A stretch of 64,000 nucleotides of DNA from Candidatus Methanomethylophilaceae archaeon (GTDB taxonomy: Archaea; Thermoplasmatota; Thermoplasmata; Methanomassiliicoccales; Methanomethylophilaceae), in contig JAFXUX010000027.1 of the NCBI GenBank assembly GCA_017524805.1, positions 1 to 64,000 on the forward strand, in the 5' to 3' direction. Each line of letters starts with the position of its first letter. Within the stretch, counting starts at the first letter, position 1. This document shows positions 1 through 64,000 of this stretch, piece after piece. A program made the position numbers and the translations under genes. The notes below the pieces were generated by a model that made no database searches, was not told the origin of the DNA, and saw only the letters and a program-made list of their open reading frames with translations.

Positions 1-116
1 AGATCTCGAAGAACTGCAGGAGCATCTTCGGGCTGTTCGGGGTCGATGTCCCGAAGGAGCCGATCTCGGGCGTCGAGGTATGCGACCTCAGGCGCCTTGC
101 GATCTCCAAGGACTGA
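1..116 (+). CDS. C-terminal fragment of an unidentified protein
   Basis: An open frame enters from the left edge (first whole codon at base 3) and stops at TGA 114-116, leaving 37 residues. Readable stretches are GLFGVDVPKEP and VCDLRRLAISKD, with steady codon use like the neighbours. No motif lets me name the family. It is the 3' end of a gene lying mostly outside the window, convergent with the truncated Fic gene. Confidence 0.45.
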   Translation, partial: ISKNCRSIFGLFGVDVPKEPISGVEVCDLRRLAISKD

Positions 117-164
117 ATTACTTACATGCGCAGAATTTCGGTATGGAAGCTATGTAAAAATGCA

Positions 165-671
165 TTATCGCAGATTTGACAATAATCTGGCTGTTCGACT
201 TAGAATACCAATCGAACAACCCTCCATGAGATCGGGCACCAGAGCATAGTCTGGGGCTTCGTATATAAGCTCGGAGCCATCAAAAACCCCCGCCCTTTCC
301 TCTCTGAAACCGGGCTTCTCTATGAGTCCGAATGTAAGAACATCGTGGATTCTGAGGAAATCCTCTACCGACGAGACATCGAACTTCCCTATCTGGGAGT
401 ACGCTTCTATTGCGTTTTTTGTTTCCACTATTTCGTCGAACGGCCCTTGCACCGTTTTTCCGTTTATCATATCGATGGTTTTGCTCAGCGGAAGTTCATT
501 ACCTTCTATGGCCAATGATGAATTTATCGACCGTATGTGAGAGCTTTTGCGTAGTATCGCTTGGGCTTTGCCTTCCATAGCCGAAAGATGGGAGATGCAA
601 TCGTCGATTCTCACCAATTGGCGGAACATCTTCTCCGTCAATTCATACCTCGGCATCGAATCGAACTCCAT
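165..671 (-). pseudogene. Truncated Fic-family protein, N-terminal part only
   Basis: The protein shows the N-terminal helical region of Fic proteins: SSHIRSINSSLAIEGN matches the usual 'S..IEGN' helix that precedes the Fic core, followed by PFDEIVETKNAIEAY. In intact Fic AMP-transferases the catalytic HPFxxGNGR loop lies roughly 100 residues further on. Here the frame runs out after VPDLMEG and ends in unrelated residues, so the catalytic motif is absent. I saw no Fic continuation in any minus-strand frame down to base 1. The start at 671 was chosen because a TATA-like stretch (around 697-705) lies about 28 nt upstream; ATGs at 725, 686 and 656 are alternatives. It probably lost its 3' half by rearrangement and is inactive. 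Confidence 0.7.
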
Positions 672-730
672 GCAGATGCGATGCATATTGGCGATAAAAA
701 TTTTCAAGCGGCAATTGCAGCGCAACCACT

Positions 731-789
731 TACATTGCTACTATCATTGCTACTCTACGGAGTGTCAATGAACTAAACGCCGTTGACAC
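731..789. promoter_or_regulatory. Repeats in the divergent fic / radical SAM promoter region
   Basis: Two direct copies of ATTGCTACT sit 12 nt apart near 734-754. The inverted pair GTGTCAA (762-768) and TTGACAC (783-789) has a 14-nt spacer. The inverted pair lies just upstream of the TATA box (about 810-816) that serves the radical SAM gene. It has the form of a regulator site, but no regulator is assigned. Confidence 0.3.
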
Positions 790-835
790 GATTAAGATGA
801 GATACCGTCTTTATATCCGACGGGCATCCGGAACC

Positions 836-2452
836 ATGGCGAAGGAGATCATTGTCGCTTTGATAGACGGCTACATCGACGACCCGGCGGCGCTTGGCGT
901 CCCGCCGTACATCTCTCCGATGATCCGCTCCATCGCCGGGGCAGCTATCGATGCGGGAGCGGACAGAGTGGAATACGTTTCCATCGACATGATCCGCAAA
1001 GGGAAGAAGATTCCGGACGCATCTGTCACTATAGTCTTATCAGGAAATACAGTCCCGGGAAAATACCTCCGCTCCATGCCGATGTCCTCGAAGGAACTGG
1101 AGAGCATCTTCCCCCGCCTGAAGGGATGGCGCCTGATAAGCGGCTCGGCGACGGACTCCGCGATCGCCCAGAAATTCGATTTCATCATCAGAAAAGACCC
1201 GGCAGCATCCCTCTACGATGGGATGATGGGAAAAGAAGTCAGAGAAAGGCTGCGCACGCTGGACGAATGGAACAGGTGGATGCTCCTGGGGGCAGACATC
1301 GTCACCCAGCACCAGGATTTCCCTCAGCCGCTGGTCGCCGAGATAGAATCCTACCGCGGATGCCACAGATACGCCACGGGAGGGTGCTCCTATTGCATAG
1401 AGCCCCTCAAAGGGAAGCCCCTGACCAGAAAACCCGAGGACATACTGGCCGAAGCCCGGAAGCTGAGGGATTTGGGGGTTACGAACATAAGAGTCGGAGG
1501 ACAGACATGCATCGTCTCCTATGGATCCGATGACGAATCCTCCGTCCCCAAACCGAACGTCGCCGCGATAAAAAAGCTGTTCGAAGGCCTCTCTTCAATG
1601 GGTTTCAGCACCATGCACGTGGACAACGCGGATGCGGCGGTCATCGCCACGTATCCCGACGAATCCCGCGAGGTCCTTAAGACTATAGTGGAATGCTGCA
1701 CCGACGGAAACGTGCTCGCACTGGGGATGGAATCCGCCGATCCCAGAGTGTACATGGAGAACAACCTGAACAGCACCTCAGACCAGGTCCTCACCGCCGT
1801 CAGGCTCATAAACGAAGTCGGCAACGAGAGAGGCCCCAGAGGAATGCCGAAACTCCTCCCCGGAATAAACATCATATGCGGCCTGGACGGGGAGACCGCA
1901 GCCACTTACGCCATGGACCTGGATTTCCTCAGAAAGATAAGGGACGAGAATCTGATGGTCAGACGCATAAACATCCGCCAGGTCCTTCCGGTGAGGCGCG
2001 AATTCGACGTCAAAGTGGACCAGAGAAGGTTCAAGAAATTCAAGGAAGAAGTGCGCTCGGAAGTAGACCGCGCCATGCTGGAACGCGTCGCCCCATACGG
2101 AACCGTCCTCAAAGACGTCTACGCCGAACTGAACGACGGAAACGTCACATTCGGCAGGCAGATCGGATCGTACCCTCTTCTGGTGGGGATCCCATACAGA
2201 ATGGAGACGGAAAAGTTCTATGACGTGTTCATAACCGATTGGGGGTTCCGCTCGATCACCGGCGTGACATATCCGTTCGATATCAACCGCCTGCCTCTCA
2301 GCGCCTTGGAATCCCTCCCCGGGATCGGAAAGAAGAGGGCGGCGAAGCTGGTCTTGGAAAGGCCTTTCTCTGGGCCCGAGGATTTGGCCGAAGCCATAGG
2401 CGACCCCGAAGTGGCTGAAAAGCTGCTGAGAATCGTTTGGCCTTCGCAATGA
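836..2452 (+). CDS. Radical SAM protein with C-terminal helix-hairpin-helix (COG1031 type)
   Basis: This 538-residue protein carries a radical SAM cluster motif, C176-x7-C184-x2-C187 (context YRGCHRYATGGCSYC), which should bind a 4Fe-4S cluster and S-adenosylmethionine. The barrel continues with NIRVGGQTCIVSY and LALGMESADP. The last 55 residues (LESLPGIGKKRAAKLV) form a helix-hairpin-helix nucleic-acid-binding unit. A radical SAM core plus this C-terminal unit defines the archaeal COG1031 family, whose substrate is unknown; RNA or DNA modification is a reasonable guess. I chose ATG 836 because TTATAT at 811-816 is about 25 nt upstream, as expected for a leaderless mRNA. An earlier in-frame ATG at 797 would lie upstream of the TATA box. 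Confidence 0.85.
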   Translation: MAKEIIVALIDGYIDDPAALGVPPYISPMIRSIAGAAIDAGADRVEYVSIDMIRKGKKIPDASVTIVLSGNTVPGKYLRSMPMSSKELESIFPRLKGWRLISGSATDSAIAQKFDFIIRKDPAASLYDGMMGKEVRERLRTLDEWNRWMLLGADIVTQHQDFPQPLVAEIESYRGCHRYATGGCSYCIEPLKGKPLTRKPEDILAEARKLRDLGVTNIRVGGQTCIVSYGSDDESSVPKPNVAAIKKLFEGLSSMGFSTMHVDNADAAVIATYPDESREVLKTIVECCTDGNVLALGMESADPRVYMENNLNSTSDQVLTAVRLINEVGNERGPRGMPKLLPGINIICGLDGETAATYAMDLDFLRKIRDENLMVRRINIRQVLPVRREFDVKVDQRRFKKFKEEVRSEVDRAMLERVAPYGTVLKDVYAELNDGNVTFGRQIGSYPLLVGIPYRMETEKFYDVFITDWGFRSITGVTYPFDINRLPLSALESLPGIGKKRAAKLVLERPFSGPEDLAEAIGDPEVAEKLLRIVWPSQ

Positions 2453-2515
2453 TCCCCCTATGCATCGCATCCCCCTTATGCCACCGATATATACGAGAGA
2501 GTCGTTTTTCCAACC

Positions 2516-3019
2516 ATGTCTATCCTCGTCACCATCGCTCTGATAGGATCCATCACCGCGATGATCATAGGCGGCGTATTCGTCATAATGTATCTTCGCA
2601 GCCCCAGCAAAAATACGGATGCCAGAATCGCCGATCTGAACCTCAGAACCGATCTGAAACAAGGGGATTTCATAGAGTATGAAGTCGAAAAGCAAGGCAC
2701 CGCATATTCGGAGAGATATGAGATCGTCTCCGAGGAAGACGGCAGATACTCGGTGGAGAAGACGGACGGCACCGAAACCATGTCGGCAGCGGAATTCCTT
2801 GGGAAGCTCCGCAGGAACGCCCAGAAGATGTCCGGTATAAACTACAGGGACGAGATGGTCCCCACGCACTGGGGAAACGTCAGCTGCACCCTGTACGAGA
2901 TAAACTCCGGGAAAAAGATCCTGTACATAGGAAAAGACGGCGTCCTCTACAAAGAAGAGGAAACCGACGGCAGCTCCAAGACCGTCAGGACTTTGAAGGA
3001 CACATCCCTGCTCGGATGA
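2516..3019 (+). CDS. Membrane-anchored protein of unknown function
   Basis: A 167-residue protein with one N-terminal membrane helix (about residues 4-27, ITAMIIGGVFVIMYL) followed by a soluble beta-rich domain of about 135 residues. Phrases such as GDFIEYEVEKQGTAYSERYEIV suggest a small extracytoplasmic or cytoplasmic beta domain, but I recognise no family. ATATATAC at about 2486-2493 lies some 25 nt before the ATG, so the gene probably has its own leaderless promoter. It sits 30 nt before priL and may be co-transcribed with it. Confidence 0.7.
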   Translation: MSILVTIALIGSITAMIIGGVFVIMYLRSPSKNTDARIADLNLRTDLKQGDFIEYEVEKQGTAYSERYEIVSEEDGRYSVEKTDGTETMSAAEFLGKLRRNAQKMSGINYRDEMVPTHWGNVSCTLYEINSGKKILYIGKDGVLYKEEETDGSSKTVRTLKDTSLLG

Positions 3020-3049
3020 GCCTGCTGGATACCCTGCGGCAGACGGTTG

Positions 3050-4105
3050 ATGGCCATGGACGCGAGACTTTCCGCCAAATTCCCGTTCCTTAGGGAGGCA
3101 TCGGAATTCGCGGCGGAAAACTCCGCGGACCTGGAATCCCTCATAACGATGGAAAGCTTCTCGCCCGCCCGCGCCCGCGGCAAAGAGAGGGTCCTGGACG
3201 CCATAAACTCCGGCGAAGTCGCATACAAACCTCTCATGAGGGATTACGACTGCCTCATGGAGGTCCTGTCGTACCCGTACGCGAGGATTCTGGTGTCTAC
3301 CATATGGGACAGATACCTCACCAAGAGGTACGCTCTGGGAGAGGCCGTCCGCATGAACAAAGTGCTCTCCGACGAGGACCGCCAGACCATCCTTTATGTC
3401 TCGGATGAGCTGGGCTTCAAAGCCGCGACGGACAGCGACGGCACGATGCGCATGAGCTTCCCGGATTACCTCATGCTGTCCAGCAGGATGAAGAGCATCG
3501 ACTGGAAGCTGATAAACAGCGACATCCGCTCCGGAATCGTGTTCCTTCCGAAGGAGAAATTCAACCGCCTGATGCAGAACGCCCTGCAGGACAAGATAGA
3601 ATCCGAGCTTCCCCTCAAACCTCCGGAAGAATTCCTGCCGTATCTGAAAAAGGACTGCGACGAAGTGAGGGCGGCGTTGGAAACGGCCAAGATGAAGATG
3701 AGCCCGACCCGCGGGGAAGGCATGAAAGACGAATACCTCCCGCCCTGCGTATCACATCTTCTGGAACTGGCCATGAAGGGAATCAACCTGCCGCACAGCG
3801 GAAGGTTCGCCCTGGTAACGTTCATGTCCGCCTTGGGGCTGGATTACGACGGCATCATCAGGATCTTCGCGGAATCCCCTGATTTCGACGAATCGAAGTC
3901 GGAATACCAGATAAAACACATCACAGGGGAGCTGTACGGGAGGGACGCTTATACCCCGCCGGAATGCAAGACGATGAAGACCGAAGGATTGTGCTTCGAG
4001 CCGAACGCTCTCTGCGCGAAAATAAACCATCCTCTGAACTATTACAGGATAAAGGCCAGAGGCCCCCGGAAACCTGATGGGGAAGCCCCTGGAAGCAAAG
4101 CCTGA
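3050..4105 (+). CDS. priL: DNA primase large subunit PriL
   Basis: PriL partners PriS in the archaeal/eukaryotic primase that makes replication primers. The C-terminal half carries the family's Fe-S domain: PPCVSHLL, RFALVTFMSALGLDYDGI, PDFDESKSEYQIKHI and HPLNYYRIKARG. Four cysteines at about positions 233, 306, 315 and 322 are placed as expected for 4Fe-4S ligands. Length (351 residues) is normal. The start is ATG 3050 or 3056; a TTG just before is less likely. The partner PriS lies 60 kb away at the right edge rather than adjacent. Confidence 0.95.
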   Translation: MAMDARLSAKFPFLREASEFAAENSADLESLITMESFSPARARGKERVLDAINSGEVAYKPLMRDYDCLMEVLSYPYARILVSTIWDRYLTKRYALGEAVRMNKVLSDEDRQTILYVSDELGFKAATDSDGTMRMSFPDYLMLSSRMKSIDWKLINSDIRSGIVFLPKEKFNRLMQNALQDKIESELPLKPPEEFLPYLKKDCDEVRAALETAKMKMSPTRGEGMKDEYLPPCVSHLLELAMKGINLPHSGRFALVTFMSALGLDYDGIIRIFAESPDFDESKSEYQIKHITGELYGRDAYTPPECKTMKTEGLCFEPNALCAKINHPLNYYRIKARGPRKPDGEAPGSKA

Positions 4106-4107
4106 GC

Positions 4108-4761
4108 TCAGTTTTTCTTGTCCTCGGCGCAGAGGTTCCGCCAGGTTATGATGGCCCTCTGAATCGCGGTGAGGTTCCCCACCACGGCGAACCAAAGCAT
4201 CATTATCTCGAGCCAATTCAGGGTGAAACCGGCTATTTCGAAGGATCCGAACCCGAACTGCATCATGACGAACTGGATTATCGGGAACAGCGTGGAAAGG
4301 ACGACCCTGTCCGCGCGGCCGAGGAGCCCCGCATACAGACGCGGCGCGCCGATGGCCTGGGCCTGCGTGCCCATGTACGAAGTCAGAAGCACCCCGACCA
4401 AAGCGGCCATGCCGAGATATGGATCGCACCAAGAGCTCACCGCGACGCCGCCGATCATGAAGACATCCGCGTATCTGTCGAACACGTGGTCCAGATAATC
4501 GCCTTTGCGGGAAGCTTTCCCGGCCAGTTTGGCCACTTTGCCGTCCAGCGCATCGAAATATCCCGACACGATGACCGATATAGCGCCGACTATCAGCAGA
4601 TACTCTTTGCCTTCGAATCCGCTGAGATAGAACAGCACGCCGCACAGCAGCGCTATTATGAGCCCGATCCACGATATCAGGTTGGGATTGACCCCTATCA
4701 GCTTCTTGGCCACCGGGGCCAAAGCGAAATCTGCTCTCGCTCTCTGTCCGTCTAGAACCAT
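4108..4761 (-). CDS. CDP-alcohol phosphatidyltransferase, probable archaetidylinositol phosphate synthase
   Basis: This 217-residue integral membrane enzyme has the CDP-alcohol phosphotransferase signature DG-x2-A(K)-x8-G-x3-D-x3-D, read here as DGKVAK...GDYLDHVFD. Lysine replaces the usual arginine after the alanine. It has about five or six membrane helices, e.g. LISWIGLIIALLCGVLFYL. In archaea this family joins CDP-archaeol to a polar head; archaetidylinositol phosphate synthase is the commonest assignment for this length, though archaetidylglycerol phosphate synthase is possible. The gene is last in a five-gene minus-strand operon, and its ATG overlaps the end of the AK6 gene by 10 nt, implying coupled translation. 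Confidence 0.8.
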   Translation of the reverse strand: MVLDGQRARADFALAPVAKKLIGVNPNLISWIGLIIALLCGVLFYLSGFEGKEYLLIVGAISVIVSGYFDALDGKVAKLAGKASRKGDYLDHVFDRYADVFMIGGVAVSSWCDPYLGMAALVGVLLTSYMGTQAQAIGAPRLYAGLLGRADRVVLSTLFPIIQFVMMQFGFGSFEIAGFTLNWLEIMMLWFAVVGNLTAIQRAIITWRNLCAEDKKN

Positions 4762-5276
4762 TTCTCCATCTCCTGAGACCAGTCGACCTTCCCCGGGGGG
4801 AACTCTCCCCCGGAAGCCGCCTGTTCGATCATGTCAGCGACCTCCGCCACGGAATGCCCTGTGCAATCTATCTCGGCCACCGGGATGTCGGTGTCCACAG
4901 ATTCGCACAGGATCACGTCCAGAACCTCGGACCTGACGTTCTCCAGAACCTTGGATTCGCCGTATCCTCTGGCTCTGAGCCTCTCAGCGACCGTATCAGG
5001 GGAGCATCTGAGGACGATTATGCGCCCGCAATCCATGTAATGCGAAAGATGCCCTTCCATGAACGCGGTGCCTTCGCGCTCTCTGTACTCCTCCAGCGAA
5101 TCGTTGAGAAGGTCCAAATCCACCTCGTGAGTGTCTCTGCTCTCATCCAGGGGCCCCATAAGGCCGTGCGACATTATATGGGCTTTCAGGTCCACGACCT
5201 CGAAACCTCTGGAACGGAGCTCGGCCGACGCCGCGCTCTTCCCGACGCCCGGGGTGCCGGTGATCGCTATCAGCAT
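4752..5276 (-). CDS. AK6/Fap7-type adenylate kinase
   Basis: A 174-residue P-loop kinase beginning LIAITGTPGVGKS (Walker A), with VDLKAHI and a lid-like stretch LRARGYGESKVLENVRSE. These are hallmarks of the AK6/hCINAP/Fap7 family (COG1936), which phosphorylates AMP and also aids small-subunit rRNA maturation. I chose ATG 5276 because the fold starts directly at MLIAITG. It overlaps the PfkB gene end by 7 nt and sits downstream of SAH hydrolase and a nucleoside-kinase-like gene, so AMP handling fits the operon. The stop codon is TAG (4754-4752), the only amber stop I found in this window. Read-through would add about 17 residues before the next TGA. Confidence 0.88.
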   Translation of the reverse strand: MLIAITGTPGVGKSAASAELRSRGFEVVDLKAHIMSHGLMGPLDESRDTHEVDLDLLNDSLEEYREREGTAFMEGHLSHYMDCGRIIVLRCSPDTVAERLRARGYGESKVLENVRSEVLDVILCESVDTDIPVAEIDCTGHSVAEVADMIEQAASGGEFPPGKVDWSQEMEKWF

Positions 5277-6190
5277 CCGGAAATCTCCCCGAAATATGGC
5301 TCGGCCCTCTCCAGCGCGGCCTCCCACGAAGGCGTGTTCGTAAGCGCTCCGACCTTCTCGACGACGAAGGACGAGACTGCGGCGGCTATCACCAGAGCCT
5401 CTGGGATGCGGTATCCGCGATACAGAGAGGTATAGAAGCCTGCCCTGTAGGAATCTCCGGCGCCGGTGACATCAGCCACCTTGTCGGCTTTCACCGCTGG
5501 GATCCTGATCCTCTCGTCTCCCATGCGCGCTTCGCTCCCTTCGGATCCGAACGTGCATACGGCCAGACCGACTTCGGCGTCGAAGATGCTGCTCTTCCCT
5601 ATGTATCTGGCGAGGGATTCCGCCTCTTTTTCGTTACAGAACACCGCGTCGGAAAGCTCCAGCGCCGCCGGGAAAGTCTTTTCGTTCCATATGCGATGGG
5701 ATTCCTGCGCCGGATCCACGGCAATGAACGCATCCGGAAGCCGTCCCATCAGATCGATGTAATATGACGGCTGGCCGGTGCAGAAATGCACGAATCTGGA
5801 CTCGGACGCCATTTTTGTTAGCGTTATGCCGGTATCGCCAGCGAATCCCTGGGGACCCTGGTAGAACAGGACCTTCTGGACCATATCCTGGTCGTTGACG
5901 ACTATCGCCTTCGACGTATCGTACCCGTCCACGTGGACGAAGTCGTCCATGATCAGACCGGAATCCCTGATCTCCTTCTCGAACGAAGCGGGGAAATCCG
6001 CTCCGACCATCGCGCATAAGGCCGTAGGGCAGCCGAGCCTCGCGGCGGTAACCGCGATGTTGGTGCCGGTTCCTCCGAGCGTCGTTACCGCTGAGATTAC
6101 GTCTTCCGTTGTCCCCGCAGCGGGGAATTTCTTCACTCCCATTATCTGATCTATAGTCACGTGGCCATAAACCGACAGGAAGGGGCTCAT
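5270..6190 (-). CDS. PfkB-family kinase, probable nucleoside kinase
   Basis: A 306-residue ribokinase-fold protein. N-terminal GGTGTNIAVTAARLG (substrate/lid region) and C-terminal DVTGAGDSYRAGF (anion hole and catalytic Asp) are the two PfkB signatures. The ATG overlaps the SAH hydrolase TGA as ATGA, so the two are translationally coupled. Known archaeal relatives include broad nucleoside kinases. Next to SAH hydrolase, which releases adenosine (or inosine), a nucleoside kinase is the best inference, but the substrate cannot be read from sequence alone. Confidence 0.85.
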   Translation of the reverse strand: MSPFLSVYGHVTIDQIMGVKKFPAAGTTEDVISAVTTLGGTGTNIAVTAARLGCPTALCAMVGADFPASFEKEIRDSGLIMDDFVHVDGYDTSKAIVVNDQDMVQKVLFYQGPQGFAGDTGITLTKMASESRFVHFCTGQPSYYIDLMGRLPDAFIAVDPAQESHRIWNEKTFPAALELSDAVFCNEKEAESLARYIGKSSIFDAEVGLAVCTFGSEGSEARMGDERIRIPAVKADKVADVTGAGDSYRAGFYTSLYRGYRIPEALVIAAAVSSFVVEKVGALTNTPSWEAALERAEPYFGEISGC

Positions 6191-7425
6191 GTACCCTCCT
6201 TCCAGCCGGTAATGTAGCTCACCTGCGAGTCGGTAAGAGTATCGATCTCTACGCCCATGGATTTCAGCTTGATGGCGGCTATCTCGGAATCGATCTCCTG
6301 CGGGACGGCATAGACCTTGGGCTCCATCTCCTTGTAATGGCGCGACATGTGGACGACGCCCAGCGCCTGGGTGGAGAAGCTCATATCCATTATCTCCGCG
6401 GGATGCCCCTGCCCGGCGGCGAGGTTCATCAGGCGGCCCTCGGCTATGAGATACAGGCTGCGGCCATCTTTCATCTTGTATTCGTCGATGAAATCGCGGA
6501 CCCTTTCGCATGACACAGAGCCTTCCTCGAGGGCAGGCTTGCTGATCTCGTTGTCGAAATGCCCGACGTTGCCCATGACGCATCCGTCCTTCATGACGGC
6601 GATGTGCTCCGCCGCGATGATATCTTTGCAACCGGTGACGGTGATGATGAGGTCGGCGACCTTTACCGCGTCGATCATCTTCATGACCTCGAACCCGTCC
6701 ATCTTGGCCTCTATCGCTTTGACCGGATCCACTTCCGTAACGATGACGGAAGCACCGAGGCCTTTGGCCCTCATCGCGACGCCTTTGCCGCACCATCCGT
6801 AGCCGGCGACGACCAGCCTCTTACCGGCGACGATGAGATTGGTGGCGTTCATCCACCCGTCAAAGGCGGACTGGCCGGTCCCATATCTGTTGTCGAACAG
6901 GAACTTCATCTTCGCGTCGTTGACGTTCAGAACAGGGAACTTGAGCGCCCCGTCGGCGGCCATCGCCTTGAGGCGGACTACGCCGGTGGTGGTCTCCTCG
7001 TTCGCGGCTTTGACGGTGGACAGCACCTCTTTGCGGGAAGTGTGGGACATTGCTACCAGATCGGCGCCGTCGTCGATTATGAAATCCGGCGACATGTCGA
7101 GGATGGAGTTGAGGTTGCGATAGTATTCCTCGGAGGATTCCCATTTTTTGGCGTATACTTTCAGGCCGAACTCCTCGCGCAGCGCGAGGACAACGGAATC
7201 GTCGGTGGAAAGCGGGTTGCAGCTGGCCAAGCGGATCTCTGCCCCGGCATCGGCCAACGTTACTGCCAGCATCCCGGTCTTAGCTTCGGTGTGGAGGGCC
7301 ATACCTATCTTGAGGCCGGCCAACGGCTGCTCATCGATGAAGCGCTTCCTTATGTCCTTCAAAACTGGCATGTGGCTTTCGGCCCAATGGAGTCTGAGAC
7401 TCCCTCTTTTCAATTCGTCGTCCAT
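6187..7425 (-). CDS. ahcY: S-adenosylhomocysteine (or S-inosylhomocysteine) hydrolase
   Basis: This 412-residue enzyme has the family's features: LHTEAKTGMLAVTL (substrate domain), DDGADL, the NAD-binding loop VVAGYGWCGKGVAMRAKG, VTGCKDII, and C-terminal LAAGQGHPAEIMDMSFSTQ. It splits SAH into homocysteine and a nucleoside, relieving product inhibition of methyltransferases. In some methanogens the homologue prefers S-inosylhomocysteine made by a deaminase; the sequence does not decide which. It lies one base after the phosphopantothenate synthetase stop and overlaps the downstream kinase as ATGA. Confidence 0.94.
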   Translation of the reverse strand: MDDELKRGSLRLHWAESHMPVLKDIRKRFIDEQPLAGLKIGMALHTEAKTGMLAVTLADAGAEIRLASCNPLSTDDSVVLALREEFGLKVYAKKWESSEEYYRNLNSILDMSPDFIIDDGADLVAMSHTSRKEVLSTVKAANEETTTGVVRLKAMAADGALKFPVLNVNDAKMKFLFDNRYGTGQSAFDGWMNATNLIVAGKRLVVAGYGWCGKGVAMRAKGLGASVIVTEVDPVKAIEAKMDGFEVMKMIDAVKVADLIITVTGCKDIIAAEHIAVMKDGCVMGNVGHFDNEISKPALEEGSVSCERVRDFIDEYKMKDGRSLYLIAEGRLMNLAAGQGHPAEIMDMSFSTQALGVVHMSRHYKEMEPKVYAVPQEIDSEIAAIKLKSMGVEIDTLTDSQVSYITGWKEGT

Positions 7426-7426
7426 T

Positions 7427-8179
7427 TTATCGCTCCCTGAATTCTGACATGAGGTTGTCGCATATGCATTCGACGGTCCTGCGGCGGCAATCCGATGAAG
7501 AGAATTCTTTTTTGATCCTCTCGATGCTCTCGGAATCCCCTGAAAGCTCGCCTATGAAACGGATGATGTTCTCCAAGGCTCTGGTCATCTCGTCGGAGAT
7601 CGGGACGCTGGCGGTGCGGGAAGTGCGGGACAACGGGTTGAGATCGATGGATATCACCGTCTTGCCCATGGATACCAGCGCTTCGGCGCGGTCGCCGTCC
7701 TCGATCGGGACAATGATCACATCGCTGGAGAATATGCCTTCGCCAGTGCACAGCGCGCGGTCGTGGTTCAGACCTTTGATCCTTTGGTCGGGTTCCCTCC
7801 CAAGAACGTTCTTGGCGCCTTTGGATTCCAGATACGAGATGATGCCTTCCATCCTCTCCGGCGTCCTGTGGAACAGGTTGACCTCTATCTTCGCAGGGAT
7901 ACATTCCGCGAGCTTTATCAGATTGCCGGCGTCGAGCGCGGCCGCATTGCCGTTGACGCAGACCACGGGGTTCTTAGCCCCCAGAAGGAAAGCCGCGGCA
8001 GCTTTCTCCGCGTAGAGAGCCGCTTCGGTGCTCTTCTCCCCCATCAAATAATCGTAAGCTTCCCCGCGGCCGTGGGAGATCAGTCCGGTAGGCGTAACCA
8101 AACCTTTCTCCACCATTTCGGCCAGACGCTCCCTGGTAACCAGGGATTTGTATCTGGGATGATCCTTAGGGATTTCCAT
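7427..8179 (-). CDS. 4-phosphopantoate--beta-alanine ligase (phosphopantothenate synthetase)
   Basis: A 250-residue protein matching the archaeal phosphopantothenate synthetase family (COG1701). It has DHPRYKSL near the N-terminus, GLISHGRGEAYDYLMGE, AAAAFLLGAKNPVVCVNGNAAAL, and NLFHRTPERMEGI. It joins 4-phosphopantoate to beta-alanine in the archaeal CoA pathway. ATG 8179 is chosen because AAAATATG on the minus strand (about 8196-8203) is a TATA box roughly 22 nt upstream. First gene of the operon that continues with ahcY, the PfkB kinase, AK6 and the lipid synthase. Confidence 0.9.
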   Translation of the reverse strand: MEIPKDHPRYKSLVTRERLAEMVEKGLVTPTGLISHGRGEAYDYLMGEKSTEAALYAEKAAAAFLLGAKNPVVCVNGNAAALDAGNLIKLAECIPAKIEVNLFHRTPERMEGIISYLESKGAKNVLGREPDQRIKGLNHDRALCTGEGIFSSDVIIVPIEDGDRAEALVSMGKTVISIDLNPLSRTSRTASVPISDEMTRALENIIRFIGELSGDSESIERIKKEFSSSDCRRRTVECICDNLMSEFRER

Positions 8180-8290
8180 GCCATGAGTACTTACGCACTC
8201 ATATTTTAGTGTTTTATGGGCATCAAAATGGATTGGAGACATGGCCGGACCGTCATAAACAAAATATCGTAAGTCTACGTTGCGCCGGAC
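8180..8290. promoter_or_regulatory. Divergent promoters, phosphopantothenate operon and TrmJ-like gene
   Basis: This 111-bp AT-rich spacer holds a minus-strand TATA-like box near 8196-8203 and a plus-strand AAAATATC near 8261-8268, each about 22-28 nt from the start codon it faces. Both genes therefore look leaderless. Confidence 0.5.
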
Positions 8291-9019
8291 ATGCCTGAAA
8301 TCCGCATAGTCGTCGTCGGAGCGAAATTCGAGGGCAACGTAGGCGCCATAGCGAGGTCCATGGCGAACTTCGATGTCAAAGAGCTGTATCTCGTGAATCC
8401 CTGCGAACTCGGGGACGACGCCTATCGCAGATCCAAGCATGGGTCCCAGATCCTCGATGACGTCCACATCGTCACCGGATTCGAGGATGCCGTCAAAGAT
8501 TGCTTCCTGGTCGTGGGAACCAGCGGAATCACCACGAAAGGCGACAGGAACTACACGCGCGTCCCGGTTCCGGTGCGCGAGTTCGCGGAGCAATGCAGAG
8601 GCTACCCAGAGAAAATAGCCATAGTGTTCGGAAGAGAGGATATCGGCCTTCTTCAGGAGGAGCTCAACCTGTGCGATGTCCTCATAACGATACCGGCCGG
8701 AGAGGAATATCCCATCCTCAACCTTTCCCATGCGGCCAACATCGTGATGTACGAGATGTTCCAGGCGGAGCACACCAACAGGAGGGCGGAGCCAGCGGAC
8801 AGGGACGAGAAAGAACGCATGTTCGGATTCTTCTCGGACCTCATGGATGCCATTGATTACCCCCTCACAAGAAGGGAGATGACGCGCGTCATGTTCAGAA
8901 GGATGATGGGGCGCGCCATACCGACGAAATACGAATACAACACGATCATGGGCGTCTTCGGCGACGCATCGAAAATAATCAGGCACGGAAAGCCGTGGGA
9001 GAAGAAAGGGAAGGAGTGA
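8291..9019 (+). CDS. TrmJ/TrmH-family RNA 2'-O-methyltransferase
   Basis: A 242-residue SPOUT methyltransferase. Motifs: IRIVVVGAKFEGNVGAIARSM (motif 1 with NxGAIAR), IAIVFGREDIGLLQEEL (motif 2) and YPILNLSHAANIVMYEM (motif 3, forming the trefoil-knot SAM site). The arrangement fits archaeal TrmJ, which methylates the ribose of tRNA position 32, with a C-terminal helical extension. The last 41 nt overlap the 3' end of the convergent GNAT gene. Confidence 0.88.
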   Translation: MPEIRIVVVGAKFEGNVGAIARSMANFDVKELYLVNPCELGDDAYRRSKHGSQILDDVHIVTGFEDAVKDCFLVVGTSGITTKGDRNYTRVPVPVREFAEQCRGYPEKIAIVFGREDIGLLQEELNLCDVLITIPAGEEYPILNLSHAANIVMYEMFQAEHTNRRAEPADRDEKERMFGFFSDLMDAIDYPLTRREMTRVMFRRMMGRAIPTKYEYNTIMGVFGDASKIIRHGKPWEKKGKE

Positions 9020-9620
9020 ACTGCCCTTTCTTGCCCGTGCCCGATAACGATTCGGCAGAGCCGGGGCGGTATCGCAGATCCTTGCCCATTACCGAAAGAT
9101 AATCGGGGCGACGAGTGCCTTTCTCCGGTATGCGGCGTATCTCTGAGAAGCCATACTTCTTGTAGAAAGCTATGGCGCGCCCGTTGTAATGGTTGACCAC
9201 CAGCTCCGCTTTGGAGCACCCCTCATTCATGCCGGATTCCAGGATGCGGTCCATGGCCCAAGAGCCGAGCCCCAGCCCGCGGAAATCCTGGAAAAGATAC
9301 AGTTTGCTTATGGTTAGAACCTCATCGCCCACTTTGTATGACAGATATCCGGCCCTTTCGCCCCCATAAACGATATAGAAAAACCTGTACCCCCGGGAGA
9401 TCAGGTCCCTGACGGCATCCGGGCCCATCCAATCCGGATAGAACTCGTCCACGCGCTTCTTCCCCCCTTCGACCAAGGGCGCATATGTCTCGACCCACAC
9501 GGGATATGCGAAACGCGAGAGCTCCTCCGCCCCATCCGGTCCGATCGGCTCGAGCGATGCTTCCATGAAATGCCTAACGGCAGGCGCCGTATATCGAATG
9601 TACGCTCCCGTCAGCTCCAA
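8979..9620 (-). CDS. GNAT-family N-acetyltransferase
   Basis: A 213-residue protein with the acetyl-CoA-binding motif of GNAT enzymes (LYLFQDFRGLGLGSWAMD, i.e. R-G-x-G-x-G) and the following NHYNGRAIAFYKKYGF. The substrate is unknown. Residues after about 180 look like an unstructured tail that overlaps the TrmJ 3' end. Its ATG lies inside the end of the FtsZ-like gene (10-nt overlap), so the two are probably co-expressed. Confidence 0.8.
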   Translation of the reverse strand: MELTGAYIRYTAPAVRHFMEASLEPIGPDGAEELSRFAYPVWVETYAPLVEGGKKRVDEFYPDWMGPDAVRDLISRGYRFFYIVYGGERAGYLSYKVGDEVLTISKLYLFQDFRGLGLGSWAMDRILESGMNEGCSKAELVVNHYNGRAIAFYKKYGFSEIRRIPEKGTRRPDYLSVMGKDLRYRPGSAESLSGTGKKGQFTPSLSSPTAFRA

Positions 9621-10480
9621 ACCGAGAAGAACACCACAATTTTGGTGTCTTCCCTGTCGTTTCTGCGCACTATGTCCGGGACGACTCCGGTCATGGCGGC
9701 AACCTTATCGTAAATCGCGTCGGATTCGGCCTCCCCCAGCTTCGAGCTGACCGCCACGACTATTCTGCCGACCGGATCGACCACCGCCGGAATGGAAGAA
9801 TCGACGGCCTTCTCTATCGCGATTATGGGGTTCAGCTCCGAGACATAGGCGAAGGTGTAGATCTTATCGAAAAACGTGGAATAAAAAGGACCTGAAAGCA
9901 TATCGGCGATGCATTTCACCGTGAATATGATGGAATGGGAGATCATCTTCAGTATGCTCGGAGCCTTTGCGTCGGGGCACATCCTTATGATGGCGTCCCC
10001 GTCGAGAAGATACATGCGATCGGAGCTGTCAGAAATCTTGCCCAAAACCTTCTGGGCCCTGCCCCTTCTCTCCGATTCGAAGGACATCGGCAATCCGATG
10101 ACCGAAATCGTCCTGCACCCGCATTCCTTGGCGCAATCCAGGATCACCGGCACCATCCCCGTTCCCGTCCCGCCTCCCAGCATGGAGAACACGATCGCCG
10201 AGCGATAGCCTTTGAGCGCCTCTTTGATCGCGTCCATGTTCTCGAAAGCAATGGAGAACGCCAGATCCGCGTCGCCGCGGCAGCCTTCCATGCCCGGGTG
10301 CCCCACCGGCACGCCGCTGGATCCGTCGGAATTTATGAGGAGCACCGAGTACTCCAGCACGGATTCCGACTCCGCGAAAATACGGCATCCGGCGCCTCCG
10401 CAGGCTACTATCAGAACGTCGCGCAGACCGATCCCTCCGGATAAAACGCTGGCGGCACGGTCTGCATAACGGATAAGGCA
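9611..10480 (-). CDS. Short, divergent tubulin/FtsZ-superfamily protein, start uncertain
   Basis: About 280 residues with two nucleotide-binding signatures of the FtsZ/tubulin fold: VLIVACGGAGCRIF (T1 loop) and MLGGGTGTGMVPVI (the GGGTGTG T4 loop). GHPGMEGCRGDADLAFS between them corresponds to the T3 region. The C-terminal part is shorter than in canonical FtsZ (about 380 residues) and I see no NxDFxD-like T7 motif, so GTP hydrolysis and polymerisation are uncertain. The frame is open upstream to a TAA near 10522, yet contains no ATG, GTG or TTG before the T1 loop. A GTG at 10360 would delete that loop, and the ATG at 10482 is out of frame. Either an unusual start or a small indel is involved. 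Confidence 0.7.
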   Translation of the reverse strand, partial: CLIRYADRAASVLSGGIGLRDVLIVACGGAGCRIFAESESVLEYSVLLINSDGSSGVPVGHPGMEGCRGDADLAFSIAFENMDAIKEALKGYRSAIVFSMLGGGTGTGMVPVILDCAKECGCRTISVIGLPMSFESERRGRAQKVLGKISDSSDRMYLLDGDAIIRMCPDAKAPSILKMISHSIIFTVKCIADMLSGPFYSTFFDKIYTFAYVSELNPIIAIEKAVDSSIPAVVDPVGRIVVAVSSKLGEAESDAIYDKVAAMTGVVPDIVRRNDREDTKIVVFFSVWS

Positions 10481-10482
10481 TG

Positions 10483-10506
10483 AAAATCTGCCCGAATATG
10501 GGCAGA
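10483..10506 (-). terminator. Intrinsic-type terminator after rpl12
   Basis: On the minus strand TCTGCCC and GGGCAGA pair across a 6-nt loop and are followed by TTTT. It ends the rpl1-rpl10-rpl12 transcript and sits directly before the FtsZ-like gene. Confidence 0.6.
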
Positions 10507-10534
10507 AAGGGTAAAAGGTTTATGGATGTGAAAC

Positions 10535-10855
10535 TCAGAATCCGAACAGTGCGCCAAGGCCAGCTGCCGCGTCCTCTTCGCTCACAGTCTCCTCTTCGGG
10601 CTCGTCGGCGGCTGCTGCTGCGGGTGCGGCGGCTGCTGCTCCGGCGGCGGGGGCGGCGGCACCGGCTGCGGGCGCGGCGAAGGCTGCGCTTGCGATAGCC
10701 TCTTTGATGTCGACTCCCTCGAGAGATGCAACGAGAGCTTTGATCTTGGCTGCGTCGGCTTCGACTCCGGCGGCAGTGAGGATTGCTTTGATGGCATCCT
10801 CGGTGATGTCCTTGCCGGCAGAGTAAAGCACCATTGCGCTGTAAATGTACTCCAT
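10535..10855 (-). CDS. rpl12: Ribosomal protein P1/L12 (archaeal stalk)
   Basis: A 106-residue acidic stalk protein. The N-terminal helical dimerisation domain [20 protein letters not shown] is followed by an alanine-rich hinge (about residues 60-85) and the conserved acidic tail ending GLGALFGF, which contacts translation GTPases. A strong Shine-Dalgarno (AAGGAG) precedes the ATG. Last gene of the rpl1-rpl10-rpl12 operon. Confidence 0.96.
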
Positions 10856-10869
10856 TTATCTCAACTCCT

Positions 10870-11880
10870 TTACAGATCGAACAATGCACCGAGTCCTGCA
10901 GCGGCTTCTTCCTCGCTGACCTCGGTGTCGTCTTCTTCTGCGCTCTCGGCGGGTGCGGAGGCTGCGGACTCGACGGGTGCGGCAGGAGCCGCTGCTGCAG
11001 CAGAGCTTGCCCTCGCTGCGATGGCGTCGTTAGTGTATCCGCATGTTGCGGCCAAGGCGAGCATCTGAGCGTCTGCCTTTGCCAAGAGCTTGTCGATGTT
11101 TTCTTTGGTGGGTATCGCGGCCTCGAGAGAAAGTCCGATGCTCTCTCTGTACGCCTTTGCGATGAGCGGCACGATAGTGTCCTTCGTGGGGAACGCGATC
11201 GATACGCCGAGCGCAAGCGCGTCGTGAGCGGCCGTAGCGAACATGTTGGAATAGTAGTCTTCGGGTATGTCCAGGACGTCCCTCTTGTAGATGACCCCAT
11301 CTTCGTAGGCGGCCCTGAGGTCCATACCTACGACCATGGGAAGGATCTCCAGTTTGGGGAGCATCGCGGCGATGGGGCCGGATATGGGCTCTCCCTCTTT
11401 GACGAGAGTCGTGTCCTTCCTGACTGCTATCTTTCCTGCCTCAACAGCGGCAGGTATGCCTATTTTCTGAAGTTCACCGATAATCGGGCCAGGTCCGAAG
11501 GGAGTCGGTCCTTTGTGTACAACGATATCGTAGGGTGCGAGCTGCCCCTCCTTTGCGGGAGCGGCGGTCTTGGTCGACTCGAGCTTTTTGAAGAGCTTGA
11601 ACGAATCGATGTCGGTAGTGACAATCGCACACTGACCGTGGACAGCTTCCTTGAGCTTTTCGATGCCGGGCTTCTCCTTTGCCATCTCGTCGAGAGCAAG
11701 GAACATGAGTTTGTCCTTGGTCATCTTGACTTTGGCGTGGTTTCTGAGTCCGGCCCTCATGGCTTGGATCTGCTGTCCGGGAATACCCTCCATGTCGACG
11801 ACAGCGACGACGGGGTACTCGCGCATATCCTGTACCAGCTCGCTTACCATGTCCTTCTTCCAAGTTGCGACGTGTGCCAT
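10870..11880 (-). CDS. rpl10: Ribosomal protein P0/L10
   Basis: A 336-residue archaeal P0. The N-terminal rRNA-binding domain includes VVAVVDMEGIPGQQIQ and GPTPFGPGPIIGELQ. C-terminal helices for L12 dimers follow, then an Ala-rich hinge and the same acidic tail as L12, ending [14 protein letters not shown]. It anchors L12 dimers on the large subunit. Fourteen nt separate it from rpl12 and twelve from rpl1. Confidence 0.96.
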   Translation of the reverse strand: MAHVATWKKDMVSELVQDMREYPVVAVVDMEGIPGQQIQAMRAGLRNHAKVKMTKDKLMFLALDEMAKEKPGIEKLKEAVHGQCAIVTTDIDSFKLFKKLESTKTAAPAKEGQLAPYDIVVHKGPTPFGPGPIIGELQKIGIPAAVEAGKIAVRKDTTLVKEGEPISGPIAAMLPKLEILPMVVGMDLRAAYEDGVIYKRDVLDIPEDYYSNMFATAAHDALALGVSIAFPTKDTIVPLIAKAYRESIGLSLEAAIPTKENIDKLLAKADAQMLALAATCGYTNDAIAARASSAAAAAPAAPVESAASAPAESAEEDDTEVSEEEAAAGLGALFDL

Positions 11881-11892
11881 CTTTGAGCCTCC

Positions 11893-12534
11893 TTACAAAG
11901 CGATCTTCTCCGATGGACCCATCGTGGTCTTGACATAAGCGGAAGCGATGTTGTGCTTTCCCTTCTCGAGGTGGGCTTCGACACGCTTGAGGATGAGATC
12001 GACGTTGTCCGCGATCTCTTCCGCGCTCATGTTGACCGTTCCGACGGGTGCGTGGAAGGTCTTCCTGTCTTTCGTCCTGATGGTCACAGACTTGCGGAGA
12101 CCTTCGATCATCGGGGCGGGATCTGCTCCCGGAGCGATGGGCTTAGGCATCTTTCCGCGGGGACCGAGAACGGTACCGAGCCTCTTACCTACGACAGCCA
12201 TCAAAGGCGCTTCGGCGATGAAGTAGTCGGTTTCGTTGGCGATCCTCTTGGCCTGTTTCTTGTCGCCCGCGATCTCCCCGAGCTCTTCGGGGGTGATGAC
12301 GCGGTCAGCCACGTCCTTGGCTTTCAAGGCAAGTTCGCCACCACCAATCACGCAGATCTTGACCGGCTTCCCGCGTCCGTTCGGGAGGATGATATCCTCG
12401 GTGATACGGTTCTTCGGGATAGTCAGGTCAACATCAACGAGATTGATAGCCAACTCAACCGTTTCAGTAAAATTGCGCTTCTTCGCACTGTCCAGTGCTT
12501 TCTGCACAGCCATTACGGTTGGTTTTTCTGCCAA
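11893..12534 (-). CDS. rpl1: Ribosomal protein L1
   Basis: A 213-residue L1 with the conserved region TVLGPRGKMPKPI (contacting the 23S L1 stalk) and NFTETVELAINLVDVDL. The start is TTG at 12534 with a strong GAGGAGG about 8 nt upstream; a later ATG would truncate the conserved N-terminus. L1 is also an mRNA-binding repressor in bacteria and archaea, and a probable target site lies in its own leader. Confidence 0.95.
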   Translation of the reverse strand: MAEKPTVMAVQKALDSAKKRNFTETVELAINLVDVDLTIPKNRITEDIILPNGRGKPVKICVIGGGELALKAKDVADRVITPEELGEIAGDKKQAKRIANETDYFIAEAPLMAVVGKRLGTVLGPRGKMPKPIAPGADPAPMIEGLRKSVTIRTKDRKTFHAPVGTVNMSAEEIADNVDLILKRVEAHLEKGKHNIASAYVKTTMGPSEKIAL

Positions 12535-12540
12535 TACAAT

Positions 12541-12585
12541 TCCTCCTCGTAGTGCAAACGAGCTTTTGGGCTCTCCTACAAGCAG
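12541..12585 (-). promoter_or_regulatory. Probable L1 autoregulatory mRNA hairpin in the rpl1 leader
   Basis: Read on the minus strand, TGTAG pairs with CTACG around an asymmetric loop containing GGAGAGCC on one side and GCACTACGAGG on the other, with an inner GAG/CTC stem. This resembles the L1-binding element of 23S rRNA and methanogen L1 mRNAs (a GGGAGA-like strand facing a CACUAUGAGG-like strand). It overlaps the ribosome binding site of rpl1, as expected for translational repression. Confidence 0.6.
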
Positions 12586-12599
12586 TCGGCCTTAGACAT

Positions 12600-12616
12600 G
12601 GGTTATATTTAAAACT
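12600..12616 (-). promoter_or_regulatory. Promoter of rpl1-rpl10-rpl12
   Basis: TTTAAATATAAC on the minus strand forms a clear TATA box. Transcription would start near 12580, just including the L1-like hairpin. Confidence 0.6.
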
Positions 12617-12688
12617 ACCCAATGAACCCATAAAAAGCGATTCTATTCGCGCGCAAGGAAAGGATGCCGCGCTTATAGTTAAAAACTG

Positions 12689-12709
12689 AAAAAGGGGGCC
12701 TGAGCCCCG
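12689..12709 (-). terminator. Terminator after rpl11
   Basis: On the minus strand GGGGC-TCAG-GCCCC is followed by TTTTT. It separates the secE-spt5-rpl11 transcript from the rpl1 operon. Confidence 0.65.
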
Positions 12710-12716
12710 GTTTCTC

Positions 12717-13187
12717 TCAGAACTTGTCGTCATACTCGCCGGCTTTGACGGCGGCGGTGAAGTCCTTGGGGTTCTTTCCGTCGATGGTGACTCCGACGGA
12801 AACGCAATTGCCCGCGACCTCGAGGACCCTTGCCTTGAGATCGGCTCCGAGGAGGTCGTCCTGCTTCATGTCGGCGATCTTCTTCGCCTGATCGAGAGTG
12901 AGGTTTCCGACCTTCTCAGTCCTTGCGTTGTGGGCCCCGGAAGATACTCCGAGCTCTCCCTTGATCAGGGCGGACATCGGAGGGGTTCCGACTTTGATGT
13001 CGAAAGTTTTGTCGCTGTTGATGAGCACCTTTACAGGAACCTTCATCCCGGCGAAAGCTTTCGTCTTCTCATTGATCTTAGCGATGACCTGCCCGATGTT
13101 CACGCCTTTAGGGCCCAGGGCGGGACCGAGAGGCGGGCCTGCGGTGGCCTTGCCTCCATCAACCATTGCCTCAACAGTATCTACCAT
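12717..13187 (-). CDS. rpl11: Ribosomal protein L11
   Basis: A 156-residue L11. N-terminal GKATAGPPLGPALGPKGVNI is the proline/glycine signature of the factor-binding domain, and the C-terminal domain (LTLDQAKKIADMKQDDL) binds the 23S GTPase centre. An AAGGAG site lies upstream of ATG 13187. It follows spt5 by 14 nt, the classic archaeal secE-spt5-L11 order. Confidence 0.96.
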   Translation of the reverse strand: MVDTVEAMVDGGKATAGPPLGPALGPKGVNIGQVIAKINEKTKAFAGMKVPVKVLINSDKTFDIKVGTPPMSALIKGELGVSSGAHNARTEKVGNLTLDQAKKIADMKQDDLLGADLKARVLEVAGNCVSVGVTIDGKNPKDFTAAVKAGEYDDKF

Positions 13188-13201
13188 TGCTCATATCTCC
13201 T

Positions 13202-14116
13202 TTAGTGATTCTGACTTTCGATGACCCTAACGCTGTCCGCTTTGACGGTGATGGGTATCGGGACCATGGCTTCGATGAGCTCAACAGTGATCTCCTCTTT
13301 GTCCTGGTCAATCTTCTGGACCCTTGCCTTCTCACCCTTGAAGGGTCCGCTGACGAGTTCGACGATGTCTCCCTCTGAAATGCCGATGACAGGGGACGCG
13401 GGGGTGAGGTACGGCTCGATGTCCTCTATCGACGTTTCTCCTTCGATGAATTTCCTGGCTTTTTTGATTTCCTTGGTCTTCTCGAGGAGACGTTCCGTGT
13501 TCATGCCTTCGACGAACACATATCCTCTGAGTCCCTGGGGGCTCAGAATCGCATAGATGTCCTTCTCACCGAGATGGGCTTTGGCGTTGAGGGTGTCCGC
13601 AACGCTCTTCTCCTGGTCTATCTGGGTCTTCAGGATCATTATGGACTGTTTTGCGACGGCTTCGAAATCCATCGAATCCGCGCTGGCGGAAGATTTGGCT
13701 TTTATCTCGATCCTCACGGAATCGCCATATCTCACTCCGCTGGGGCACTCGGCGCTCAGATAGAACCTCTTGGGATTGTCTACCGAGATCTGGGCCTCGC
13801 CGGTCACCGCGCTGTTCCATATCTCCGCGGAACCGTCGCTGAGCGAAACCTCCCATTCGGGGGCATCGTCACGTCCGTAAACGACTGAGAACGTAAGGGC
13901 CGTAGGCGACGTCTTGGGAGAGGCTACGAACTCCCAATTGACGATGCTTCCGGCGGACACTTTCTTGACGCGCTCATCTTCGGTGGAGAATATGCCGCCG
14001 ATAGGTGCGGGGGCTTCGGACGCCTCCTCGCTGGACTTGAACTCCTCTTCGAGATCCTCAAAATCCTCGTCGAAGTCCATGTCGTCTTTTGAATCGCCGG
14101 AAACGATCTTGCTCAA
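13202..14116 (-). CDS. spt5: Transcription elongation factor Spt5 with an extra N-terminal domain
   Basis: The last half (about residues 155-304) is a normal archaeal Spt5: NGN domain (IYAILSPQGLRGYVFVEG, HxxxRKFIEGE-like segment) and KOW domain (EGDIVELVSGPFKGEKARV). It binds RNA polymerase with Spt4 to aid processivity. The first half is unusual: an acidic low-complexity stretch (residues 11-35) then a roughly 100-residue beta-rich region (WEFVASPKTSPTALTF, RFYLSAECPSGVRYGD). Typical archaeal Spt5 is about 150 residues, so this is twice the usual length. The frame is continuous and the ATG lies 13 nt after secE. Confidence 0.92.
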   Translation of the reverse strand: MSKIVSGDSKDDMDFDEDFEDLEEEFKSSEEASEAPAPIGGIFSTEDERVKKVSAGSIVNWEFVASPKTSPTALTFSVVYGRDDAPEWEVSLSDGSAEIWNSAVTGEAQISVDNPKRFYLSAECPSGVRYGDSVRIEIKAKSSASADSMDFEAVAKQSIMILKTQIDQEKSVADTLNAKAHLGEKDIYAILSPQGLRGYVFVEGMNTERLLEKTKEIKKARKFIEGETSIEDIEPYLTPASPVIGISEGDIVELVSGPFKGEKARVQKIDQDKEEITVELIEAMVPIPITVKADSVRVIESQNH

Positions 14117-14129
14117 TGCTATGCCTCCA

Positions 14130-14354
14130 TCAGAAGTACTTAGGCAGATACGTCATAAGCCACCAGATGGCGAACCCAAGGGCACCAATCAGTATGATAC
14201 CCAATGCGGTGATCATCATAGTTTTTTTATGCTCTTCCCTGGTCGGAGTATGGGCGGTCTTGAGGATCTTCCCATACTTCCCCTTTCCGAAGCCACGCGC
14301 TTTCGATTCCATCTCTTCGGAAAAAGCCTGCACTGCCGAGTTATCTTCAGCCAT
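14130..14354 (-). CDS. secE: Protein translocase SecE/Sec61-gamma subunit
   Basis: A 74-residue protein with a cytoplasmic amphipathic N-terminus (TPTREEHKKT, the usual SecE 'P...E' linker) and a single C-terminal membrane helix (ITALGIILIGALGFAIWWLM). It clamps SecY in the translocon. First gene of the secE-spt5-rpl11 operon. Confidence 0.92.
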   Translation of the reverse strand: MAEDNSAVQAFSEEMESKARGFGKGKYGKILKTAHTPTREEHKKTMMITALGIILIGALGFAIWWLMTYLPKYF

Positions 14355-14707
14355 GTTACCGTTCTCCAGCCGCCGGCCGTCGGCAGCCCTTATCCGTTTT
14401 TCGTTACCACTGGGGCAACCTCAAACGGGAATGTCCGTTAATCGTGTCCTTCTCTTAAAAGTTTCGTAGGTAGCTTTACAGAAACGGCATCAAAATCCGT
14501 TTTGAACGGTGTATCAGACGATATCACCGGCGACTGAGTCAGACTCCCGTGCCGCATGCTTCCTAACGTATTCTGGCTGTCGGCTGCGATTGCCTGATGC
14601 AGAATAAACACCCCGTACGCCCGGAGATAACCCTGACCCAGATGTTGGAGTCTGTGTAGATTATAAATAAGGGTTGTAAATAAGGTCTCACACAAGGGGA
14701 TACAAAT
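14355..14707. other. Divergent intergenic region between secE and a small conserved ORF
   Basis: About 350 bp without a supported gene. A minus-strand TATA-like TTTTAAG near 14454-14460 would give secE a leader of about 75 nt that includes a GC-rich self-complementary stretch (GCCGACGGCCGGCGGC, 14371-14386). A plus-strand TTATAAATAAGG near 14660-14671 serves the downstream small gene. No tRNA or known RNA was recognised in the remaining 180 bp. Confidence 0.5.
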
Positions 14708-14872
14708 ATGGAAGAAGTACTCTGCAATGTTGAACTCGTGAAAGAAAACAACGACTTTGTCGTTAAAATACAGAGCGATCTCGGCGGAATCAGGGAGTAC
14801 AGATCCGTCCAATTCGAGGAAGTCCTCGAGCAGCTCGTCCAGGATATGCAGGAAGAGTTCGAAACTTTCTGA
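14708..14872 (+). CDS. Small 54-residue protein of unknown function
   Basis: ATG 14708 to TGA 14870-14872. The protein begins MEEVLCNVELVKEN, continues FVVKIQSDLGGIREYRS and ends in an acidic helix QDMQEEFETF. GGGG lies 8 nt before the ATG and a strong TATA box lies about 40 nt further up. The UPF0147 gene starts 12 nt downstream, so both are probably one transcript. Its pattern (beta hairpins then a helix) suggests a compact folded domain, but I do not recognise it. Confidence 0.7.
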   Translation: MEEVLCNVELVKENNDFVVKIQSDLGGIREYRSVQFEEVLEQLVQDMQEEFETF

Positions 14873-14883
14873 CAGGTGGTACC

Positions 14884-15153
14884 ATGGTAGTAGCGGCATC
14901 AGACGATATGAAACACGTAACCGATTACCTTGACTATCTCGCGGAAGACACATCCATCCCGAGAAACATCAGAAAAGGCGCTTCGGACGCCAAGGCAAGG
15001 CTTCTGGACACGAAAGAGCCCATGGACATCCGCGCAACAAGCGCGATCGTCATCCTTGAGGACCTTGCCAACGACCCCAACATTCCCCTTCAGGGCAGGA
15101 CCATAATCTGGCAGGCCATCAGCCAGCTGGAAACAATGAGCCGCCAGAACTGA
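14884..15153 (+). CDS. UPF0147 family protein
   Basis: An 89-residue helical protein: LDYLAEDTSIPRNIRKGASDA and LANDPNIPLQGRTIIWQAISQLE match the archaeal UPF0147 family, with its repeated 'D.siP...R' element. Function is unknown. It forms a two-gene unit with the 54-residue ORF. Its last 35 nt overlap the C-terminal extension of the convergent guaA amidotransferase gene. Confidence 0.85.
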   Translation: MVVAASDDMKHVTDYLDYLAEDTSIPRNIRKGASDAKARLLDTKEPMDIRATSAIVILEDLANDPNIPLQGRTIIWQAISQLETMSRQN

Positions 15154-15799
15154 GCGGTAATTCCGGCCTTGGATGGCCGGATACCGCCATAAAACAAAAA
15201 GTGGGCAGAGATCGGCTCCGCCCTCGGTTTTTCCGCTCTTCTATAATTTTAAGGAAATTCCTAAAGACATCCACCCCGTATTCGGAGTCCTCGACCTCCG
15301 GGTGGAACTGAACGCCGTATATGGGACGGTCTACGGACCTCACGGCCTCGTGCGGGCACGTATCGGAGGAGGCGATGACCTCGAAGCCTTCGGGGACGAC
15401 CTTCACCTCATCGTTGTGGGATGCCCACACCTTGAATCTGTCTGGGAGCCCCCTGAAAATATCGTCGTGGGACCTCACGTCGATGGTGACCCCGCCGAAT
15501 TCCGGGACGCTTCCGGGGCCGAGTTTCCCGCCGAAATGCTCGCAGATCAGCTGCATGCCGGCGCATATCCCGAGGACCGGGAAATCGGCTCTGTCCAGGA
15601 ATTCGCCGCAGTTCCCGAGGCGCCCGCCGTCGGTGGCGACTGAAGGGGCCCCGCCGGAGAGGATTATCCCATCAGCATCGGCTATGTCTTCGAACGGCGC
15701 GGTGTTCGGGACGATCTTGGTATCGACTTTGAGATACCTGAGAACGCGCCATTCGCGGTGGGTCCACTGGCCACCGTTGTCGATCACATACACTTTCAT
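15119..15799 (-). CDS. guaAA: GMP synthase, glutamine amidotransferase subunit
   Basis: A class I amidotransferase: DNGGQWTHREWR, nucleophile elbow GICAGMQL (catalytic Cys) and FHPEVEDS (catalytic His-Glu). It supplies ammonia to the synthetase subunit encoded just upstream. The core ends near DVFRNFLKIIEERKN; about 35 further residues (ending SGGSLFPAG) extend beyond the usual 190, running into the UPF0147 gene on the other strand. The tail could follow loss of the original stop. Confidence 0.92.
   Translation of the reverse strand: MKVYVIDNGGQWTHREWRVLRYLKVDTKIVPNTAPFEDIADADGIILSGGAPSVATDGGRLGNCGEFLDRADFPVLGICAGMQLICEHFGGKLGPGSVPEFGGVTIDVRSHDDIFRGLPDRFKVWASHNDEVKVVPEGFEVIASSDTCPHEAVRSVDRPIYGVQFHPEVEDSEYGVDVFRNFLKIIEERKNRGRSRSLPTFCFMAVSGHPRPELPLSSGGSLFPAG
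15162..15182. terminator. Hairpin after UPF0147
   Basis: TTCCGGCC and GGCCGGA pair across a short loop just after the UPF0147 stop. It could end that transcript, though it lies inside the frame of the guaAA extension on the other strand. Confidence 0.4.
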
Positions 15800-15864
15800 G
15801 CCGCGCCATCGGCGAATCAGATAAAAATCTGGCGGACCGAAGGAATCTCCGGACCGCGGATGTT

Positions 15865-16812
15865 TCATTCCCACTCTATGGTCGCGGGAGGCTTGCTGGT
15901 TATGTCGTATACCACGCGGTTGACCGAATTCTTCATGGTGTTGGTGATGCGCGTGGAGATGGAATCTAGAACTTCCATCGGGATCTTGGAATACGTGGCA
16001 GTCATCCCGTCCACCGAGGATACGGCGCGTACCGCGATTGTGCGGCCGTATGCCCTCCTGTCCCCCTGGACCCCTACCGATTTGGACGGAAGAAGCACCG
16101 CGAAGTATTGCCATGGCATGTCCATCTTCCCGGCCACGGAAGCTGTCATGATCTCGTCCTCGACGATGAAGCACGCTTCCCGGACGATCTCTATGTCTTC
16201 CCTTGTGACTTCGCCCAAGCATCTGACCGCGAGCGCAGGTCCGGGGAACGGCTGCCTCTCCGAAGATTTGACGCCAAGCATCCTGGCGAGGTCGCGGACC
16301 TCATCCTTGTACAGGTCCCTCAGAGGCTCATACAGGCTCATCCCCAGATCTTTGGGGAGCCCTCCGACGTTGTGATGCGATTTTATCGTGTCTCTGACGC
16401 CGTCGCCGCTTTCTATCCAGTCAGGGGCGATGGTGCCTTGGACGAGAGTGTCGGCGCCGAAATCCTTGGCTTCCCTCTCGAAAACGCGTATGAACCTCTC
16501 GCCGATGGCCTTCCTCTTCTCTTCCGGGTCCGTAATCCCTTTCAAGGCGGCGAAGAACTCGTCGCCGGCATCCACTATCCTGTAATTGATGCCCATTTCG
16601 GACAGCATGCCGCGGACTTCTTCGGTCTCTCCCTTCCTCATCAGGCCGTTGTCGACGTAGACCGCCAGCAGCCTGTCCCCTATCGCTTTGCTCACGAGCA
16701 CGGCGGCGACCATGCTGTCCACGCCTCCGGAGCAGGCGATCACTGCTTTCCCAGGTATCTTCTCTGCGGCGGTGCGTAGAGTGTCCTCGATGAAATCATC
16801 GGCACCCAACAT
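15865..16812 (-). CDS. guaAB: GMP synthase, ATP-PPase (synthetase) subunit
   Basis: This 315-residue protein has the PP-loop VIACSGGVDSMVAA (adenylates XMP), KSHHNVGGLP, and the C-terminal dimerisation domain with RQPFPGPALAVRCLGE and SVDGMTATYSKIP, ending in the canonical PPATIEWE. It completes GMP synthesis with the separate amidotransferase subunit, the split arrangement common in archaea. ATG 16812 starts at MLGADDF; it overlaps the purE end by 17 nt, so purE-guaAB-guaAA form one operon. Confidence 0.95.
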   Translation of the reverse strand: MLGADDFIEDTLRTAAEKIPGKAVIACSGGVDSMVAAVLVSKAIGDRLLAVYVDNGLMRKGETEEVRGMLSEMGINYRIVDAGDEFFAALKGITDPEEKRKAIGERFIRVFEREAKDFGADTLVQGTIAPDWIESGDGVRDTIKSHHNVGGLPKDLGMSLYEPLRDLYKDEVRDLARMLGVKSSERQPFPGPALAVRCLGEVTREDIEIVREACFIVEDEIMTASVAGKMDMPWQYFAVLLPSKSVGVQGDRRAYGRTIAVRAVSSVDGMTATYSKIPMEVLDSISTRITNTMKNSVNRVVYDITSKPPATIEWE

Positions 16813-17278
16813 CGGCTGCCACCTTCTCGGAGTCGGCAATCACTTTTCTGGCCTGCTCCAACCTATATTCGCAGAGTTTCGCCCTGACTTCCGGATCCCT
16901 GGTGGCGATTATTTCCGCCGCAAGGACCGCGGCATTGTCGCCTCTATCCAGACCGACGGCGGCAACGGGGATTCCCGGAGGCATCTGAACGATTGACAGC
17001 AACGAATCCATGTTCACGGGACCGCTGACAGGCACGCCGATGACCGGCCTGACGGTATATGAAGCGACTGCGCCGGGAAGAGCCGCTGACAGCCCTGCGA
17101 TCGCTATGAAAACATCGGAGCCGCTGCTTTTCACGAGCTCCTCCACCCTCCCAGGGGTCCTGTGCGCCGAGGCCACGGCTATGTCGAACTGTATGCCGAA
17201 TTTCTTCAGCATGGCCATCGATTTCTCGGCCACCGGGAGATCGCTCTTGCTTCCCATGATTATGGATACCTTGGACAT
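16796..17278 (-). CDS. purE: N5-carboxyaminoimidazole ribonucleotide mutase PurE
   Basis: A 160-residue PurE: VSIIMGSKSDLPV, SAHRTPGRV and GLSAALPGAVAS are the active-site motifs of class I PurE. It acts in purine synthesis upstream of guaA. ATG 17278 is preferred to 17287 because the TATA box (ATATTAAT, about 17301-17308) lies about 26 nt before it, giving a leaderless mRNA. Confidence 0.94.
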   Translation of the reverse strand: MSKVSIIMGSKSDLPVAEKSMAMLKKFGIQFDIAVASAHRTPGRVEELVKSSGSDVFIAIAGLSAALPGAVASYTVRPVIGVPVSGPVNMDSLLSIVQMPPGIPVAAVGLDRGDNAAVLAAEIIATRDPEVRAKLCEYRLEQARKVIADSEKVAADVGCR

Positions 17279-17366
17279 CGACGGCAACTACTGCATAACC
17301 GATATTAATCTTAGCGGTAGGAATCAATAAAAAGCGAAAAGTAAAGGGTTTTGGGAATGGGTCCGA

Positions 17367-17669
17367 TCAGCTCTTGAGAACTGTGATCAGGAATATTCCG
17401 ACTGCGACGAGAGCGCCGATAAGGACACCGATGAGGTTGACGATGGCATTATACAGCGTATCGTAAAGCTCGACTTCACAGAAGGGCGATATGTCGCTCC
17501 ATCCTACGAGCCATGCCCAGACGACGAAGACGACGAGACCGACTACAGCCATCACACCGCCGAACGCTCTGCTTTTGCCAGAGCCGAGGATCGCGGCGAA
17601 AGCTCCTGCTGCGATCATCACGATGGCGAATGCGAGGACGATGAGGGTCACAAAGGTCATTGGATCCAT
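17367..17669 (-). CDS. Small membrane protein with three helices, unknown function
   Basis: 100 residues with hydrophobic spans at about 6-30, 37-58 and 75-98, the second ending VWAWLVGWSDI. A short polar loop with FCEVELYDTLYN separates helices 2 and 3. A clear Shine-Dalgarno (GGAGG) lies 8 nt before the ATG. No family recognised. It stands alone between purE and the gar1 promoter. Confidence 0.65.
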   Translation of the reverse strand: MDPMTFVTLIVLAFAIVMIAAGAFAAILGSGKSRAFGGVMAVVGLVVFVVWAWLVGWSDISPFCEVELYDTLYNAIVNLIGVLIGALVAVGIFLITVLKS

Positions 17670-17985
17670 TTTTTGCCTCCATTATTCTGCCCGCGAAGCG
17701 GGGTTGTTAGCGACATGAAAACATTGGCCGTAGTTAAACCTACGCATAAAAAACCGACGCAATCTGGAACGGTCAAATCGACACCCAGATATAATCAGAC
17801 ACCCTTCTCCGCCATGACCGCATGCATCCATCAAAGTGGTGATTTTTAACAACCAATATATAGAAACGCGAACGAATAATCGGTTCATTGTTTATAAATA
17901 ATACACAAATTTTATATATGAAATGCATATATAACCATCAAACAACCGTATACGGAGTATACAAATAGGGTATGTTGTGGTGTCC
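17670..17985. other. AT-rich divergent intergenic region upstream of gar1-tfb
   Basis: About 316 bp with no convincing ORF. Its right end is unusually rich in TATA-like boxes: TTTATAAATAA (about 17889-17899), TTTTATATATG (about 17911-17921) and CATATATAAC (about 17927-17936). The palindrome CCGTATACGG follows at 17947-17956. The last TATA would place gar1 transcription about 30 nt before its ATG. The left half may hold the promoter of the 100-residue membrane protein. Confidence 0.45.
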
Positions 17986-18294
17986 ATGGAGCATCTCGGC
18001 CGCGTCGAAGAAATAACCAGCGACGGCAGGCTGATAGTGAGATGCGAAACGGTTCCCGACATAGGCGACACCGTGTTTGATGCGAAGATGAACAGGATCG
18101 GGACCATAGGGAGGGTGTTCGGACCTGTTGACGGACCGTACGCGTCCGTATCACCTGACAAAAGCGTTGACTCCCCGAGAATGAAAGGGAAAGACATCTT
18201 CTACAAAAAGAGGCAGCAGAATGGCAAAGACAAGAGAAGGAACAGACGAGATCGAAGTCTGCCCGGAATGTGGGAGCCACCATCTCGTACGTGA
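17986..18294 (+). CDS. gar1: Gar1-type H/ACA RNP protein
   Basis: The core [17 protein letters not shown]...[31 protein letters not shown] is the archaeal Gar1 beta-barrel, a subunit of the H/ACA pseudouridine synthase complex. Only about 75 residues belong to the core. The rest is a basic tail ([17 protein letters not shown]) that runs 74 nt into the tfb gene before TGA 18292-18294. Start ATG 17986 (two GTG codons just before are alternatives). Gar1 next to TFB is a common archaeal pairing. Confidence 0.88.
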
Positions 18295-19153
18295 TTATGA
18301 GCGCGGCGAACTTCTCTGCGAAGACTGCGGACTGGTCATAGACGACCAATTCATCGATCAGGGGCCTGAATGGAGGGCTTTCGACGTCGAGCAGGGCGAG
18401 AAAAGGGCGCGCACCGGCGCTCCGATGACATATACCATTCATGACAAAGGTCTGTCCACGGAGATATCCTGGAAGAACAAGGACAGCTACGGCAAGAGCA
18501 TCCCGACAAGAAACCGCGCCCAACTGTACAGGCTCAGGAAGTGGCAGAGAAGGATCCGCGTTTCGAACGCCACGGAAAGGAACCTCGCATTCGCCCTTTC
18601 CGAGCTCGACAGGATGGCCTCCGCAATGGGTCTCCCCAGAAACGTCAGGGAAACGGCCGCGATGATCTACAGGAAAGCCGTCAACAAGAACCTCATCAGA
18701 GGAAGATCCATAGAGGGAGTCGTCGCAGCATCGCTCTACGCCGCATGCAGGCAGTGCGGAGTCCCGAGGACGCTCGACGAGGTCGCCAGCTCCAGCCGCG
18801 TCGGAAGGAAGGAGATCGGAAGGACCTACAGGTTCATGACCCGCGAGCTGAAGCTCAAGCTCATGCCGACTAAGCCCCAGGATTACGTCCAGAGGTTCTG
18901 CTCCGAACTCAAGCTCACCGGAGACGTCCAGAGCAAAGCGGCAGAGATCCTCAAGGACGCATCCGAGAAGGAGCTCACCTCGGGGAGAGGCCCCACGGGA
19001 GTCGCCGCGGCCGCGATCTATATCTCCTCAATCCTCTGCGGCGAAAGAAGGACCCAGAGGGAAGTGGCGGACGTCGCAGGCGTCACCGAAGTCACCATCA
19101 GAAACCGCTACAAAGAGCTCACCGACAAGCTGGGGATCGACATCCAGCTCTGA
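18221..19153 (+). CDS. tfb: Transcription initiation factor TFB
   Basis: A 310-residue TFIIB homologue. The N-terminal zinc ribbon CPECGSHH...CEDCG is followed by the B-reader region ([16 protein letters not shown]) and two cyclin repeats: [23 protein letters not shown] and [30 protein letters not shown], the latter with the BRE-contacting helix-turn-helix. It recruits RNA polymerase to TATA/TBP. It overlaps gar1 by 74 nt. A hairpin terminator follows. Confidence 0.96.
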
Positions 19154-19160
19154 GCCCGCT

Positions 19161-19192
19161 GTCCGCCGCGTTTCCTAACGGCGGGCGGCAAA
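19161..19192 (+). terminator. Terminator after tfb
   Basis: CCGCCGCGTT and AACGGCGGGCGG form a strong GC hairpin shortly after the tfb stop, followed some nt later by CCCTTTTC. Confidence 0.5.
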
Positions 19193-19254
19193 CGGTTTCC
19201 CTTTTCTATGATTCCATTGCGGCGACGGCCATCGCACGCATCCGGAATGCCCCA

Positions 19255-20340
19255 TCAGGGGCGGAACCACTGGAACTCCAGGTACTGTATGCCGTTCTCC
19301 GAGACCCTTCCGAACAGGATCTCTTTCTTGACCCCGCCAGAAAGCCTCACCGTCTTGGAGACCTCCGGCCAGGTCTTGATCCCGCCGTCCTTTATCGCGT
19401 GGACCAGATACCTTGCGTGGCAATCGTCCGGAGACTCCGTGTACGCGCGGAAATGGTTCCCGTATTTGAACCCGGATTTGGCTACCAGGCCCCTCTCCCT
19501 CAGATCATCATAGACCTGCAGACGGATTCTGAATCCGTCCTGGACCGAGGCGCTGAACGCTTCCAGCTCGCCGTCCGACATAGGCTCTCCCGACGGGCCA
19601 GTCACATCCAATTTCCCTTTGGATGCGAGATAGCAGCCCTCCACCAGAGAGAGCTGCATGAAAGGTCCGACGGTCTTGCCGAAGTAGCCCAGAGTACGGA
19701 GGTTCTCGGCGTCCTCGGCATCATAGACGAATATCCTGTCCCTGACCAGGCGCCCTTTCGCGGGACGTCTCATCCCTTTGACGAAAGCTTTCCCGAATGG
19801 GTCGCGCAGGGACATCTTGTAGTATGTGACATCGCCCTCCTCGTCGACCACGGCGTAAAGAATGGCCCTTTTCCTGTCCACGGCTTCCTCGGCCTGATCG
19901 ATCAGCTCGGATATCTCGAACGACGACCTCTCCGATACCGCCCTCACATAATATTCCGGGCGGGAATTGCTGATGGTCTTGCCGCGGGGGAACACCGATA
20001 GATCATATCCGCCCGTCTCGTTCTTCACGACGAACCCTCTCTGGCGGAAATCGCGGTACACCAGGTATTTTATGTCGAAATCCTCGGAGATGGAAGCGGA
20101 ATGCATGAACAGCTCCGGGAAGCTCATAGGCTTGCCCCTGTCCAAGACTTCCAAGCGGCCGCATTCCAGCAGATACGCTGCTTCTATGAGATCCAAATCG
20201 ACTCCGCCGCCGCTGCGCGGATACCCGTAATTGCCTCTGGTGTAAATGCGACTCCCTTCGCTCTGGTCGCGGACTTCGACCATATCGTCGGATAGTATCC
20301 CTGCCATCGGCCGACCATTGGCGGAAAGATATGTAAACAT
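19255..20340 (-). CDS. endA: tRNA-splicing endonuclease EndA, two-repeat (long) form
   Basis: About 361 residues containing two tandem copies of the endonuclease fold. The N-terminal copy (KYLVYRDFRQRGFVVK) is non-catalytic. The C-terminal copy carries the active site in YGNHFRAYTESPDDCHARYLVHAI (Tyr, His, Lys triad region). This is the alpha2 homodimer type known in several Euryarchaeota, which cuts bulge-helix-bulge introns. ATG 20340 begins at MFTYLSANGRPM, where homology starts. A TATA-like TTATTA at about 20400 would favour leaderless initiation at in-frame ATG 20376, adding 12 residues; the choice is open. Confidence 0.9.
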   Translation of the reverse strand: MFTYLSANGRPMAGILSDDMVEVRDQSEGSRIYTRGNYGYPRSGGGVDLDLIEAAYLLECGRLEVLDRGKPMSFPELFMHSASISEDFDIKYLVYRDFRQRGFVVKNETGGYDLSVFPRGKTISNSRPEYYVRAVSERSSFEISELIDQAEEAVDRKRAILYAVVDEEGDVTYYKMSLRDPFGKAFVKGMRRPAKGRLVRDRIFVYDAEDAENLRTLGYFGKTVGPFMQLSLVEGCYLASKGKLDVTGPSGEPMSDGELEAFSASVQDGFRIRLQVYDDLRERGLVAKSGFKYGNHFRAYTESPDDCHARYLVHAIKDGGIKTWPEVSKTVRLSGGVKKEILFGRVSENGIQYLEFQWFRP

Positions 20341-20460
20341 GAGTGCTGGACGGCCGCGGCCGCAGGAGGGCGCCATGTTTTCTCCGACAACCATAATAAG
20401 CGTCCGGCCGATTTATTGCGCGTCGAAGGCCGCCTTTGGCATGATGGACATGGAGGTGTT

Positions 20461-20514
20461 TTGAAACGGATGATTTTCCGGGTGCCGATGCAGAAAAAGA
20501 AGCGTTCGCCGTGA
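20461..20514 (+). other. Possible short leader ORF coupled to the pseudokinase
   Basis: GGAGGTG (20452-20458) precedes TTG 20461 and an in-frame ATG 20470. This frame encodes a basic peptide ending QKKKRSP and stops at TGA 20512-20514, overlapping the GTG start (20511) of the large gene. The large gene's own frame is also open upstream without any standard start, so an indel is the alternative explanation. Confidence 0.3.
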
Positions 20515-23000
20515 TCGACGGGATCAGATATTTCAGGGACGAAAAAGACCCGTTCCAATATGACAGCCCTAGAATAACAAACCTGGTCGATGGCAAAGGC
20601 TACAGATTCTCGGAATTGGAGCTGGATGAAGCCGGCGGACAGACGGATGAGGCCGCAGAATTCTGGATGGACGTGAGCCAGAAGATACCCAAAGACATGG
20701 TGAAGATATTCCGGTCCGAAGCCAGCGGAGACGGAAAATACCGCATCCTCGCCGAACGCGTGGCGGGAACCTTCGGAAACGTCATGGGCAAAGAAAAAAA
20801 GAAGAGCCGGGATGATAAGCTCACAGCCGGCGATGCCATGGATATTCTGAGGTCCGTGGATAAGGTCCACAGACTCGGCCTGTTCGGACTCCACATATCT
20901 CCGGACAACATCGTTCTCGGCGAGCATGAATGGACGGCGGACGACCTGAAGGACTGGGGAACCACGATCGCCTCCAGAATCGCCAAGAAGCACAAATGGA
21001 AATTCTCGGGATTCGGGCTCCGGAAACCGGACTTTATCATGGATCCCCCTCCCGAAGATATCTCGGACATGTCCGGGAATCCCGAGGCCGAGAAAGCCAA
21101 AATGGAGGACCTGAAAGCCGTTTCCCTGGCGGCCTACAGCATGATCACCGGCGAAAAAACGGATCTCAGGACCGTTCCGGACCGGGAGACCTACAAAAAC
21201 GCCCTGATGAAGACCCAGGCCCTCACATTCTTCGGCAACACCATCCAGCTCAAAGCCGTCTTCGGCAGAGAACTGGTCGGCATATTCGACAGAGCATTCG
21301 CCGAAGATCCCAAGGACAGATACCAGACCGGGAAGCAGATGGCCGACGCCATGATCAGGCTGGCCAAAAGAATGAAGCCGGATTTCAATCCTGCAGCCGA
21401 TACTTCCGCCGCAGCCGGCGCCTCGGCGATAGGATCCGCCGGAGCGGCCACTGCAGCAGGTACAGTTGCGGCGGCCGGCCTGTCGTCATTGTCCGCGCCG
21501 AAACTGATAGCCATAATAGCGGCCGTCGCTCTGATCATCGGAGGCGGCATCGCCGCGGTCTTCATGATGAATCAGGGAGACAGCCAGTACACCCTTGCAT
21601 TCGAAGCCGAAGGGCCCGGGACCGTCAGCTCTGTTTCTGTCTCCGTCCCGTCCGGTTCCGCAATCACCGTCGACGGCATGACCCTGACAGTGAACGGCCA
21701 AAAAATACTGGCCAAAACAACCGATCCGGGGCCGGGCGAATACAGCGAATTCAAAGGATGGACCGGCGTCCCGGACAAAGTAATCAAAAACCAGACGGTC
21801 CGCGCGGTATTCGAGAAAAAAACCGAGAACTATACCCTGACTTTCGCCGTGAAAGGCCCCGGATCGGTATCGCCGAATTCGGTGACAGTCCCGTACGGCT
21901 CCGCGATAACGGAAAAGGGGCAGACGCTGACCGTCAGCGGCACAGAGATACGCGCCGAATCCATCAGACTCAGCTCCGGAGAGCCCAGCAAGTTCCTGCA
22001 ATGGACCGGAATTCCCGGGACCGTGGCCGGGAACGCGACCATAACGGCCGTCTTCGAAGATGAGCCGGATTATCACACGGTGACCATACTGGCCGACGGC
22101 CACGGAAAAGTATCCGCAGGCAGCCTGACCGTGCCTCAGGGGACCGCTCTGCACATCCTCGGCGATGCCCTGTACGTAGGAAACACGAAGATCACCGCGG
22201 AGCCCGACGCACCGGCGGGATATACATCCGAATTCGTGCAATGGAAATTCGGTTCCGATACGGTCACAGGAGACACGACGGTCTATGCCGTCTTCAAGAC
22301 GACAGCCGTGCAGTACACCATAACTTTCGTAGCCGACGGACCCGGGAAAGTTTCCGCAGGCTCGGTTTCCGCGCCCTACGGAACCAAACCTGCCGTCAGC
22401 GGGAACGTCATGATGATAGGCGGGAAAACCGTCACGGCGGATCCGGTCAGCTCCGCGGCGCAAACATCCGAATTCAAGGGATGGACGGGCGTGCCCGGAA
22501 CGATAACCGGAGATACGACCGTACACGCGGTGTTCGAAGCGAAACCCGTGAACTGCACCATAACCTTCGCCGCAGACGGCCCCGGATATGTGACGATGAA
22601 TTCGGTCGTCGTGCCCAGAGGGTCTGCCATCGCCGCAGACGGCAACCTCCTGACGATAAACGGCAACGTGCAGGTCTATGCCATCATCGGCAACGAAGAA
22701 GGCGCCAAGTTCGTAAGATGGGCGGACGTCCCCGGCACCGTGGAAGAAGACATGACACTGACAGCGGTTTTCGGCAAGGTCGTCGTCCTGAATTTCGCTG
22801 CGTACGGCCGCGGTTTCGTCGACCGCTACAACGGTGAATTCCTGGTCGGAACCCCGATAACGGTGGATGGGAACAAGCTCATCATCGACGATGTCACGGT
22901 CGAAGCCACGGCAGATCCCGGATTAGCGCGCTTCGCCGGCTGGTCGAACGTTCCGCCGGTCGTAACGGAACCGACGACGATATACGCGTACTTCCGCTGA
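20511..23000 (+). CDS. Membrane pseudokinase with six extracytoplasmic repeats
   Basis: 829 residues in three parts. Residues about 1-290 resemble a protein kinase fold: VDKVHRLGLFGLHISPDNIVL aligns with the catalytic loop and KFSGFGLRKP with the DFG segment. Both catalytic aspartates are missing (HRD is GLH, DFG is GFG) and no glycine-rich loop is visible. An Ala/Gly linker leads to a membrane helix (about 331-353). Residues 359-829 are six roughly 75-residue repeats, each starting like YTLTFAVKGPGSVSPNSV and ending like KFLQWTGIPGTVAGN...TAVF, similar to bacterial InlB-type/Listeria-Bacteroides surface repeats. The kinase-like part would be cytoplasmic, the repeats outside. GTG start. Function unknown; a sensor or adhesion receptor is inferred. 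Confidence 0.75.
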   Translation: MIDGIRYFRDEKDPFQYDSPRITNLVDGKGYRFSELELDEAGGQTDEAAEFWMDVSQKIPKDMVKIFRSEASGDGKYRILAERVAGTFGNVMGKEKKKSRDDKLTAGDAMDILRSVDKVHRLGLFGLHISPDNIVLGEHEWTADDLKDWGTTIASRIAKKHKWKFSGFGLRKPDFIMDPPPEDISDMSGNPEAEKAKMEDLKAVSLAAYSMITGEKTDLRTVPDRETYKNALMKTQALTFFGNTIQLKAVFGRELVGIFDRAFAEDPKDRYQTGKQMADAMIRLAKRMKPDFNPAADTSAAAGASAIGSAGAATAAGTVAAAGLSSLSAPKLIAIIAAVALIIGGGIAAVFMMNQGDSQYTLAFEAEGPGTVSSVSVSVPSGSAITVDGMTLTVNGQKILAKTTDPGPGEYSEFKGWTGVPDKVIKNQTVRAVFEKKTENYTLTFAVKGPGSVSPNSVTVPYGSAITEKGQTLTVSGTEIRAESIRLSSGEPSKFLQWTGIPGTVAGNATITAVFEDEPDYHTVTILADGHGKVSAGSLTVPQGTALHILGDALYVGNTKITAEPDAPAGYTSEFVQWKFGSDTVTGDTTVYAVFKTTAVQYTITFVADGPGKVSAGSVSAPYGTKPAVSGNVMMIGGKTVTADPVSSAAQTSEFKGWTGVPGTITGDTTVHAVFEAKPVNCTITFAADGPGYVTMNSVVVPRGSAIAADGNLLTINGNVQVYAIIGNEEGAKFVRWADVPGTVEEDMTLTAVFGKVVVLNFAAYGRGFVDRYNGEFLVGTPITVDGNKLIIDDVTVEATADPGLARFAGWSNVPPVVTEPTTIYAYFR

Positions 23001-23038
23001 TCGACCTGGATCCCGCAAAGGAAAAACTTCTTATCGAA

Positions 23039-23071
23039 AATCCCGGGCAGAAAGGGACCTGCCCCGGGATT
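23039..23071 (+). terminator. Terminator after the pseudokinase gene
   Basis: AATCCCGGGCAG and CTGCCCCGGGATT form a 12-bp stem with one bulge across an 8-nt loop. Confidence 0.5.
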
Positions 23072-23213
23072 CCCATATTATCTGGCAGCCGAGACCGATG
23101 GGATTTTGCGGCCCATCTATGAACAAACCTCGCAGCGCCGCACGCAGAAAGAACTCTGAAAGCGGCATCGCCCTTCAGAGCCGGTTTAATATGAAGTAGA
23201 CCTACAAACCAGC

Positions 23214-23717
23214 ATGACCGACTTCCTCAGCCAATACAAAAAGAGCCAGAGGACGCGCCACAACCGCTCCCCTCGCGCTCCGAACCCGGGAGAGGTCTGG
23301 TGGGTCGAGAACCTTGACGGGATAAAGGACCGCCCTATCCTCGTCGTAGGGACCCGGAACGGCGACGTACTGTTCCGCAGATGCACCTCCCAGAGCGGCG
23401 GAGCCAACGCCAGGGACGTCATCGAGGACTACATGGAAGCCGGACTGGATACGGAGACCTATGTGGACAGGGAAGTCCGCTCAATCCCGAGCACCCATCT
23501 CGTACGCAGATTGGGTTCACTGTCGCAGTATGACCGCGAGAAATTCCGCATAGGACGAATCCCGTTACGGATATCTACTCCGATTCTTTTCGGACTGCCA
23601 TGTCTGATCCGTCTCTGCAAGATCTTCTGGACAAGCTCGCCTCCGGCGAAAGGATACCGTACGGCGACCCGATCTTCAGGCTGCTGGACGCCTGCGCCGC
23701 CGAAGCCCGGAAAGTGA
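23214..23717 (+). CDS. MazF/PemK-like protein with an aberrant C-terminus
   Basis: Residues 25-110 (PNPGEVWWVENLDGIKDRPILVVG, RLGSLSQYDREKF) resemble the MazF/PemK RNase toxin family: G-x-V-W-W-V then RPILVV. After about residue 115 the frame continues as 50 unlikely residues (CLIRLCKIFWTSSPPAKG) that overlap the next gene by 118 nt, so the original stop seems lost. TTTAATATG at about 23189-23197 is a TATA box some 22 nt before the ATG (leaderless). I see no antitoxin gene next to it. It may be a single-gene MazF-like RNase or a decaying toxin. Confidence 0.55.
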   Translation: MTDFLSQYKKSQRTRHNRSPRAPNPGEVWWVENLDGIKDRPILVVGTRNGDVLFRRCTSQSGGANARDVIEDYMEAGLDTETYVDREVRSIPSTHLVRRLGSLSQYDREKFRIGRIPLRISTPILFGLPCLIRLCKIFWTSSPPAKGYRTATRSSGCWTPAPPKPGK

Positions 23718-24184
23718 CCGCCGAGATCAACACGGGATACCACGACCAGGCTGAGCTCCGGACGCTTATGGGACGCCTCATAGGGAAAGAGATGCCGGAG
23801 AAATTCATGCTGTTCCCGCCCATCTACGCCGATTTCGGCAGGAACATATCTCTGGGGGAGGGAGTCTTCATCAATTCCGGATGCTGCTTCCAGGACTAAG
23901 GCGGAGTGCGCATAGGCGACGGCTGCCAGATCGGACACCAAGTCGTATTCGCCACCATAGACCACGACATAGATCCTGCCCACCGCCATGATGTGATGGC
24001 GTCAGAGATAGTCCTGGAGAGGAATGTATGGGTGGGATCCCACGCAACCATTCTCAGGGGAGTCACCATCGGGCACGATTCCATAATCGCGGCGGGAGCT
24101 GTCGCCACCCGCGACGTCCCTCCCATGACCGTCGTGGCCGGGGTACCGGCAAGACCGGTGAAAAGCATCCGACGGTCCGCCTGA
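23600..24184 (+). pseudogene. Maltose/galactoside O-acetyltransferase family, interrupted by in-frame TAA
   Basis: Two parts in the same frame. Residues 1-99 end NSGCCFQD, followed by TAA at 23897-23899; then GGVRIGDGCQIGHQVVF continues as a normal left-handed beta-helix acyltransferase through VGSHATILRGVTIGHDSIIAAGAVATRDV to TGA 24184. Relatives usually have glutamine or glycine at the TAA, so CAA to TAA is a likely single nonsense change. Otherwise the gene is intact (about 194 codons). TATA GGATATC (about 23568-23574) fits a leaderless start at ATG 23600. TAA is not the pyrrolysine codon, so read-through by Pyl is not expected. Confidence 0.8.
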
Positions 24185-24319
24185 CAGAAGATTATCTGGC
24201 GCGGACCCTATCCGCAAGCCCGCCGCGAGGGGAGATTTGCGACTCTGATTTCCCGCTGGATGCGGTTTATACAAAATTTTATATAGAACATCATACATAC
24301 TATTGGGTAGTGAACCAAA

Positions 24320-24330
24320 GGTTGACAACC
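24320..24330. promoter_or_regulatory. Palindrome in the leader of the HTH-cdc48 operon
   Basis: GGTTGACAACC is a 4-bp inverted repeat around GAC, lying between the TATA box (TTTTATATAG, about 24276-24285) and the ribosome binding site (GAGGTG, 24333-24338). Its position fits an autorepressor site. Confidence 0.35.
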
Positions 24331-24343
24331 AAGAGGTGAAAAC

Positions 24344-24805
24344 ATGGAAATCGACGATCTGCTCGCTATGGTCGAGAACCCGACGCGCAGGAGGATCCTG
24401 GAGATGCTCGCTGACACCCCCAGCTACGCCCTGCGGCTGTCGAAAGAGCTCGGAATCAGCCAGCAGGCCGTCATGAAGAACCTGGCACTGATGGAGAGGA
24501 ACGGCATGGTCACCTGCTACCGCGAAAGCAGCAGCATGGGCCCGGACCGCACCGTCTACGCTCCGAACGCCGAATTCACCCTGGTCGTGGACATGCACGG
24601 AAGCGTGTTCTCGGTCAGGCTGATGCCGGAGCCGGGGAAACCTATCGGAACCGAGGAGGCAATCGTCAGGCTGGAGGAGATCGGAAAGGAGCTGGAAGAG
24701 CTGGAACGCAGGAAGAACGACCTCCTGCGCGAGGCCGGAGCTCTGAGGAAAATGCTTGGGATGACGGCGGGGGCGGAAATCCCCCGGAAAAGAACGGAGG
24801 AATGA
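24344..24805 (+). CDS. ArsR-type winged-helix regulator (Phr-like)
   Basis: 153 residues. The winged helix is at about 5-85: [38 protein letters not shown] (recognition helix) then MERNGMVTC and a wing with RTVYAPN. A coiled-coil tail (residues 105-140, [21 protein letters not shown]) should mediate dimerisation. It resembles archaeal Phr, the heat-shock repressor of Pyrococcus that controls an AAA+ ATPase and Hsp20. Here exactly those gene types lie downstream. Its stop overlaps the cdc48 ATG as ATGA. Confidence 0.8.
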
Positions 24806-26961
24806 TCGATATGGCAGAAGAGAAAGCGATCAAAGTCGCGGAGCTCAAATCAGGGGAAGCGGGCAGAGGGGTCGCAAGGCTCGATCCCGCGCTGATGGAC
24901 ATCCTCGGAATAAAATTCGGAGACATAATCCAGATAGACGGGAACAAAAAGACCGTCGTGAAGGTGCTCAGAGGTCCGGAGGAGGACGCCAACCTCGGCA
25001 TAATAAGGATAGACGGATCGACGAGGCGCAACGCCGGCGTATCCATCGACGAGCGCGTCTCCATAAAGAAGGTGACCGCCAAGAACGCCGAGAAAATTAC
25101 TTTCGCGCCAACCGAACAGCTCAGGCTACAGGGCGGAGAGGATTTCCTCAGGCAGAACTTCGAGGGAAGGGCGATCTCGAAGGGCGATGCGATAACGCTG
25201 AACGTCATGGGCAACAGGATAGACCTCGTGGTCACGTCCTTCTCGCCTTCCGGTGAAGCCGTGATAATGTCCAGCACCACCCAGGTGAAGATCTCCGACA
25301 AACCCGCGGAGAACAGCGGAGACATCCCGAAGACTTCCTATGACGACATCGGAGGCCTTGGAGACGCGGTCAAAAAGATCAGGGAGATGGTCGAGCTTCC
25401 GCTGAGGCATCCCGAGCTCTTCAAGAGGCTGGGCGTCGAGGCTCCTAAAGGAGTGCTCCTGCACGGACCTCCAGGAACCGGGAAGACCATGCTGGCCAAA
25501 GCCGTCGCCGGAGAGACGAGCAGCAACTTCATCTACATCGGCGGGCCGGAGATCGTGAGCAAGTTCTACGGGGAATCCGAAGGCAAGCTCAGAGAGATCT
25601 TCAAGGAAGCCGAGGAGAACTCGCCCAGCATCATCTTCATCGACGAGATAGACTCGATCGCACCGAAGAGGGACGAGGTGAGCGGCGAAGAGGAGAGGCG
25701 CATAGTGGCCCAGCTCCTCGCGCTGATGGACGGGCTGAACGCCAGAGGGAAGGTAGTGGTCATCGGAGCCACCAACAGGCCCAACTCCATAGACGAGGCC
25801 CTGAGAAGGCCGGGCAGATTCGACAGGGAGATCGAGATCGGAATCCCCGACAGGGACGGCAGGCTCGAGATCCTCCAGATCCACACCCGCGGAATGCCTC
25901 TCGGGAACGACGTGGACCTCGGATGGCTCGCCGACAAGACCCACGGCTACGCCGGAGCGGACATATCGGCGCTGACCAAAGAGGCCGCTATGGCCGCCCT
26001 CAGAAGGGTGCTCCCAGACATCGACCTGGAATCCGAGGAGATCTCCGCCGACATGCTGAACAGCATCCTGGTCACCAAAGACGACTTCAAGAACGCCCTG
26101 AAGGACATGCAGCCGTCGACCATGAGGGAAGTCCTGATCGAGAAGCCTGACGTCAAGTGGGAGGACATCGGAGCCTTGGAGGAGGCCAAGCAGGAGCTGA
26201 AGGAAGCCGTGGAATGGCCCCTGAAATTCGGCAAGGTCTTCGACCACATGAGCGCCAAGCCCCCGAAGGGAATCCTCCTGTACGGCCCGCCAGGAACCGG
26301 GAAGACCATGCTGGCGAAAGCCGTCGCCACGGAGTCCGAAGCCAACTTCATCTCCGTGAAGGGCCCGGAGTTCCTGAACAAGTGGGTAGGAGAGTCGGAG
26401 AAAGCCGTCAGAGAGACGTTCAGGAAGGCGAGGCAGGCATCCCCCTGCGTCATCTTCATGGACGAGATCGACTCGATCGCGCCGGAAAGAGGAACCGGAG
26501 GGGACAGCAACGTCACCGAGAGGGTCATCTCCCAGATGCTGACCGAGATGGACGGCCTCGAAGGCCTCAGCGACGTGGTGGTGATCGCGGCGACCAACAG
26601 GCCCGACATCATGGACCCCGCTCTGCTCAGGCCGGGAAGATTCGACAAATCCATCTTCATCGGACCTCCGGACAAGGAATCCAGGAAATCGATCTTCGGC
26701 ATCCACACCTCCAAGAGGCCGATGGCCGACGATGTGGACCTCGATGTGCTAGCCGGCAAGACCGAAGGCTGCACCGGAGCGGACATCGCCGCCATCTGCA
26801 ACGAAGCGGTGATGAACGCCGTGAGGCGCCTGGTGTCCTCCGGAGAGATGCCCACCGACGAGCAGATCGCCCAATGCAAGGTGAGCATGGCCGACTTCGA
26901 GAAGTCGCTGGACAAATTCGGCCCGAAAGCGGCCGAGAAGCTCAGGGATTACAAATCCTGA
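24802..26961 (+). CDS. Cdc48/VAT-family AAA+ ATPase
   Basis: 719 residues: N-terminal double-psi beta-barrel domain (about 1-170), then two AAA modules. D1 has Walker A GPPGTGKT and Walker [14 protein letters not shown]2 has GPPGTGKT and [12 protein letters not shown]. Both have arginine-finger segments ([16 protein letters not shown]). It is a hexameric unfoldase that feeds proteins to the proteasome. Initiation may be at ATG 24802 (ATGA-coupled with the regulator) or ATG 24811. Confidence 0.95.
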
Positions 26962-27047
26962 GCCCAAACCCCTTCCCAAACCCTTTGGAACGAACATAAG
27001 AACAAAAGAAAGCAGAATGGCAAAGAATCCAATCGAAGGTGAGTGAG

Positions 27048-27533
27048 ATGAGCGCGGATGACATCTGGAACGGCTTCTTCGGAAGCTTCGACAGCTTGAA
27101 CAGAAGGATCGAGGACATGTTCGCCCAGCTGAGCATGGACGGACCCGGCGTCAAGACATATGGGTATACCATGTACCAGGGTCCCGACGGGGTAAGGCAC
27201 GTGAAGGAGTTCGGAAACAGCGACGGAACCTTCGGCAGACCTCAGCTCGCATCGGTCAGAGAGCCTTTCACGGACGTTTGCGAAGAGAACGGCGAAGTGA
27301 AGGTCATAGCCGAGATCCCCGGGATCGAAAAGAAAGACATCGACCTCAGCTGCAACGGCGATTCCTTATCCATAAGGGTGGACAACGGAAGCAAACGCTT
27401 CTCCAAGGATGTGGCCCTCCCATGCGAAGCCGACCCTGACTCGGCCAAAGCCGTGTACAACAACGGTCTGCTGGAGGTCACGCTGAAATCTCTGTCCACG
27501 AAGCAGAACGGAAAGCACATCGAAGTGATGTGA
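27048..27533 (+). CDS. hsp20: Small heat-shock protein Hsp20
   Basis: 161 residues with an alpha-crystallin domain in the C-terminal half: REPFTDVCEENGEVKVIAEIPGIEKKDIDLSCNGDSL, then the NNGLLEVTL beta strand. The N-terminal arm (FFGSFDSLNRRIEDMF) is typical. It holds unfolding proteins. ATG 27048 is preferred over GTG 27039 because GAAGGTGAG is a good Shine-Dalgarno. It lies 86 nt after cdc48 and probably shares its regulation. Confidence 0.93.
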   Translation: MSADDIWNGFFGSFDSLNRRIEDMFAQLSMDGPGVKTYGYTMYQGPDGVRHVKEFGNSDGTFGRPQLASVREPFTDVCEENGEVKVIAEIPGIEKKDIDLSCNGDSLSIRVDNGSKRFSKDVALPCEADPDSAKAVYNNGLLEVTLKSLSTKQNGKHIEVM

Positions 27534-27535
27534 CG

Positions 27536-27563
27536 GCCCCCGGGGGATTCCCCCGGACCCGTC
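27536..27563 (+). terminator. Terminator after hsp20
   Basis: CGGGGG-ATT-CCCCCG with flanking GACGG/CCCGTC forms a strong hairpin followed by CATTTTTC. Confidence 0.6.
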
Positions 27564-27593
27564 CATTTTTCGAAAATCATTCCGATTCATTTT

Positions 27594-27662
27594 GGGAAAA
27601 TGTTAAAGTCGACTATGGGAAATCCTTAAAGTTGGTTGCGGGAAATCCATATGATTCATTAC
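27594..27662 (+). repeat. Three imperfect 23-bp tandem repeats
   Basis: Units start at 27594, 27617 and 27640, each beginning GGGAAA; the first two share TTAAAGT at the same offset. They fill the spacer between hsp20 and the ribokinase gene. CATATGATTC also occurs twice in this spacer (about 27648 and 27744). Confidence 0.45.
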
Positions 27663-27759
27663 GCATATGCCGCCGCTTCATGACCGGCCGCAGAATCGCG
27701 TGATTCACTTCCGCAACCTTCCTCCGCAGAGTTCAAAGGCCAGCATATGATTCGGATTG

Positions 27760-28656
27760 ATGGGGAAGGCCATGAAACCCGGAGTGATGGTCATCGGCAG
27801 TTCGAACTTGGATACGTCAATCTATCTGGACAGATTCGCTTCGCCGGGGGAGACCGTGCATGCGGCAGGGAAGAAAGTCTCCTGCGGAGGCAAAGGAGCT
27901 AACCAAGCGGTAGCAGCCGCCAGAGCCGGAGCCGACGTAACGTTCATGACCGCTCTGGGAGACGACCCGGAAGGAAAGATCCTCGAAGAAAGGCTTTCCG
28001 AAGAGGGGATGACTCTTTCCATCGTTCGGAAGCAATGCGATACAGGCCAGGCTTTCATAGAGATCGACAGCCGCTCGGAGAACCGCATAGCCGTCATCGG
28101 AGGCGCCAACATGGTGATGACACCCGAGGACGTGAAGGATGCGTCCTCCGCCATCTCCGGACGCGGGATCCTCGTGGTGCAGAACGAAATCCCGTCCGAG
28201 ACAGATCTGGCCGCAATGAAAATCGCATCCGATAACGGGACGATGACCATTTACAACCCAGCCCCCTGCAGGCCCATGGCGGAAGGCATGCTGAGCATGA
28301 CAGACATCCTGGCGGTGAACGAAACCGAATTCCGGTATTTCGCCGGGACGGACGACCTCGAAAAGGGATCCGCGGCGCTCATCTCAGGCGGAGCGAAGGC
28401 CGTCGTTGTGACCCTGGGAAAAGCCGGGTGCTTCTATGCGTACGGAGGGCGCAGCGAAACCGTGCCGGCGCCCGAGACAGACGCGATAGACACTTCCGGC
28501 GCGGGCGATACGTTCGTAGGCTATCTCGCCGCATCCCTTTCCAATGGGTCTTCCATAGAGGAATCGGTCCGCCTAGCCACGGCGGCGGCTTCCATGTCGT
28601 GCGCCAGGAAGGGGGCGATGGACGGCATACCGACCATCGGCGAAATCCGTTTCTGA
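27760..28656 (+). CDS. rbsK: Ribokinase (PfkB family)
   Basis: 298 residues. N-terminal GSSNLDTSIYLDRFASPGET and GGKGANQAVAAARAGA (first PfkB signature) and C-terminal AIDTSGAGDTFVGYL (catalytic Asp, anion hole) are closest to ribokinase proper. It would phosphorylate ribose or a similar sugar. Start ATG 27760 or 27772. No sugar transporter is nearby, so the source of substrate, perhaps nucleoside salvage, is unknown. Confidence 0.88.
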   Translation: MGKAMKPGVMVIGSSNLDTSIYLDRFASPGETVHAAGKKVSCGGKGANQAVAAARAGADVTFMTALGDDPEGKILEERLSEEGMTLSIVRKQCDTGQAFIEIDSRSENRIAVIGGANMVMTPEDVKDASSAISGRGILVVQNEIPSETDLAAMKIASDNGTMTIYNPAPCRPMAEGMLSMTDILAVNETEFRYFAGTDDLEKGSAALISGGAKAVVVTLGKAGCFYAYGGRSETVPAPETDAIDTSGAGDTFVGYLAASLSNGSSIEESVRLATAAASMSCARKGAMDGIPTIGEIRF

Positions 28657-28703
28657 ATCCGTCCCAATAAAAATATAAAATCCTCTGCGCCATTGGAGAA
28701 CTT

Positions 28704-29648
28704 ATGGGACGCAACGAACTCATCAACACCACCAGAGCCATACTGGCTAAGGCGGGCTTCGACGTGTCCTCCGCTCTGAGCCTAAGGGGGATATGCTTCG
28801 ACGTCATCGCCAGGCTCGACGAGAAAATTCTCATAATCAAAGTTCTCAGCAACATCGACGCCTTCTCCAAGGAGAACGCCGAAGAGATGAAGGCCCTGGC
28901 CGACGCGCTGGACGCCACGCCCATGGTCACCGGCGAACGTTCGAGCGCCGGCGCTCTGGAGGCCGGCATAGTCTATTCCAGGTTCAACATATCCATAGTG
29001 TCCAACGAAACCTTGGCGGATCTTCTCCTCGAAGAGGCCCCTCCTTTCATATTCGCGGCCCCCGGCGGGCTTTACGTCAAGCTGGACAGCGAACTCCTCA
29101 AGAAAGCCAGGGAGGAGAGGGGCATCAGCCTCGGGACTCTGGCGGAGACCGCGGGCGTATCCAGACGCACCATCCAGATGTACGAATCCGGGATGGGCGC
29201 GATGATAGATGCGGCGCTCCGCATAGAGGAATACATGAATCTGCCGATCATCGAGCCGATAGACCCGTTCGCATTCAAGAGCGAGGAAAGGGAGAAGGAA
29301 GAGAGGTCAGTGCGGGACGTCCCCGATCTGTTCGCGCTGAGGCAGCTTTCCAATCTGGGATTCAAAGTGACGCCCGTAGTTAAAAGCCCGTTCGAAGCTG
29401 TCACGATAGACAGGAAATCATTCATCCTGACCGGCCTCGGAACCGACGACAGCGGGATAGTCCAGAGGGCGGTGGTGGCTTCGGAGCTCTCGAGGATAAT
29501 GGACCGCTTCTCCGTGATGATAGTGGAGACCAAACGCGAGCGCGACAGCATCGACGGCACCGCGGTCGTCTCCAACGAAGAACTGAAAAGGATAGACGCC
29601 CCGGACGAGCTGACCGATCTGGTAGCGTCAAGAGGAGCGAAGAAATGA
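28704..29648 (+). CDS. HTH transcriptional regulator, COG1395 type
   Basis: 314 residues. The N-terminal part (NTTRAILAKAGFDVS, FDVIARLDEKILIIKVLSNID) resembles a restriction-endonuclease-like fold seen in archaeal COG1395 regulators. A Cro-like helix-turn-helix (LLKKAREERGISLGTLAETAGVSRRTIQMYE) is at about 132-165. The C-terminal domain is of unknown role. TATA AAAAATATAAAAT (28667-28679) lies about 26 nt before the ATG. It overlaps the next gene as ATGA, so the three downstream frames form one operon. Confidence 0.85.
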   Translation: MGRNELINTTRAILAKAGFDVSSALSLRGICFDVIARLDEKILIIKVLSNIDAFSKENAEEMKALADALDATPMVTGERSSAGALEAGIVYSRFNISIVSNETLADLLLEEAPPFIFAAPGGLYVKLDSELLKKAREERGISLGTLAETAGVSRRTIQMYESGMGAMIDAALRIEEYMNLPIIEPIDPFAFKSEEREKEERSVRDVPDLFALRQLSNLGFKVTPVVKSPFEAVTIDRKSFILTGLGTDDSGIVQRAVVASELSRIMDRFSVMIVETKRERDSIDGTAVVSNEELKRIDAPDELTDLVASRGAKK

Positions 29649-30256
29649 TATCGATCATGATAGACGGATGCGCCGTCGACATACTCCCGTTCGTCAGCGG
29701 CCTCAGATCCGAGGCGGATAAAGTCCGCGAAGCGTTCGGAAAATACGAGGCGTACGGCGTATCCATGGGCATAGAAGGGATACAGGCCGTGGAAAAAAGG
29801 GACGAGATCGATGACGACCCGACCGTCAGCGAGCTGGATCTGGTATACGCCGACAAAATGGGCGCTTTCGGAGAGGTTGAGATGCCGTCCCCGGCGGTCT
29901 GCGAGCTCGTGGACCTCTGCAGGAAAAACGGGATCAGCGCCATACCTCTCGACATGAACGACGAGGAATTCACCGAGCTCTATTGCGACAAAGTCAAAGC
30001 GTACGAATTCGTCAGGGAGCACCGCCTCGCGAAGAAAGGCATGAAGAAAAAGTTCGATGCCTCCACCCCTGAAGAATTCGCCGTCCAATGGGACGCCTAC
30101 GTCAACGAAGTCAAAGGCTTCAGGGAAGTCTCCGAAGAGAGGGAGAGGCACATCGCCGAAGAGATAACCGACGTTTCGAAATACAGGAAGAGTCTGCTTG
30201 TCCTGCTGGAGGTCGAGAGGTGCGGCGGAGTCGCCGCCCTTCTCGGAAAGAGATGA
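29645..30256 (+). CDS. Unknown protein, weakly TraB/ChaN-like
   Basis: 203 residues. Segments GVSMGIEGI, LVYADKMGAFGEVEMPSP and the C-terminal EERERHIAEEITDVSKYRKSLLVLLEVE are reminiscent of TraB/ChaN proteins (a GxE motif, then ERD..MA and a VVG-type strand). The match is weak and the hallmark histidine is not evident. It lies between the COG1395 regulator and a CAAX-protease-like gene with ATGA overlaps on both sides, so all three are probably made together. Confidence 0.6.
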   Translation: MISIMIDGCAVDILPFVSGLRSEADKVREAFGKYEAYGVSMGIEGIQAVEKRDEIDDDPTVSELDLVYADKMGAFGEVEMPSPAVCELVDLCRKNGISAIPLDMNDEEFTELYCDKVKAYEFVREHRLAKKGMKKKFDASTPEEFAVQWDAYVNEVKGFREVSEERERHIAEEITDVSKYRKSLLVLLEVERCGGVAALLGKR

Positions 30257-31377
30257 GCTGCCCAAGATGCGGAGAGGCCGCCAGGGAAGGGTGGGCTTTC
30301 TGCCCCGATTGCGGCGCGCCGGCAGGCGAATGCGACCTGTGCAGGGAATACGCCAGAAAAGGATACGGGTACTGCGGCAAATGCGGCAGGCCGCTGGCGC
30401 AGCGCCCGGAAAGGAGGGGAGACAGCCATGCGCTTTCCAAAGCCGTCTTCGTGGCCGCCCCCGCCATCATAGCCTTGCTGATAATCGAGGGGCTGAGCCT
30501 CTATTGGTGGGCCGGCGACGTCTTCTCTTGGATTCCCGGACACGAATTGAAGATGTATCTGCTTCTGCCCCAGATGGTTTCCATAGGGACCCTGGGGAAC
30601 GGGGCGCTCCAAGCCTATTGGATCTTCCTCATCGCCGCCATTACCGCGTCAGGGATCGTGCTTGCCTATCAGTCGCGGACGATAGTCACCGAAAGGAATG
30701 GCCCGGATCTCGTAGGCAAAGTGGAAAGGACGCCGCTCTTCTGGCTTTCCCTCATGTTCAGCGCCTATCTGGCTCTCGTCATAATAGTCGCGGCGATACA
30801 GGGCGCCATAGGATACGTCATCACCGCTCCGGACGGCCTTCCGCTGGGCACGGAACCGGAAGCGTTCCTGTCCTACGCCAACGCCGCCGTGTGGGAGGAG
30901 ATAGCGTCTCGCCTGGTGCCCATAGGCATACCGATGGTGGTGGTCGCCGGGCTCAGCGGCAGGAAGGATTTCCTGAGGTATCTCCTGGGAGGATTCGGCA
31001 TCACCAAAGTCGGGATCGTCCTGATAATCCTGTCCGCCACAATATTCGGGCTTGCCCATCTGGACAGCTGGGGATGGGCCAAAGTCATCCCGATGATCAT
31101 CGGCGGCCTGATGATGTCGTATCTTTACGTCAGATTCGGCATCCACGTATCGATCATATTCCATTTCATCACGGATTTCTCGGGGATAGCCCTCGCAGTC
31201 GTCGGGGAGCAGATATTCAGCTTCATCTTCATCCTCATCGTGGTCATCGGCTTCATCAGCGTGGCGGCCTTGGCCAAGTATCTGAAGGATGGCATACCCA
31301 AGATCGGAAATATGCCGACATGGGTTGCTGAGGATGAGGATCAGACGGACGACAGCAGCCGCTCCAACCTCGGCTGA
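30253..31377 (+). CDS. CPBP (CAAX-protease-like) membrane protein with two zinc ribbons
   Basis: 374 residues. The N-terminus has two CxxC-pair zinc ribbons (CPRCG...CPDCG and CDLC...CGKCG). About eight membrane helices follow. The CPBP/Rce1 intramembrane protease motifs are present: EE in AAVWEEIASRLVPIGIP, H in FGLAHLDSWGWAK and HFITDFSG. ATG 30253 overlaps the previous stop as ATGA. Cytosolic zinc ribbons suggest interaction with a partner. Substrate unknown. Its 3' end overlaps the convergent TIM-barrel gene by 37 nt. Confidence 0.82.
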   Translation: MSCPRCGEAAREGWAFCPDCGAPAGECDLCREYARKGYGYCGKCGRPLAQRPERRGDSHALSKAVFVAAPAIIALLIIEGLSLYWWAGDVFSWIPGHELKMYLLLPQMVSIGTLGNGALQAYWIFLIAAITASGIVLAYQSRTIVTERNGPDLVGKVERTPLFWLSLMFSAYLALVIIVAAIQGAIGYVITAPDGLPLGTEPEAFLSYANAAVWEEIASRLVPIGIPMVVVAGLSGRKDFLRYLLGGFGITKVGIVLIILSATIFGLAHLDSWGWAKVIPMIIGGLMMSYLYVRFGIHVSIIFHFITDFSGIALAVVGEQIFSFIFILIVVIGFISVAALAKYLKDGIPKIGNMPTWVAEDEDQTDDSSRSNLG

Positions 31378-32108
31378 GATTCGGCGGCGGAATCGAAGCT
31401 CTTCGATTCGATCACGAAATTCCCGGAGTATCCGGAGAGCCTGCGGAGCACGCCGAGGAAATCGATGTTCCCATCGCCTATGGTCAGGTGGGAATCGTCG
31501 TCTCCCATGTTGTCATGGATGTGCACGTTGGCAATCCTGCCTTTGAAAGCGTCGATCATCGCGTCGATCTGGCCGGCAGTGTTCGCATGGCCTATGTCGA
31601 AGCAGACGGAAAGATCCGTGCCTTCTATGAGCTCGGCGAGCTGCGCGGCAGTGCGCCCCAGGAAATAGGGCTTGGAAGGCATGTTCTCTATGGCCATGGT
31701 CACGCCGTACTCCTCCGCGGCCCTGCTCAGATATTTCATGGAATCCTTGGCGATCTCGATCGTGTGTCTCTCCAGCCCTGCCACCGAAAGCGAATGGAGC
31801 CCTGGATGGACGGTGACCAGCCTGATGTCGAGGTCCGCCGCGATCTCCGCCGTGCGGACTATCTCGTTGATGGAAGCTTCCCTCATGCAATCGGACACCG
31901 CAGCCACATTGACGTCGCATATCGGCGCATGAATGGAATACGACATGTCATACGATGGCAGGATGTCCTCCATCTCGTCCGCGTGATACAATACCGAATG
32001 GAACGCCTCCGAAAAGATCTCCCAATGATCGAACTCCTCGAAAACCGGTATCAGCCAATCCTCGATCGGGTTGGCGCTGAATTCGGTGCATGATATCCCT
32101 ATGGTCAT
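31341..32108 (-). CDS. Sugar phosphate isomerase/epimerase (xylose isomerase-like TIM barrel)
   Basis: 255 residues of the AP-endonuclease-2/xylose isomerase superfamily: SIHAPICDVN, VTVHPGLHS, MAIENMPSK, CFDIGHANTAG and HIHDNMG place the metal-binding His and Glu residues. Members include sugar isomerases and endonuclease IV; the short length and DIGHAN signature favour an isomerase/epimerase. It overlaps the upstream COG1325 gene by 4 nt (ATGA) and is co-transcribed with it. Confidence 0.82.
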   Translation of the reverse strand: MTIGISCTEFSANPIEDWLIPVFEEFDHWEIFSEAFHSVLYHADEMEDILPSYDMSYSIHAPICDVNVAAVSDCMREASINEIVRTAEIAADLDIRLVTVHPGLHSLSVAGLERHTIEIAKDSMKYLSRAAEEYGVTMAIENMPSKPYFLGRTAAQLAELIEGTDLSVCFDIGHANTAGQIDAMIDAFKGRIANVHIHDNMGDDDSHLTIGDGNIDFLGVLRRLSGYSGNFVIESKSFDSAAESQPRLERLLSSV

Positions 32109-32491
32109 ATCCTGACCTCCTCGCCGTCGACCGTCATCGGAGCCACCCTGTCTATGAGCGCCTCGATATCGTCGTCCCTGACAGTCACCTCTATCGCGCC
32201 TAGGACCGGGTTCCTGTCTGCGAAAGACACTTTCCCGACCGTAGCCACCTGCTTGTTCAGGCTCATGCGGGTTGAACTGCCCTTTCTGTTGGACAGCATG
32301 ACCCCGCGCACGGCGTCCAGAATCCTCTGCCTGCGGATCGCCTTAGAGAACGTATCGAGGGTAGCGGTGCCGAAGAACCCCTTCTCATCCCTTTCCAGCT
32401 CCGCATCTGGGAATATCGATTCCACAGCGGCGCGCACCTTGTCCGGATCCTCGCTGGGATTCACCGGACAGAAAATCTCGGCAACAGCCAT
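32105..32491 (-). CDS. RNA-binding domain protein of the COG1325 (predicted exosome-associated) family
   Basis: 128 residues. VRAAVESIFPDAELE, LDTFSKAIRRQRILDAVRGVM and VTVRDDDIEALIDRVAP match COG1325, a small archaeal family predicted to act with the RNA exosome. ATG 32491 (MAVAEIF) is about 25 nt from the minus-strand TATA (TTATTTATCC, about 32510-32519), supporting a leaderless start over 32500. Confidence 0.75.
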   Translation of the reverse strand: MAVAEIFCPVNPSEDPDKVRAAVESIFPDAELERDEKGFFGTATLDTFSKAIRRQRILDAVRGVMLSNRKGSSTRMSLNKQVATVGKVSFADRNPVLGAIEVTVRDDDIEALIDRVAPMTVDGEEVRI

Positions 32492-32500
32492 GCAGGGCAA

Positions 32501-32780
32501 TCGGCGAATGGATAAATAAGTCTCTGTGCCAGCGGTTTCGATTCAAGATGAGGCGGCCATGAAGAATTTGATCGGCGAAATACAGAACCGCAATTCTCCG
32601 GGGCCAGATTCTCATAGCCATAAGCGAGTTGTGAGCGGAATCCGGTGGCGCATGACCGGCCAGCATCTCCGGAGCTTGAAGCCCGTGCTCCCGCCAAAGA
32701 AAGAAACTGACAGAATGCCCGGGCCCCGGTGGCGACGGAATGGGAAATATACTTTTATTTGGCAAATAAAATGTATTGCT
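32501..32780. other. Intergenic region upstream of the first giant LRR gene
   Basis: 280 bp, divergent. The left end holds the COG1325 promoter. An open plus-strand frame runs through it into the LRR gene, but it precedes the LRR TATA box and is not expected to be translated. The right end (32727-32757) is a block that recurs in the spacer between the two LRR genes. Confidence 0.5.
32753..32771. promoter_or_regulatory. Perfect 19-bp palindrome over the LRR gene promoter
   Basis: TTTTATTTG-G-CAAATAAAA: 9-bp arms around one base. It covers the presumed TATA position about 28 nt before ATG 32781, so a protein bound here would block initiation. Confidence 0.5.
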
Positions 32781-35700
32781 ATGAATCTCCATAAAATAAA
32801 TCAAACCATGGCATTCAGACGGCACAAATGGGGTTTTGCGCTGTCCGCAGCGCTGGCGGCCGCCGCATTGCTGGCCGTGCTTCCGTTGGCTGCCTCCGAA
32901 GACTGCGACGCCGCCTCGTCGGGGACGTGCGGGGACCACCTCAGATGGTACCTCGACGGCAGCGGCAACCTGACCGTCTCGGGGCAGGGGAGCATGAACG
33001 ATTTCGAATGGAATCGTCCCTGGAGAACGTCCGCCATCATATCCGTGACGATAGGGGAGGGCGTTACATCCATCGGAAGGAGCGCGTTCTACGAATGCAG
33101 ATCCCTGGCCTCCGTCGCCATCCCCGATTCGGTCGAGTCCATCGGGGAAATTGCGTTCAGAGGCTGCGCATCCCTGTCCAGCGTAGCCATCGGAAGCTCC
33201 GTAAGTTCCATCGGCGGCCAGGCGTTCTACGGATGCACATCCCTGGCCTCCGTCGCCATCCCCGATTCGGTCAAGTCCATCGGGGGGTCCGCGTTCGCTG
33301 GCTGCACATCCCTGGCCTCCGTCGCCATCCCGGACTCGGTCGAGTCCATCGGGGATTATGCTTTCGAATACTGCACATCCCTGGCCTCCATATCCGTAAG
33401 CGCCGACAACGAAACGTACAGCTCAGAGGACGGCGTCCTGTTCGACAGAAACAAAACGGCCCTTATCACATATCCCGCAGGAAAGCGGGATGCCGAGTAT
33501 GCAGTCCCCGATTCTGTCACCTCCATCGGGGATTATGCTTTCGACTACTGCACATCCCTGGCCTCCGTCGCCATCCCCGATTCGGTCAAGTCCATCGGGC
33601 GCTGCGCGTTCAGAGGCTGCAAATCTCTGGCCTCCGTAGACATCGGAAACTCGGTCACGGACATCGGGGACAGCGCGTTCTACGGATGCGCATCCCTGGC
33701 CTCCGTCGCCATCCCGGACTCGGTCGAGTCCATTGGGGACAGCACGTTCAGAGGCTGCACATCCCTGGCCTCCGTCACCATCCCCGATTCGGTCACGGAC
33801 ATCGGGCGCTGCGCGTTCTACGGATGCACATCCCTGGCCTCCGTCGCCATCCCGGACTCGGTCGAGTCCATCGGGGACTGGGCGTTCTGGGGTTGCAAAT
33901 CGCTCTCATCGGTCTCCATCCACGATTCGGTCACGGTTATATCATATGCCGCGTTCGCTCGTTGCACATCCCTGGCCTCCGTCGCCATCCCCGATTCGGT
34001 CAAGTCCATCGGGGGGTCCGCGTTCGCTGGCTGCACATCCCTGGCCTCCGTCGCCATCCCCGATACGGTAACTACCGTCGGAGCGGAAGCATTCCTTAAT
34101 TGTACCTCGCTTTCCAGCGTGCATATCCCTGGCTCCCTGAAAAAGATGGGGCAGGATGCTTTCCGTGGGATCACATTCATGGATGAGAACGGGGCCATTC
34201 TCCCCCATACGCCGGAAGGCCTCGGTGGATACACCTACGAAGGCCATGGCGGCGTGCTGATGCGCATGACGGATGCAACAATCGTCTCTGACGGGCTGGT
34301 GTTCCAGCCGGACCGGTCCGGCGGCTCGGATGCCGTCCTAGTAGGCTATACCGAGCCGGTGGCGCATCTGGCGGTTCCTGCGGAAGTATCCTACGGGGGC
34401 AAGAACTACGCGGTTACCGGCATAGGCCCCAAGGCCTTCTACGGCCTCACCGATCTGGTCTCCGCCGACCTGGAGAGCGTCTCCAAGATAGGGATGAAGG
34501 CCTTCGCCCGCTGCGAATCGCTGGAAAACGTAGTCTTCTGCGATTCCCTGAAAGCGATAGGGGCGTATGCCTTCTTCGGATGCGGATCCCTGGCCTCCGC
34601 TGAGATCCCCGATTCTGTCACATCAATATCATCCAGCGCATTCTACGGATGCGGATCCCTGGCCTCCGTCACCATCCCCGATTCGGTCAGGTCCATCGGA
34701 ACCAACGCATTCTACGGCTGCACATCCCTGTCATCCGTAGACATCGGGAACTCGGTCGAGTCCATCGGAGATTATGCGTTCTCCGGCTGCACATCCCTCT
34801 CCTCCGTCACCATCCCCGATTCGGTCAAGTCCATTGGGGACAGCACGTTCTGGGGTTGCACATCCCTCTCCTCCGTCACCATCCCCGATTCTGTCACGGA
34901 CATCGGGGAAAGCGCGTTCAGAGGCTGCACATCCCTGGCCTCCGTCACCATCCCCGATTCGGTCAAATCAATATCGTCCAGCGCATTCTACGGCTGCACA
35001 TCCCTGGCCTCCGTCACCATCCCTGACTCGGTCACATCAATATCGTCCAGCGCATTCTACGGATGCACATCCCTGGCCTCCGTCACAATCCCCGATTCGG
35101 TCAAATCAATATCGTGGAGCGCATTCTACGGCTGCACATCCCTGGCCTCCGTCACCATCCCTAACTCGGTAACGTCCATCGGGGAGTCCGCGTTCTACGG
35201 CTGCACATCCCTGGCCTCCGTCACAATCCCCGATTCGGTCAAATCAATATCGTGGTGCGCGTTCCACGGATGCACATCCCTGGCCTCCGTTTCCATCCCC
35301 GATTCTGTGACTTTCATCGATTATTCTGCGTTCTCCGGCTGCACATCCATTGCATCCATAAACATCCCGGACTCCGTGAGCGCGATAGGGCGCGACGCAT
35401 TCTACGGGATCAGGTTCCTGGACGAGGGCGGGAAAAATCTCCCCCATACGCCGGAGAGTCTCAGAGGGTATGACTACGAAGGCAGCGGCGGCGTACTGAT
35501 GCGCATGACGGATGCAACATTCATCTCTGACGGACTTGTGTTCAAGGCGGACCAGTTCATCGAATCGAATGTGATCCTTGTCAGCTACACCAAGCCGATC
35601 ACGCATCTGAAAGTTCCTGCGGAAGTATCCTACGGGGACAAGAACTACACAATCTCCGGCATAGGCCCCAAAGCTTTCTACGGCCTCGCCGATCTGGTAT

Positions 35701-36620
35701 CCGCCGATCTGGGAGGCATATCCGAAATAGGGATGAAGGCGTTCGCCCGCTGCGGGTCGCTGGAAAGCGTCAGCTTCGGAGATTCCCTCGGAGAGATAGG
35801 AGCGTACGCTTTCTTCGGATGCTCCTCGCTCGCTTCCGCAGAGATCCCCGATTCGGTTATGAGCATCGGGCGCAGCGCGTTCAGCGGCTGCACTGCGCTG
35901 ACCAGCGTAGCCATTCCGGACTCCGTGTCCTCCATCGGGGAGAACGCGTTCTACGGGATCAGGTTCCTAGACGAGAGAGGAAACGTCCTCGACTGCACGG
36001 CGGCCGGCCTGAGCGGATATGCGTACGAGGGGAGCTGCTGCGTGCTCCAGCGCGTGGCGGACGGCTTCACGTTCGTCTCCGGCGGTCTGGTATACAAGGT
36101 GGACTGGTCCGGCGATGCAGACGCGACTCTTGTCGGATTCTCCGAGCCGATGGCGAATCTTGCGGTCCCGGCCTCGGTGTCCTACGGCGGGAAGGATTAT
36201 CCTGTCACTGAGATAGGCCCCAAGGCCTTCTACGGCCTCGCAGAGCTGGTATCAGCCGACCTGGGAAGTATAACAGAAATAGGCATGAAGGCGTTCGCCC
36301 GCTGTTCTTCGCTGGAAACTGTCGACTTCGGGGATTCCCTGAGGTCGGTGGGAGGGTATGCGTTCTACGCGTGCGATTCCCTGGCTTCCGTCGCCATCCC
36401 AGATTCCACGGTGTCCATCGGAAGGTACGCGTTCTGTCTGTGCACATCTCTGTCTAGCGTAGCCATCGGAAGCTCCGTAAGTTCCATCGGCTATCAGGCG
36501 TTCTTCGACATCGCATTCTGCGATGAAAGCGGAAAGAGACTGCCGGCGACCGCAGAGGCCCTCGCTGGCTATCTTTATGTGGGTGCAGGGGACGGGAGGA
36601 TGTACCGCTCCACCGCCTGA
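32781..36620 (+). CDS. Giant secreted BspA-type leucine-rich-repeat protein 1
   Basis: 1,279 residues. A signal peptide (about 10-38, FALSAALAAAALLAVLPLA) is followed by an N-cap of the GTCGDHLRWYLDGSGNLTVSG type and then about 30 LRR_5 (BspA) repeats of 23 residues, consensus SIGxxAFYGCTSLASVTIPDSV. Three conserved insertions of about 110 residues interrupt the array (near 34150, 35400 and 35945), each containing a FLDExG...GY.YEG segment and ending GIGPKAFYGL. The C-terminal cap ends GYLYVGAGDGRMYRSTA, with no membrane anchor or sorting motif. Such proteins bind host or microbial surfaces in gut bacteria. ATG 32781 suits the TATA spacing; ATG 32808 is possible. Likely acquired from gut bacteria. 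Confidence 0.88.
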   Translation: MNLHKINQTMAFRRHKWGFALSAALAAAALLAVLPLAASEDCDAASSGTCGDHLRWYLDGSGNLTVSGQGSMNDFEWNRPWRTSAIISVTIGEGVTSIGRSAFYECRSLASVAIPDSVESIGEIAFRGCASLSSVAIGSSVSSIGGQAFYGCTSLASVAIPDSVKSIGGSAFAGCTSLASVAIPDSVESIGDYAFEYCTSLASISVSADNETYSSEDGVLFDRNKTALITYPAGKRDAEYAVPDSVTSIGDYAFDYCTSLASVAIPDSVKSIGRCAFRGCKSLASVDIGNSVTDIGDSAFYGCASLASVAIPDSVESIGDSTFRGCTSLASVTIPDSVTDIGRCAFYGCTSLASVAIPDSVESIGDWAFWGCKSLSSVSIHDSVTVISYAAFARCTSLASVAIPDSVKSIGGSAFAGCTSLASVAIPDTVTTVGAEAFLNCTSLSSVHIPGSLKKMGQDAFRGITFMDENGAILPHTPEGLGGYTYEGHGGVLMRMTDATIVSDGLVFQPDRSGGSDAVLVGYTEPVAHLAVPAEVSYGGKNYAVTGIGPKAFYGLTDLVSADLESVSKIGMKAFARCESLENVVFCDSLKAIGAYAFFGCGSLASAEIPDSVTSISSSAFYGCGSLASVTIPDSVRSIGTNAFYGCTSLSSVDIGNSVESIGDYAFSGCTSLSSVTIPDSVKSIGDSTFWGCTSLSSVTIPDSVTDIGESAFRGCTSLASVTIPDSVKSISSSAFYGCTSLASVTIPDSVTSISSSAFYGCTSLASVTIPDSVKSISWSAFYGCTSLASVTIPNSVTSIGESAFYGCTSLASVTIPDSVKSISWCAFHGCTSLASVSIPDSVTFIDYSAFSGCTSIASINIPDSVSAIGRDAFYGIRFLDEGGKNLPHTPESLRGYDYEGSGGVLMRMTDATFISDGLVFKADQFIESNVILVSYTKPITHLKVPAEVSYGDKNYTISGIGPKAFYGLADLVSADLGGISEIGMKAFARCGSLESVSFGDSLGEIGAYAFFGCSSLASAEIPDSVMSIGRSAFSGCTALTSVAIPDSVSSIGENAFYGIRFLDERGNVLDCTAAGLSGYAYEGSCCVLQRVADGFTFVSGGLVYKVDWSGDADATLVGFSEPMANLAVPASVSYGGKDYPVTEIGPKAFYGLAELVSADLGSITEIGMKAFARCSSLETVDFGDSLRSVGGYAFYACDSLASVAIPDSTVSIGRYAFCLCTSLSSVAIGSSVSSIGYQAFFDIAFCDESGKRLPATAEALAGYLYVGAGDGRMYRSTA

Positions 36621-36705
36621 CGGGCGGATCCATACCTATCAAAACGCTGGTGCAGGCCCTTTACAAGGTCTGAACCAGCGCCTTTACCGGGTGGGTATCC
36701 GCCCG
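36621..36705 (+). terminator. Nested hairpin directly after LRR gene 1
   Basis: CGGGCGGAT (36621-36629) pairs with ATCCGCCCG (36697-36705), enclosing CGCTGGT/ACCAGCG (about 36645-36651 and 36673-36680). The structure begins at the base after the stop codon. Terminator or mRNA 3'-end stabiliser. Confidence 0.45.
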
Positions 36706-37045
36706 AGATTCTCTTGGACCGCGAAGCAGAAAGCCTCCCGTCGCCGACTCCTTCATACAGATAGCTGGCAGAATATGAAAGTCTCGGTGACGACGGAATG
36801 GGACATATGTTTTTTATTAAGTCAAGTAAGGGCCCCTCTTACTCGACTTATAATTGTCAAGCAGGGCAATTCTTGCCGATATCAGACCGGTACGAAGCGC
36901 CCCTCTCTGCGCAGTGGCCGGGCTGACATCAGAAACTGCGCGGTATATCGCGACGGCCTGGATCCGGGCCCAGACGACCGAGCCGGTATCAGAAGCGGCC
37001 GCAGGGGATGAGGAAGACGAGATGCGATCGAGGAAGAAAGTGAAG
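36706..37045. other. Spacer between convergent LRR genes with promoter-like remnants
   Basis: 340 bp with no credible gene. 36785-36815 repeats about 27 of 31 bases of the LRR1 promoter block at 32727-32757. 36818-36850 is a 13-bp inverted repeat (one mismatch) around GGCCCCT. 36868-36889 is a 22-bp exact copy of 40521-40542, the block upstream of LRR2. The rest (36890-37045) shows nothing recognisable. Confidence 0.6.
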
Positions 37046-37071
37046 ACGGGACCCTGCTGGAAGGGCCCCGT
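37046..37071 (-). terminator. Terminator after LRR gene 2
   Basis: On the minus strand ACGGGGCCCT and AGGGTCCCGT pair (one G-T wobble) across a 6-nt loop, about 30 nt after the stop. Confidence 0.5.
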
Positions 37072-37099
37072 TTGTGGTTCTGGCCGGCGGGAGGTCCCG

Positions 37100-40000
37100 T
37101 CAGGCTGCGGAACGGAACAGCCGCCCGTCGCCGTCTCCTACGTACAGATAGCCGGCAAGGGCATCTGCGGTCGCAGGCAGCCTCTTTCCGTTTTCGTCGA
37201 AGAATCTGAGGTCGAAGAACGCCTGGTCGCCTACGGTCTCCACCGAGCTTCCGACGGCCACCGAAGCCAGCGACGTGCATCCGCAGAACGCGCGATAGGC
37301 GACAGTCCCCACCGAATCTGGAATCACTAATTCCCCAAGGGATCCGCACAGCGAGAACGCACACTTCCCGATGGACACCGCGGAATCCGGAATAGACACG
37401 GATGCGAGAGAATCGCATGCGTAGAACGCATACCCTCCCACCGACCTCAAGGAATCCCCGAAGTCGATGGTTTCCAGCGCGGGGCAGCGGGCGAACGCCT
37501 TCATGCCTATCTCGGTTACACTCCCCAGATCGGCGGATACCAGCTCTGCGAGGCCGTAGAAGGCCTTGGGGCCTATCTCAGTGACAGGATAATCCTTTCC
37601 ACCGTAGGACACCGAGGCCGGGACCGCAAGATTCGCCATCGGCTCGGAGAAGCCGACGAGAGTCGCGTCCGCATCGCCGGACCAGTCCACCTTGTATACC
37701 AGACCGCCGGAAACGAACGTGAAGCCGTCCGCCACGCGCTGGAGAACGCAGCAACGCCCCTCGTACGCATATCCGCTCAGACCGGCCGCCGTGCAGTCTA
37801 AAGCATCCCCCCTCTCATCCAGGAACCTGATCCCGTAGAATGCGTTCTCGCCTATGGAGGCCACAGAGCCCGGGATGATCACGCTGATAAGCGCTTTGCA
37901 CCCGCTGAACGCGCTCTTCCCTACGGACGCAACCGAGTCCGGAATGGATACGGAGGCAAGGGAACCGCACCCGAAGAACGAGTACGGCGCTATCTCCCCG
38001 AGGGAACCGCCGAAGCTGACGGTTTCCAGCGACCCGCAGCGGGCGAACGCCTTCATGCCTATCTCGGATACGCTTCCGAGGTCCGCAGAGACAAGGGAAT
38101 CGCAACCGTAGAACGCGTATGCCCCGATGTGCTCGACTGAACTCCCGATGACTGCGTAGGCCAGGGAGGTGCAGCCGTAAAATGCAGAGGCCCCGATAGA
38201 CTCTGCCGAGCTTCCGATCTCTACGGAAACAAGAGAACTGCAGCCGCAGAACGCATCATCTCCGATGGCCGTGACCGAGTCCGGGATGGAGACAGAGGAC
38301 AGGGAAGTGCAACCTTTGAACGCCCCCCTTCCGATGGTTTTTACCGAGTCGCCAAAGGCAATGGAAGACAGAGACGTGCAATTCTCGAACGCATACTCGC
38401 CTATGGTCTCCACCGAGCTTCCGATGGACAGGGACACCAGTTCGGCGAGCCCGTAAAAAGCTTTGGATCCTATGCCGGAGACTGGATAACTCTTCCCGTT
38501 GTTGGATACCGCTGCAGGGACCGTAAGATTAGCCATCTGCTCGGAACAGCTGACCAGGGTGACATCCGTGCTGCTGGACCAATTGAGCTTGAACACAAAC
38601 CCGTCGGATACGAATACTAAGCCCGCCACACGCATCAGCACGCCGCCATGGCCTTCGTAAGCGTACCCTCTGAGGCCTTCCGGCGTATGCGGAAGAACGT
38701 TCCCCTTCTCGTCCAGGAAACTGATCTCATTGAACGCATTTTTTCCGATGGACGTGACCGAGTCCGGGATGGAGACAGAGGCCAAGGATGGACACATATA
38801 GAACGCATATAGATCGATTGTCGTGACCGAGTCCGGGATGGAGACGGAGGACAGGGAGGTGCACCTCGAGAATACGCCGTAGCCAATAGATGTCAATGAG
38901 CTTCCAAGATTCACGGAGGCAAGTGAAGTGCACATCGCGAACGCCTGATTCCCGATGGCCGTGACCGAGTCCGGGATGGAGACGGAGGACAGGGAGGTGC
39001 ATCTGTAAAACGCACTATATCCAATCGATGTGACCGAGTCCGGGATGGAGACGGAGGTCAGAGAGGAGCAACCGTGGAACGTTCCTTCATTGATGACCGT
39101 GACCGAGTCTGGAATGTCCACAGAGACCAACGAGGTGCACCCGTAGAATGCGTACTCCCCGATGGCCGTGACCGAGTCCGGGATGGAGACGGATTCAAGG
39201 GAGGTGCACTCCGCGAACGCCTGATTCCCGATGGCCGTGACCGAGTCCGGGATGGAGACGAAGACCAGTTCAGCGAGTCTGTTGAAAGCGCGCGACCCTA
39301 TGCCGGAGACATAATAGTCCTTCTCCCCATAGGATACTGACGCGGGGATTGACAGATAGGCCGCTGGCTCGGAAAAGCCTACCAGAGTTACATCCGCGTC
39401 TCCTAGCCGATCGAGCCTGAACAGCAACCCATCGGAGGCGAATAATGCTCCGGTCCGCTTCAACACGCCGCCATGGCCTTCGTAAGCGAATCCCCCGAGA
39501 CTGCTTGCAGTGTGGGGGAGTTCGTTCCCGTTCTCATCCAGAAATCTGATCCCGCCGAACGCTGCCTGTTCTATCGTTGCCAGAGAATCCGGGAAATTCA
39601 CTTTGGAAAGGGAGGTACACCCGTAAAAAGCATACGACTGTATGTCACTCAGAGAGTCTCCGAAGCTGATGGAGGCCAAAGATGTGCATCTGGCGAATGC
39701 CTTTACCTGAACAGTTATGACACCCCGCAAATACACAGATTTGATTTTATTGCAGCCGTAGAACGCCTTGTCCATAATGAGGGTGACCGAGTCGGGGATG
39801 GACACAGATACCAATGAGACGCAGTTGTAAAATGCGGAACTTCCGATGTCCACTGCCGAGCTCCCGATGTCCACGGAGACCAACGAAGTGCAATCGTAGA
39901 ACGCATTGTCTCTGATATGAATGACCGAGTCGGGGATGGACACGGAAGACAAAGAAGTGCAGCCGTGGAACGCATCCCATTCGATAGATTCGACCGAGTT

Positions 40001-40477
40001 CCCGATATCCACGGAGACCAACGAAGTGCATCCGTAGAATGCCTTCTGTGAAATGGTGGTTACCGAATCTGGGATATCCACGGAGACCAACGAAGTGCAT
40101 CCGTAGAATGCGCCCCATAGGATGCTGTGAACCGAGTCTGGGATGTCCACGGAGACCAACGAAGTGCAACCCAAGAATGCATAACCGCCAATAGTCGTGA
40201 CTGAGCCTTCGAAACGCACAGACTTCACTTCATCGACCCAAGGCCAGAAATTGAGTTCTTTCCAAGTATTGTCAGACATCATACCGCTGCCGGAGATGGT
40301 CAGGTTCCCATCGTCGTCAAGCTCCCAAGTGAGATCGGCCCCGCATCTGCCGGATTGGGCCCCTTCCGAGCCGTCCGATTGCGTGGCTACTATTAGCGCA
40401 GCCGCGGCCATGACTATAGCGGCGACAGCTATCATGCGCCAGATCTCATTCACTTTGATATCGCAGATGTGCCCCAT
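37100..40477 (-). CDS. Giant secreted BspA-type leucine-rich-repeat protein 2
   Basis: 1,125 residues, same architecture as the convergent LRR1: signal peptide (about 14-32, MIAVAAIVMAAAALIVA), N-cap CGADLTWELDDDGNLTISGSG, arrays of 23-residue LRR_5 repeats (many of the form SIPDSVTAIG) and three FLDExG insertions. The C-cap ends GYLYVGDGDGRLFRSAA. The C-terminal 230 residues are nearly identical to LRR1 at protein and DNA level. No anchor is visible, so it is secreted or held by non-covalent contacts. The TATA-like TTATAAATTCATAAAC (about 40492-40507) is about 20 nt before ATG 40477. Confidence 0.88.
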   Translation of the reverse strand: MGHICDIKVNEIWRMIAVAAIVMAAAALIVATQSDGSEGAQSGRCGADLTWELDDDGNLTISGSGMMSDNTWKELNFWPWVDEVKSVRFEGSVTTIGGYAFLGCTSLVSVDIPDSVHSILWGAFYGCTSLVSVDIPDSVTTISQKAFYGCTSLVSVDIGNSVESIEWDAFHGCTSLSSVSIPDSVIHIRDNAFYDCTSLVSVDIGSSAVDIGSSAFYNCVSLVSVSIPDSVTLIMDKAFYGCNKIKSVYLRGVITVQVKAFARCTSLASISFGDSLSDIQSYAFYGCTSLSKVNFPDSLATIEQAAFGGIRFLDENGNELPHTASSLGGFAYEGHGGVLKRTGALFASDGLLFRLDRLGDADVTLVGFSEPAAYLSIPASVSYGEKDYYVSGIGSRAFNRLAELVFVSIPDSVTAIGNQAFAECTSLESVSIPDSVTAIGEYAFYGCTSLVSVDIPDSVTVINEGTFHGCSSLTSVSIPDSVTSIGYSAFYRCTSLSSVSIPDSVTAIGNQAFAMCTSLASVNLGSSLTSIGYGVFSRCTSLSSVSIPDSVTTIDLYAFYMCPSLASVSIPDSVTSIGKNAFNEISFLDEKGNVLPHTPEGLRGYAYEGHGGVLMRVAGLVFVSDGFVFKLNWSSSTDVTLVSCSEQMANLTVPAAVSNNGKSYPVSGIGSKAFYGLAELVSLSIGSSVETIGEYAFENCTSLSSIAFGDSVKTIGRGAFKGCTSLSSVSIPDSVTAIGDDAFCGCSSLVSVEIGSSAESIGASAFYGCTSLAYAVIGSSVEHIGAYAFYGCDSLVSADLGSVSEIGMKAFARCGSLETVSFGGSLGEIAPYSFFGCGSLASVSIPDSVASVGKSAFSGCKALISVIIPGSVASIGENAFYGIRFLDERGDALDCTAAGLSGYAYEGRCCVLQRVADGFTFVSGGLVYKVDWSGDADATLVGFSEPMANLAVPASVSYGGKDYPVTEIGPKAFYGLAELVSADLGSVTEIGMKAFARCPALETIDFGDSLRSVGGYAFYACDSLASVSIPDSAVSIGKCAFSLCGSLGELVIPDSVGTVAYRAFCGCTSLASVAVGSSVETVGDQAFFDLRFFDENGKRLPATADALAGYLYVGDGDGRLFRSAA

Positions 40478-40682
40478 GGGATTCGTATCTGTTTATGAAT
40501 TTATAATCATCGGGAAGGATAATTCTTGCCGATATCAGACCGCTGGGAAACCATTTCTGGCCCATCATTTCCCCTTCGCTTCGCGGGAATAACGCGGCCT
40601 CATAGTGCTGACTCCTCCATGACGGTGAAGCTCCGACGCGGCCGGTGCCAACTCAAATATAGATTACGGCAAATCACCAATC

Positions 40683-42140
40683 ATGAAGGCGGAGATCCTT
40701 TCCGAGGCTGCTAAGAGAAAGATCCTTTTCTCTCCGGACGCTATGGAGATGATCCTGTCCAACAGCGACCCCATGGCATTCACGAATACCGTATTCTCCC
40801 ATCTGGCTTCGGACATGGTTTTCGTCAGCAAAAAAGACATCATGGATTGCATCGCCGGCGACAGCATAATGTTCCAATCCCCGAAGGAAACGAAGCCCAG
40901 GAACAGATTCACTCCGGACATCCATGTGATAGGCGGGACCGATGTCACCGGAGAATCCACCTGCGAAGGGAAGATAAACGATTTCGCGAACCTGATGATG
41001 AGCAGATTCCAATCCCTGAAAAAAATCCTGATGAAAAACAGGGAGATGGCCTATGCGGTAAGCCTCGAGAAAGCCAAGACGATGAACAGGGACTGCCACG
41101 TGGTCGTCATGATATATGAAAAAAGCACCACGAAGAACGGGCACATCATGCTGTCCGTGGAGGACGACACCGACACGGCCAAAATACTGGTCTCCAAGGA
41201 TTCGCCCCTGATCGACGAGCTCCTGATCGATGACGAGGTCATCGGCGTAGCAATAAAATCCACCGGGAAAAGCAAAGATCTCTTCATAGCCGACAAGATA
41301 ATCTGGCCGGATGTGCCCAAGGGCAACGCGTGGGAGCCGGGGGACCAGACCTCGAAAATCGCTTTCCTCTCCGACGTCCACGTAGGCAGCACAACATTCC
41401 TTGAGCCCGCATGGAAGAGGATGACGTCTTGGCTCAGAGCCAACGCCGAAAAGAACGACATAAATTATCTGGTGTTCCCGGGGGACGTCGTGGATGGCAT
41501 AGGCGTGTTCCCGGATCAGGACAAGGAACTCATCATCGCGGACATCTATGAGCAGTACGAAAAGCTCGCGGAATATCTGAAAGACATCCCCGACGGAATA
41601 AAGATGGTTATTCACCCAGGAAACCATGACGCAGCCCGCCTGGCCGAGCCCCAGCCCGCTTTAAACAAGAAATTCACCGGAGCGTTCGATTCCGATGTCC
41701 TGATGCTCGGCAACCCCGTGTATCTCAGCGTGGAAGGCAGAACGGTTCTCACCTACCATGGGAAGAGCATGGACGACTGGATCGCAGGGGTGCGCGGCAT
41801 GAGCTATGACGATCCCCTGAAAGTCATGCGGTCCATGTGCAAGACCCGCCATCTCGCCCCGATCTACGGCCAGAGGAACGCTCTCGCACCCGAAAAAAGA
41901 GATTATCTGGTCATGGAATATGTGCCGGAGATCTTCGTCTCGGGCCATGTGCACGGCGCAGGGCAGGAGATATACAACGGCATCAGGATGATCAACGCAT
42001 CCACCTGGCAGAGCCAGACCGAATACCAGAAGATGCACAATTTCATCCCGGACCCGGCGATAATGCCTGTGGTAGACCTCGGAGACGGATCGGTTCTGAT
42101 GCACAATTTCATGAGACGATCTTTTTCCAGTGGAAATTGA
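40683..42140 (+). CDS. dp1: DNA polymerase D small subunit DP1
   Basis: 485 residues. The C-terminal calcineurin-like phosphoesterase domain has motifs AFLSDVHVGS, VFPGDVVDG, VIHPGNHDA and FVSGHVHGAG, the 3'-5' proofreading exonuclease of archaeal PolD. An OB fold precedes it. It partners the DP2 polymerase subunit (not in this window). TATA AAATATAG (40655-40662) lies 24 nt before the ATG (leaderless). The stop codon lies inside an ORB-like element. Confidence 0.95.
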   Translation: MKAEILSEAAKRKILFSPDAMEMILSNSDPMAFTNTVFSHLASDMVFVSKKDIMDCIAGDSIMFQSPKETKPRNRFTPDIHVIGGTDVTGESTCEGKINDFANLMMSRFQSLKKILMKNREMAYAVSLEKAKTMNRDCHVVVMIYEKSTTKNGHIMLSVEDDTDTAKILVSKDSPLIDELLIDDEVIGVAIKSTGKSKDLFIADKIIWPDVPKGNAWEPGDQTSKIAFLSDVHVGSTTFLEPAWKRMTSWLRANAEKNDINYLVFPGDVVDGIGVFPDQDKELIIADIYEQYEKLAEYLKDIPDGIKMVIHPGNHDAARLAEPQPALNKKFTGAFDSDVLMLGNPVYLSVEGRTVLTYHGKSMDDWIAGVRGMSYDDPLKVMRSMCKTRHLAPIYGQRNALAPEKRDYLVMEYVPEIFVSGHVHGAGQEIYNGIRMINASTWQSQTEYQKMHNFIPDPAIMPVVDLGDGSVLMHNFMRRSFSSGN

Positions 42141-42145
42141 GGGGT
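42125..42145 (+). promoter_or_regulatory. ORB-like element overlapping the DP1 stop codon
   Basis: TTCCAGTGGAAATTGAGGGG differs from the core of the two origin boxes near cdc6 at one base over 21 positions. It has the same orientation as the right-hand origin box and lies 11.6 kb from the left one. It spans TGA 42138-42140. Initiator binding here is inferred, not shown. Confidence 0.55.
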
Positions 42146-42187
42146 TCTTCGACATAGATAAGAACGCCGGACGCCATTCCCGCGGAT

Positions 42188-42838
42188 ATGGGGATAATGA
42201 GCGCTACAGCGACCGGAAGAGCGACCGCCAAACCGGATACGACCAGGATCGACCTCACGATCTCGGGAATCAAGAAGGAATATTCCGAAGCTTTCGACGC
42301 TTCGGTTTCCAATGGAAACGAAATCAAGGACGTCCTGGAAAAGATAGGCCTGAAGAGGGAATCCCTCAAGACCACAGATTTCAGGATAGACCCGAGATAC
42401 GAGAACGTGAAGGTAGGGAACAACGAATACAGGGAGGTCTTCAAAGGCTACGAATACGTCCAGTCCCTGTGCTTCGAATTCCCGATCGACAACTCCGTCC
42501 TGGGGAAGGCACTGTACAGCATATCGAGGTGCGGATGCGCGCCCAGAATCAGATTCTCGTTCCAATCGACGGAACTCGAGGAGGCCCGCACGGAAGCCCT
42601 GAAGAAAGCCATAGAAACCGCCAGGAAGCGCGCTGAGATCATGGCTGAAGCCTCCGGAGCCAGCATATTGGGCATAAGGTCGATCGGAGGCCCGGAGCCC
42701 ATAAGGCCGATGATGAAAGCCATGGGGTGCAGGGCGAACGCCGAGGAATGCCTGGACGACATGGCATACAACGTGGATTTCGAGCCGGAAGATATCGAGA
42801 TCTCCGAGACGGTAACCGTCGAATGGGATATCGCTTGA
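42188..42838 (+). CDS. SIMPL-domain protein (DUF541)
   Basis: 216 residues. ATGRATAKPDTTRIDLTISGIKKEYSEAF is the conserved SIMPL N-terminus; LEEARTEALKKAIETARKRAEIMAEASG and VEW at the end complete the fold. Bacterial and eukaryotic members assist signalling or periplasmic stress; no signal peptide is present here, so it is probably cytosolic. Start ATG 42188 or 42197. It follows dp1 by 47 nt. Confidence 0.85.
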   Translation: MGIMSATATGRATAKPDTTRIDLTISGIKKEYSEAFDASVSNGNEIKDVLEKIGLKRESLKTTDFRIDPRYENVKVGNNEYREVFKGYEYVQSLCFEFPIDNSVLGKALYSISRCGCAPRIRFSFQSTELEEARTEALKKAIETARKRAEIMAEASGASILGIRSIGGPEPIRPMMKAMGCRANAEECLDDMAYNVDFEPEDIEISETVTVEWDIA

Positions 42839-42848
42839 ATCAGAAAAA

Positions 42849-42889
42849 ATCCGCCTTCCCGGGCCGTCAGGAGCGCCGGGAGGCGGAAA
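42849..42889. terminator. Bidirectional terminator between the SIMPL gene and the ATP synthase operon
   Basis: TCCGCCTTCCCGG and CCGGGAGGCGGA pair in a long GC hairpin. The minus-strand side is followed by TTTTTTC, so it should be most effective for the ATP synthase transcript. Confidence 0.65.
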
Positions 42890-42894
42890 CGGTT

Positions 42895-43050
42895 TCAGTT
42901 GAAGACATGCTCGCTGAGCAGCACAGCGAGTATGATTATGACTCCGAGTATCAGCATCGAATAAGCGGCGACCCAGACGATCGTGAAGGCCCTTTTCAGC
43001 TTCTTCGGATCGTCGCGGATCTCTTCTGCGCGCTCTTCGAGCGATTTCAT
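42895..43050 (-). CDS. 51-residue membrane protein at the end of the ATP synthase operon
   Basis: MKSLEERAEEIRDDPKKLKRAF is a charged cytoplasmic helix followed by one membrane helix (about 22-46, SMLILGVIIILAVLL). The ATG lies 2 nt after the atpD stop and a strong terminator follows, so it belongs to the operon. No ATP synthase subunit of this kind is familiar to me. It could be an assembly or regulatory subunit. Confidence 0.7.
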   Translation of the reverse strand: MKSLEERAEEIRDDPKKLKRAFTIVWVAAYSMLILGVIIILAVLLSEHVFN

Positions 43051-43052
43051 CG

Positions 43053-43673
43053 TCACTCCTTCTTCAGGTGCTTGAGACGGGTGGTGTTCTCTCTGTCCAT
43101 CTCTTCGAGGCTGAACTTTACGAACCTCTCCGACTCTTTGAGCTCGGGGATGATCTTGAATTCCAGGGCGTTGACCCTTCTCTTGGTCTTCTCGATCTCG
43201 TCCAGCAGCTTCTTCATGGTGGTCTCGACTTCGGCCGCGCGGACGATCGTGTCGAGAAGCTTCTCGAACGCGACCGCCGCATCCTCGATGTACGAGGAGG
43301 TAGTGATGACACCGTATCCCCTGTCGACAATCTTCGTGTGGATGCTTTCGGCTTCGACTTTGGGGACGACCATTCCCATGATGCTTTTGCTGCTCAGCTT
43401 CACCTGCGGATCCGCCTTCAGGGCGTAAGCCGCGGATTTCACTGCGATCTCTCCCTTGACCGTGGAGGCGATGTTGATCTTCTCCATCGCAGACTCGTAG
43501 TCGGATGATACTCCCGCGCGCATCTGCTTGGCTTTCTCCAGGACCTCGAAGAACTCGATGATGAGGCCGTCCCTCTTCATCTTGAGAATTTTGTGGCCGC
43601 CTTCGGTCAGCTTGATCTTGTTCTTCAGCTGGAGAAGGACCGAACGGTTGGGGGTGACATCGTGCGCTCCCAT
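43053..43673 (-). CDS. atpD: A/V-type ATP synthase subunit D
   Basis: 206 residues, mostly one long coiled coil: N-terminal LLQLKNKIKLTEGGHKILKMKRDGL and C-terminal RRVNALEFKIIPELKESERFVKFSLEEMDREN, the two antiparallel helices of the central rotor shaft. ATG 43673 has AAGGAGTG upstream; GTG 43682 is an in-frame alternative. Confidence 0.95.
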   Translation of the reverse strand: MGAHDVTPNRSVLLQLKNKIKLTEGGHKILKMKRDGLIIEFFEVLEKAKQMRAGVSSDYESAMEKINIASTVKGEIAVKSAAYALKADPQVKLSSKSIMGMVVPKVEAESIHTKIVDRGYGVITTSSYIEDAAVAFEKLLDTIVRAAEVETTMKKLLDEIEKTKRRVNALEFKIIPELKESERFVKFSLEEMDRENTTRLKHLKKE

Positions 43674-43678
43674 GGGGA

Positions 43679-45061
43679 TCACTCCTTCTTGGGCATGTAC
43701 TTCTCGATGTACTTACGGCCGATCTTCGTGATCTGCTCGAGGTCGAGGGTGGTGAGAAGGTTCCATCCGAGGTCGAGGGTCTCCTCAATCGAACGGTCCT
43801 CTTCGGATCCCTGGCGGACGAAGCGGTCCTCGAAGACGTCGGCGAAGTCCAGGAGTTTCCTGTCCATCTCGGAAAGCGAATCCTTACCGACGATGGCCAC
43901 GAGACCGCGGAGATCCTTACCTTCTGCGTACGAGGCGTAGAGCTGGTCGGAGACCCCTTTGTGGTCCTCACGGGTCTTGCCCTCTCCGGTTCCTCCTCCC
44001 ATCAGCCTGCTGAGGGACGAGGAAACGTTGATCGGGGGATAGATACCGTTCCTGTGGAGATCCATCGACAGAACGATCTGGCCTTCGGTGATGTAACCGG
44101 AAAGGTCGGGGATCGGGTGGGTGATGTCTCCTCCGGGCATGGACAGGATGGGGATCTGGGTGATAGATCCTTTCTTCCCTTTGATCCTTCCCGCACGCTC
44201 GTAGAGCTGGGCAAGATCGGTGTACATGTAACCGGGATATCCACGCCTTCCGGGCACTTCCTCACGGGCGGCTCCGATCTGACGGAGAGCCTCGCAGTAG
44301 TTGGTGATGTCGGTCATGATGACCAGCACCTGCATGCCGAGGTCGAATGCCATGTACTCCGCGGTGGTGAGACCGAGACGGGGAGTGAGGGTACGCTCGA
44401 CGGCAGGGTCGTCTGCCAAGTTGAGGAAGACCACTGCGTTCTTCAGCGCTCCGGTCCTCTCGAACTCGGTCATGAACATCTGCTTCTCCTCGTTGGTGAT
44501 ACCCATGGCGATGAACACGACGGCGAACTCCTCGTTCTCTCCGCGGACCTTTGCCTGCCTCGCGATCTGAAGCGCGATCTCGTTGTGGGGAAGACCCGAC
44601 GCGGAGAAGATAGGCAGTTTCTGTCCCCTGACCAGGGTGTTCATACCGTCGATGGTGGAGATACCGGTCTGGATGAAGTCGGACGGGCTGTCCCTTGCCC
44701 AGGGGTTGATAGCCGCACCCATGATGTCGCGCTCGTCTTCGGGGACGATGTCAGCTCCTCCGTCGAGGGGCTTTCCGGATCCGGAGAGGATCCTTCCGAG
44801 CATGTCCTTCGAAACGGGCATCTTCATGGTCTCGCCGAGGAAACGGACGGACGCATCCCTGTCGATACCGGTGGTCCCCTCGAAAACCTGGACGACGACG
44901 ATGTCGCCGGAGGAATCGAGAACCTGGCCTCTCCTCATGCTTCCGTCGGAGAGCCTGATGTTGACCATCTCTTTGTATCCGACGGGCTCGGTGTTCTTGA
45001 CGTACACGAGAGGCCCGGCGATCTGGGAGATTGTCTTGTACTCTTTGGATATGTCTGCCAT
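43679..45061 (-). CDS. atpB: A/V-type ATP synthase subunit B (non-catalytic)
   Basis: 460 residues of the nucleotide-binding family but without a Walker A lysine loop, as in all B subunits. [48 protein letters not shown] and [23 protein letters not shown]-type motifs are present. It alternates with subunit A in the catalytic head. Six nt after atpA. Confidence 0.96.
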
Positions 45062-45066
45062 AAGAA

Positions 45067-46797
45067 TCACGCTCCAATCTCCGCGAACTGCTTGTCCATG
45101 TCCGCAGATACGGCATCCAGCTCGGCGTCGACGTTGTCCTCGTATTTGGCCTGGTTGAACCTGGTCCTGACGGGAAGGTGCACGATCTTGTCGACCTGCG
45201 CGCCGGAGGCGAGGGCTTTGTCCGCCATGTCGGAGTATTTCTTGATCAGAGTGAGCATCCTGTACTGCCTGGGGAGCGGGCAGAAGCAGTCCACGGGGTG
45301 GTATGCGTTCTGCTGGAGGAAGATCTCACGGATCATCTTGGAGATCTCGAGGGTGATCTTCTGCTCGTCGGGCAGGGAGTCGGAACCGACCATCTGAACG
45401 ACTTCCTGAAGTTCGGACTCTTTCTGCAGGGTCTTCATGGCCCATCCTTTGAGGTCGATGAAGTCGTCGGCCACGTTGGATTTGAACCACTCGGAGAGCT
45501 GCCTGTCGTACATGGTGTACGAAGTGAGCCAGTTGATGGTGGGGAAGTGCCTTCTCTCCCTCAGCTTGGTGTCCAGAGCCCAGAAGACACGGACGATACG
45601 GAGGGTGTTCTGAGTGACAGGTTCGGACAGGTCGCCGCCAGGAGGCGAAACCGCTCCGATGACCGAGACGGATCCGTCCTGGCCGCAGAGCGCTTTGACA
45701 CGCGCGGCACGCTCGTAGAACTCGGAGAGACGTCCTGCAAGGTATGCGGGGTATCCCTCTTCTCCGGGCATCTCTTCGAGCCTGGACGAGATCTCACGCA
45801 TGGCCTCTGCCCACCTGGAGGTGGAATCGGCCATGAGAGCCACGTTGTATCCCATGTCTCTGAAGTACTCGGCGATGGTCATTCCGGTGTAGACGGAAGC
45901 CTCACGGGCCGCCACAGGCATGTTGGAGGTGTTGGCGATGAGGACGGTCCTCTTCATCAGCGACTCTCCGGTCCTGGGGTCTTTCAGAGCGGGGAATTCG
46001 GTCAGAACTTCGGTCATCTCGTTTCCGCGCTCTCCGCATCCGATGTAGACGACGATGTCGGCATCGGAGTACTTGGCAAGGGACTGCTGGGTGACGGTCT
46101 TCCCGGTTCCGAACGCTCCGGGGATGGCTGCGGCTCCTCCCTTCGCGAGGGGGAACATGGTGTCGAGGACACGAAGCCCGGTGACCAGAGGTATGTCAGG
46201 CTGGTATTTCTCGATGACAGGCCTGGCGTTACGGACGGGCCAGTACTGCACCATGGGGATGTCCCTTCCGCCGATGACGGCGACGGTCTCGTCGATGGTG
46301 TAGAATCCGCCGCTGATCCTCTCGATCTTCGCGTTCTTTATTCCGATGGGAACCAGAATCTTGTGGAGGATAGGTCCTTCCTGCACGGTTCCGATGACCT
46401 GACCTTCAGAGACGATGTCGCCTGCTTTAGCGGTGGCGACGAACTCCCATTTTTTGTCGTGGTCAAGACCAGGTGCGGAGACACCACGGTAGATGAAGTC
46501 GCCCATTTTCTCCCTGAGAATGGGGAGAGGCCTCTGGATTCCGTCGTAAACGGAGGTGAGAAGGCCAGGACCGAGCTCGACCGAAAGAGGCCTGCCGGTG
46601 TTGGTGACGGGCTCTCCGGGTTTTATGCCGTCGGTATCTTCGTAAACCTGGATGATAGAGTACTCGCCGATGATCTTGATGACTTCGCCCATCAGCTGCT
46701 CGTCCCCGACGTGCACGACATCGTACATTTTGGGGGAGATACCGGTGGCGGTCACGACAGGTCCGGCGACCCTGTAAATTACACCTTCAGTGCTCAT
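45067..46797 (-). CDS. atpA: A/V-type ATP synthase subunit A (catalytic)
   Basis: 576 residues. Walker [46 protein letters not shown], arginine and [25 protein letters not shown] are the catalytic motifs. The A-type insert (residues about 115-185) is present. No intein is seen, although this gene hosts inteins in some archaea. Confidence 0.97.
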
Positions 46798-47103
46798 TTA
46801 TTCATCCTCGTTTTTGTATAAATCAACGCCAATCGCTCTCTTGACCTTCTCGCGGAGATCGCTCTCGTCGCCTCCGACAGGCACCACGACAGGCTGGATC
46901 GAATCCGATACCTTCTGCCTGACGGTGTAGGAGAGATTGTCGAGGTCCTTTGCATCCACTGCAAGGATACCTATTGTTGGCTGGGCCATTGCCTCCAGCA
47001 TTATGTCTTGGTAATTGTCTGAATTCGCGACAAATACGCGCCTGATTCCTGCTAGCCTGAATCCAAGTACGAAATCTTCGCTTCCGATGACTGCTATCTC
47101 CAT
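46798..47103 (-). CDS. atpF: A/V-type ATP synthase subunit F
   Basis: 101 residues with the Rossmann-like fold of subunit F: IAVIGSEDFVLGFRLAGIRRVF and GILAVDAKDLDNLS. It sits on the central stalk. Its ATG overlaps the atpC stop (TGATG). Confidence 0.93.
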   Translation of the reverse strand: MEIAVIGSEDFVLGFRLAGIRRVFVANSDNYQDIMLEAMAQPTIGILAVDAKDLDNLSYTVRQKVSDSIQPVVVPVGGDESDLREKVKRAIGVDLYKNEDE

Positions 47104-48161
47104 CAGATCACCAGCAATCCTTTTATGGTCTCTCTGCTGAGGCCTCCGTCGACGCCTCTCGCAACGATCCTGATGTTCCTGACTTCGGTCTCTTTGTGGA
47201 CCATGAAGTCGATGACGGGAAGGACCGAAAGAGGATACATATGGGCCATCTTGTTGGCCTGATCCCCCTGATACTTCTTGATGGCGGAGACGACGGCTTT
47301 GTTGGTGGTGCTGTCGGTATCGAGGACCGGTTTGATGTAGTCCTCGAAAACCTCCAGACGGGACATGTCGCCGGCGGCCGCGCTGACTGTCTCAGCGTTG
47401 GCAAGCACCTGCGCGAACTTCGAATCGATCTGCATCCCACCGGGGATGAAGTATTTCATCGCCTGATCGCCGGTTATGCCTTCCGACTTGAGCTTCATGA
47501 TCGTCCTGAGGTTCACCACGTCGATATCCTTCCTGATGTAGTCAAGGAAGATCTTGGTAGGCCGCGTGTAGGGATTGATGCTGTCGAGCAGTCTCTGATA
47601 GTGGTATTTGTCGAGGAAATCCTCGATGACGCCAAGGTTCTGAGTCTCTTTGTACTCGGAAATGACCTCAGGAGGGAATTTCACCTTTCCCACTTTGCTG
47701 TACTCGTTGAGCACATCGTCGATGGAATCGAGCGAAAGGAGCTTTTCCAGATCGGCGGCGTCGACTTTCCCTGCGGGGACGAAATCCTCTCTCATCCCTT
47801 CGGCGTCGAGTCCGTACGATTTCCCGCGGAGAATGACCTTCAGGTTCCAGATGTCCCATTTCTCGAGATAGGAACCGACCATGGTGGCCAGCTCTCCCTG
47901 GGAGGCTCCGAGGATGCTCTTGAACACGTTGGCCATGTTCTGATAGGTAGCATGCTCTACCAAGGCTATGTCGGAGTATTTCCCGGCGAGATCGGCTATC
48001 TCTTTCTGGTAGCCGGCTTCGCTTATGTAACGGGAGATCTCGGGCAGGCTCATCTGGATCATCTTGTCGTAATCTTCCTCGCGGAGAAGCTTCGACTTCT
48101 TCGCTTTGACCCTGGTTACGGTGTACTCGTAGTTTCCTTTCCTTACACTGCGCTTGAACAT
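47103..48161 (-). CDS. atpC: A/V-type ATP synthase subunit C
   Basis: 352 residues of the helical funnel that links rotor ring and shaft: YEYTVTRVKAKKSKLL at the N-terminus, LKVILRGKSYGLDAEG and IDVVNLRTIMKLKSEGI (repeated domain pattern), ending VARGVDGGLSRETIKGLL. ATG 48161 (MFKRSVRKGN) matches the family start; an upstream extension to 48212 overlaps atpE and is unlikely. Confidence 0.95.
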   Translation of the reverse strand: MFKRSVRKGNYEYTVTRVKAKKSKLLREEDYDKMIQMSLPEISRYISEAGYQKEIADLAGKYSDIALVEHATYQNMANVFKSILGASQGELATMVGSYLEKWDIWNLKVILRGKSYGLDAEGMREDFVPAGKVDAADLEKLLSLDSIDDVLNEYSKVGKVKFPPEVISEYKETQNLGVIEDFLDKYHYQRLLDSINPYTRPTKIFLDYIRKDIDVVNLRTIMKLKSEGITGDQAMKYFIPGGMQIDSKFAQVLANAETVSAAAGDMSRLEVFEDYIKPVLDTDSTTNKAVVSAIKKYQGDQANKMAHMYPLSVLPVIDFMVHKETEVRNIRIVARGVDGGLSRETIKGLLVI

Positions 48162-48166
48162 CTTCC

Positions 48167-48727
48167 TCACCCGAAGAGAATGTTCGACACAGTCTTGATC
48201 TCGCGGTTCCAAATGGACTGGAGCAAGGTGGAATATTGCATATCCACTTCGACCTGCCCATCCTCGCTCTGGAGGATGAGACCGGATTTTATCCTGCTGT
48301 CTTTGGAGACCGAGGACACGCCAAGCTCTTCTGCGGTGAAGTCTTCGTTCTTGGACATTACCGCCTTAGGGTTGGGGATGATGTCCTTGACCTTCTTCAC
48401 CATGGCCTTGTACTGCTCCAGCTTCTTATCCCTGGGAGCGTTCTCAAGGTCGGCGAGAGTCTGGTCGAAAGCTTTCGCGAGGACGTCCTTCTTCTTGGCG
48501 AGGACGATCTTCTTGCTCTCGAGTTCAGCGCTGGAGATCTCCTGGCGCTTGAGACGGTCAATCTCCTCATCGCGCTTCTTGGCCTCTCTGCCCACAAGCT
48601 CAGCGATCTTCGAATCCGCATCGGCGGCGATCTTAGCGATCTCCTGTTCGGCCTGAGCCTTCACGCTGCTGGCCGCGTCCTCTGCGGTTTTGAGGATCTC
48701 CTGAGTGACGTTTGCTAATGCTGCCAT
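48167..48727 (-). CDS. atpE: A/V-type ATP synthase subunit E
   Basis: 186 residues. A long charged N-terminal helix (VTQEILKTAEDAASSVKAQAE, IDRLKRQEISSAELESKK) forms the peripheral stalk with subunit H; a small C-terminal alpha/beta domain follows. ATG 48727 (MAALANVTQEIL) was chosen over an upstream start that overlaps atpK. Confidence 0.93.
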   Translation of the reverse strand: MAALANVTQEILKTAEDAASSVKAQAEQEIAKIAADADSKIAELVGREAKKRDEEIDRLKRQEISSAELESKKIVLAKKKDVLAKAFDQTLADLENAPRDKKLEQYKAMVKKVKDIIPNPKAVMSKNEDFTAEELGVSSVSKDSRIKSGLILQSEDGQVEVDMQYSTLLQSIWNREIKTVSNILFG

Positions 48728-48747
48728 GAGATTACCTCTTGGCGGGC

Positions 48748-48975
48748 TCACATCACGAAGATAGCAAGGATGGAAATAACCAGTCCGAAGATGACGATGG
48801 TCTCAGGAAGAACCATGAAGATCATGGATTTACCGAAAAGGCTTGCGTCCTCGGTGATGGCTCCGACTGCGGCGGCTCCGACGTTTCCTTCCGCGATACC
48901 TGCTCCGAGACCGGTAAGTCCGACTGCAAGTCCTGCTCCAACTGCGATGAGTCCTGCTGCTTCTGCTGCTGCCAT
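48748..48975 (-). CDS. atpK: A/V-type ATP synthase proteolipid subunit K (c ring)
   Basis: 75 residues, a single two-helix hairpin. The ion-binding glutamate is E58 in VLPETIVIFG. Some methanogen K subunits are fused to four or more helices; here the simple hairpin is kept. The residues around E58 do not by themselves tell H+ from Na+ use. Confidence 0.94.
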   Translation of the reverse strand: MAAAEAAGLIAVGAGLAVGLTGLGAGIAEGNVGAAAVGAITEDASLFGKSMIFMVLPETIVIFGLVISILAIFVM

Positions 48976-48988
48976 TTATGATACCTCT

Positions 48989-51016
48989 TTATGCTTTGTT
49001 TTTGCTGGGTTCGGAAGTGGTTTTCACGCGTTTGATTTTAAGGGGATTGTACTCGACTCCGCCGCCGTCGAAGAACTTAACCATAAGCTCGACGAACTGC
49101 AACCTGAGAGAGTGAAGTCCTGCGGAAAGGATTCCGAGGGTCCAAATCATCAGATGGAGGAACGCGAACAGGGCGAACGTCACTACGAGCGCCAAGATTC
49201 CCCCGCCGAGACCTGGATAGATCATTCCGATGCAGATATAGTTGAAAGCAAGAGCCATTCCTGCTTTTGACATTCCTATTGCGGCTATACGAGTGTAGGA
49301 AAGGATACCACCTACGATTCCGGGAAGCTCCATGACCGCCTGCATCCCTTCGTGGGGAAGGTTGAGGACGATGCCTATTATGAGGAGCACGGCGCCGATT
49401 GCCAGATAGACAAGGAGGCCGTCCAACGGAAGCTTGTAGATGAGCAGCATCGCAAGCGCATAGCATATGAAGACCATGCCGAGGAAGCTGAGGACCCATC
49501 CGCCCTTCTCTTTGAATGCGGCTTTGAATCCATGCTGGAGGGTCTTGTTGTAGACTGCGCAGCAGTACGCCAACAGAAGGTGGCAGATACCGATGTAGAC
49601 AGAGAGTTTGAGCTGGAATCCGATCCAATCAGAACCCAATTTATGGACACCTTCGCCTCCAGGGAGAATTCCGTGGAAGAAGTTCGGAAGGTGGTCAAGA
49701 CCTAACAGATATTCCCATGTGTATTCCACGCCTTCCTGTTCGCCTATGAAGTGCATTCCTAAGCATTCGCCATAGAAGAAGAATCCGAAGATGAATGCCC
49801 AGATTCCTCCGAAGAACAGGACGGTGGCGATGGCGCGCCAATCTTTGTGGTGCGTGACTTTGAGTCCGTAAGCACCAAGTATTATGAACGGGATGGAATA
49901 GCCGACATCACCGATCATCATTCCGAAGAACAACGGAAGGAAAATCGCTATGAGCACAGAAGGATCAATCTCCTGATACTTCGGAACCGACATGAGCTTC
50001 GTCGGATACTGGAATTCCTTCACTATTCTTCCGTTGTTGAATTTGGTGGGGACCTCTTTGAATCTGTCCTCTGCATCTTCAACCTCTTTCATCGATCTGC
50101 CGCGGTTCTCCAGGATCTCGACGTAAGTGCCTTCCACCTTGGATTCAAGCGCGATCTTGATGGATTCGGCCTTTTTGGTGGGCACCCAAGCGTCTGCGAC
50201 GAAGGAGTAATCGCTGGCGGCGAGCCTCACGGGGATCTCGCCTTTCTCAACTTCAATGGATAGTTCTTCCTCAGAAGCTTTGAGGAAATCTTTGTGTTTC
50301 TCAAGAAGCGCGTTGAGCTCTCCCTCGACTTTCTCGAGTTCCGCCTGGACGTTGGCAAGCTCGGAATCTACGTTCGCGAGCGCCGCAGAAGCGGAGCCGG
50401 TCTTCCCTTCGGGGACCGTGATCTCGGAGAAATCGCAGTTCGCGAGCGCAGACAAGACTTTGTCCCTGTCCTCGTTCTTGGCGAAAACTGCGGCGACGCC
50501 ATCCTCCTTCTTGGAAATCCCGTTGACATAGACTTCGCAGGGTATATCGGCGAGAAGAGGGGTGGGATCGGCGGCGACGGTTCCGACCATCGAGAATATG
50601 CTCAGGTAGCCTGAGTACATATCGAGGTCGATATCGAGTTTGGATAGAAGCTCAAGATTCTTCTTGGTAGCGTTCAGCTCAGTGATTCTCTGATTGAGAT
50701 CATTCTTCTTGCTGGTGACAGAGAAAATCTCATCCTCAGCAAGCTCGACGCTGTCCGATGATATCCGGCTCTTTATTTCAGACTCGGGGATAGGATTGGT
50801 GCGCGTTTTTTTCGTGATACCAAGATCCTTCTCCATCGCGCGCACTTTCAGCAGCCTTTCGGATGCTTTAGATGCGTATGGACGGGGAACCCCGAGGGTG
50901 AAACCTTCATCCGCGTCGACAGTATGATCGATCAGGTGGATAGCCCCCGCATCGTACAAGGCGTCGATAGCCTCGTCCATGTGAGATTTGGTACCCACGA
51001 TCACAATCCTACTCAT
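48989..51016 (-). CDS. atpI: A/V-type ATP synthase subunit I (stator a subunit)
   Basis: 675 residues. The N-terminal half is cytosolic with coiled coils (LNQRITELNATKKNLELLSK). The C-terminal half has about eight membrane helices with PKYQEIDPSVLIAIFLPLFFGMMIGDVGYS and LSYTRIAAIGMSKAGMALAFN, the latter containing the ion-channel arginine. ATG 51016 (MSRIVIVGTK) lies 4 nt after the atpH stop. Confidence 0.95.
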   Translation of the reverse strand: MSRIVIVGTKSHMDEAIDALYDAGAIHLIDHTVDADEGFTLGVPRPYASKASERLLKVRAMEKDLGITKKTRTNPIPESEIKSRISSDSVELAEDEIFSVTSKKNDLNQRITELNATKKNLELLSKLDIDLDMYSGYLSIFSMVGTVAADPTPLLADIPCEVYVNGISKKEDGVAAVFAKNEDRDKVLSALANCDFSEITVPEGKTGSASAALANVDSELANVQAELEKVEGELNALLEKHKDFLKASEEELSIEVEKGEIPVRLAASDYSFVADAWVPTKKAESIKIALESKVEGTYVEILENRGRSMKEVEDAEDRFKEVPTKFNNGRIVKEFQYPTKLMSVPKYQEIDPSVLIAIFLPLFFGMMIGDVGYSIPFIILGAYGLKVTHHKDWRAIATVLFFGGIWAFIFGFFFYGECLGMHFIGEQEGVEYTWEYLLGLDHLPNFFHGILPGGEGVHKLGSDWIGFQLKLSVYIGICHLLLAYCCAVYNKTLQHGFKAAFKEKGGWVLSFLGMVFICYALAMLLIYKLPLDGLLVYLAIGAVLLIIGIVLNLPHEGMQAVMELPGIVGGILSYTRIAAIGMSKAGMALAFNYICIGMIYPGLGGGILALVVTFALFAFLHLMIWTLGILSAGLHSLRLQFVELMVKFFDGGGVEYNPLKIKRVKTTSEPSKNKA

Positions 51017-51020
51017 CGGC

Positions 51021-51353
51021 TCAGGAAGTGACATTTAAGGTCCTCTCGAATTCTTTGAAGAGAAAATCTTTTACTTCCTGCATTTTCACCGTCGCTCTCT
51101 GCTCAATCGCTGCCGCCGCCGCATTACCGTCTTTGAGAAGGTTGGAACGTTCGGCCTCGAGTTTCACTTTGGCTGCGGTGATCGCGGATTCAAAAGAGCT
51201 GCGGCATTCGGCCTCAGCATCCTGAATCTTTTTTACAGAGTCTCTGCGAGCGTCAGCGATGGCGGTTTTTCTCAGAGCTTCGGCATCGTTCATGATGTCG
51301 TCAGCTTTCTGTTCCGCCCGCTTAATTTCCGAAAGTATGTCAGTTCGGCTCAT
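51021..51353 (-). CDS. atpH: A/V-type ATP synthase subunit H (peripheral stalk)
   Basis: 110 residues, nearly all coiled coil (LSEIKRAEQKADDIMNDAEAL, VKKIQDAEAECRSSF), pairing with subunit E. First gene of the operon. A GGGGAG Shine-Dalgarno lies before the ATG. Confidence 0.9.
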   Translation of the reverse strand: MSRTDILSEIKRAEQKADDIMNDAEALRKTAIADARRDSVKKIQDAEAECRSSFESAITAAKVKLEAERSNLLKDGNAAAAAIEQRATVKMQEVKDFLFKEFERTLNVTS

Positions 51354-51514
51354 ATTACTCTCCCCGACCCTAATTGAGGTAATCGGGGGGATATACTTAA
51401 TGTTAGTGCCATCAAATCAATTAATAATTCAATTATAAAGAGTTTAGAAAAGGTTTATATCTCAAAATGAGAAAAAATCTGTGGAAGAAAAAAATACACC
51501 ATTGATTGAAAACG
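51354..51514. promoter_or_regulatory. ATP synthase operon promoter and AT-rich spacer
   Basis: The minus-strand TATA-like AAGTATATCC is at about 51389-51398. Between it and the ribosome binding site, CCCCGA and TCGGGG (about 51364-51391) could fold a leader hairpin. The rest (51400-51514) is AT-rich, with TTTATATCTC near 51450 facing right but only an 11-codon ORF after it. Confidence 0.45.
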
Positions 51515-51964
51515 TCATCGGACTTCGTATCTGCGGACGATGATGTTTGTTTCGGACAGTATCTGGTTGGAAAGATCGTCGACATAGCCCTCGTCGTACA
51601 CTATCTCTCTGATCCCAGCGTTGATTATTATCTTGGCGCACATGGAGCAGGGATAAGTCGTCGTGTAAAGTGTGCCGCCGTTCACGCTGGTGCCGAAATA
51701 TGCCGCCTGGATGACTGCGTTCTGTTCTGCGTGGACGCCTCTGCAGAGCTCATGCCTAGTTCCGGAAGGGACATGAAGCTGCTCCCTTATGCATCCAAGC
51801 TCTTCGCAATGGCGCGTCCCTTTGGGGGATCCGTTATAGCCTGTGGAAAGCACCCTCTTATCCTTGACGATGACGGCGCCTACCTGCCTCCTGATGCATG
51901 TGGATCTGCTGGCTACCAACTTTGCCATGCTCATGAAATACTCGTCGTTGGTGGGCCTTGCCAT
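51515..51964 (-). CDS. dCMP deaminase family protein
   Basis: 149 residues with the zinc deaminase motifs: [14 protein letters not shown] (His, catalytic Glu) and [14 protein letters not shown] (two Cys). Additional Cys and His ([13 protein letters not shown]) are those of dCMP deaminases of the ComEB type. It would make dUMP for thymidylate synthesis. ATG 51964 is about 24 nt from the TATA box TTTATATATG (about 51983-51992), a leaderless start. Confidence 0.9.
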
Positions 51965-52050
51965 GACAGCTAATACGCGATGCCATATATAAACCCGGAA
52001 ATCCGAATGAAATCGATGCAATATTCGCCATGTGTTTATACCCGCACACC

Positions 52051-52851
52051 ATGGGGAGAGGCGTGAAGAGCGAGAACAAGAAGACGATAATGGCCATCGG
52101 AATAGCGTTGCTGATAATAGTCGTCGGATACGCCGCGCTCATAGCATACACGGGAATGAACACCCCGTTCAGCGTGGTGATGTCCCAAAGCATGCAGCAC
52201 GACAATGAAAGATCCCAGATCGGATGCATAGACACCGGGGACATCGTCGTCGTGAAAAACAAGTCAAATTCAGACATCCAAAGCTATGTAGAAGGCACCC
52301 AGATCGGATATTCCTCGTTCGGAGATTACGGATCGGTCATCATTTACGAAAGGAATGTGAATTATAATCCGGTGATCCACAGAGCGATAGTCTGGTTGGA
52401 ATGGGATTCCAACACGAAAAAATGGAGCTCCCCGGAACTCGAGAATTATAAGGGCACCTGGTACAGCAGCAATGGGTCAGACTATACCGATCTGACCGGA
52501 ACCCTCACTTTCGTGGATATAACCCAATCCAAAAAAACTGTATCAATCAATCTCTCCAACTTGGGGAAGAACAGCGGATACCTTACATTGGGCGACAACC
52601 CGAAGACCAACCTCAGTTTCGATCAGGCATCCGGGATAATAGGGCATCCGATATCTTACAGCGAAATAAAATCCGTCCCGATATTGGAGCTTCCGTGGCT
52701 CGGAACCATAAAACTCCTCATCAAAGGGAACAGCAACCTCACCTACGTTCCGAACAGCGTGCCATCTCTCGCGATGCTTCTGACGCTCGTGATAGCATCC
52801 ATGGTCATAATAGACATAATTTGGCAGGCGAGAAGATGGAAAAACGAATAA
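52051..52851 (+). CDS. Signal peptidase I, archaeal/ER (SEC11) type
   Basis: 266 residues. An N-terminal membrane helix (about 12-34), then VVMSQSMQH with the catalytic Ser before Met (the usual Pro two residues on is His here), PVIHRAIVW with the catalytic His that replaces Lys in archaeal enzymes, and [11 protein letters not shown] with the Asp motif. A second membrane helix lies at the C-terminus ([16 protein letters not shown]). It removes Sec signal peptides outside the membrane and would process the LRR proteins. ATG 52051 or GTG 52063 (better TATA spacing). Confidence 0.88.
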
Positions 52852-52911
52852 AAATAGGATCTATGGGACGGGTAAAACAATCCCGCCCCTATGGAACCAT
52901 TAAGAAAGTTC

Positions 52912-53664
52912 TTACATGCAGCAGGAATGGTTTTCCTGGAGGTCTCCCAATGCCTTCTCCCACCTGCCATTCGCCAGGAATGTCTTGTCAGCGTTCGATT
53001 CCATTCTTTTGTACGCTTCATACGGAACTGCGAAGGTCATCTCCTCCGGACGCACAAACTTCCTGACATACAGTTCGGTTGCCCCCAAGAACGCATCCTG
53101 AGTCCCTTTCTCGCTTTCGGCTTTGGGAAGCGCGTACAATTCCTCGCAAGCGAAAGCATGGACCATGTGCACATGAGGGCCGGGAGCGCGATCGTAACCG
53201 ATGAGAGTGGAAAGCGCGGAAATGCGAACGTTGTCGGTGAGGATCGCCACAACTTCTATGGGAGCTCCCCTGGATTCCGCCTTATCCAGAGGTTCCATGA
53301 CGCAATAGTCATTCCCGGTGCCATAAGCCTTCATGAAACCAAGAGAAGCGGATGCGATCTCAGGATCACGATAAAAACCAGCACCGGGCCTGTCATTCAG
53401 ACCGGTGGAATAGATGAATGAAAGGTCTTTGCGATCGGATTCGCCGCCCATTCCCAGACCGTTGTGCGAACCGCCGCAACCCATCTGATCCTTGCGGGCC
53501 GCGATGGTATGTCCTTTTAAAGCAGGAATGAACATGGACTTGAAAACGCAATGGATGCTCTCATCAGGAGATTCAGATCCTTCTGGAGCTTCTGGAACGT
53601 GGTATATTGCTACAAATGGAGTTTCATTACGGAGATAAGCGGATAATTTTCCCATGGATGCCAT
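52912..53664 (-). CDS. DUF169-family protein
   Basis: 250 residues. ETPFVAIYHVPEAPE, CVFKSMFIPALKGHTIAARKD, MGCGGSHNGLGM and GLNDRPGAGFY match the DUF169 (COG2043) family, common in methanogens and of unknown function, with cysteines that may bind metal. The C-terminus SCCM is a further cysteine pair. ATG 53664 lies about 22 nt from a TATA-like AGTATTATTT (about 53681-53690). The origin box lies just upstream of this promoter. Confidence 0.78.
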   Translation of the reverse strand: MASMGKLSAYLRNETPFVAIYHVPEAPEGSESPDESIHCVFKSMFIPALKGHTIAARKDQMGCGGSHNGLGMGGESDRKDLSFIYSTGLNDRPGAGFYRDPEIASASLGFMKAYGTGNDYCVMEPLDKAESRGAPIEVVAILTDNVRISALSTLIGYDRAPGPHVHMVHAFACEELYALPKAESEKGTQDAFLGATELYVRKFVRPEEMTFAVPYEAYKRMESNADKTFLANGRWEKALGDLQENHSCCM

Positions 53665-53702
53665 ATCCAATCCTGACGAAATAATACTATGCTTATGGCA
53701 AA

Positions 53703-53731
53703 GGCCCCCACCCCTCCATTTCCACTGGAAC
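53703..53731 (-). promoter_or_regulatory. Origin recognition box (ORB), left copy
   Basis: On the minus strand the element starts GTTCCAGTGGAAATGGAGGG and is identical over 27 nt to the right copy at 55482-55510 in opposite orientation. TTCCAGTGGAAA followed by a G-rich tail is the archaeal Orc1/Cdc6-binding ORB consensus. Confidence 0.85.
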
Positions 53732-53733
53732 CA

Positions 53734-53915
53734 GAAAAAAAGATATGGGCAATCGTAGACAGACAGGAAAATACGAGGAAAGGGATAGGAAAGAAGGAAA
53801 ATAAGCGTTGAAAAGAGTGAAAAACAGAATGATGAATAAGATAAAACACGCTTTGAACCGAACGAAATCAGTTTGCTCAATTCAAAGCGGCAATGAAAGA
53901 ATTTTTCCTATGGAA
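53734..53915. other. Purine-rich spacer next to the left ORB
   Basis: 182 bp with strong strand asymmetry: the plus strand is mostly A and G (e.g. GAGGAAAGGGATAGGAAAG) with no ORF. It lies between the left ORB and the cdc6 stop and is a candidate duplex-unwinding region. Confidence 0.45.
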
Positions 53916-55151
53916 TCAGAAGAAAGTCTTCTGTTTCGGAGGCTTGTACATCCAATAATCTTTGAAAGCATCATCGGATTTTATCATGTTGACAATTTCT
54001 TTTGGGGTGCTGAGTTCAATTTCCCTCGTACGACCGGCTCTTCCGAAGGATTTGACCCTTGCATGGACGATTCCAAGCATATCCAGTTCAGAAATCAGAC
54101 CTGCAACCCTTCTTTGGGAAAGCGCAGATTGTCCGATGACTTCGCATATGAATTTGTATTTCGTGAAGACATCCCCGGTTGTCATCGGATTCAGCCCTTC
54201 ATCTTTATTTAATATGACGCTCAGAAGAACTGTCTTGGATTGTATAGTCAAGGTTTTTACAACTTCGGAAACAGCATCGAGTTCGATCTTATTCTTCGCA
54301 GAACGAACATGAGCCGATGTTATCTTGGAATCTCCGTTTCTTTCAGCTATATCCGCAGACATTCTGAGAAGATCCAAGGCGCGTCTCGCATCCCCCATTT
54401 CCTGCGCAGAAAGCGCAGCACAATATGGTATGACATCATCGTCAAGAATTCCGTCATCGAAAGCGAATTTCGCTCTTTCATAAAGGATATCCTGGAGCTG
54501 CTCGACGTTATATGGAGGGAATATGATTTTTTCCTCTCCCAGTCTGCTTCTGATCCTAGGACTGAGGAATTCAGTGAATTTCGCATTGTTGGTTATTCCG
54601 ATCACGGAAACTTTGGAAATCTGAAGGATCTCGTTTATCGATGTGAGATAATAGAAGATGTCTGCCCCATTCTTTTGGAATGATCTGTCTATCTCGTCGA
54701 GAACGATTATGAAGACTTTCTCTTCTTTGTCTATATATTCAGCCAATTCCGCGAAGACTTTATCAATACTCCATCCTGTGAACGGAATCTTCTTGCTGGG
54801 ATCCGTGATTATCTGGTTGGAAATGTTGTATAAGATTCCGTAGGAAGTGTCGACGACTTCGCAGTTCACATAGATATATGCGCAATTGGTCTGATTCGGA
54901 TCGGCTTTTTTCAATTCTTTGCCGACAAAATTCATGACCGCGGTCTTTCCTGTTCCGGTCTTTCCGATTATAAGAATGTTGGATGGTTTGTCTTTGTTGA
55001 GGGCAGGGGCTATTATCTCGACGACTTCGTTGATCTTATCCATTCTATGTGGCAGCTTCTCAGGTATGTAGGATGACTGAAGAATTTTCTTATTCTTCAC
55101 CACCGTATTCCTTTTTTGCATATATTGCGTAAAAATGTTCGGCTCAGTCAT
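53916..55151 (-). CDS. cdc6: Replication initiator Orc1/Cdc6
   Basis: 411 residues. Walker A IIGKTGTGKTAVMNFV, Walker B VFIIVLDEIDRSF, sensor 1 VIGITNNAKF, sensor 2 GDARRALDLLR, and a C-terminal winged helix (SQRRVAGLISELDMLGIVHARV) with the wing KSFGRAGRTREIEL that binds ORBs. It marks origins and loads MCM. ATG 55151 has GGGTAGGG upstream and gives the usual N-terminus; GTG 55199 is an in-frame alternative placed about 20 nt from TTATAAAC (about 55216-55223). Confidence 0.95.
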   Translation of the reverse strand: MTEPNIFTQYMQKRNTVVKNKKILQSSYIPEKLPHRMDKINEVVEIIAPALNKDKPSNILIIGKTGTGKTAVMNFVGKELKKADPNQTNCAYIYVNCEVVDTSYGILYNISNQIITDPSKKIPFTGWSIDKVFAELAEYIDKEEKVFIIVLDEIDRSFQKNGADIFYYLTSINEILQISKVSVIGITNNAKFTEFLSPRIRSRLGEEKIIFPPYNVEQLQDILYERAKFAFDDGILDDDVIPYCAALSAQEMGDARRALDLLRMSADIAERNGDSKITSAHVRSAKNKIELDAVSEVVKTLTIQSKTVLLSVILNKDEGLNPMTTGDVFTKYKFICEVIGQSALSQRRVAGLISELDMLGIVHARVKSFGRAGRTREIELSTPKEIVNMIKSDDAFKDYWMYKPPKQKTFF

Positions 55152-55262
55152 GTCCCTACCCTTTTCATTGGAAATACCTTTTTCCAATTTTCTTTCCACT
55201 CTATCTTTACGTTGTTTATAACGATTTTCAGACAGCGCCCTGATGGTGCTCTGATTGTCCCT

Positions 55263-55285
55263 ATTCCAATGGAAATTTTTCAGGG
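55263..55285 (+). promoter_or_regulatory. Degenerate ORB-like box upstream of cdc6
   Basis: ATTCCAATGGAAATTTTTCA shares TTCCA.TGGAAAT with the two perfect boxes but lacks the G-rich tail. It is in the cdc6 upstream region and could serve autoregulation or origin assembly. Confidence 0.4.
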
Positions 55286-55370
55286 TTTCCGTCGGATCCT
55301 TCTCAGGTCTAATCCATATTAAATAATAGATTCAGGTTACCCTCATTACAATCAAAGGAGGAGCATAACA

Positions 55371-55457
55371 ATGAAAGGATGGCTCACTATCGGCGCTTGC
55401 ATTCTTGGGATAGTCGCGTTCATAGGCGTTCTTTGCCTCATCAACTCCATGGTCTGA
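55371..55457 (+). CDS. 28-residue single-helix membrane microprotein inside the origin
   Basis: ATG 55371 to TGA 55455-55457. The sequence begins MKGWLTIGACILGIVAFIG and continues with hydrophobic residues, one membrane helix with almost no loops. A very strong ribosome binding site (AAAGGAGGAGC) lies 9 nt upstream and a TATA-like ATTAAATAAT lies about 50 nt upstream. These signals make it a likely real gene despite its size. No family known to me. Confidence 0.6.
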   Translation: MKGWLTIGACILGIVAFIGVLCLINSMV

Positions 55458-55481
55458 GCTGCCCCATACCCTTCATGGGGA

Positions 55482-55510
55482 GTTCCAGTGGAAATGGAGG
55501 GGTGGGGGGC
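55482..55510 (+). promoter_or_regulatory. Origin recognition box (ORB), right copy
   Basis: Starts GTTCCAGTGGAAATGGAGGG and ends in a run of G. The first 27 nt equal the left box read on the other strand. It ends one base before an ATG. Confidence 0.85.
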
Positions 55511-55879
55511 ATGATTGTCTACCGCACCCCTATTTCTTTATCATCTGCAGCGGAACTTTTTATCCGGTGCTTCCGATTGAATAAATATCTCATTCTCGCG
55601 TTCTCGGTCGTAGCTGTCGCGCTTCTTATCGTTTTCTTCTCGGGGAATCCGATGATGGAATTCGATCAGAGGGGCATCGCCCATGGCGTGAGCGAATCTG
55701 CCAAAGGGTACACTTTCGATTTCGACTGCTCCGATGGAACCAAGATTAGATGTTTCTCCAAGGTTGAAGTCACAGAATTGGGTCATTACGGTATTTCCGG
55801 CGCATTCTCGAGCGATGGGTCTATCTTCTTTGTTTCGACTCTGACTCTTCTGGATGATCCCTCTTTTGGGACAATATAA
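55511..55879 (+). CDS. Small membrane-anchored protein, possible OB fold
   Basis: 122 residues. A membrane helix at about 28-46 (ILAFSVVAVALLIVFF) is followed by a beta-rich domain (GYTFDFDCSDGTKIRCFSKV, GHYGISGAFSSDGSIFFVSTL) with the rhythm of a five-stranded OB fold, as in small archaeal membrane OB proteins. The ATG directly follows the right ORB. Start uncertain: ATG further in (MMEFDQRG) would remove the helix. Function unknown. Confidence 0.55.
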   Translation: MIVYRTPISLSSAAELFIRCFRLNKYLILAFSVVAVALLIVFFSGNPMMEFDQRGIAHGVSESAKGYTFDFDCSDGTKIRCFSKVEVTELGHYGISGAFSSDGSIFFVSTLTLLDDPSFGTI

Positions 55880-55905
55880 AGTAGCATTGAGCGATTGCCC
55901 TCGGG

Positions 55906-57231
55906 ATGTTCGTTGCGGTTGACGATACGGATTCGATGAAAGGGAATTGCACGACGTTCCTTGCGACGGAGATCATACGCGAGTTCCCCGAGCTGGATCT
56001 CATAGGGAATCCCCGTTTGGTTCGTCTCAACCCTTCTGTCCCATGGAAGACTCGCGGAAACGGCTCTCTTACTATGAGATTCGGAAAAGGTGCTGGGAAA
56101 AAGAGGCTCATCGGACGCATAGGAGATCGCGACATATTCTGCTATGACCGCCATACTTCATACGAGCCCGATCCGGAGGAGATGAAGCGCAGGATCATAC
56201 CGCATATCCAAGAGCATCACGAGGATGATTCCGATCCTGGCCTGCTGATATCCGTCCGGAAACCTTCCCAAGAATTTTACTGGAGAGGGGTCAGGACCAT
56301 ACTAACCCGCGATGACGTGGATCCTGGGATAAAGGCTGTCGGAGGCACCACATTCGAAATTGGATGCGGAAGAGGTCTCATAGGTTGCGTTTGCGGCATG
56401 GCTTGGAGGCCCAGGGACAGCACATATGAGCTTCTGACTTATCGCCCACCCGAGAGGTGGGGCACAGAGCGTATTTTCGATCCTCTCACCATACGCGATG
56501 TTGAGCACGGTTATCCTACGACATTCAACAGCTGGGAAGACCGCATGCAGAAGGTTGCGATGGTTCCTGCGACTCCCTGTCCTGTGATGTACGGACTTCG
56601 CGGCGACGTCGAAGAAGATCTCATCGAAGCTTCCGGGAAAATATCGACCGAGCCGATAGAGAGATGGATGATATTCCTGACAAACCAGGGGACGGACGAT
56701 CACATCATCACCCACGCGAAGAGCTTGGTTCCCAACCAATCTTATTTCATCCGCGGAACCGTATCTTCGAGATCCCGCCATATTCCCGGCGGCCATGTGT
56801 TTTTCGATGTGTCCACCGAATATGGGAAGGTGGAATGCGGCACATACGAACCATCGAAAGAATTCAGATTCGTTCCTGATTGGCTGGATGTCGGGGACGA
56901 AATCGAAGTGGTCGGGGAATTGAGGGATAATCCCCGCACTTTGAACATCGAGAAGATACACGTCATTTCCACTGTGGAAGAGCGCAGAAAGATTTCGAAT
57001 CCGATCTGTCCGGTATGCGGGAAGACGATGGGTTCTGCAGGTTCCTGTGCCGGTTTCAGATGCAAAAAATGCCATACGAAAGCTTCCGAACCTGTGACCG
57101 AGGCCGTAGTCCGCCAGATCGTTCCAGGTTGGTATGAGCCTCCCACCGCCGCAAGAAGGCATCTTTCCAAGCCTCTCAAAAGGATGGGCGAATGCCAGCC
57201 TGTGGAATTCGTCAATGGACGTAATCGATAA
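55906..57231 (+). CDS. tiaS: tRNA(Ile2) 2-agmatinylcytidine synthetase TiaS
   Basis: 441 residues. It starts FVAVDDTDSMKGNCTTFLATEI, the ATP-dependent kinase-like signature of TiaS. It includes an OB domain (FIRGTVSSRSRHIPGGHVFF) and a C-terminal zinc ribbon (CPVCGKTMGS...CKKC). TiaS attaches agmatine to C34 of the AUA-decoding tRNA, so it is essential in archaea. It lies about 400 nt right of the origin box. Confidence 0.94.
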   Translation: MFVAVDDTDSMKGNCTTFLATEIIREFPELDLIGNPRLVRLNPSVPWKTRGNGSLTMRFGKGAGKKRLIGRIGDRDIFCYDRHTSYEPDPEEMKRRIIPHIQEHHEDDSDPGLLISVRKPSQEFYWRGVRTILTRDDVDPGIKAVGGTTFEIGCGRGLIGCVCGMAWRPRDSTYELLTYRPPERWGTERIFDPLTIRDVEHGYPTTFNSWEDRMQKVAMVPATPCPVMYGLRGDVEEDLIEASGKISTEPIERWMIFLTNQGTDDHIITHAKSLVPNQSYFIRGTVSSRSRHIPGGHVFFDVSTEYGKVECGTYEPSKEFRFVPDWLDVGDEIEVVGELRDNPRTLNIEKIHVISTVEERRKISNPICPVCGKTMGSAGSCAGFRCKKCHTKASEPVTEAVVRQIVPGWYEPPTAARRHLSKPLKRMGECQPVEFVNGRNR

Positions 57232-57279
57232 TCGACATTATTTTATATGGACGCCATATGGAATCCCAAGGGATATTCT

Positions 57280-58458
57280 ATGGATCAAGCAGTCATACTC
57301 AGCGCAGTCAGGACCCCCATCGGGAAATATGGCAAATCTCTCGCGGGAATCAAAGCAACCGATCTCGGAGCATTGGCAGTCAAGGAAGCCGTTTCCAGAG
57401 CCGGGCTGCAGCCTGGGGACATCGAAGAATGCATCATGGGCAACGTCATCAGCGCCGGTCTCGGCCAGAATCCTGCCAGGCAAGCCGCAATCGGTGCAGG
57501 CCTCCCCGTGGAGATAGGATCCTTCACCGTGAACGCAGTCTGCGGTTCCGGAATGAAAGCTGCCATGCTCGCTTCTGACGCCATCAAAGCCGGGGAGTAC
57601 AACGTTCTGGCTGTGGGCGGCATGGAGAACATGTCCGCTGCGCCTTACATCATGAACGGCGCCAGATGGGGATACAGGATGAACGATCAGACCGTGGTGG
57701 ATGCGATGGTTCATGACGGCCTTTGGGATATCTTCAACAACCAGCACATGGGATTCACCGGTGAGATCGTCGCTGAGAGGTTCAATGTGACCAGGGAGGA
57801 TGCGGACAGGCTTTCGATGGAATCCCATCTCAAAGCGGCCGCGGCCACCAAAGAGGGGAGATTCAAGAATGAGATCGTTCCCGTCACCATCCCTTCCAAG
57901 AAAGGGGACATAGTGGTCGAGGAAGACGAGGGAATCAGACCCGATTCTACCATGGAATCCCTCGGCAAACTGAAGCCGGTCTTCAAGAAGGACGGCATTG
58001 TCACCGCGGGGAACTCTTCCCAGCTCAGCGATGGGGCTTCCGCTCTCGTCGTAGCATCGGGGAAATGGGCGGAGGAGCACGGCATCAAACCTCTCGCCAC
58101 CATCGAAGCTTATGGGGAGCGCGGAGTGAAGCCAGAATACATCATGGAAGCGCCCATCCCGACCACCAGGCACGTTCTGAAGAAGGCCGGGATGACGATC
58201 GATGACATAGATCTCTTCGAGCACAATGAAGCCTTCGCGTCCGCGTCATGCGCAGTGAAGAAAGAGCTCAACGTTCCGGACGAGATATTCAATGTGAACG
58301 GCGGAGCTGTCGCGCTGGGACACCCTATAGGATGCTCCGGAGCTCGCGTGCTTACCACTCTTCTCCATTCGCTCATCAACCGCAACAAAGAGGTTGGGCT
58401 GGGAACCCTCTGCCTCGGTGGCGGAAACGCAGTGACGATGATAATCCGCCGTTGCTGA
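57280..58458 (+). CDS. Acetyl-CoA C-acetyltransferase (thiolase)
   Basis: 392 residues with all biosynthetic-thiolase motifs: VNAVCGSGMKA (nucleophile about C88), FEHNEAFA, GHPIGCSGARVL (His) and TLCLGGGNA (second Cys). It condenses acetyl-CoA for the mevalonate pathway or degrades acyl-CoA. It is the bacterial-type length and pattern and lacks a neighbouring HMG-CoA synthase and DUF35 gene seen in many archaea, so lateral origin is possible. ATG 57280 (MDQAVILSA) with AAGGG upstream is preferred over 57247, which lies inside the TATA region. Confidence 0.9.
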   Translation: MDQAVILSAVRTPIGKYGKSLAGIKATDLGALAVKEAVSRAGLQPGDIEECIMGNVISAGLGQNPARQAAIGAGLPVEIGSFTVNAVCGSGMKAAMLASDAIKAGEYNVLAVGGMENMSAAPYIMNGARWGYRMNDQTVVDAMVHDGLWDIFNNQHMGFTGEIVAERFNVTREDADRLSMESHLKAAAATKEGRFKNEIVPVTIPSKKGDIVVEEDEGIRPDSTMESLGKLKPVFKKDGIVTAGNSSQLSDGASALVVASGKWAEEHGIKPLATIEAYGERGVKPEYIMEAPIPTTRHVLKKAGMTIDDIDLFEHNEAFASASCAVKKELNVPDEIFNVNGGAVALGHPIGCSGARVLTTLLHSLINRNKEVGLGTLCLGGGNAVTMIIRRC

Positions 58459-58465
58459 CGGTTCA

Positions 58466-58500
58466 ACCGGCCTATTTGGCCGGACCCTTTCCAAACCTTT
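58466..58500 (+). terminator. Terminator after the thiolase
   Basis: CCGGCC-TATTT-GGCCGG hairpin followed by CCTTTCC and CTTTTCG. Confidence 0.5.
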
Positions 58501-58535
58501 TCGTTTTATAATCCAGAATGGGCATAATCCCCATC

Positions 58536-59786
58536 ATGAAGCCTCTTGATCGCGTCCTCGCGGAGATAGATTCCTCTGAAGGGAATATGGTCCAAACCAT
58601 GATAGAGATGATTGGGATCCCTGCGGTCGCGCCGGAGAGTGGAGGCTTAGGCGAGGAGCGGAAAGCGGATTATCTCATGCCTAAATTGGCAGGTTTTGAT
58701 GAGGTAGTCAGGATAGACGTCCCCGACAATTTCGATCCTTCGATAATGAGGCCGAACATTCTCGCCAGAAAGGTCGGGAAGAAGGACGGTACGGTGTGGA
58801 TCGTCGCGCACATGGACGTCGTTCCTGAAGGGGATTTCAGCAAATGGGACAATCCTCCCTTCGAACCGATCCTGAAAGATGGCAGCATATATGGCAGAGG
58901 GACGGAGGACAACGGTCAGGCGCTGATATCATCCCTTTTCGCGGCGCTCCCATATCTCGGAGAGGAATTGGGTGGCATGTCAATCGGTCTCGCATATGTC
59001 GCGGACGAGGAGACTACCAGCCTGATGGGCATCGGCTATCTCATAGACCACGGATATTTCTCCCATGATGATGTCATCGTCGTCCCGGATTGGGGCTCCC
59101 CAGGCGGATCGAAGATATGGCTCTCCGAGAAGAGTCTGGTGTGGGTGAAGTTCGATGTCATCGGGCGCTCGGTGCACGGATCAACACCGCATAAGGGCAT
59201 CAACGCATTCCGTGCTTCGGCATATTTCATGGCGGATCTCATCGACACTCTGGAGAGCAGATTCTCCGAGAGGAACGAGCTTTTCTCCCCTCCATTCTCG
59301 ACTTTCGAGCCGACCAAGAGCTCTGCCACCGTGGAGAATGTGAACACGATTCCTGGGACGCACAGTTTCTGCATCGATGTGCGTCTTCTCCCGACTTACA
59401 GCATCGATGATGTGATGGATGTCTGCAGAGAGGTGGCCAGGAGACACGAGAAAGATGGGGTTAGGATAATTGTCACCGAGCTTCAAAGGAACGTTTCCGG
59501 TTCTGTGTCTTCGCCAGATTCCATAGGTTTCAAAGCCCTTTCCGACGCGGTGGAGATGATAACAGGCTCCAGACCGACGCCGGCGGGAACCGGAGCGGCC
59601 ACATGCGCCAATTTCTTCAGGCTGGCAGACTTCGATGCTTATGTTTGGCAATGCGGCGGCGGGACTCTCCACGAGCCCAATGAGCATGTGGTCATCAGCA
59701 ATCTCATGACCGACTGCAAAGTGTTCGCCGCGCTGTTCCATTCTCTCTGTCTGGAAGGGGAGAATGGGAATAAGCCTGACGAATAA
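58536..59786 (+). CDS. M20-family metallopeptidase (ArgE/DapE-like)
   Basis: 416 residues. Metal and catalytic motifs: VAHMDVVPEGD, GRGTEDNGQALIS, VADEETTSLMG and the C-terminal LHEPNEHV. The central dimerisation domain is present (SVHGSTPHKGINAFR). Substrates could be succinyl-diaminopimelate, acetyl-ornithine or dipeptides; the annotation cannot be narrowed. ATG 58536 lies about 28 nt from TATA TTTTATAATC (58503-58512). Confidence 0.88.
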   Translation: MKPLDRVLAEIDSSEGNMVQTMIEMIGIPAVAPESGGLGEERKADYLMPKLAGFDEVVRIDVPDNFDPSIMRPNILARKVGKKDGTVWIVAHMDVVPEGDFSKWDNPPFEPILKDGSIYGRGTEDNGQALISSLFAALPYLGEELGGMSIGLAYVADEETTSLMGIGYLIDHGYFSHDDVIVVPDWGSPGGSKIWLSEKSLVWVKFDVIGRSVHGSTPHKGINAFRASAYFMADLIDTLESRFSERNELFSPPFSTFEPTKSSATVENVNTIPGTHSFCIDVRLLPTYSIDDVMDVCREVARRHEKDGVRIIVTELQRNVSGSVSSPDSIGFKALSDAVEMITGSRPTPAGTGAATCANFFRLADFDAYVWQCGGGTLHEPNEHVVISNLMTDCKVFAALFHSLCLEGENGNKPDE

Positions 59787-59802
59787 AAATCGGATGAAGA
59801 GG

Positions 59803-59826
59803 TTTCAGAGGGATGGCCCCCTGAAA
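59803..59826. terminator. Bidirectional hairpin between the M20 gene and ftsY
   Basis: TTTCAG-AGGG and CCCC-CTGAAA pair with a short loop between convergent stops. Confidence 0.5.
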
Positions 59827-59830
59827 GAAT

Positions 59831-61195
59831 TCACTCCTCGAACATCCTCTCTATCATCCAGTCAGTGTTGAATTTGATTATGTCGTCGTATTCCTGGCCG
59901 TTGCAGACGAACGCTATCGGCTTCCCGATCGTGTGGGCTATCGAAAGCGCGGCGCCTCCTTTTGCGTCGGTGTCTATCTTGGTCAGAATTACGGCGTCGA
60001 TGCCTATCGCATCGTCGAAGACTTTCGCCTGTTCGATGGCATCGTTTCCGGCGAGGGAATCGCCGACGAACACTTTCAGATCGGGCTTGGCTATCCTGAC
60101 GATCTTCTTCATCTCCTCGATGAGGTTGCTGTTGGTCTGCATCCTCCCGGCGGTATCTATGAAGACGATGTCTTTCATCCTCGATCTGGCATGCTCCACT
60201 GCATCGAAAGCTACGGCCGCGGGATCCGCTCCATGGTCTTGCTTGACGATCTTGCATCCCAGCTTTTCCGCGTGGATCCCAAGCTGCTCAATGGCCCCTG
60301 CCCTGAAGGTATCGCATGCGGCCAAGACAACGGTTTTGCCCTGTTTCTGGACGCGATTGGCCAATTTGGCGATGGCAGTGGTTTTGCCGGTCCCGTTTAT
60401 CCCGACGAACATAATCACGGTGGGCTTCTTGCGTCCCTCGAGCCACTCGTCGAAATCGAACTCGTTTATCTCGAGGACGTCCCTTACTGCATCCTTGACG
60501 GAAAGCTCGACGACCTGCTCCAAAGAGTAGGAGCGGTCATACTTTTTGCCGACGAGATTCTCCCTGACGCCATCCTTTATCTTTTCCGCGACGGGATAAG
60601 CGACATCCGCTTCGAGGAGGATGATCTCCAGCTCGTTGAGAATCTCATCGAGAGGGTCTTCCTTGATTTTCTTGGCGAGGAAATCGTCGCTGAGGAGCTT
60701 GGAACCTTTCCCAGATTTGCCCTGCTGCTTCTTCAGCTTCAGCTCTTCTTTTCTGGAGAGCTTCTTCGGGACTTCGGTTTCTGTGGGAACCTCCGGCTTC
60801 TCGATCTCCGGAGCCGACACCGATTTCGTCTCGGGGACCTCGGTCTTCGGGGGCTCCGTGGGAGTCTCGATGGTCTCCGGCTTCTGGGGCTCTTCGCGCT
60901 TTTCCCTGTGGAACCAACCGTGCTTGGGCTGCTCTGGTTTCTCGGTTTCTGTCGGAACCTCCGGCTTCTCGATCTCCGGCGCAGAAACTGATTTCGTCTC
61001 CGGGACCTCGGTCTTCGGAGGCTCCGTGGGAGTCTCGATGGTCTCAGTCTTCGGGACTTCAATCTCACGCTCGTCTTTCTTGTCCGGTCCAGGGCCGGGG
61101 AGTTCGGGTCCGTCTTTGTAGACTTTGTCTTTGTCTATTTTCTTCTCCGCTTTGGAGAAGAGGTTTTTCATCTTCGCTTTGAGGGACTCGAACAT
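59831..61195 (-). CDS. ftsY: Signal recognition particle receptor FtsY
   Basis: 454 residues. The NG GTPase core is at the C-terminus: VGINGTGKTTAIAKLA (G1), ACDTFRAGAIEQL, FIDTAGRMQTN (G3), LTKIDTDAKGGAAL (G4). The N-terminal acidic extension is long (about 150 residues) and contains an exact 35-residue duplication (starting ETIETPTEPPKTEVPETKS) separated by a short HGWFHREKREE segment. It docks SRP-ribosomes to the translocon. ATG 61195 (MFESLKAKM) is preferred. Last of the LX-prefoldin-ftsY operon. Confidence 0.95.
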   Translation of the reverse strand: MFESLKAKMKNLFSKAEKKIDKDKVYKDGPELPGPGPDKKDEREIEVPKTETIETPTEPPKTEVPETKSVSAPEIEKPEVPTETEKPEQPKHGWFHREKREEPQKPETIETPTEPPKTEVPETKSVSAPEIEKPEVPTETEVPKKLSRKEELKLKKQQGKSGKGSKLLSDDFLAKKIKEDPLDEILNELEIILLEADVAYPVAEKIKDGVRENLVGKKYDRSYSLEQVVELSVKDAVRDVLEINEFDFDEWLEGRKKPTVIMFVGINGTGKTTAIAKLANRVQKQGKTVVLAACDTFRAGAIEQLGIHAEKLGCKIVKQDHGADPAAVAFDAVEHARSRMKDIVFIDTAGRMQTNSNLIEEMKKIVRIAKPDLKVFVGDSLAGNDAIEQAKVFDDAIGIDAVILTKIDTDAKGGAALSIAHTIGKPIAFVCNGQEYDDIIKFNTDWMIERMFEE

Positions 61196-61209
61196 AACCG
61201 CACCCTTGA

Positions 61210-61644
61210 TCACTGGATTTGTTGCTGCTTCCTGGCGTCGTATTCGTTTTGGATAGCCGCGGTAAGATTGTTTAGGGCGTCCTGGGATTCTCCGAGGGCT
61301 TCCATCGTTTTCTTCAGAGCCTCGGATATCTCTGCGCTGTTGGCTTCCATGTATCCGATGGCGGAATCGACGTCTTTCTCGACGGATATGTCGGATCCCA
61401 CATCGACTATGACATTCCTGTTGGGGGTGACTTTCACCGTGATGAAGGAATTGGCCGCGATCGGGACCATTATCTCGTCGCCGTCTTTCGCGCTCTTGAA
61501 GGCTTTGAGGGCATCGGAAGCCAGAGAAACTTCGTTGAGGGATACGCGGAGCACCTGAACCTGGCGGGAAAGGGCTTCTACCCTCTGTCTATACGATTCC
61601 GCGACGGAAATTGCCTGGCGGAGCTCAGCGTCTTCCACGTTCAC
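61210..61644 (-). CDS. pfdA: Prefoldin alpha subunit
   Basis: 144 residues: two long coiled-coil helices (VAESYRQRVEALSRQVQVLRV and C-terminal ALKKTMEALGESQDALNNLT) around a beta hairpin (IMVPIAANSFITVKV), the class-alpha prefoldin. It hands unfolded chains to the thermosome. Its ATG overlaps the LX stop as ATGA. Confidence 0.94.
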   Translation of the reverse strand: MNVEDAELRQAISVAESYRQRVEALSRQVQVLRVSLNEVSLASDALKAFKSAKDGDEIMVPIAANSFITVKVTPNRNVIVDVGSDISVEKDVDSAIGYMEANSAEISEALKKTMEALGESQDALNNLTAAIQNEYDARKQQQIQ

Positions 61645-61868
61645 TCACCGATCTGGTATTTCACGATGTGGTTGGTGACTTCATCGGCGGGGAGCTCTTT
61701 CACTTCGGAGATGCAGATCTGCGTTCTCTTGAGCTTGTGCTTGCTTCCGATGGTGGAAAGGACCTTCTCCCTGACGGCTGCCTCGTCCTCAGCGGCCATT
61801 TCGATGCAGAAAGGCTGGCTGACGTATCTGACATCCTCATAACTTCCTGATATGCTGAAAGCTTTCAT
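61641..61868 (-). CDS. rplX: Ribosomal protein LX (L18a/eL20)
   Basis: 75 residues: AFSISGSYEDVRYVSQPFCIEMAAEDEAAVREKVLSTIGSKHKLKR-type sequence with the RT-ICISEV-E ending that marks archaeal LX. The LX-pfdA-ftsY order is widely conserved in archaea. A TATA box (TTTATTTATATT, about 61896-61907) lies about 30 nt upstream. Confidence 0.9.
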   Translation of the reverse strand: MKAFSISGSYEDVRYVSQPFCIEMAAEDEAAVREKVLSTIGSKHKLKRTQICISEVKELPADEVTNHIVKYQIGE

Positions 61869-62128
61869 TTTGATTACCTTGGTTTGCCATGAACCCTATA
61901 ATATAAATAAAGGTTTAGGTAGGCTCCATATTTATTATAATAAGGGAAGCTGCCGGCGGCAGAGCCCTTTGCGCCCGCCATTTCCAGACCTGAAAACCCG
62001 TTTCCATGCTGGGAGGCACGCATCTCCGCAATTCATTTTATATCGAAGGTGGTAGATTGTGACGTCCAAGATGCGTTTGGGATGTCGGTGGGATGTTTCT
62101 TCGCGGCATCGCGGCAGGCAGGGTTCAT
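61869..62128. other. Divergent promoter region between LX and the sugar isomerase
   Basis: 260 bp. Left end: the LX promoter (above). A dyad CTGCCGGCGGCAG lies near 61949-61961. ATTTTATATC (about 62035-62044) faces the isomerase. No ORF or RNA gene recognised. Confidence 0.4.
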
Positions 62129-63148
62129 ATGAAAGCTTTCGAGACCGAATCGCTGAATCGCATGGCGAAGGAGATTTCCGGGTTCGTCGATGACATAGCC
62201 GCGGCCATAAAGGTTCCAACAGGCATCGAGAAGAGGTATTCCCGCATATTCGTGTTCGGGATGGGCGCCTCATCCATTGCCGGCAGGGTGTACAAGGATT
62301 CCACCTATTATGCGTCCGGGATCCCCGTGGTCACGCTGAAGCCCTTCGCTCTGCCCGATTGGGTCGATGAGGATTGTCTTCTCATAGTATGCAGCTACTC
62401 AGGGAACACCTTCGAAACGGTCGAGATGTACAAAATGGCCCGCGCATGCGGCATGAACGTCGTCGCGGTCACTCGCGGAGGGATTCTGGGAAGTCTGGCG
62501 GAAGCGGACGGATCGCCCATAGCCAGAATCGGAGGCGACAGCATGCAGCCCCGCAGCGCGGTCGGATGGTTCCTCGGGATAACCGGCGGGATCATCGAAG
62601 ACGCTGGCGGCCCCGCTTTCCGCGCTCAAATCGAAGAGATGATCCCCCGCCTGAGAGCGTACAAGGAGGAGATCGAATCCGAGGACGGAATCGCCTGGGA
62701 GATCGCCAGGTCCCTGAACGGAAGGTTCCCGGTGATCTACGGCACGCCGGATCTCATGGGCGCAGCCGTCAGATGGAAGAACCAGCTGAACGAGAATTCC
62801 AAGCTCGTCGCATTTTCAGGGCCGCTGCCGGAGTTCGACCACAACGAGATCGTCGGATGGTGCGAGGACCCCCAGCGCAAATTGTTCTATCCCATCATCA
62901 TCGAAGGCGGGTACGAGGACAATCTCCCTAAAATCCTGGATGCTACCGTCGGATTGGTCTCCAGCAGAGGCGTGGACATGGTCCGCATACGCGCGAAAGG
63001 GAAGACTCCCCTGGAGGAATCCATTTACATGATCATGCTCGGCGACAACAACTCCCTGTATCTGGCATCGATATCTGGGGTTGATCCTTGCGACGTCAGA
63101 TCCATAAACGAGCTCAAGCGCCGTCTCAAGGAGAAATTTCCGAGCTGA
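62129..63148 (+). CDS. Bifunctional phosphoglucose/phosphomannose isomerase
   Basis: 339 residues with two SIS domains: SRIFVFGMGASSIAG and LLIVCSYSGNTFETVEMYKMA (first), QPRSAVGWFLG, and NQLNENSKLVAFSGPLPEFDHNEIVGW (catalytic Glu/His region) in the second. This is the archaeal PGI/PMI family interconverting fructose-6-phosphate with glucose- and mannose-6-phosphate. ATG 62129 (MKAFETESLNR) has GCAGGG upstream; ATG 62093 is possible. It ends 4 nt before the convergent PriS stop. Confidence 0.92.
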   Translation: MKAFETESLNRMAKEISGFVDDIAAAIKVPTGIEKRYSRIFVFGMGASSIAGRVYKDSTYYASGIPVVTLKPFALPDWVDEDCLLIVCSYSGNTFETVEMYKMARACGMNVVAVTRGGILGSLAEADGSPIARIGGDSMQPRSAVGWFLGITGGIIEDAGGPAFRAQIEEMIPRLRAYKEEIESEDGIAWEIARSLNGRFPVIYGTPDLMGAAVRWKNQLNENSKLVAFSGPLPEFDHNEIVGWCEDPQRKLFYPIIIEGGYEDNLPKILDATVGLVSSRGVDMVRIRAKGKTPLEESIYMIMLGDNNSLYLASISGVDPCDVRSINELKRRLKEKFPS

Positions 63149-63152
63149 GCTG

Positions 63153-64000
63153 TCAGAACAGTTTTTCCTTCCCTTCGTTTTCCGACGCGAACCCGATGTC
63201 GGCCATCTTCCTTCCGACCAAGAACACCGCGAGGAATTCCGGCACTTCGGTCTCCCCTTCCAAGGTGAAATCCTGGCCTTTCATGTTCATGCTGACGTTT
63301 TTCCTCATCGTCACTTTGACCGGGTCGTCGGTGTAATCTGCAGGCACGGCGCTTTGCAGCGGGTCGAAATCTGTCAGCTCGTCGCGGGTAAGCGGAGTGA
63401 CTCTCAGCCCGCTTTTGCCGTGGATCGAGCCCGGGAGGCGTATGAGCCTCTTTATGTCGGCGGTAACAGGCTCATCCACCTCGCCGGAAAGGGTGTGCGC
63501 CACGTCTTCCTTCATGATTCTGATGAGGATGTCCTGCGCCGGCTTCGACAGGAACGCCATCGAATCCTTCTCGAACATTATCCTGGCGCTTTTTGCGAGC
63601 TCATCCTTCGTCTTCTGGATGGTCTGCGTGCCGCTCCCTTTGATGCTCGGGTAGGATTTTTTGATGTCTTTGGGCTCCATTGTCAGGAAGTCGTCTACCA
63701 CTTTCTCCAAGGCTTTCCTCATCTTCCTGCGCCATCCCCCGCATTCCTTGGGAGGGAGAAGCCTGTCTTTGGCGACGTTGACGTACGTCCCGGAGGATGT
63801 GGACATGGATGAGGTCGCGACCGAATGGTACGGGAACACCCAGTCGATGTTCAGACCCGAGCATGTGATGTAATCCACGATCTCCCTTCTTTCGTTGGTT
63901 CCGAGGCCCATTATGTCGGGGGCCCTGACGTGCGCGTGGTATCCTCTTCCGCCGGAGAACGTTATGTGGACCTGGTCCTCGGAGAATCCTAAGTCCCCCA
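63153..64000 (-). CDS. priS: DNA primase small subunit PriS (5' end beyond the window)
   Basis: The C-terminal 282 residues are visible and the frame is open to the right edge. FSGGRGYHAHVRAPDIM matches the PriS signature following the active site, and LPGSIHGKSGLRVTPL is the conserved nucleotide-binding loop. The catalytic Asp-x-Asp pair lies outside the window. PriS is the catalytic subunit that makes RNA primers with PriL. An ATG at 63911 is internal, not the start. Confidence 0.94.
   Translation of the reverse strand, partial: GDLGFSEDQVHITFSGGRGYHAHVRAPDIMGLGTNERREIVDYITCSGLNIDWVFPYHSVATSSMSTSSGTYVNVAKDRLLPPKECGGWRRKMRKALEKVVDDFLTMEPKDIKKSYPSIKGSGTQTIQKTKDELAKSARIMFEKDSMAFLSKPAQDILIRIMKEDVAHTLSGEVDEPVTADIKRLIRLPGSIHGKSGLRVTPLTRDELTDFDPLQSAVPADYTDDPVKVTMRKNVSMNMKGQDFTLEGETEVPEFLAVFLVGRKMADIGFASENEGKEKLF

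Follow-up and report, generated by a model that had tools for sequence, protein, structure and literature searches.

The locus at positions 53,703 to 55,510 of the window, the 64,000-nt stretch of DNA analysed here, is very probably the chromosomal replication start of a rumen-type methane-making archaeon, as judged from the sequence and from comparison with related genomes. The reading favoured here, with moderate confidence, is that oriC consists of a pair of inverted origin recognition boxes (ORBs) of the usual polarity, in which the interval between the boxes has been stretched from ~100-300 bp to ~1.75 kb around the initiator gene cdc6.1. The named relatives of the window cdc6 are Methanomethylophilaceae genomes from metagenomes, several from rumen or gut and UBA71 among them, and the host is a Methanomethylophilaceae archaeon close to the genus UBA71. 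The features of the locus are as follows.

53705-53731, minus strand: distal ORB of 27 nt, 3' of cdc6, with the G-rich tail outward from cdc6; conserved 3' of cdc6 in the clade.
53732-53915, no strand: purine-rich spacer between the distal ORB and the cdc6 stop.
53916-55199, minus strand: orc1/cdc6.1 initiator gene; the ORF runs from GTG 55199, with a probable start at ATG 55151.
55152-55481, no strand: AT-enriched cdc6 leader, adjoining the proximal ORB on the side towards cdc6; a candidate for the duplex unwinding element (DUE).
About 55154-55174, minus strand: degenerate ORB TTCCAATGAAAAGGGTAGGG, immediately before the probable cdc6 ATG, at the ancestral right-hand box position.
55264-55275, no strand: mini-ORB core TTCCAATGGAAA, the full G tail being absent.
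55482-55508, plus strand: proximal ORB of 27 nt, 5' of cdc6, with the G-rich tail outward from cdc6; conserved.

The sequences at 53705-53731 (CCCCCACCCCTCCATTTCCACTGGAAC) and 55482-55508 (GTTCCAGTGGAAATGGAGGGGTGGGGG) form a 27-nt inverted repeat with arms that are 100% complementary and 1750 nt apart, and orc1/cdc6 on the minus strand sits between both arms. The 20-nt core is present in the 64-kb window in two exact copies, and a third copy, at 42125, has one mismatch. With up to three mismatches allowed, three copies were found in the window compared with 0.01 expected, and the number of such pairs expected by chance is ~0. Both arms carry the G-rich tail on the side away from cdc6, and the window contains at least two inverted ORBs with outward G tails. 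These results bear out the sequence-only reading, which had described the same 27-nt element on opposite strands at both sides of cdc6, the boxes directed away from the gene and AT-rich or purine-rich spacers inside them. The spacer is unlikely to be an essential melting element, because the distance between the distal ORB and cdc6 is just 2-50 bp in many relatives. The distal ORB is bordered on its left by a gene encoding a DUF169 protein (52912-53664, minus strand); the mechanical ORF of this gene crosses the ORB, but the real start is probably near 53664.

The deduced product of the enclosed gene contains AAA+, Cdc6 lid and winged-helix domains and scores above the cut-off of NF001625, placing an initiator gene adjacent to the boxes. 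Cdc6.1 matches the Cdc6/Orc1 structures 2qby_A and 2v1u over its length, winged helix included, both of which are complexes with origin DNA. Alignments of the window protein to relatives begin mostly around residue 2-21, and ATG 55151 is the probable start of cdc6.1. Two degenerate ORB cores, the mini-ORB core at 55264-55275 and the degenerate ORB at about 55154-55174, were found in the stretch that separates the right box from the start of cdc6, the second of them a possible autoregulatory site. The same interval, inside the bracket, holds a possible gene for a 28-aa membrane peptide (MKGWLTIGACILGIVAFIGVLCLINSMV, 55371-55457, plus strand), which has a good ribosome-binding site and adjoins the proximal ORB.

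An ORB consensus for Methanomassiliicoccales is given in the origin section of Borrel et al. 2014 (PMC4153887), and the origin of ISO4-H5 was likewise assigned at cdc6.1 (PMC5011839). The window boxes match the published consensus, GTTCCAGTGGAAATGG-AGGGGT (PMC4153887), as well as the archaeal consensus, and contain TTCCANTGGAAA followed by a G-rich tail. GC skew was evaluated in 20-kb samples from two complete same-genus chromosomes (G014 and G007), comprising ~25% of each at a resolution of ~80 kb; the skew evidence is thus that of relatives' chromosomes and not of the window's own draft genome. In these samples the skew was mostly positive to the right of cdc6.1 and mostly negative to the left, and the cumulative skew was lowest at cdc6.1 and highest at ~0.53 of the circle. 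Permutation with the origin fixed at cdc6.1 gave p values of 0.015 (G014) and 0.002 (G007), and permutation with the origin free gave 0.18 (G014, not significant) and 0.015 (G007). The signal is weak, coarse and indirect, yet it is at the expected place in both chromosomes and supports the assignment. The skew inversion that the earlier reading had named as a check was therefore found at this resolution. The identity of the locus as an origin, also proposed there, is supported by the consensus match, the cdc6.1 neighbourhood, the skew switch in the two relatives and the conservation of the boxes.

The cdc6.1 loci from 70 genomes of the order were scanned for boxes. The pair encloses cdc6 in 41 genomes, all of the window's family, with a minus-strand box ~215-475 nt 5' of the gene, a plus-strand box 2-430 nt 3' of it and a median inner spacing of 1611 nt. 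The bracket is present in about 38 of 39 testable clade genomes, a count that leaves out two genomes with contigs ending too early to judge; the one exception (G044) is without a clear 5' box. Conservation of the boxes in relatives, which had been put forward as a second check, is thus confirmed within the clade. Both boxes were found at three or fewer mismatches in 28 of the remaining 29 genomes, in each case upstream of cdc6. The outward boxes enclose hflX, a GTPase gene assigned by TIGR03156, in 27 genomes outside the cdc6-enclosing clade, where cdc6 lies just outside, and hflX is still inside the boxes in G038 and G043, which represent two genera of the window's family. Plus boxes of the ancestral type stand at -20 to -200 relative to cdc6 in other families. 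In G052 (G052:C2:251016-251307) both outward boxes lie upstream of cdc6 with just 272 bp between them, a natural compact origin. hflX was not found in the cdc6-enclosing genomes or in G052, for which a search returned just weak GTPase matches.

On the Cdc6.1 protein tree a single branch (support 100/100) separates the cdc6-enclosing genomes from the rest, equivalent to one change. Among the other Thermoplasmata orders searched, one clear hflX-enclosing case (G081) was found; the matches in G089 and G100 were weak, overlapped coding sequence and were not counted. The occurrence in G081, a member of another order, suggests that enclosure of hflX is the older state. As read from the tree, enclosure of cdc6 originated a single time, in a clade that has lost hflX, and the present layout appears to have come about with the loss of hflX, the gene that the boxes had previously enclosed. 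The distribution suggests that, hflX once lost, a right-hand box stood 3' of cdc6 in the ancestor of the clade and the former right-hand boxes 5' of the gene degenerated. The left box of hflX-enclosing genomes usually ends in GGGGTCCCC and the right box in GGGGTGGGG; both boxes of the cdc6-enclosing clade usually end in GGGGTGGGGG. The earlier proposal that the initiator gene is wholly inside the origin therefore holds for the anatomy of the clade, but the enclosure of cdc6 is a derived, clade-specific state, since other families, and two genera of the window's own family, have hflX between the same outward boxes.

The left and right boxes differed at 0.72 of 20 positions within a genome compared with 2.47 between genomes (0 of 5000 permutations). 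When one genome per genus was used, the values were 1.00 and 3.41, respectively (0 of 10000 permutations). The likeness between left and right stops at about 28 nt, the flanks beyond having 8.21 mismatches within versus 8.35 between genomes, which are not different. Lineage-specific variants, among them TTCGCAG (G021), CCACCGG (G037) and CATCGG (G034), recur in both boxes of several lineages. Such co-divergence would fit recognition of both boxes by one protein.

The whole interval in the window, including cdc6, is ~51-66% AT compared with 37-56% in most flanks, with no single sharp element. Third codon positions of the window cdc6 are 51% AT versus 31% in neighbouring genes. The mean excess of third-position AT over neighbours was +0.152 (n = 19) for enclosed cdc6 versus -0.027 (n = 27) for cdc6 outside the boxes (p 6.6e-6), and enclosed hflX had an excess of +0.127, above that of cdc6 of the same genomes (p 1.5e-8), p values which ignore shared ancestry although the state change happened once. 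The AT-richness of hflX may have other causes. Enclosed cdc6 is without AT excess in G021 and G046, and its third-position AT is very low in G004, G008 and G022 as absolute values without a local baseline. The most unstable 60-bp window was inside the bracket in 23 of the 41 cdc6-enclosing loci and 23 of the 29 other loci; within the window's clade this stretch frequently falls in the leader, ~100-220 bp upstream of cdc6 and on the inner side of the 5' box. A wider reading, which can be advanced only tentatively, is that across the order outward ORBs ~1.3-2.2 kb apart act across a gene, the coding sequence of which would be kept AT-rich as a melting zone, the enclosed gene being hflX and then, in one clade, cdc6. 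Several points count against a stretched origin: the spacing of the boxes may simply reflect gene length, the most unstable window is inside the bracket in no more than 23 of the 41 cdc6-enclosing loci, the AT excess of enclosed cdc6 is small or absent in some relatives, and the skew is weak.

According to the favoured reading of a stretched inverted pair, Cdc6.1 would bind both boxes, as suggested by the sequence match, conservation and coordinated divergence, and the bound protein would recruit MCM inward. The DNA would then open between the boxes, the likeliest site being the AT-rich cdc6 leader (~55152-55481) that adjoins the proximal box. The degenerate boxes near the start of cdc6 may provide additional binding sites and may allow Cdc6.1 to control its own gene.

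The main rival holds that the origin is the cdc6 leader alone, comprised of the proximal ORB and the degenerate ORBs, and that the 3' box titrates Cdc6 or regulates transcription. Extra ORB cores in the leader numbered 27 versus 0.95 expected and occurred in 18 of the 41 genomes, with two in the window, in agreement with this explanation, as is the finding that, in Haloarcula hispanica, the ORBs located downstream of cdc6E have a negative effect through titration (PMC3936714). The boxes of G052, a genome in which hflX was not found, also suggest that a compact origin upstream of cdc6 is workable. However, the 3' box is as conserved as the 5' box, changes in step with it and has retained the outward polarity. 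Furthermore, the other 23 of the 41 genomes are without recognizable leader cores, and there the 3' box would be the sole inverted partner. The extra cores are probably the remains of ancestral right-hand boxes, and an origin confined to the leader is considered rather unlikely. A 3' box of little function, retained as a relic or as a copy held by gene conversion of the inverted repeat, is improbable. Short conversion tracts could in principle maintain an identity of 27 nt, but the likeness ends at the edge of the binding module and the boxes are intact across the deep divergence of the clade in the Cdc6.1 tree. Finally, several boxes lie directly after the ends of genes on the same strand (42125, 53711 and contig position 67012), as would terminator-like or regulatory G-rich sites linked to transcription, but the skew switch at cdc6.1 in two relatives, the ORB consensus match and the position of the right-hand boxes upstream of cdc6 in other families make such sites, with an origin elsewhere, a very improbable explanation.

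The host genome is a 1.95 Mb draft of 47 contigs, in which only two boxes (C27:67012 and C47:23983) were found outside the window. Within the window, one box lies outside the bracket pair, at the end of a replication gene:

40683-42140, plus strand: DNA polymerase D small subunit (DP1), a member of the old cdc6-signal peptidase-DP1 neighbourhood.
42125-42144, plus strand: isolated ORB-like box with one mismatch to the window core, overlapping the DP1 stop codon.

A gene order like cdc6-signal peptidase-DP1 was also seen in other Thermoplasmata by inspection of ORFs. The box at 42125 is without the second G run. It and the box at C27:67012-67031 are both at gene ends and directed towards cdc6, 11.6 kb to the left and 11.5 kb to the right of the inner pair, respectively. 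A designed array of symmetric outer boxes was considered and rejected: several relatives scanned have no counterparts at either place, and the symmetry is therefore taken as coincidence or lineage-specific. The right-hand outer box is also present in the very close relative G026. The box at C47:23983 has the second G run and lies immediately 3' of a metallophosphoesterase-like reading frame, and seemingly same-site counterparts are present in two relatives (L180:350-369 and L182:1950-1969); it is possibly a conserved Cdc6-binding site distant from the origin. A common distant box with similar flanks, tens of kb from cdc6.1, was also seen in G025 and G007 (L183:1923-1942 and L190:2070-2089). 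The conserved f6 site, TTCCACAAGAAATGAAGGGG, was set aside as it lies inside a long reading frame and probably reflects coding constraint. The neighbourhood of the second orc1 gene, the product of which is 27% identical to Cdc6.1, was scanned and no boxes were found nearby.

Table 2 of Borrel et al. 2014 lists two inverted ORBs downstream and two direct ORBs upstream of cdc6.1 for 'Ca. Methanomethylophilus alvus' (PMC4153887). As in the window, the ORBs are on both sides of cdc6.1, the consensus has an extended GGGGG tail and a second orc1 gene is without ORBs; unlike the window, which has one full box per side, there are two per side (PMC4153887). The bracket layout, already tabulated for that species, is consequently not new, contrary to what the sequence-only reading had implied. 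The origin section of the same paper makes no mention of cdc6 being enclosed, of relatives with hflX between the boxes or of the co-variation of boxes (PMC4153887). Haloarchaeal oriC1 of Haloarcula hispanica and Haloferax is similar in having inverted ORBs with terminal G-strings, an AT-rich middle and a cdc6 neighbour, and likewise a neighbourhood of GTP-binding protein, cdc6, signal peptidase and polymerase (PMC4010727, PMC3936714). In Haloarcula oriC1 the inverted ORBs carry their G-strings terminally and flank the AT-rich region, the outward direction having been read from the mutated sequences in PMC3936714. Haloarchaeal oriC1 is compact, with all elements in the intergenic region beside cdc6, whereas the window boxes occupy no single intergenic region and have cdc6 between them. 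The presence of ORBs in both cdc6-flanking intergenic regions is shared with oriC2/oriC2D (cdc6E) of Haloarcula hispanica (PMC3528665, PMC3936714). The downstream set of oriC2D is a cluster of 11 ORBs within 722 bp, of demonstrated inhibitory action, whereas the window has a single, well-conserved inverted box downstream of cdc6 and no such cluster was found there. Inverted ORBs also flank the melting region of Sulfolobus oriC1 (ORB3-DUE-ORB2), where they are recognized by Orc1-1, both ORBs are required and the DUE between ORB2 and ORB3 is the site of MCM recruitment (PMC12141716); that origin measures ~130 bp in all compared with 1.75 kb in the window.

The change from hflX to cdc6 as the enclosed gene, the paired divergence of left and right boxes and the AT enrichment emerged from the present comparison and were not found in the open-licence papers searched. 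Overall, the results support the origin predicted in 2014 for gut and rumen methanogens and extend it with skew, order-wide conservation and paired box divergence. A functional stretched interval would challenge the picture of a compact ORB-DUE-ORB unit in Archaea. The order would then offer a natural experiment, with the same boxes around hflX, around cdc6 or, in G052, 272 bp apart, that bears on how far apart Orc1-bound boxes can still load helicases. If the reading of a stretched gene-containing interval is true, the initiator gene lies within the DNA that its own product opens.
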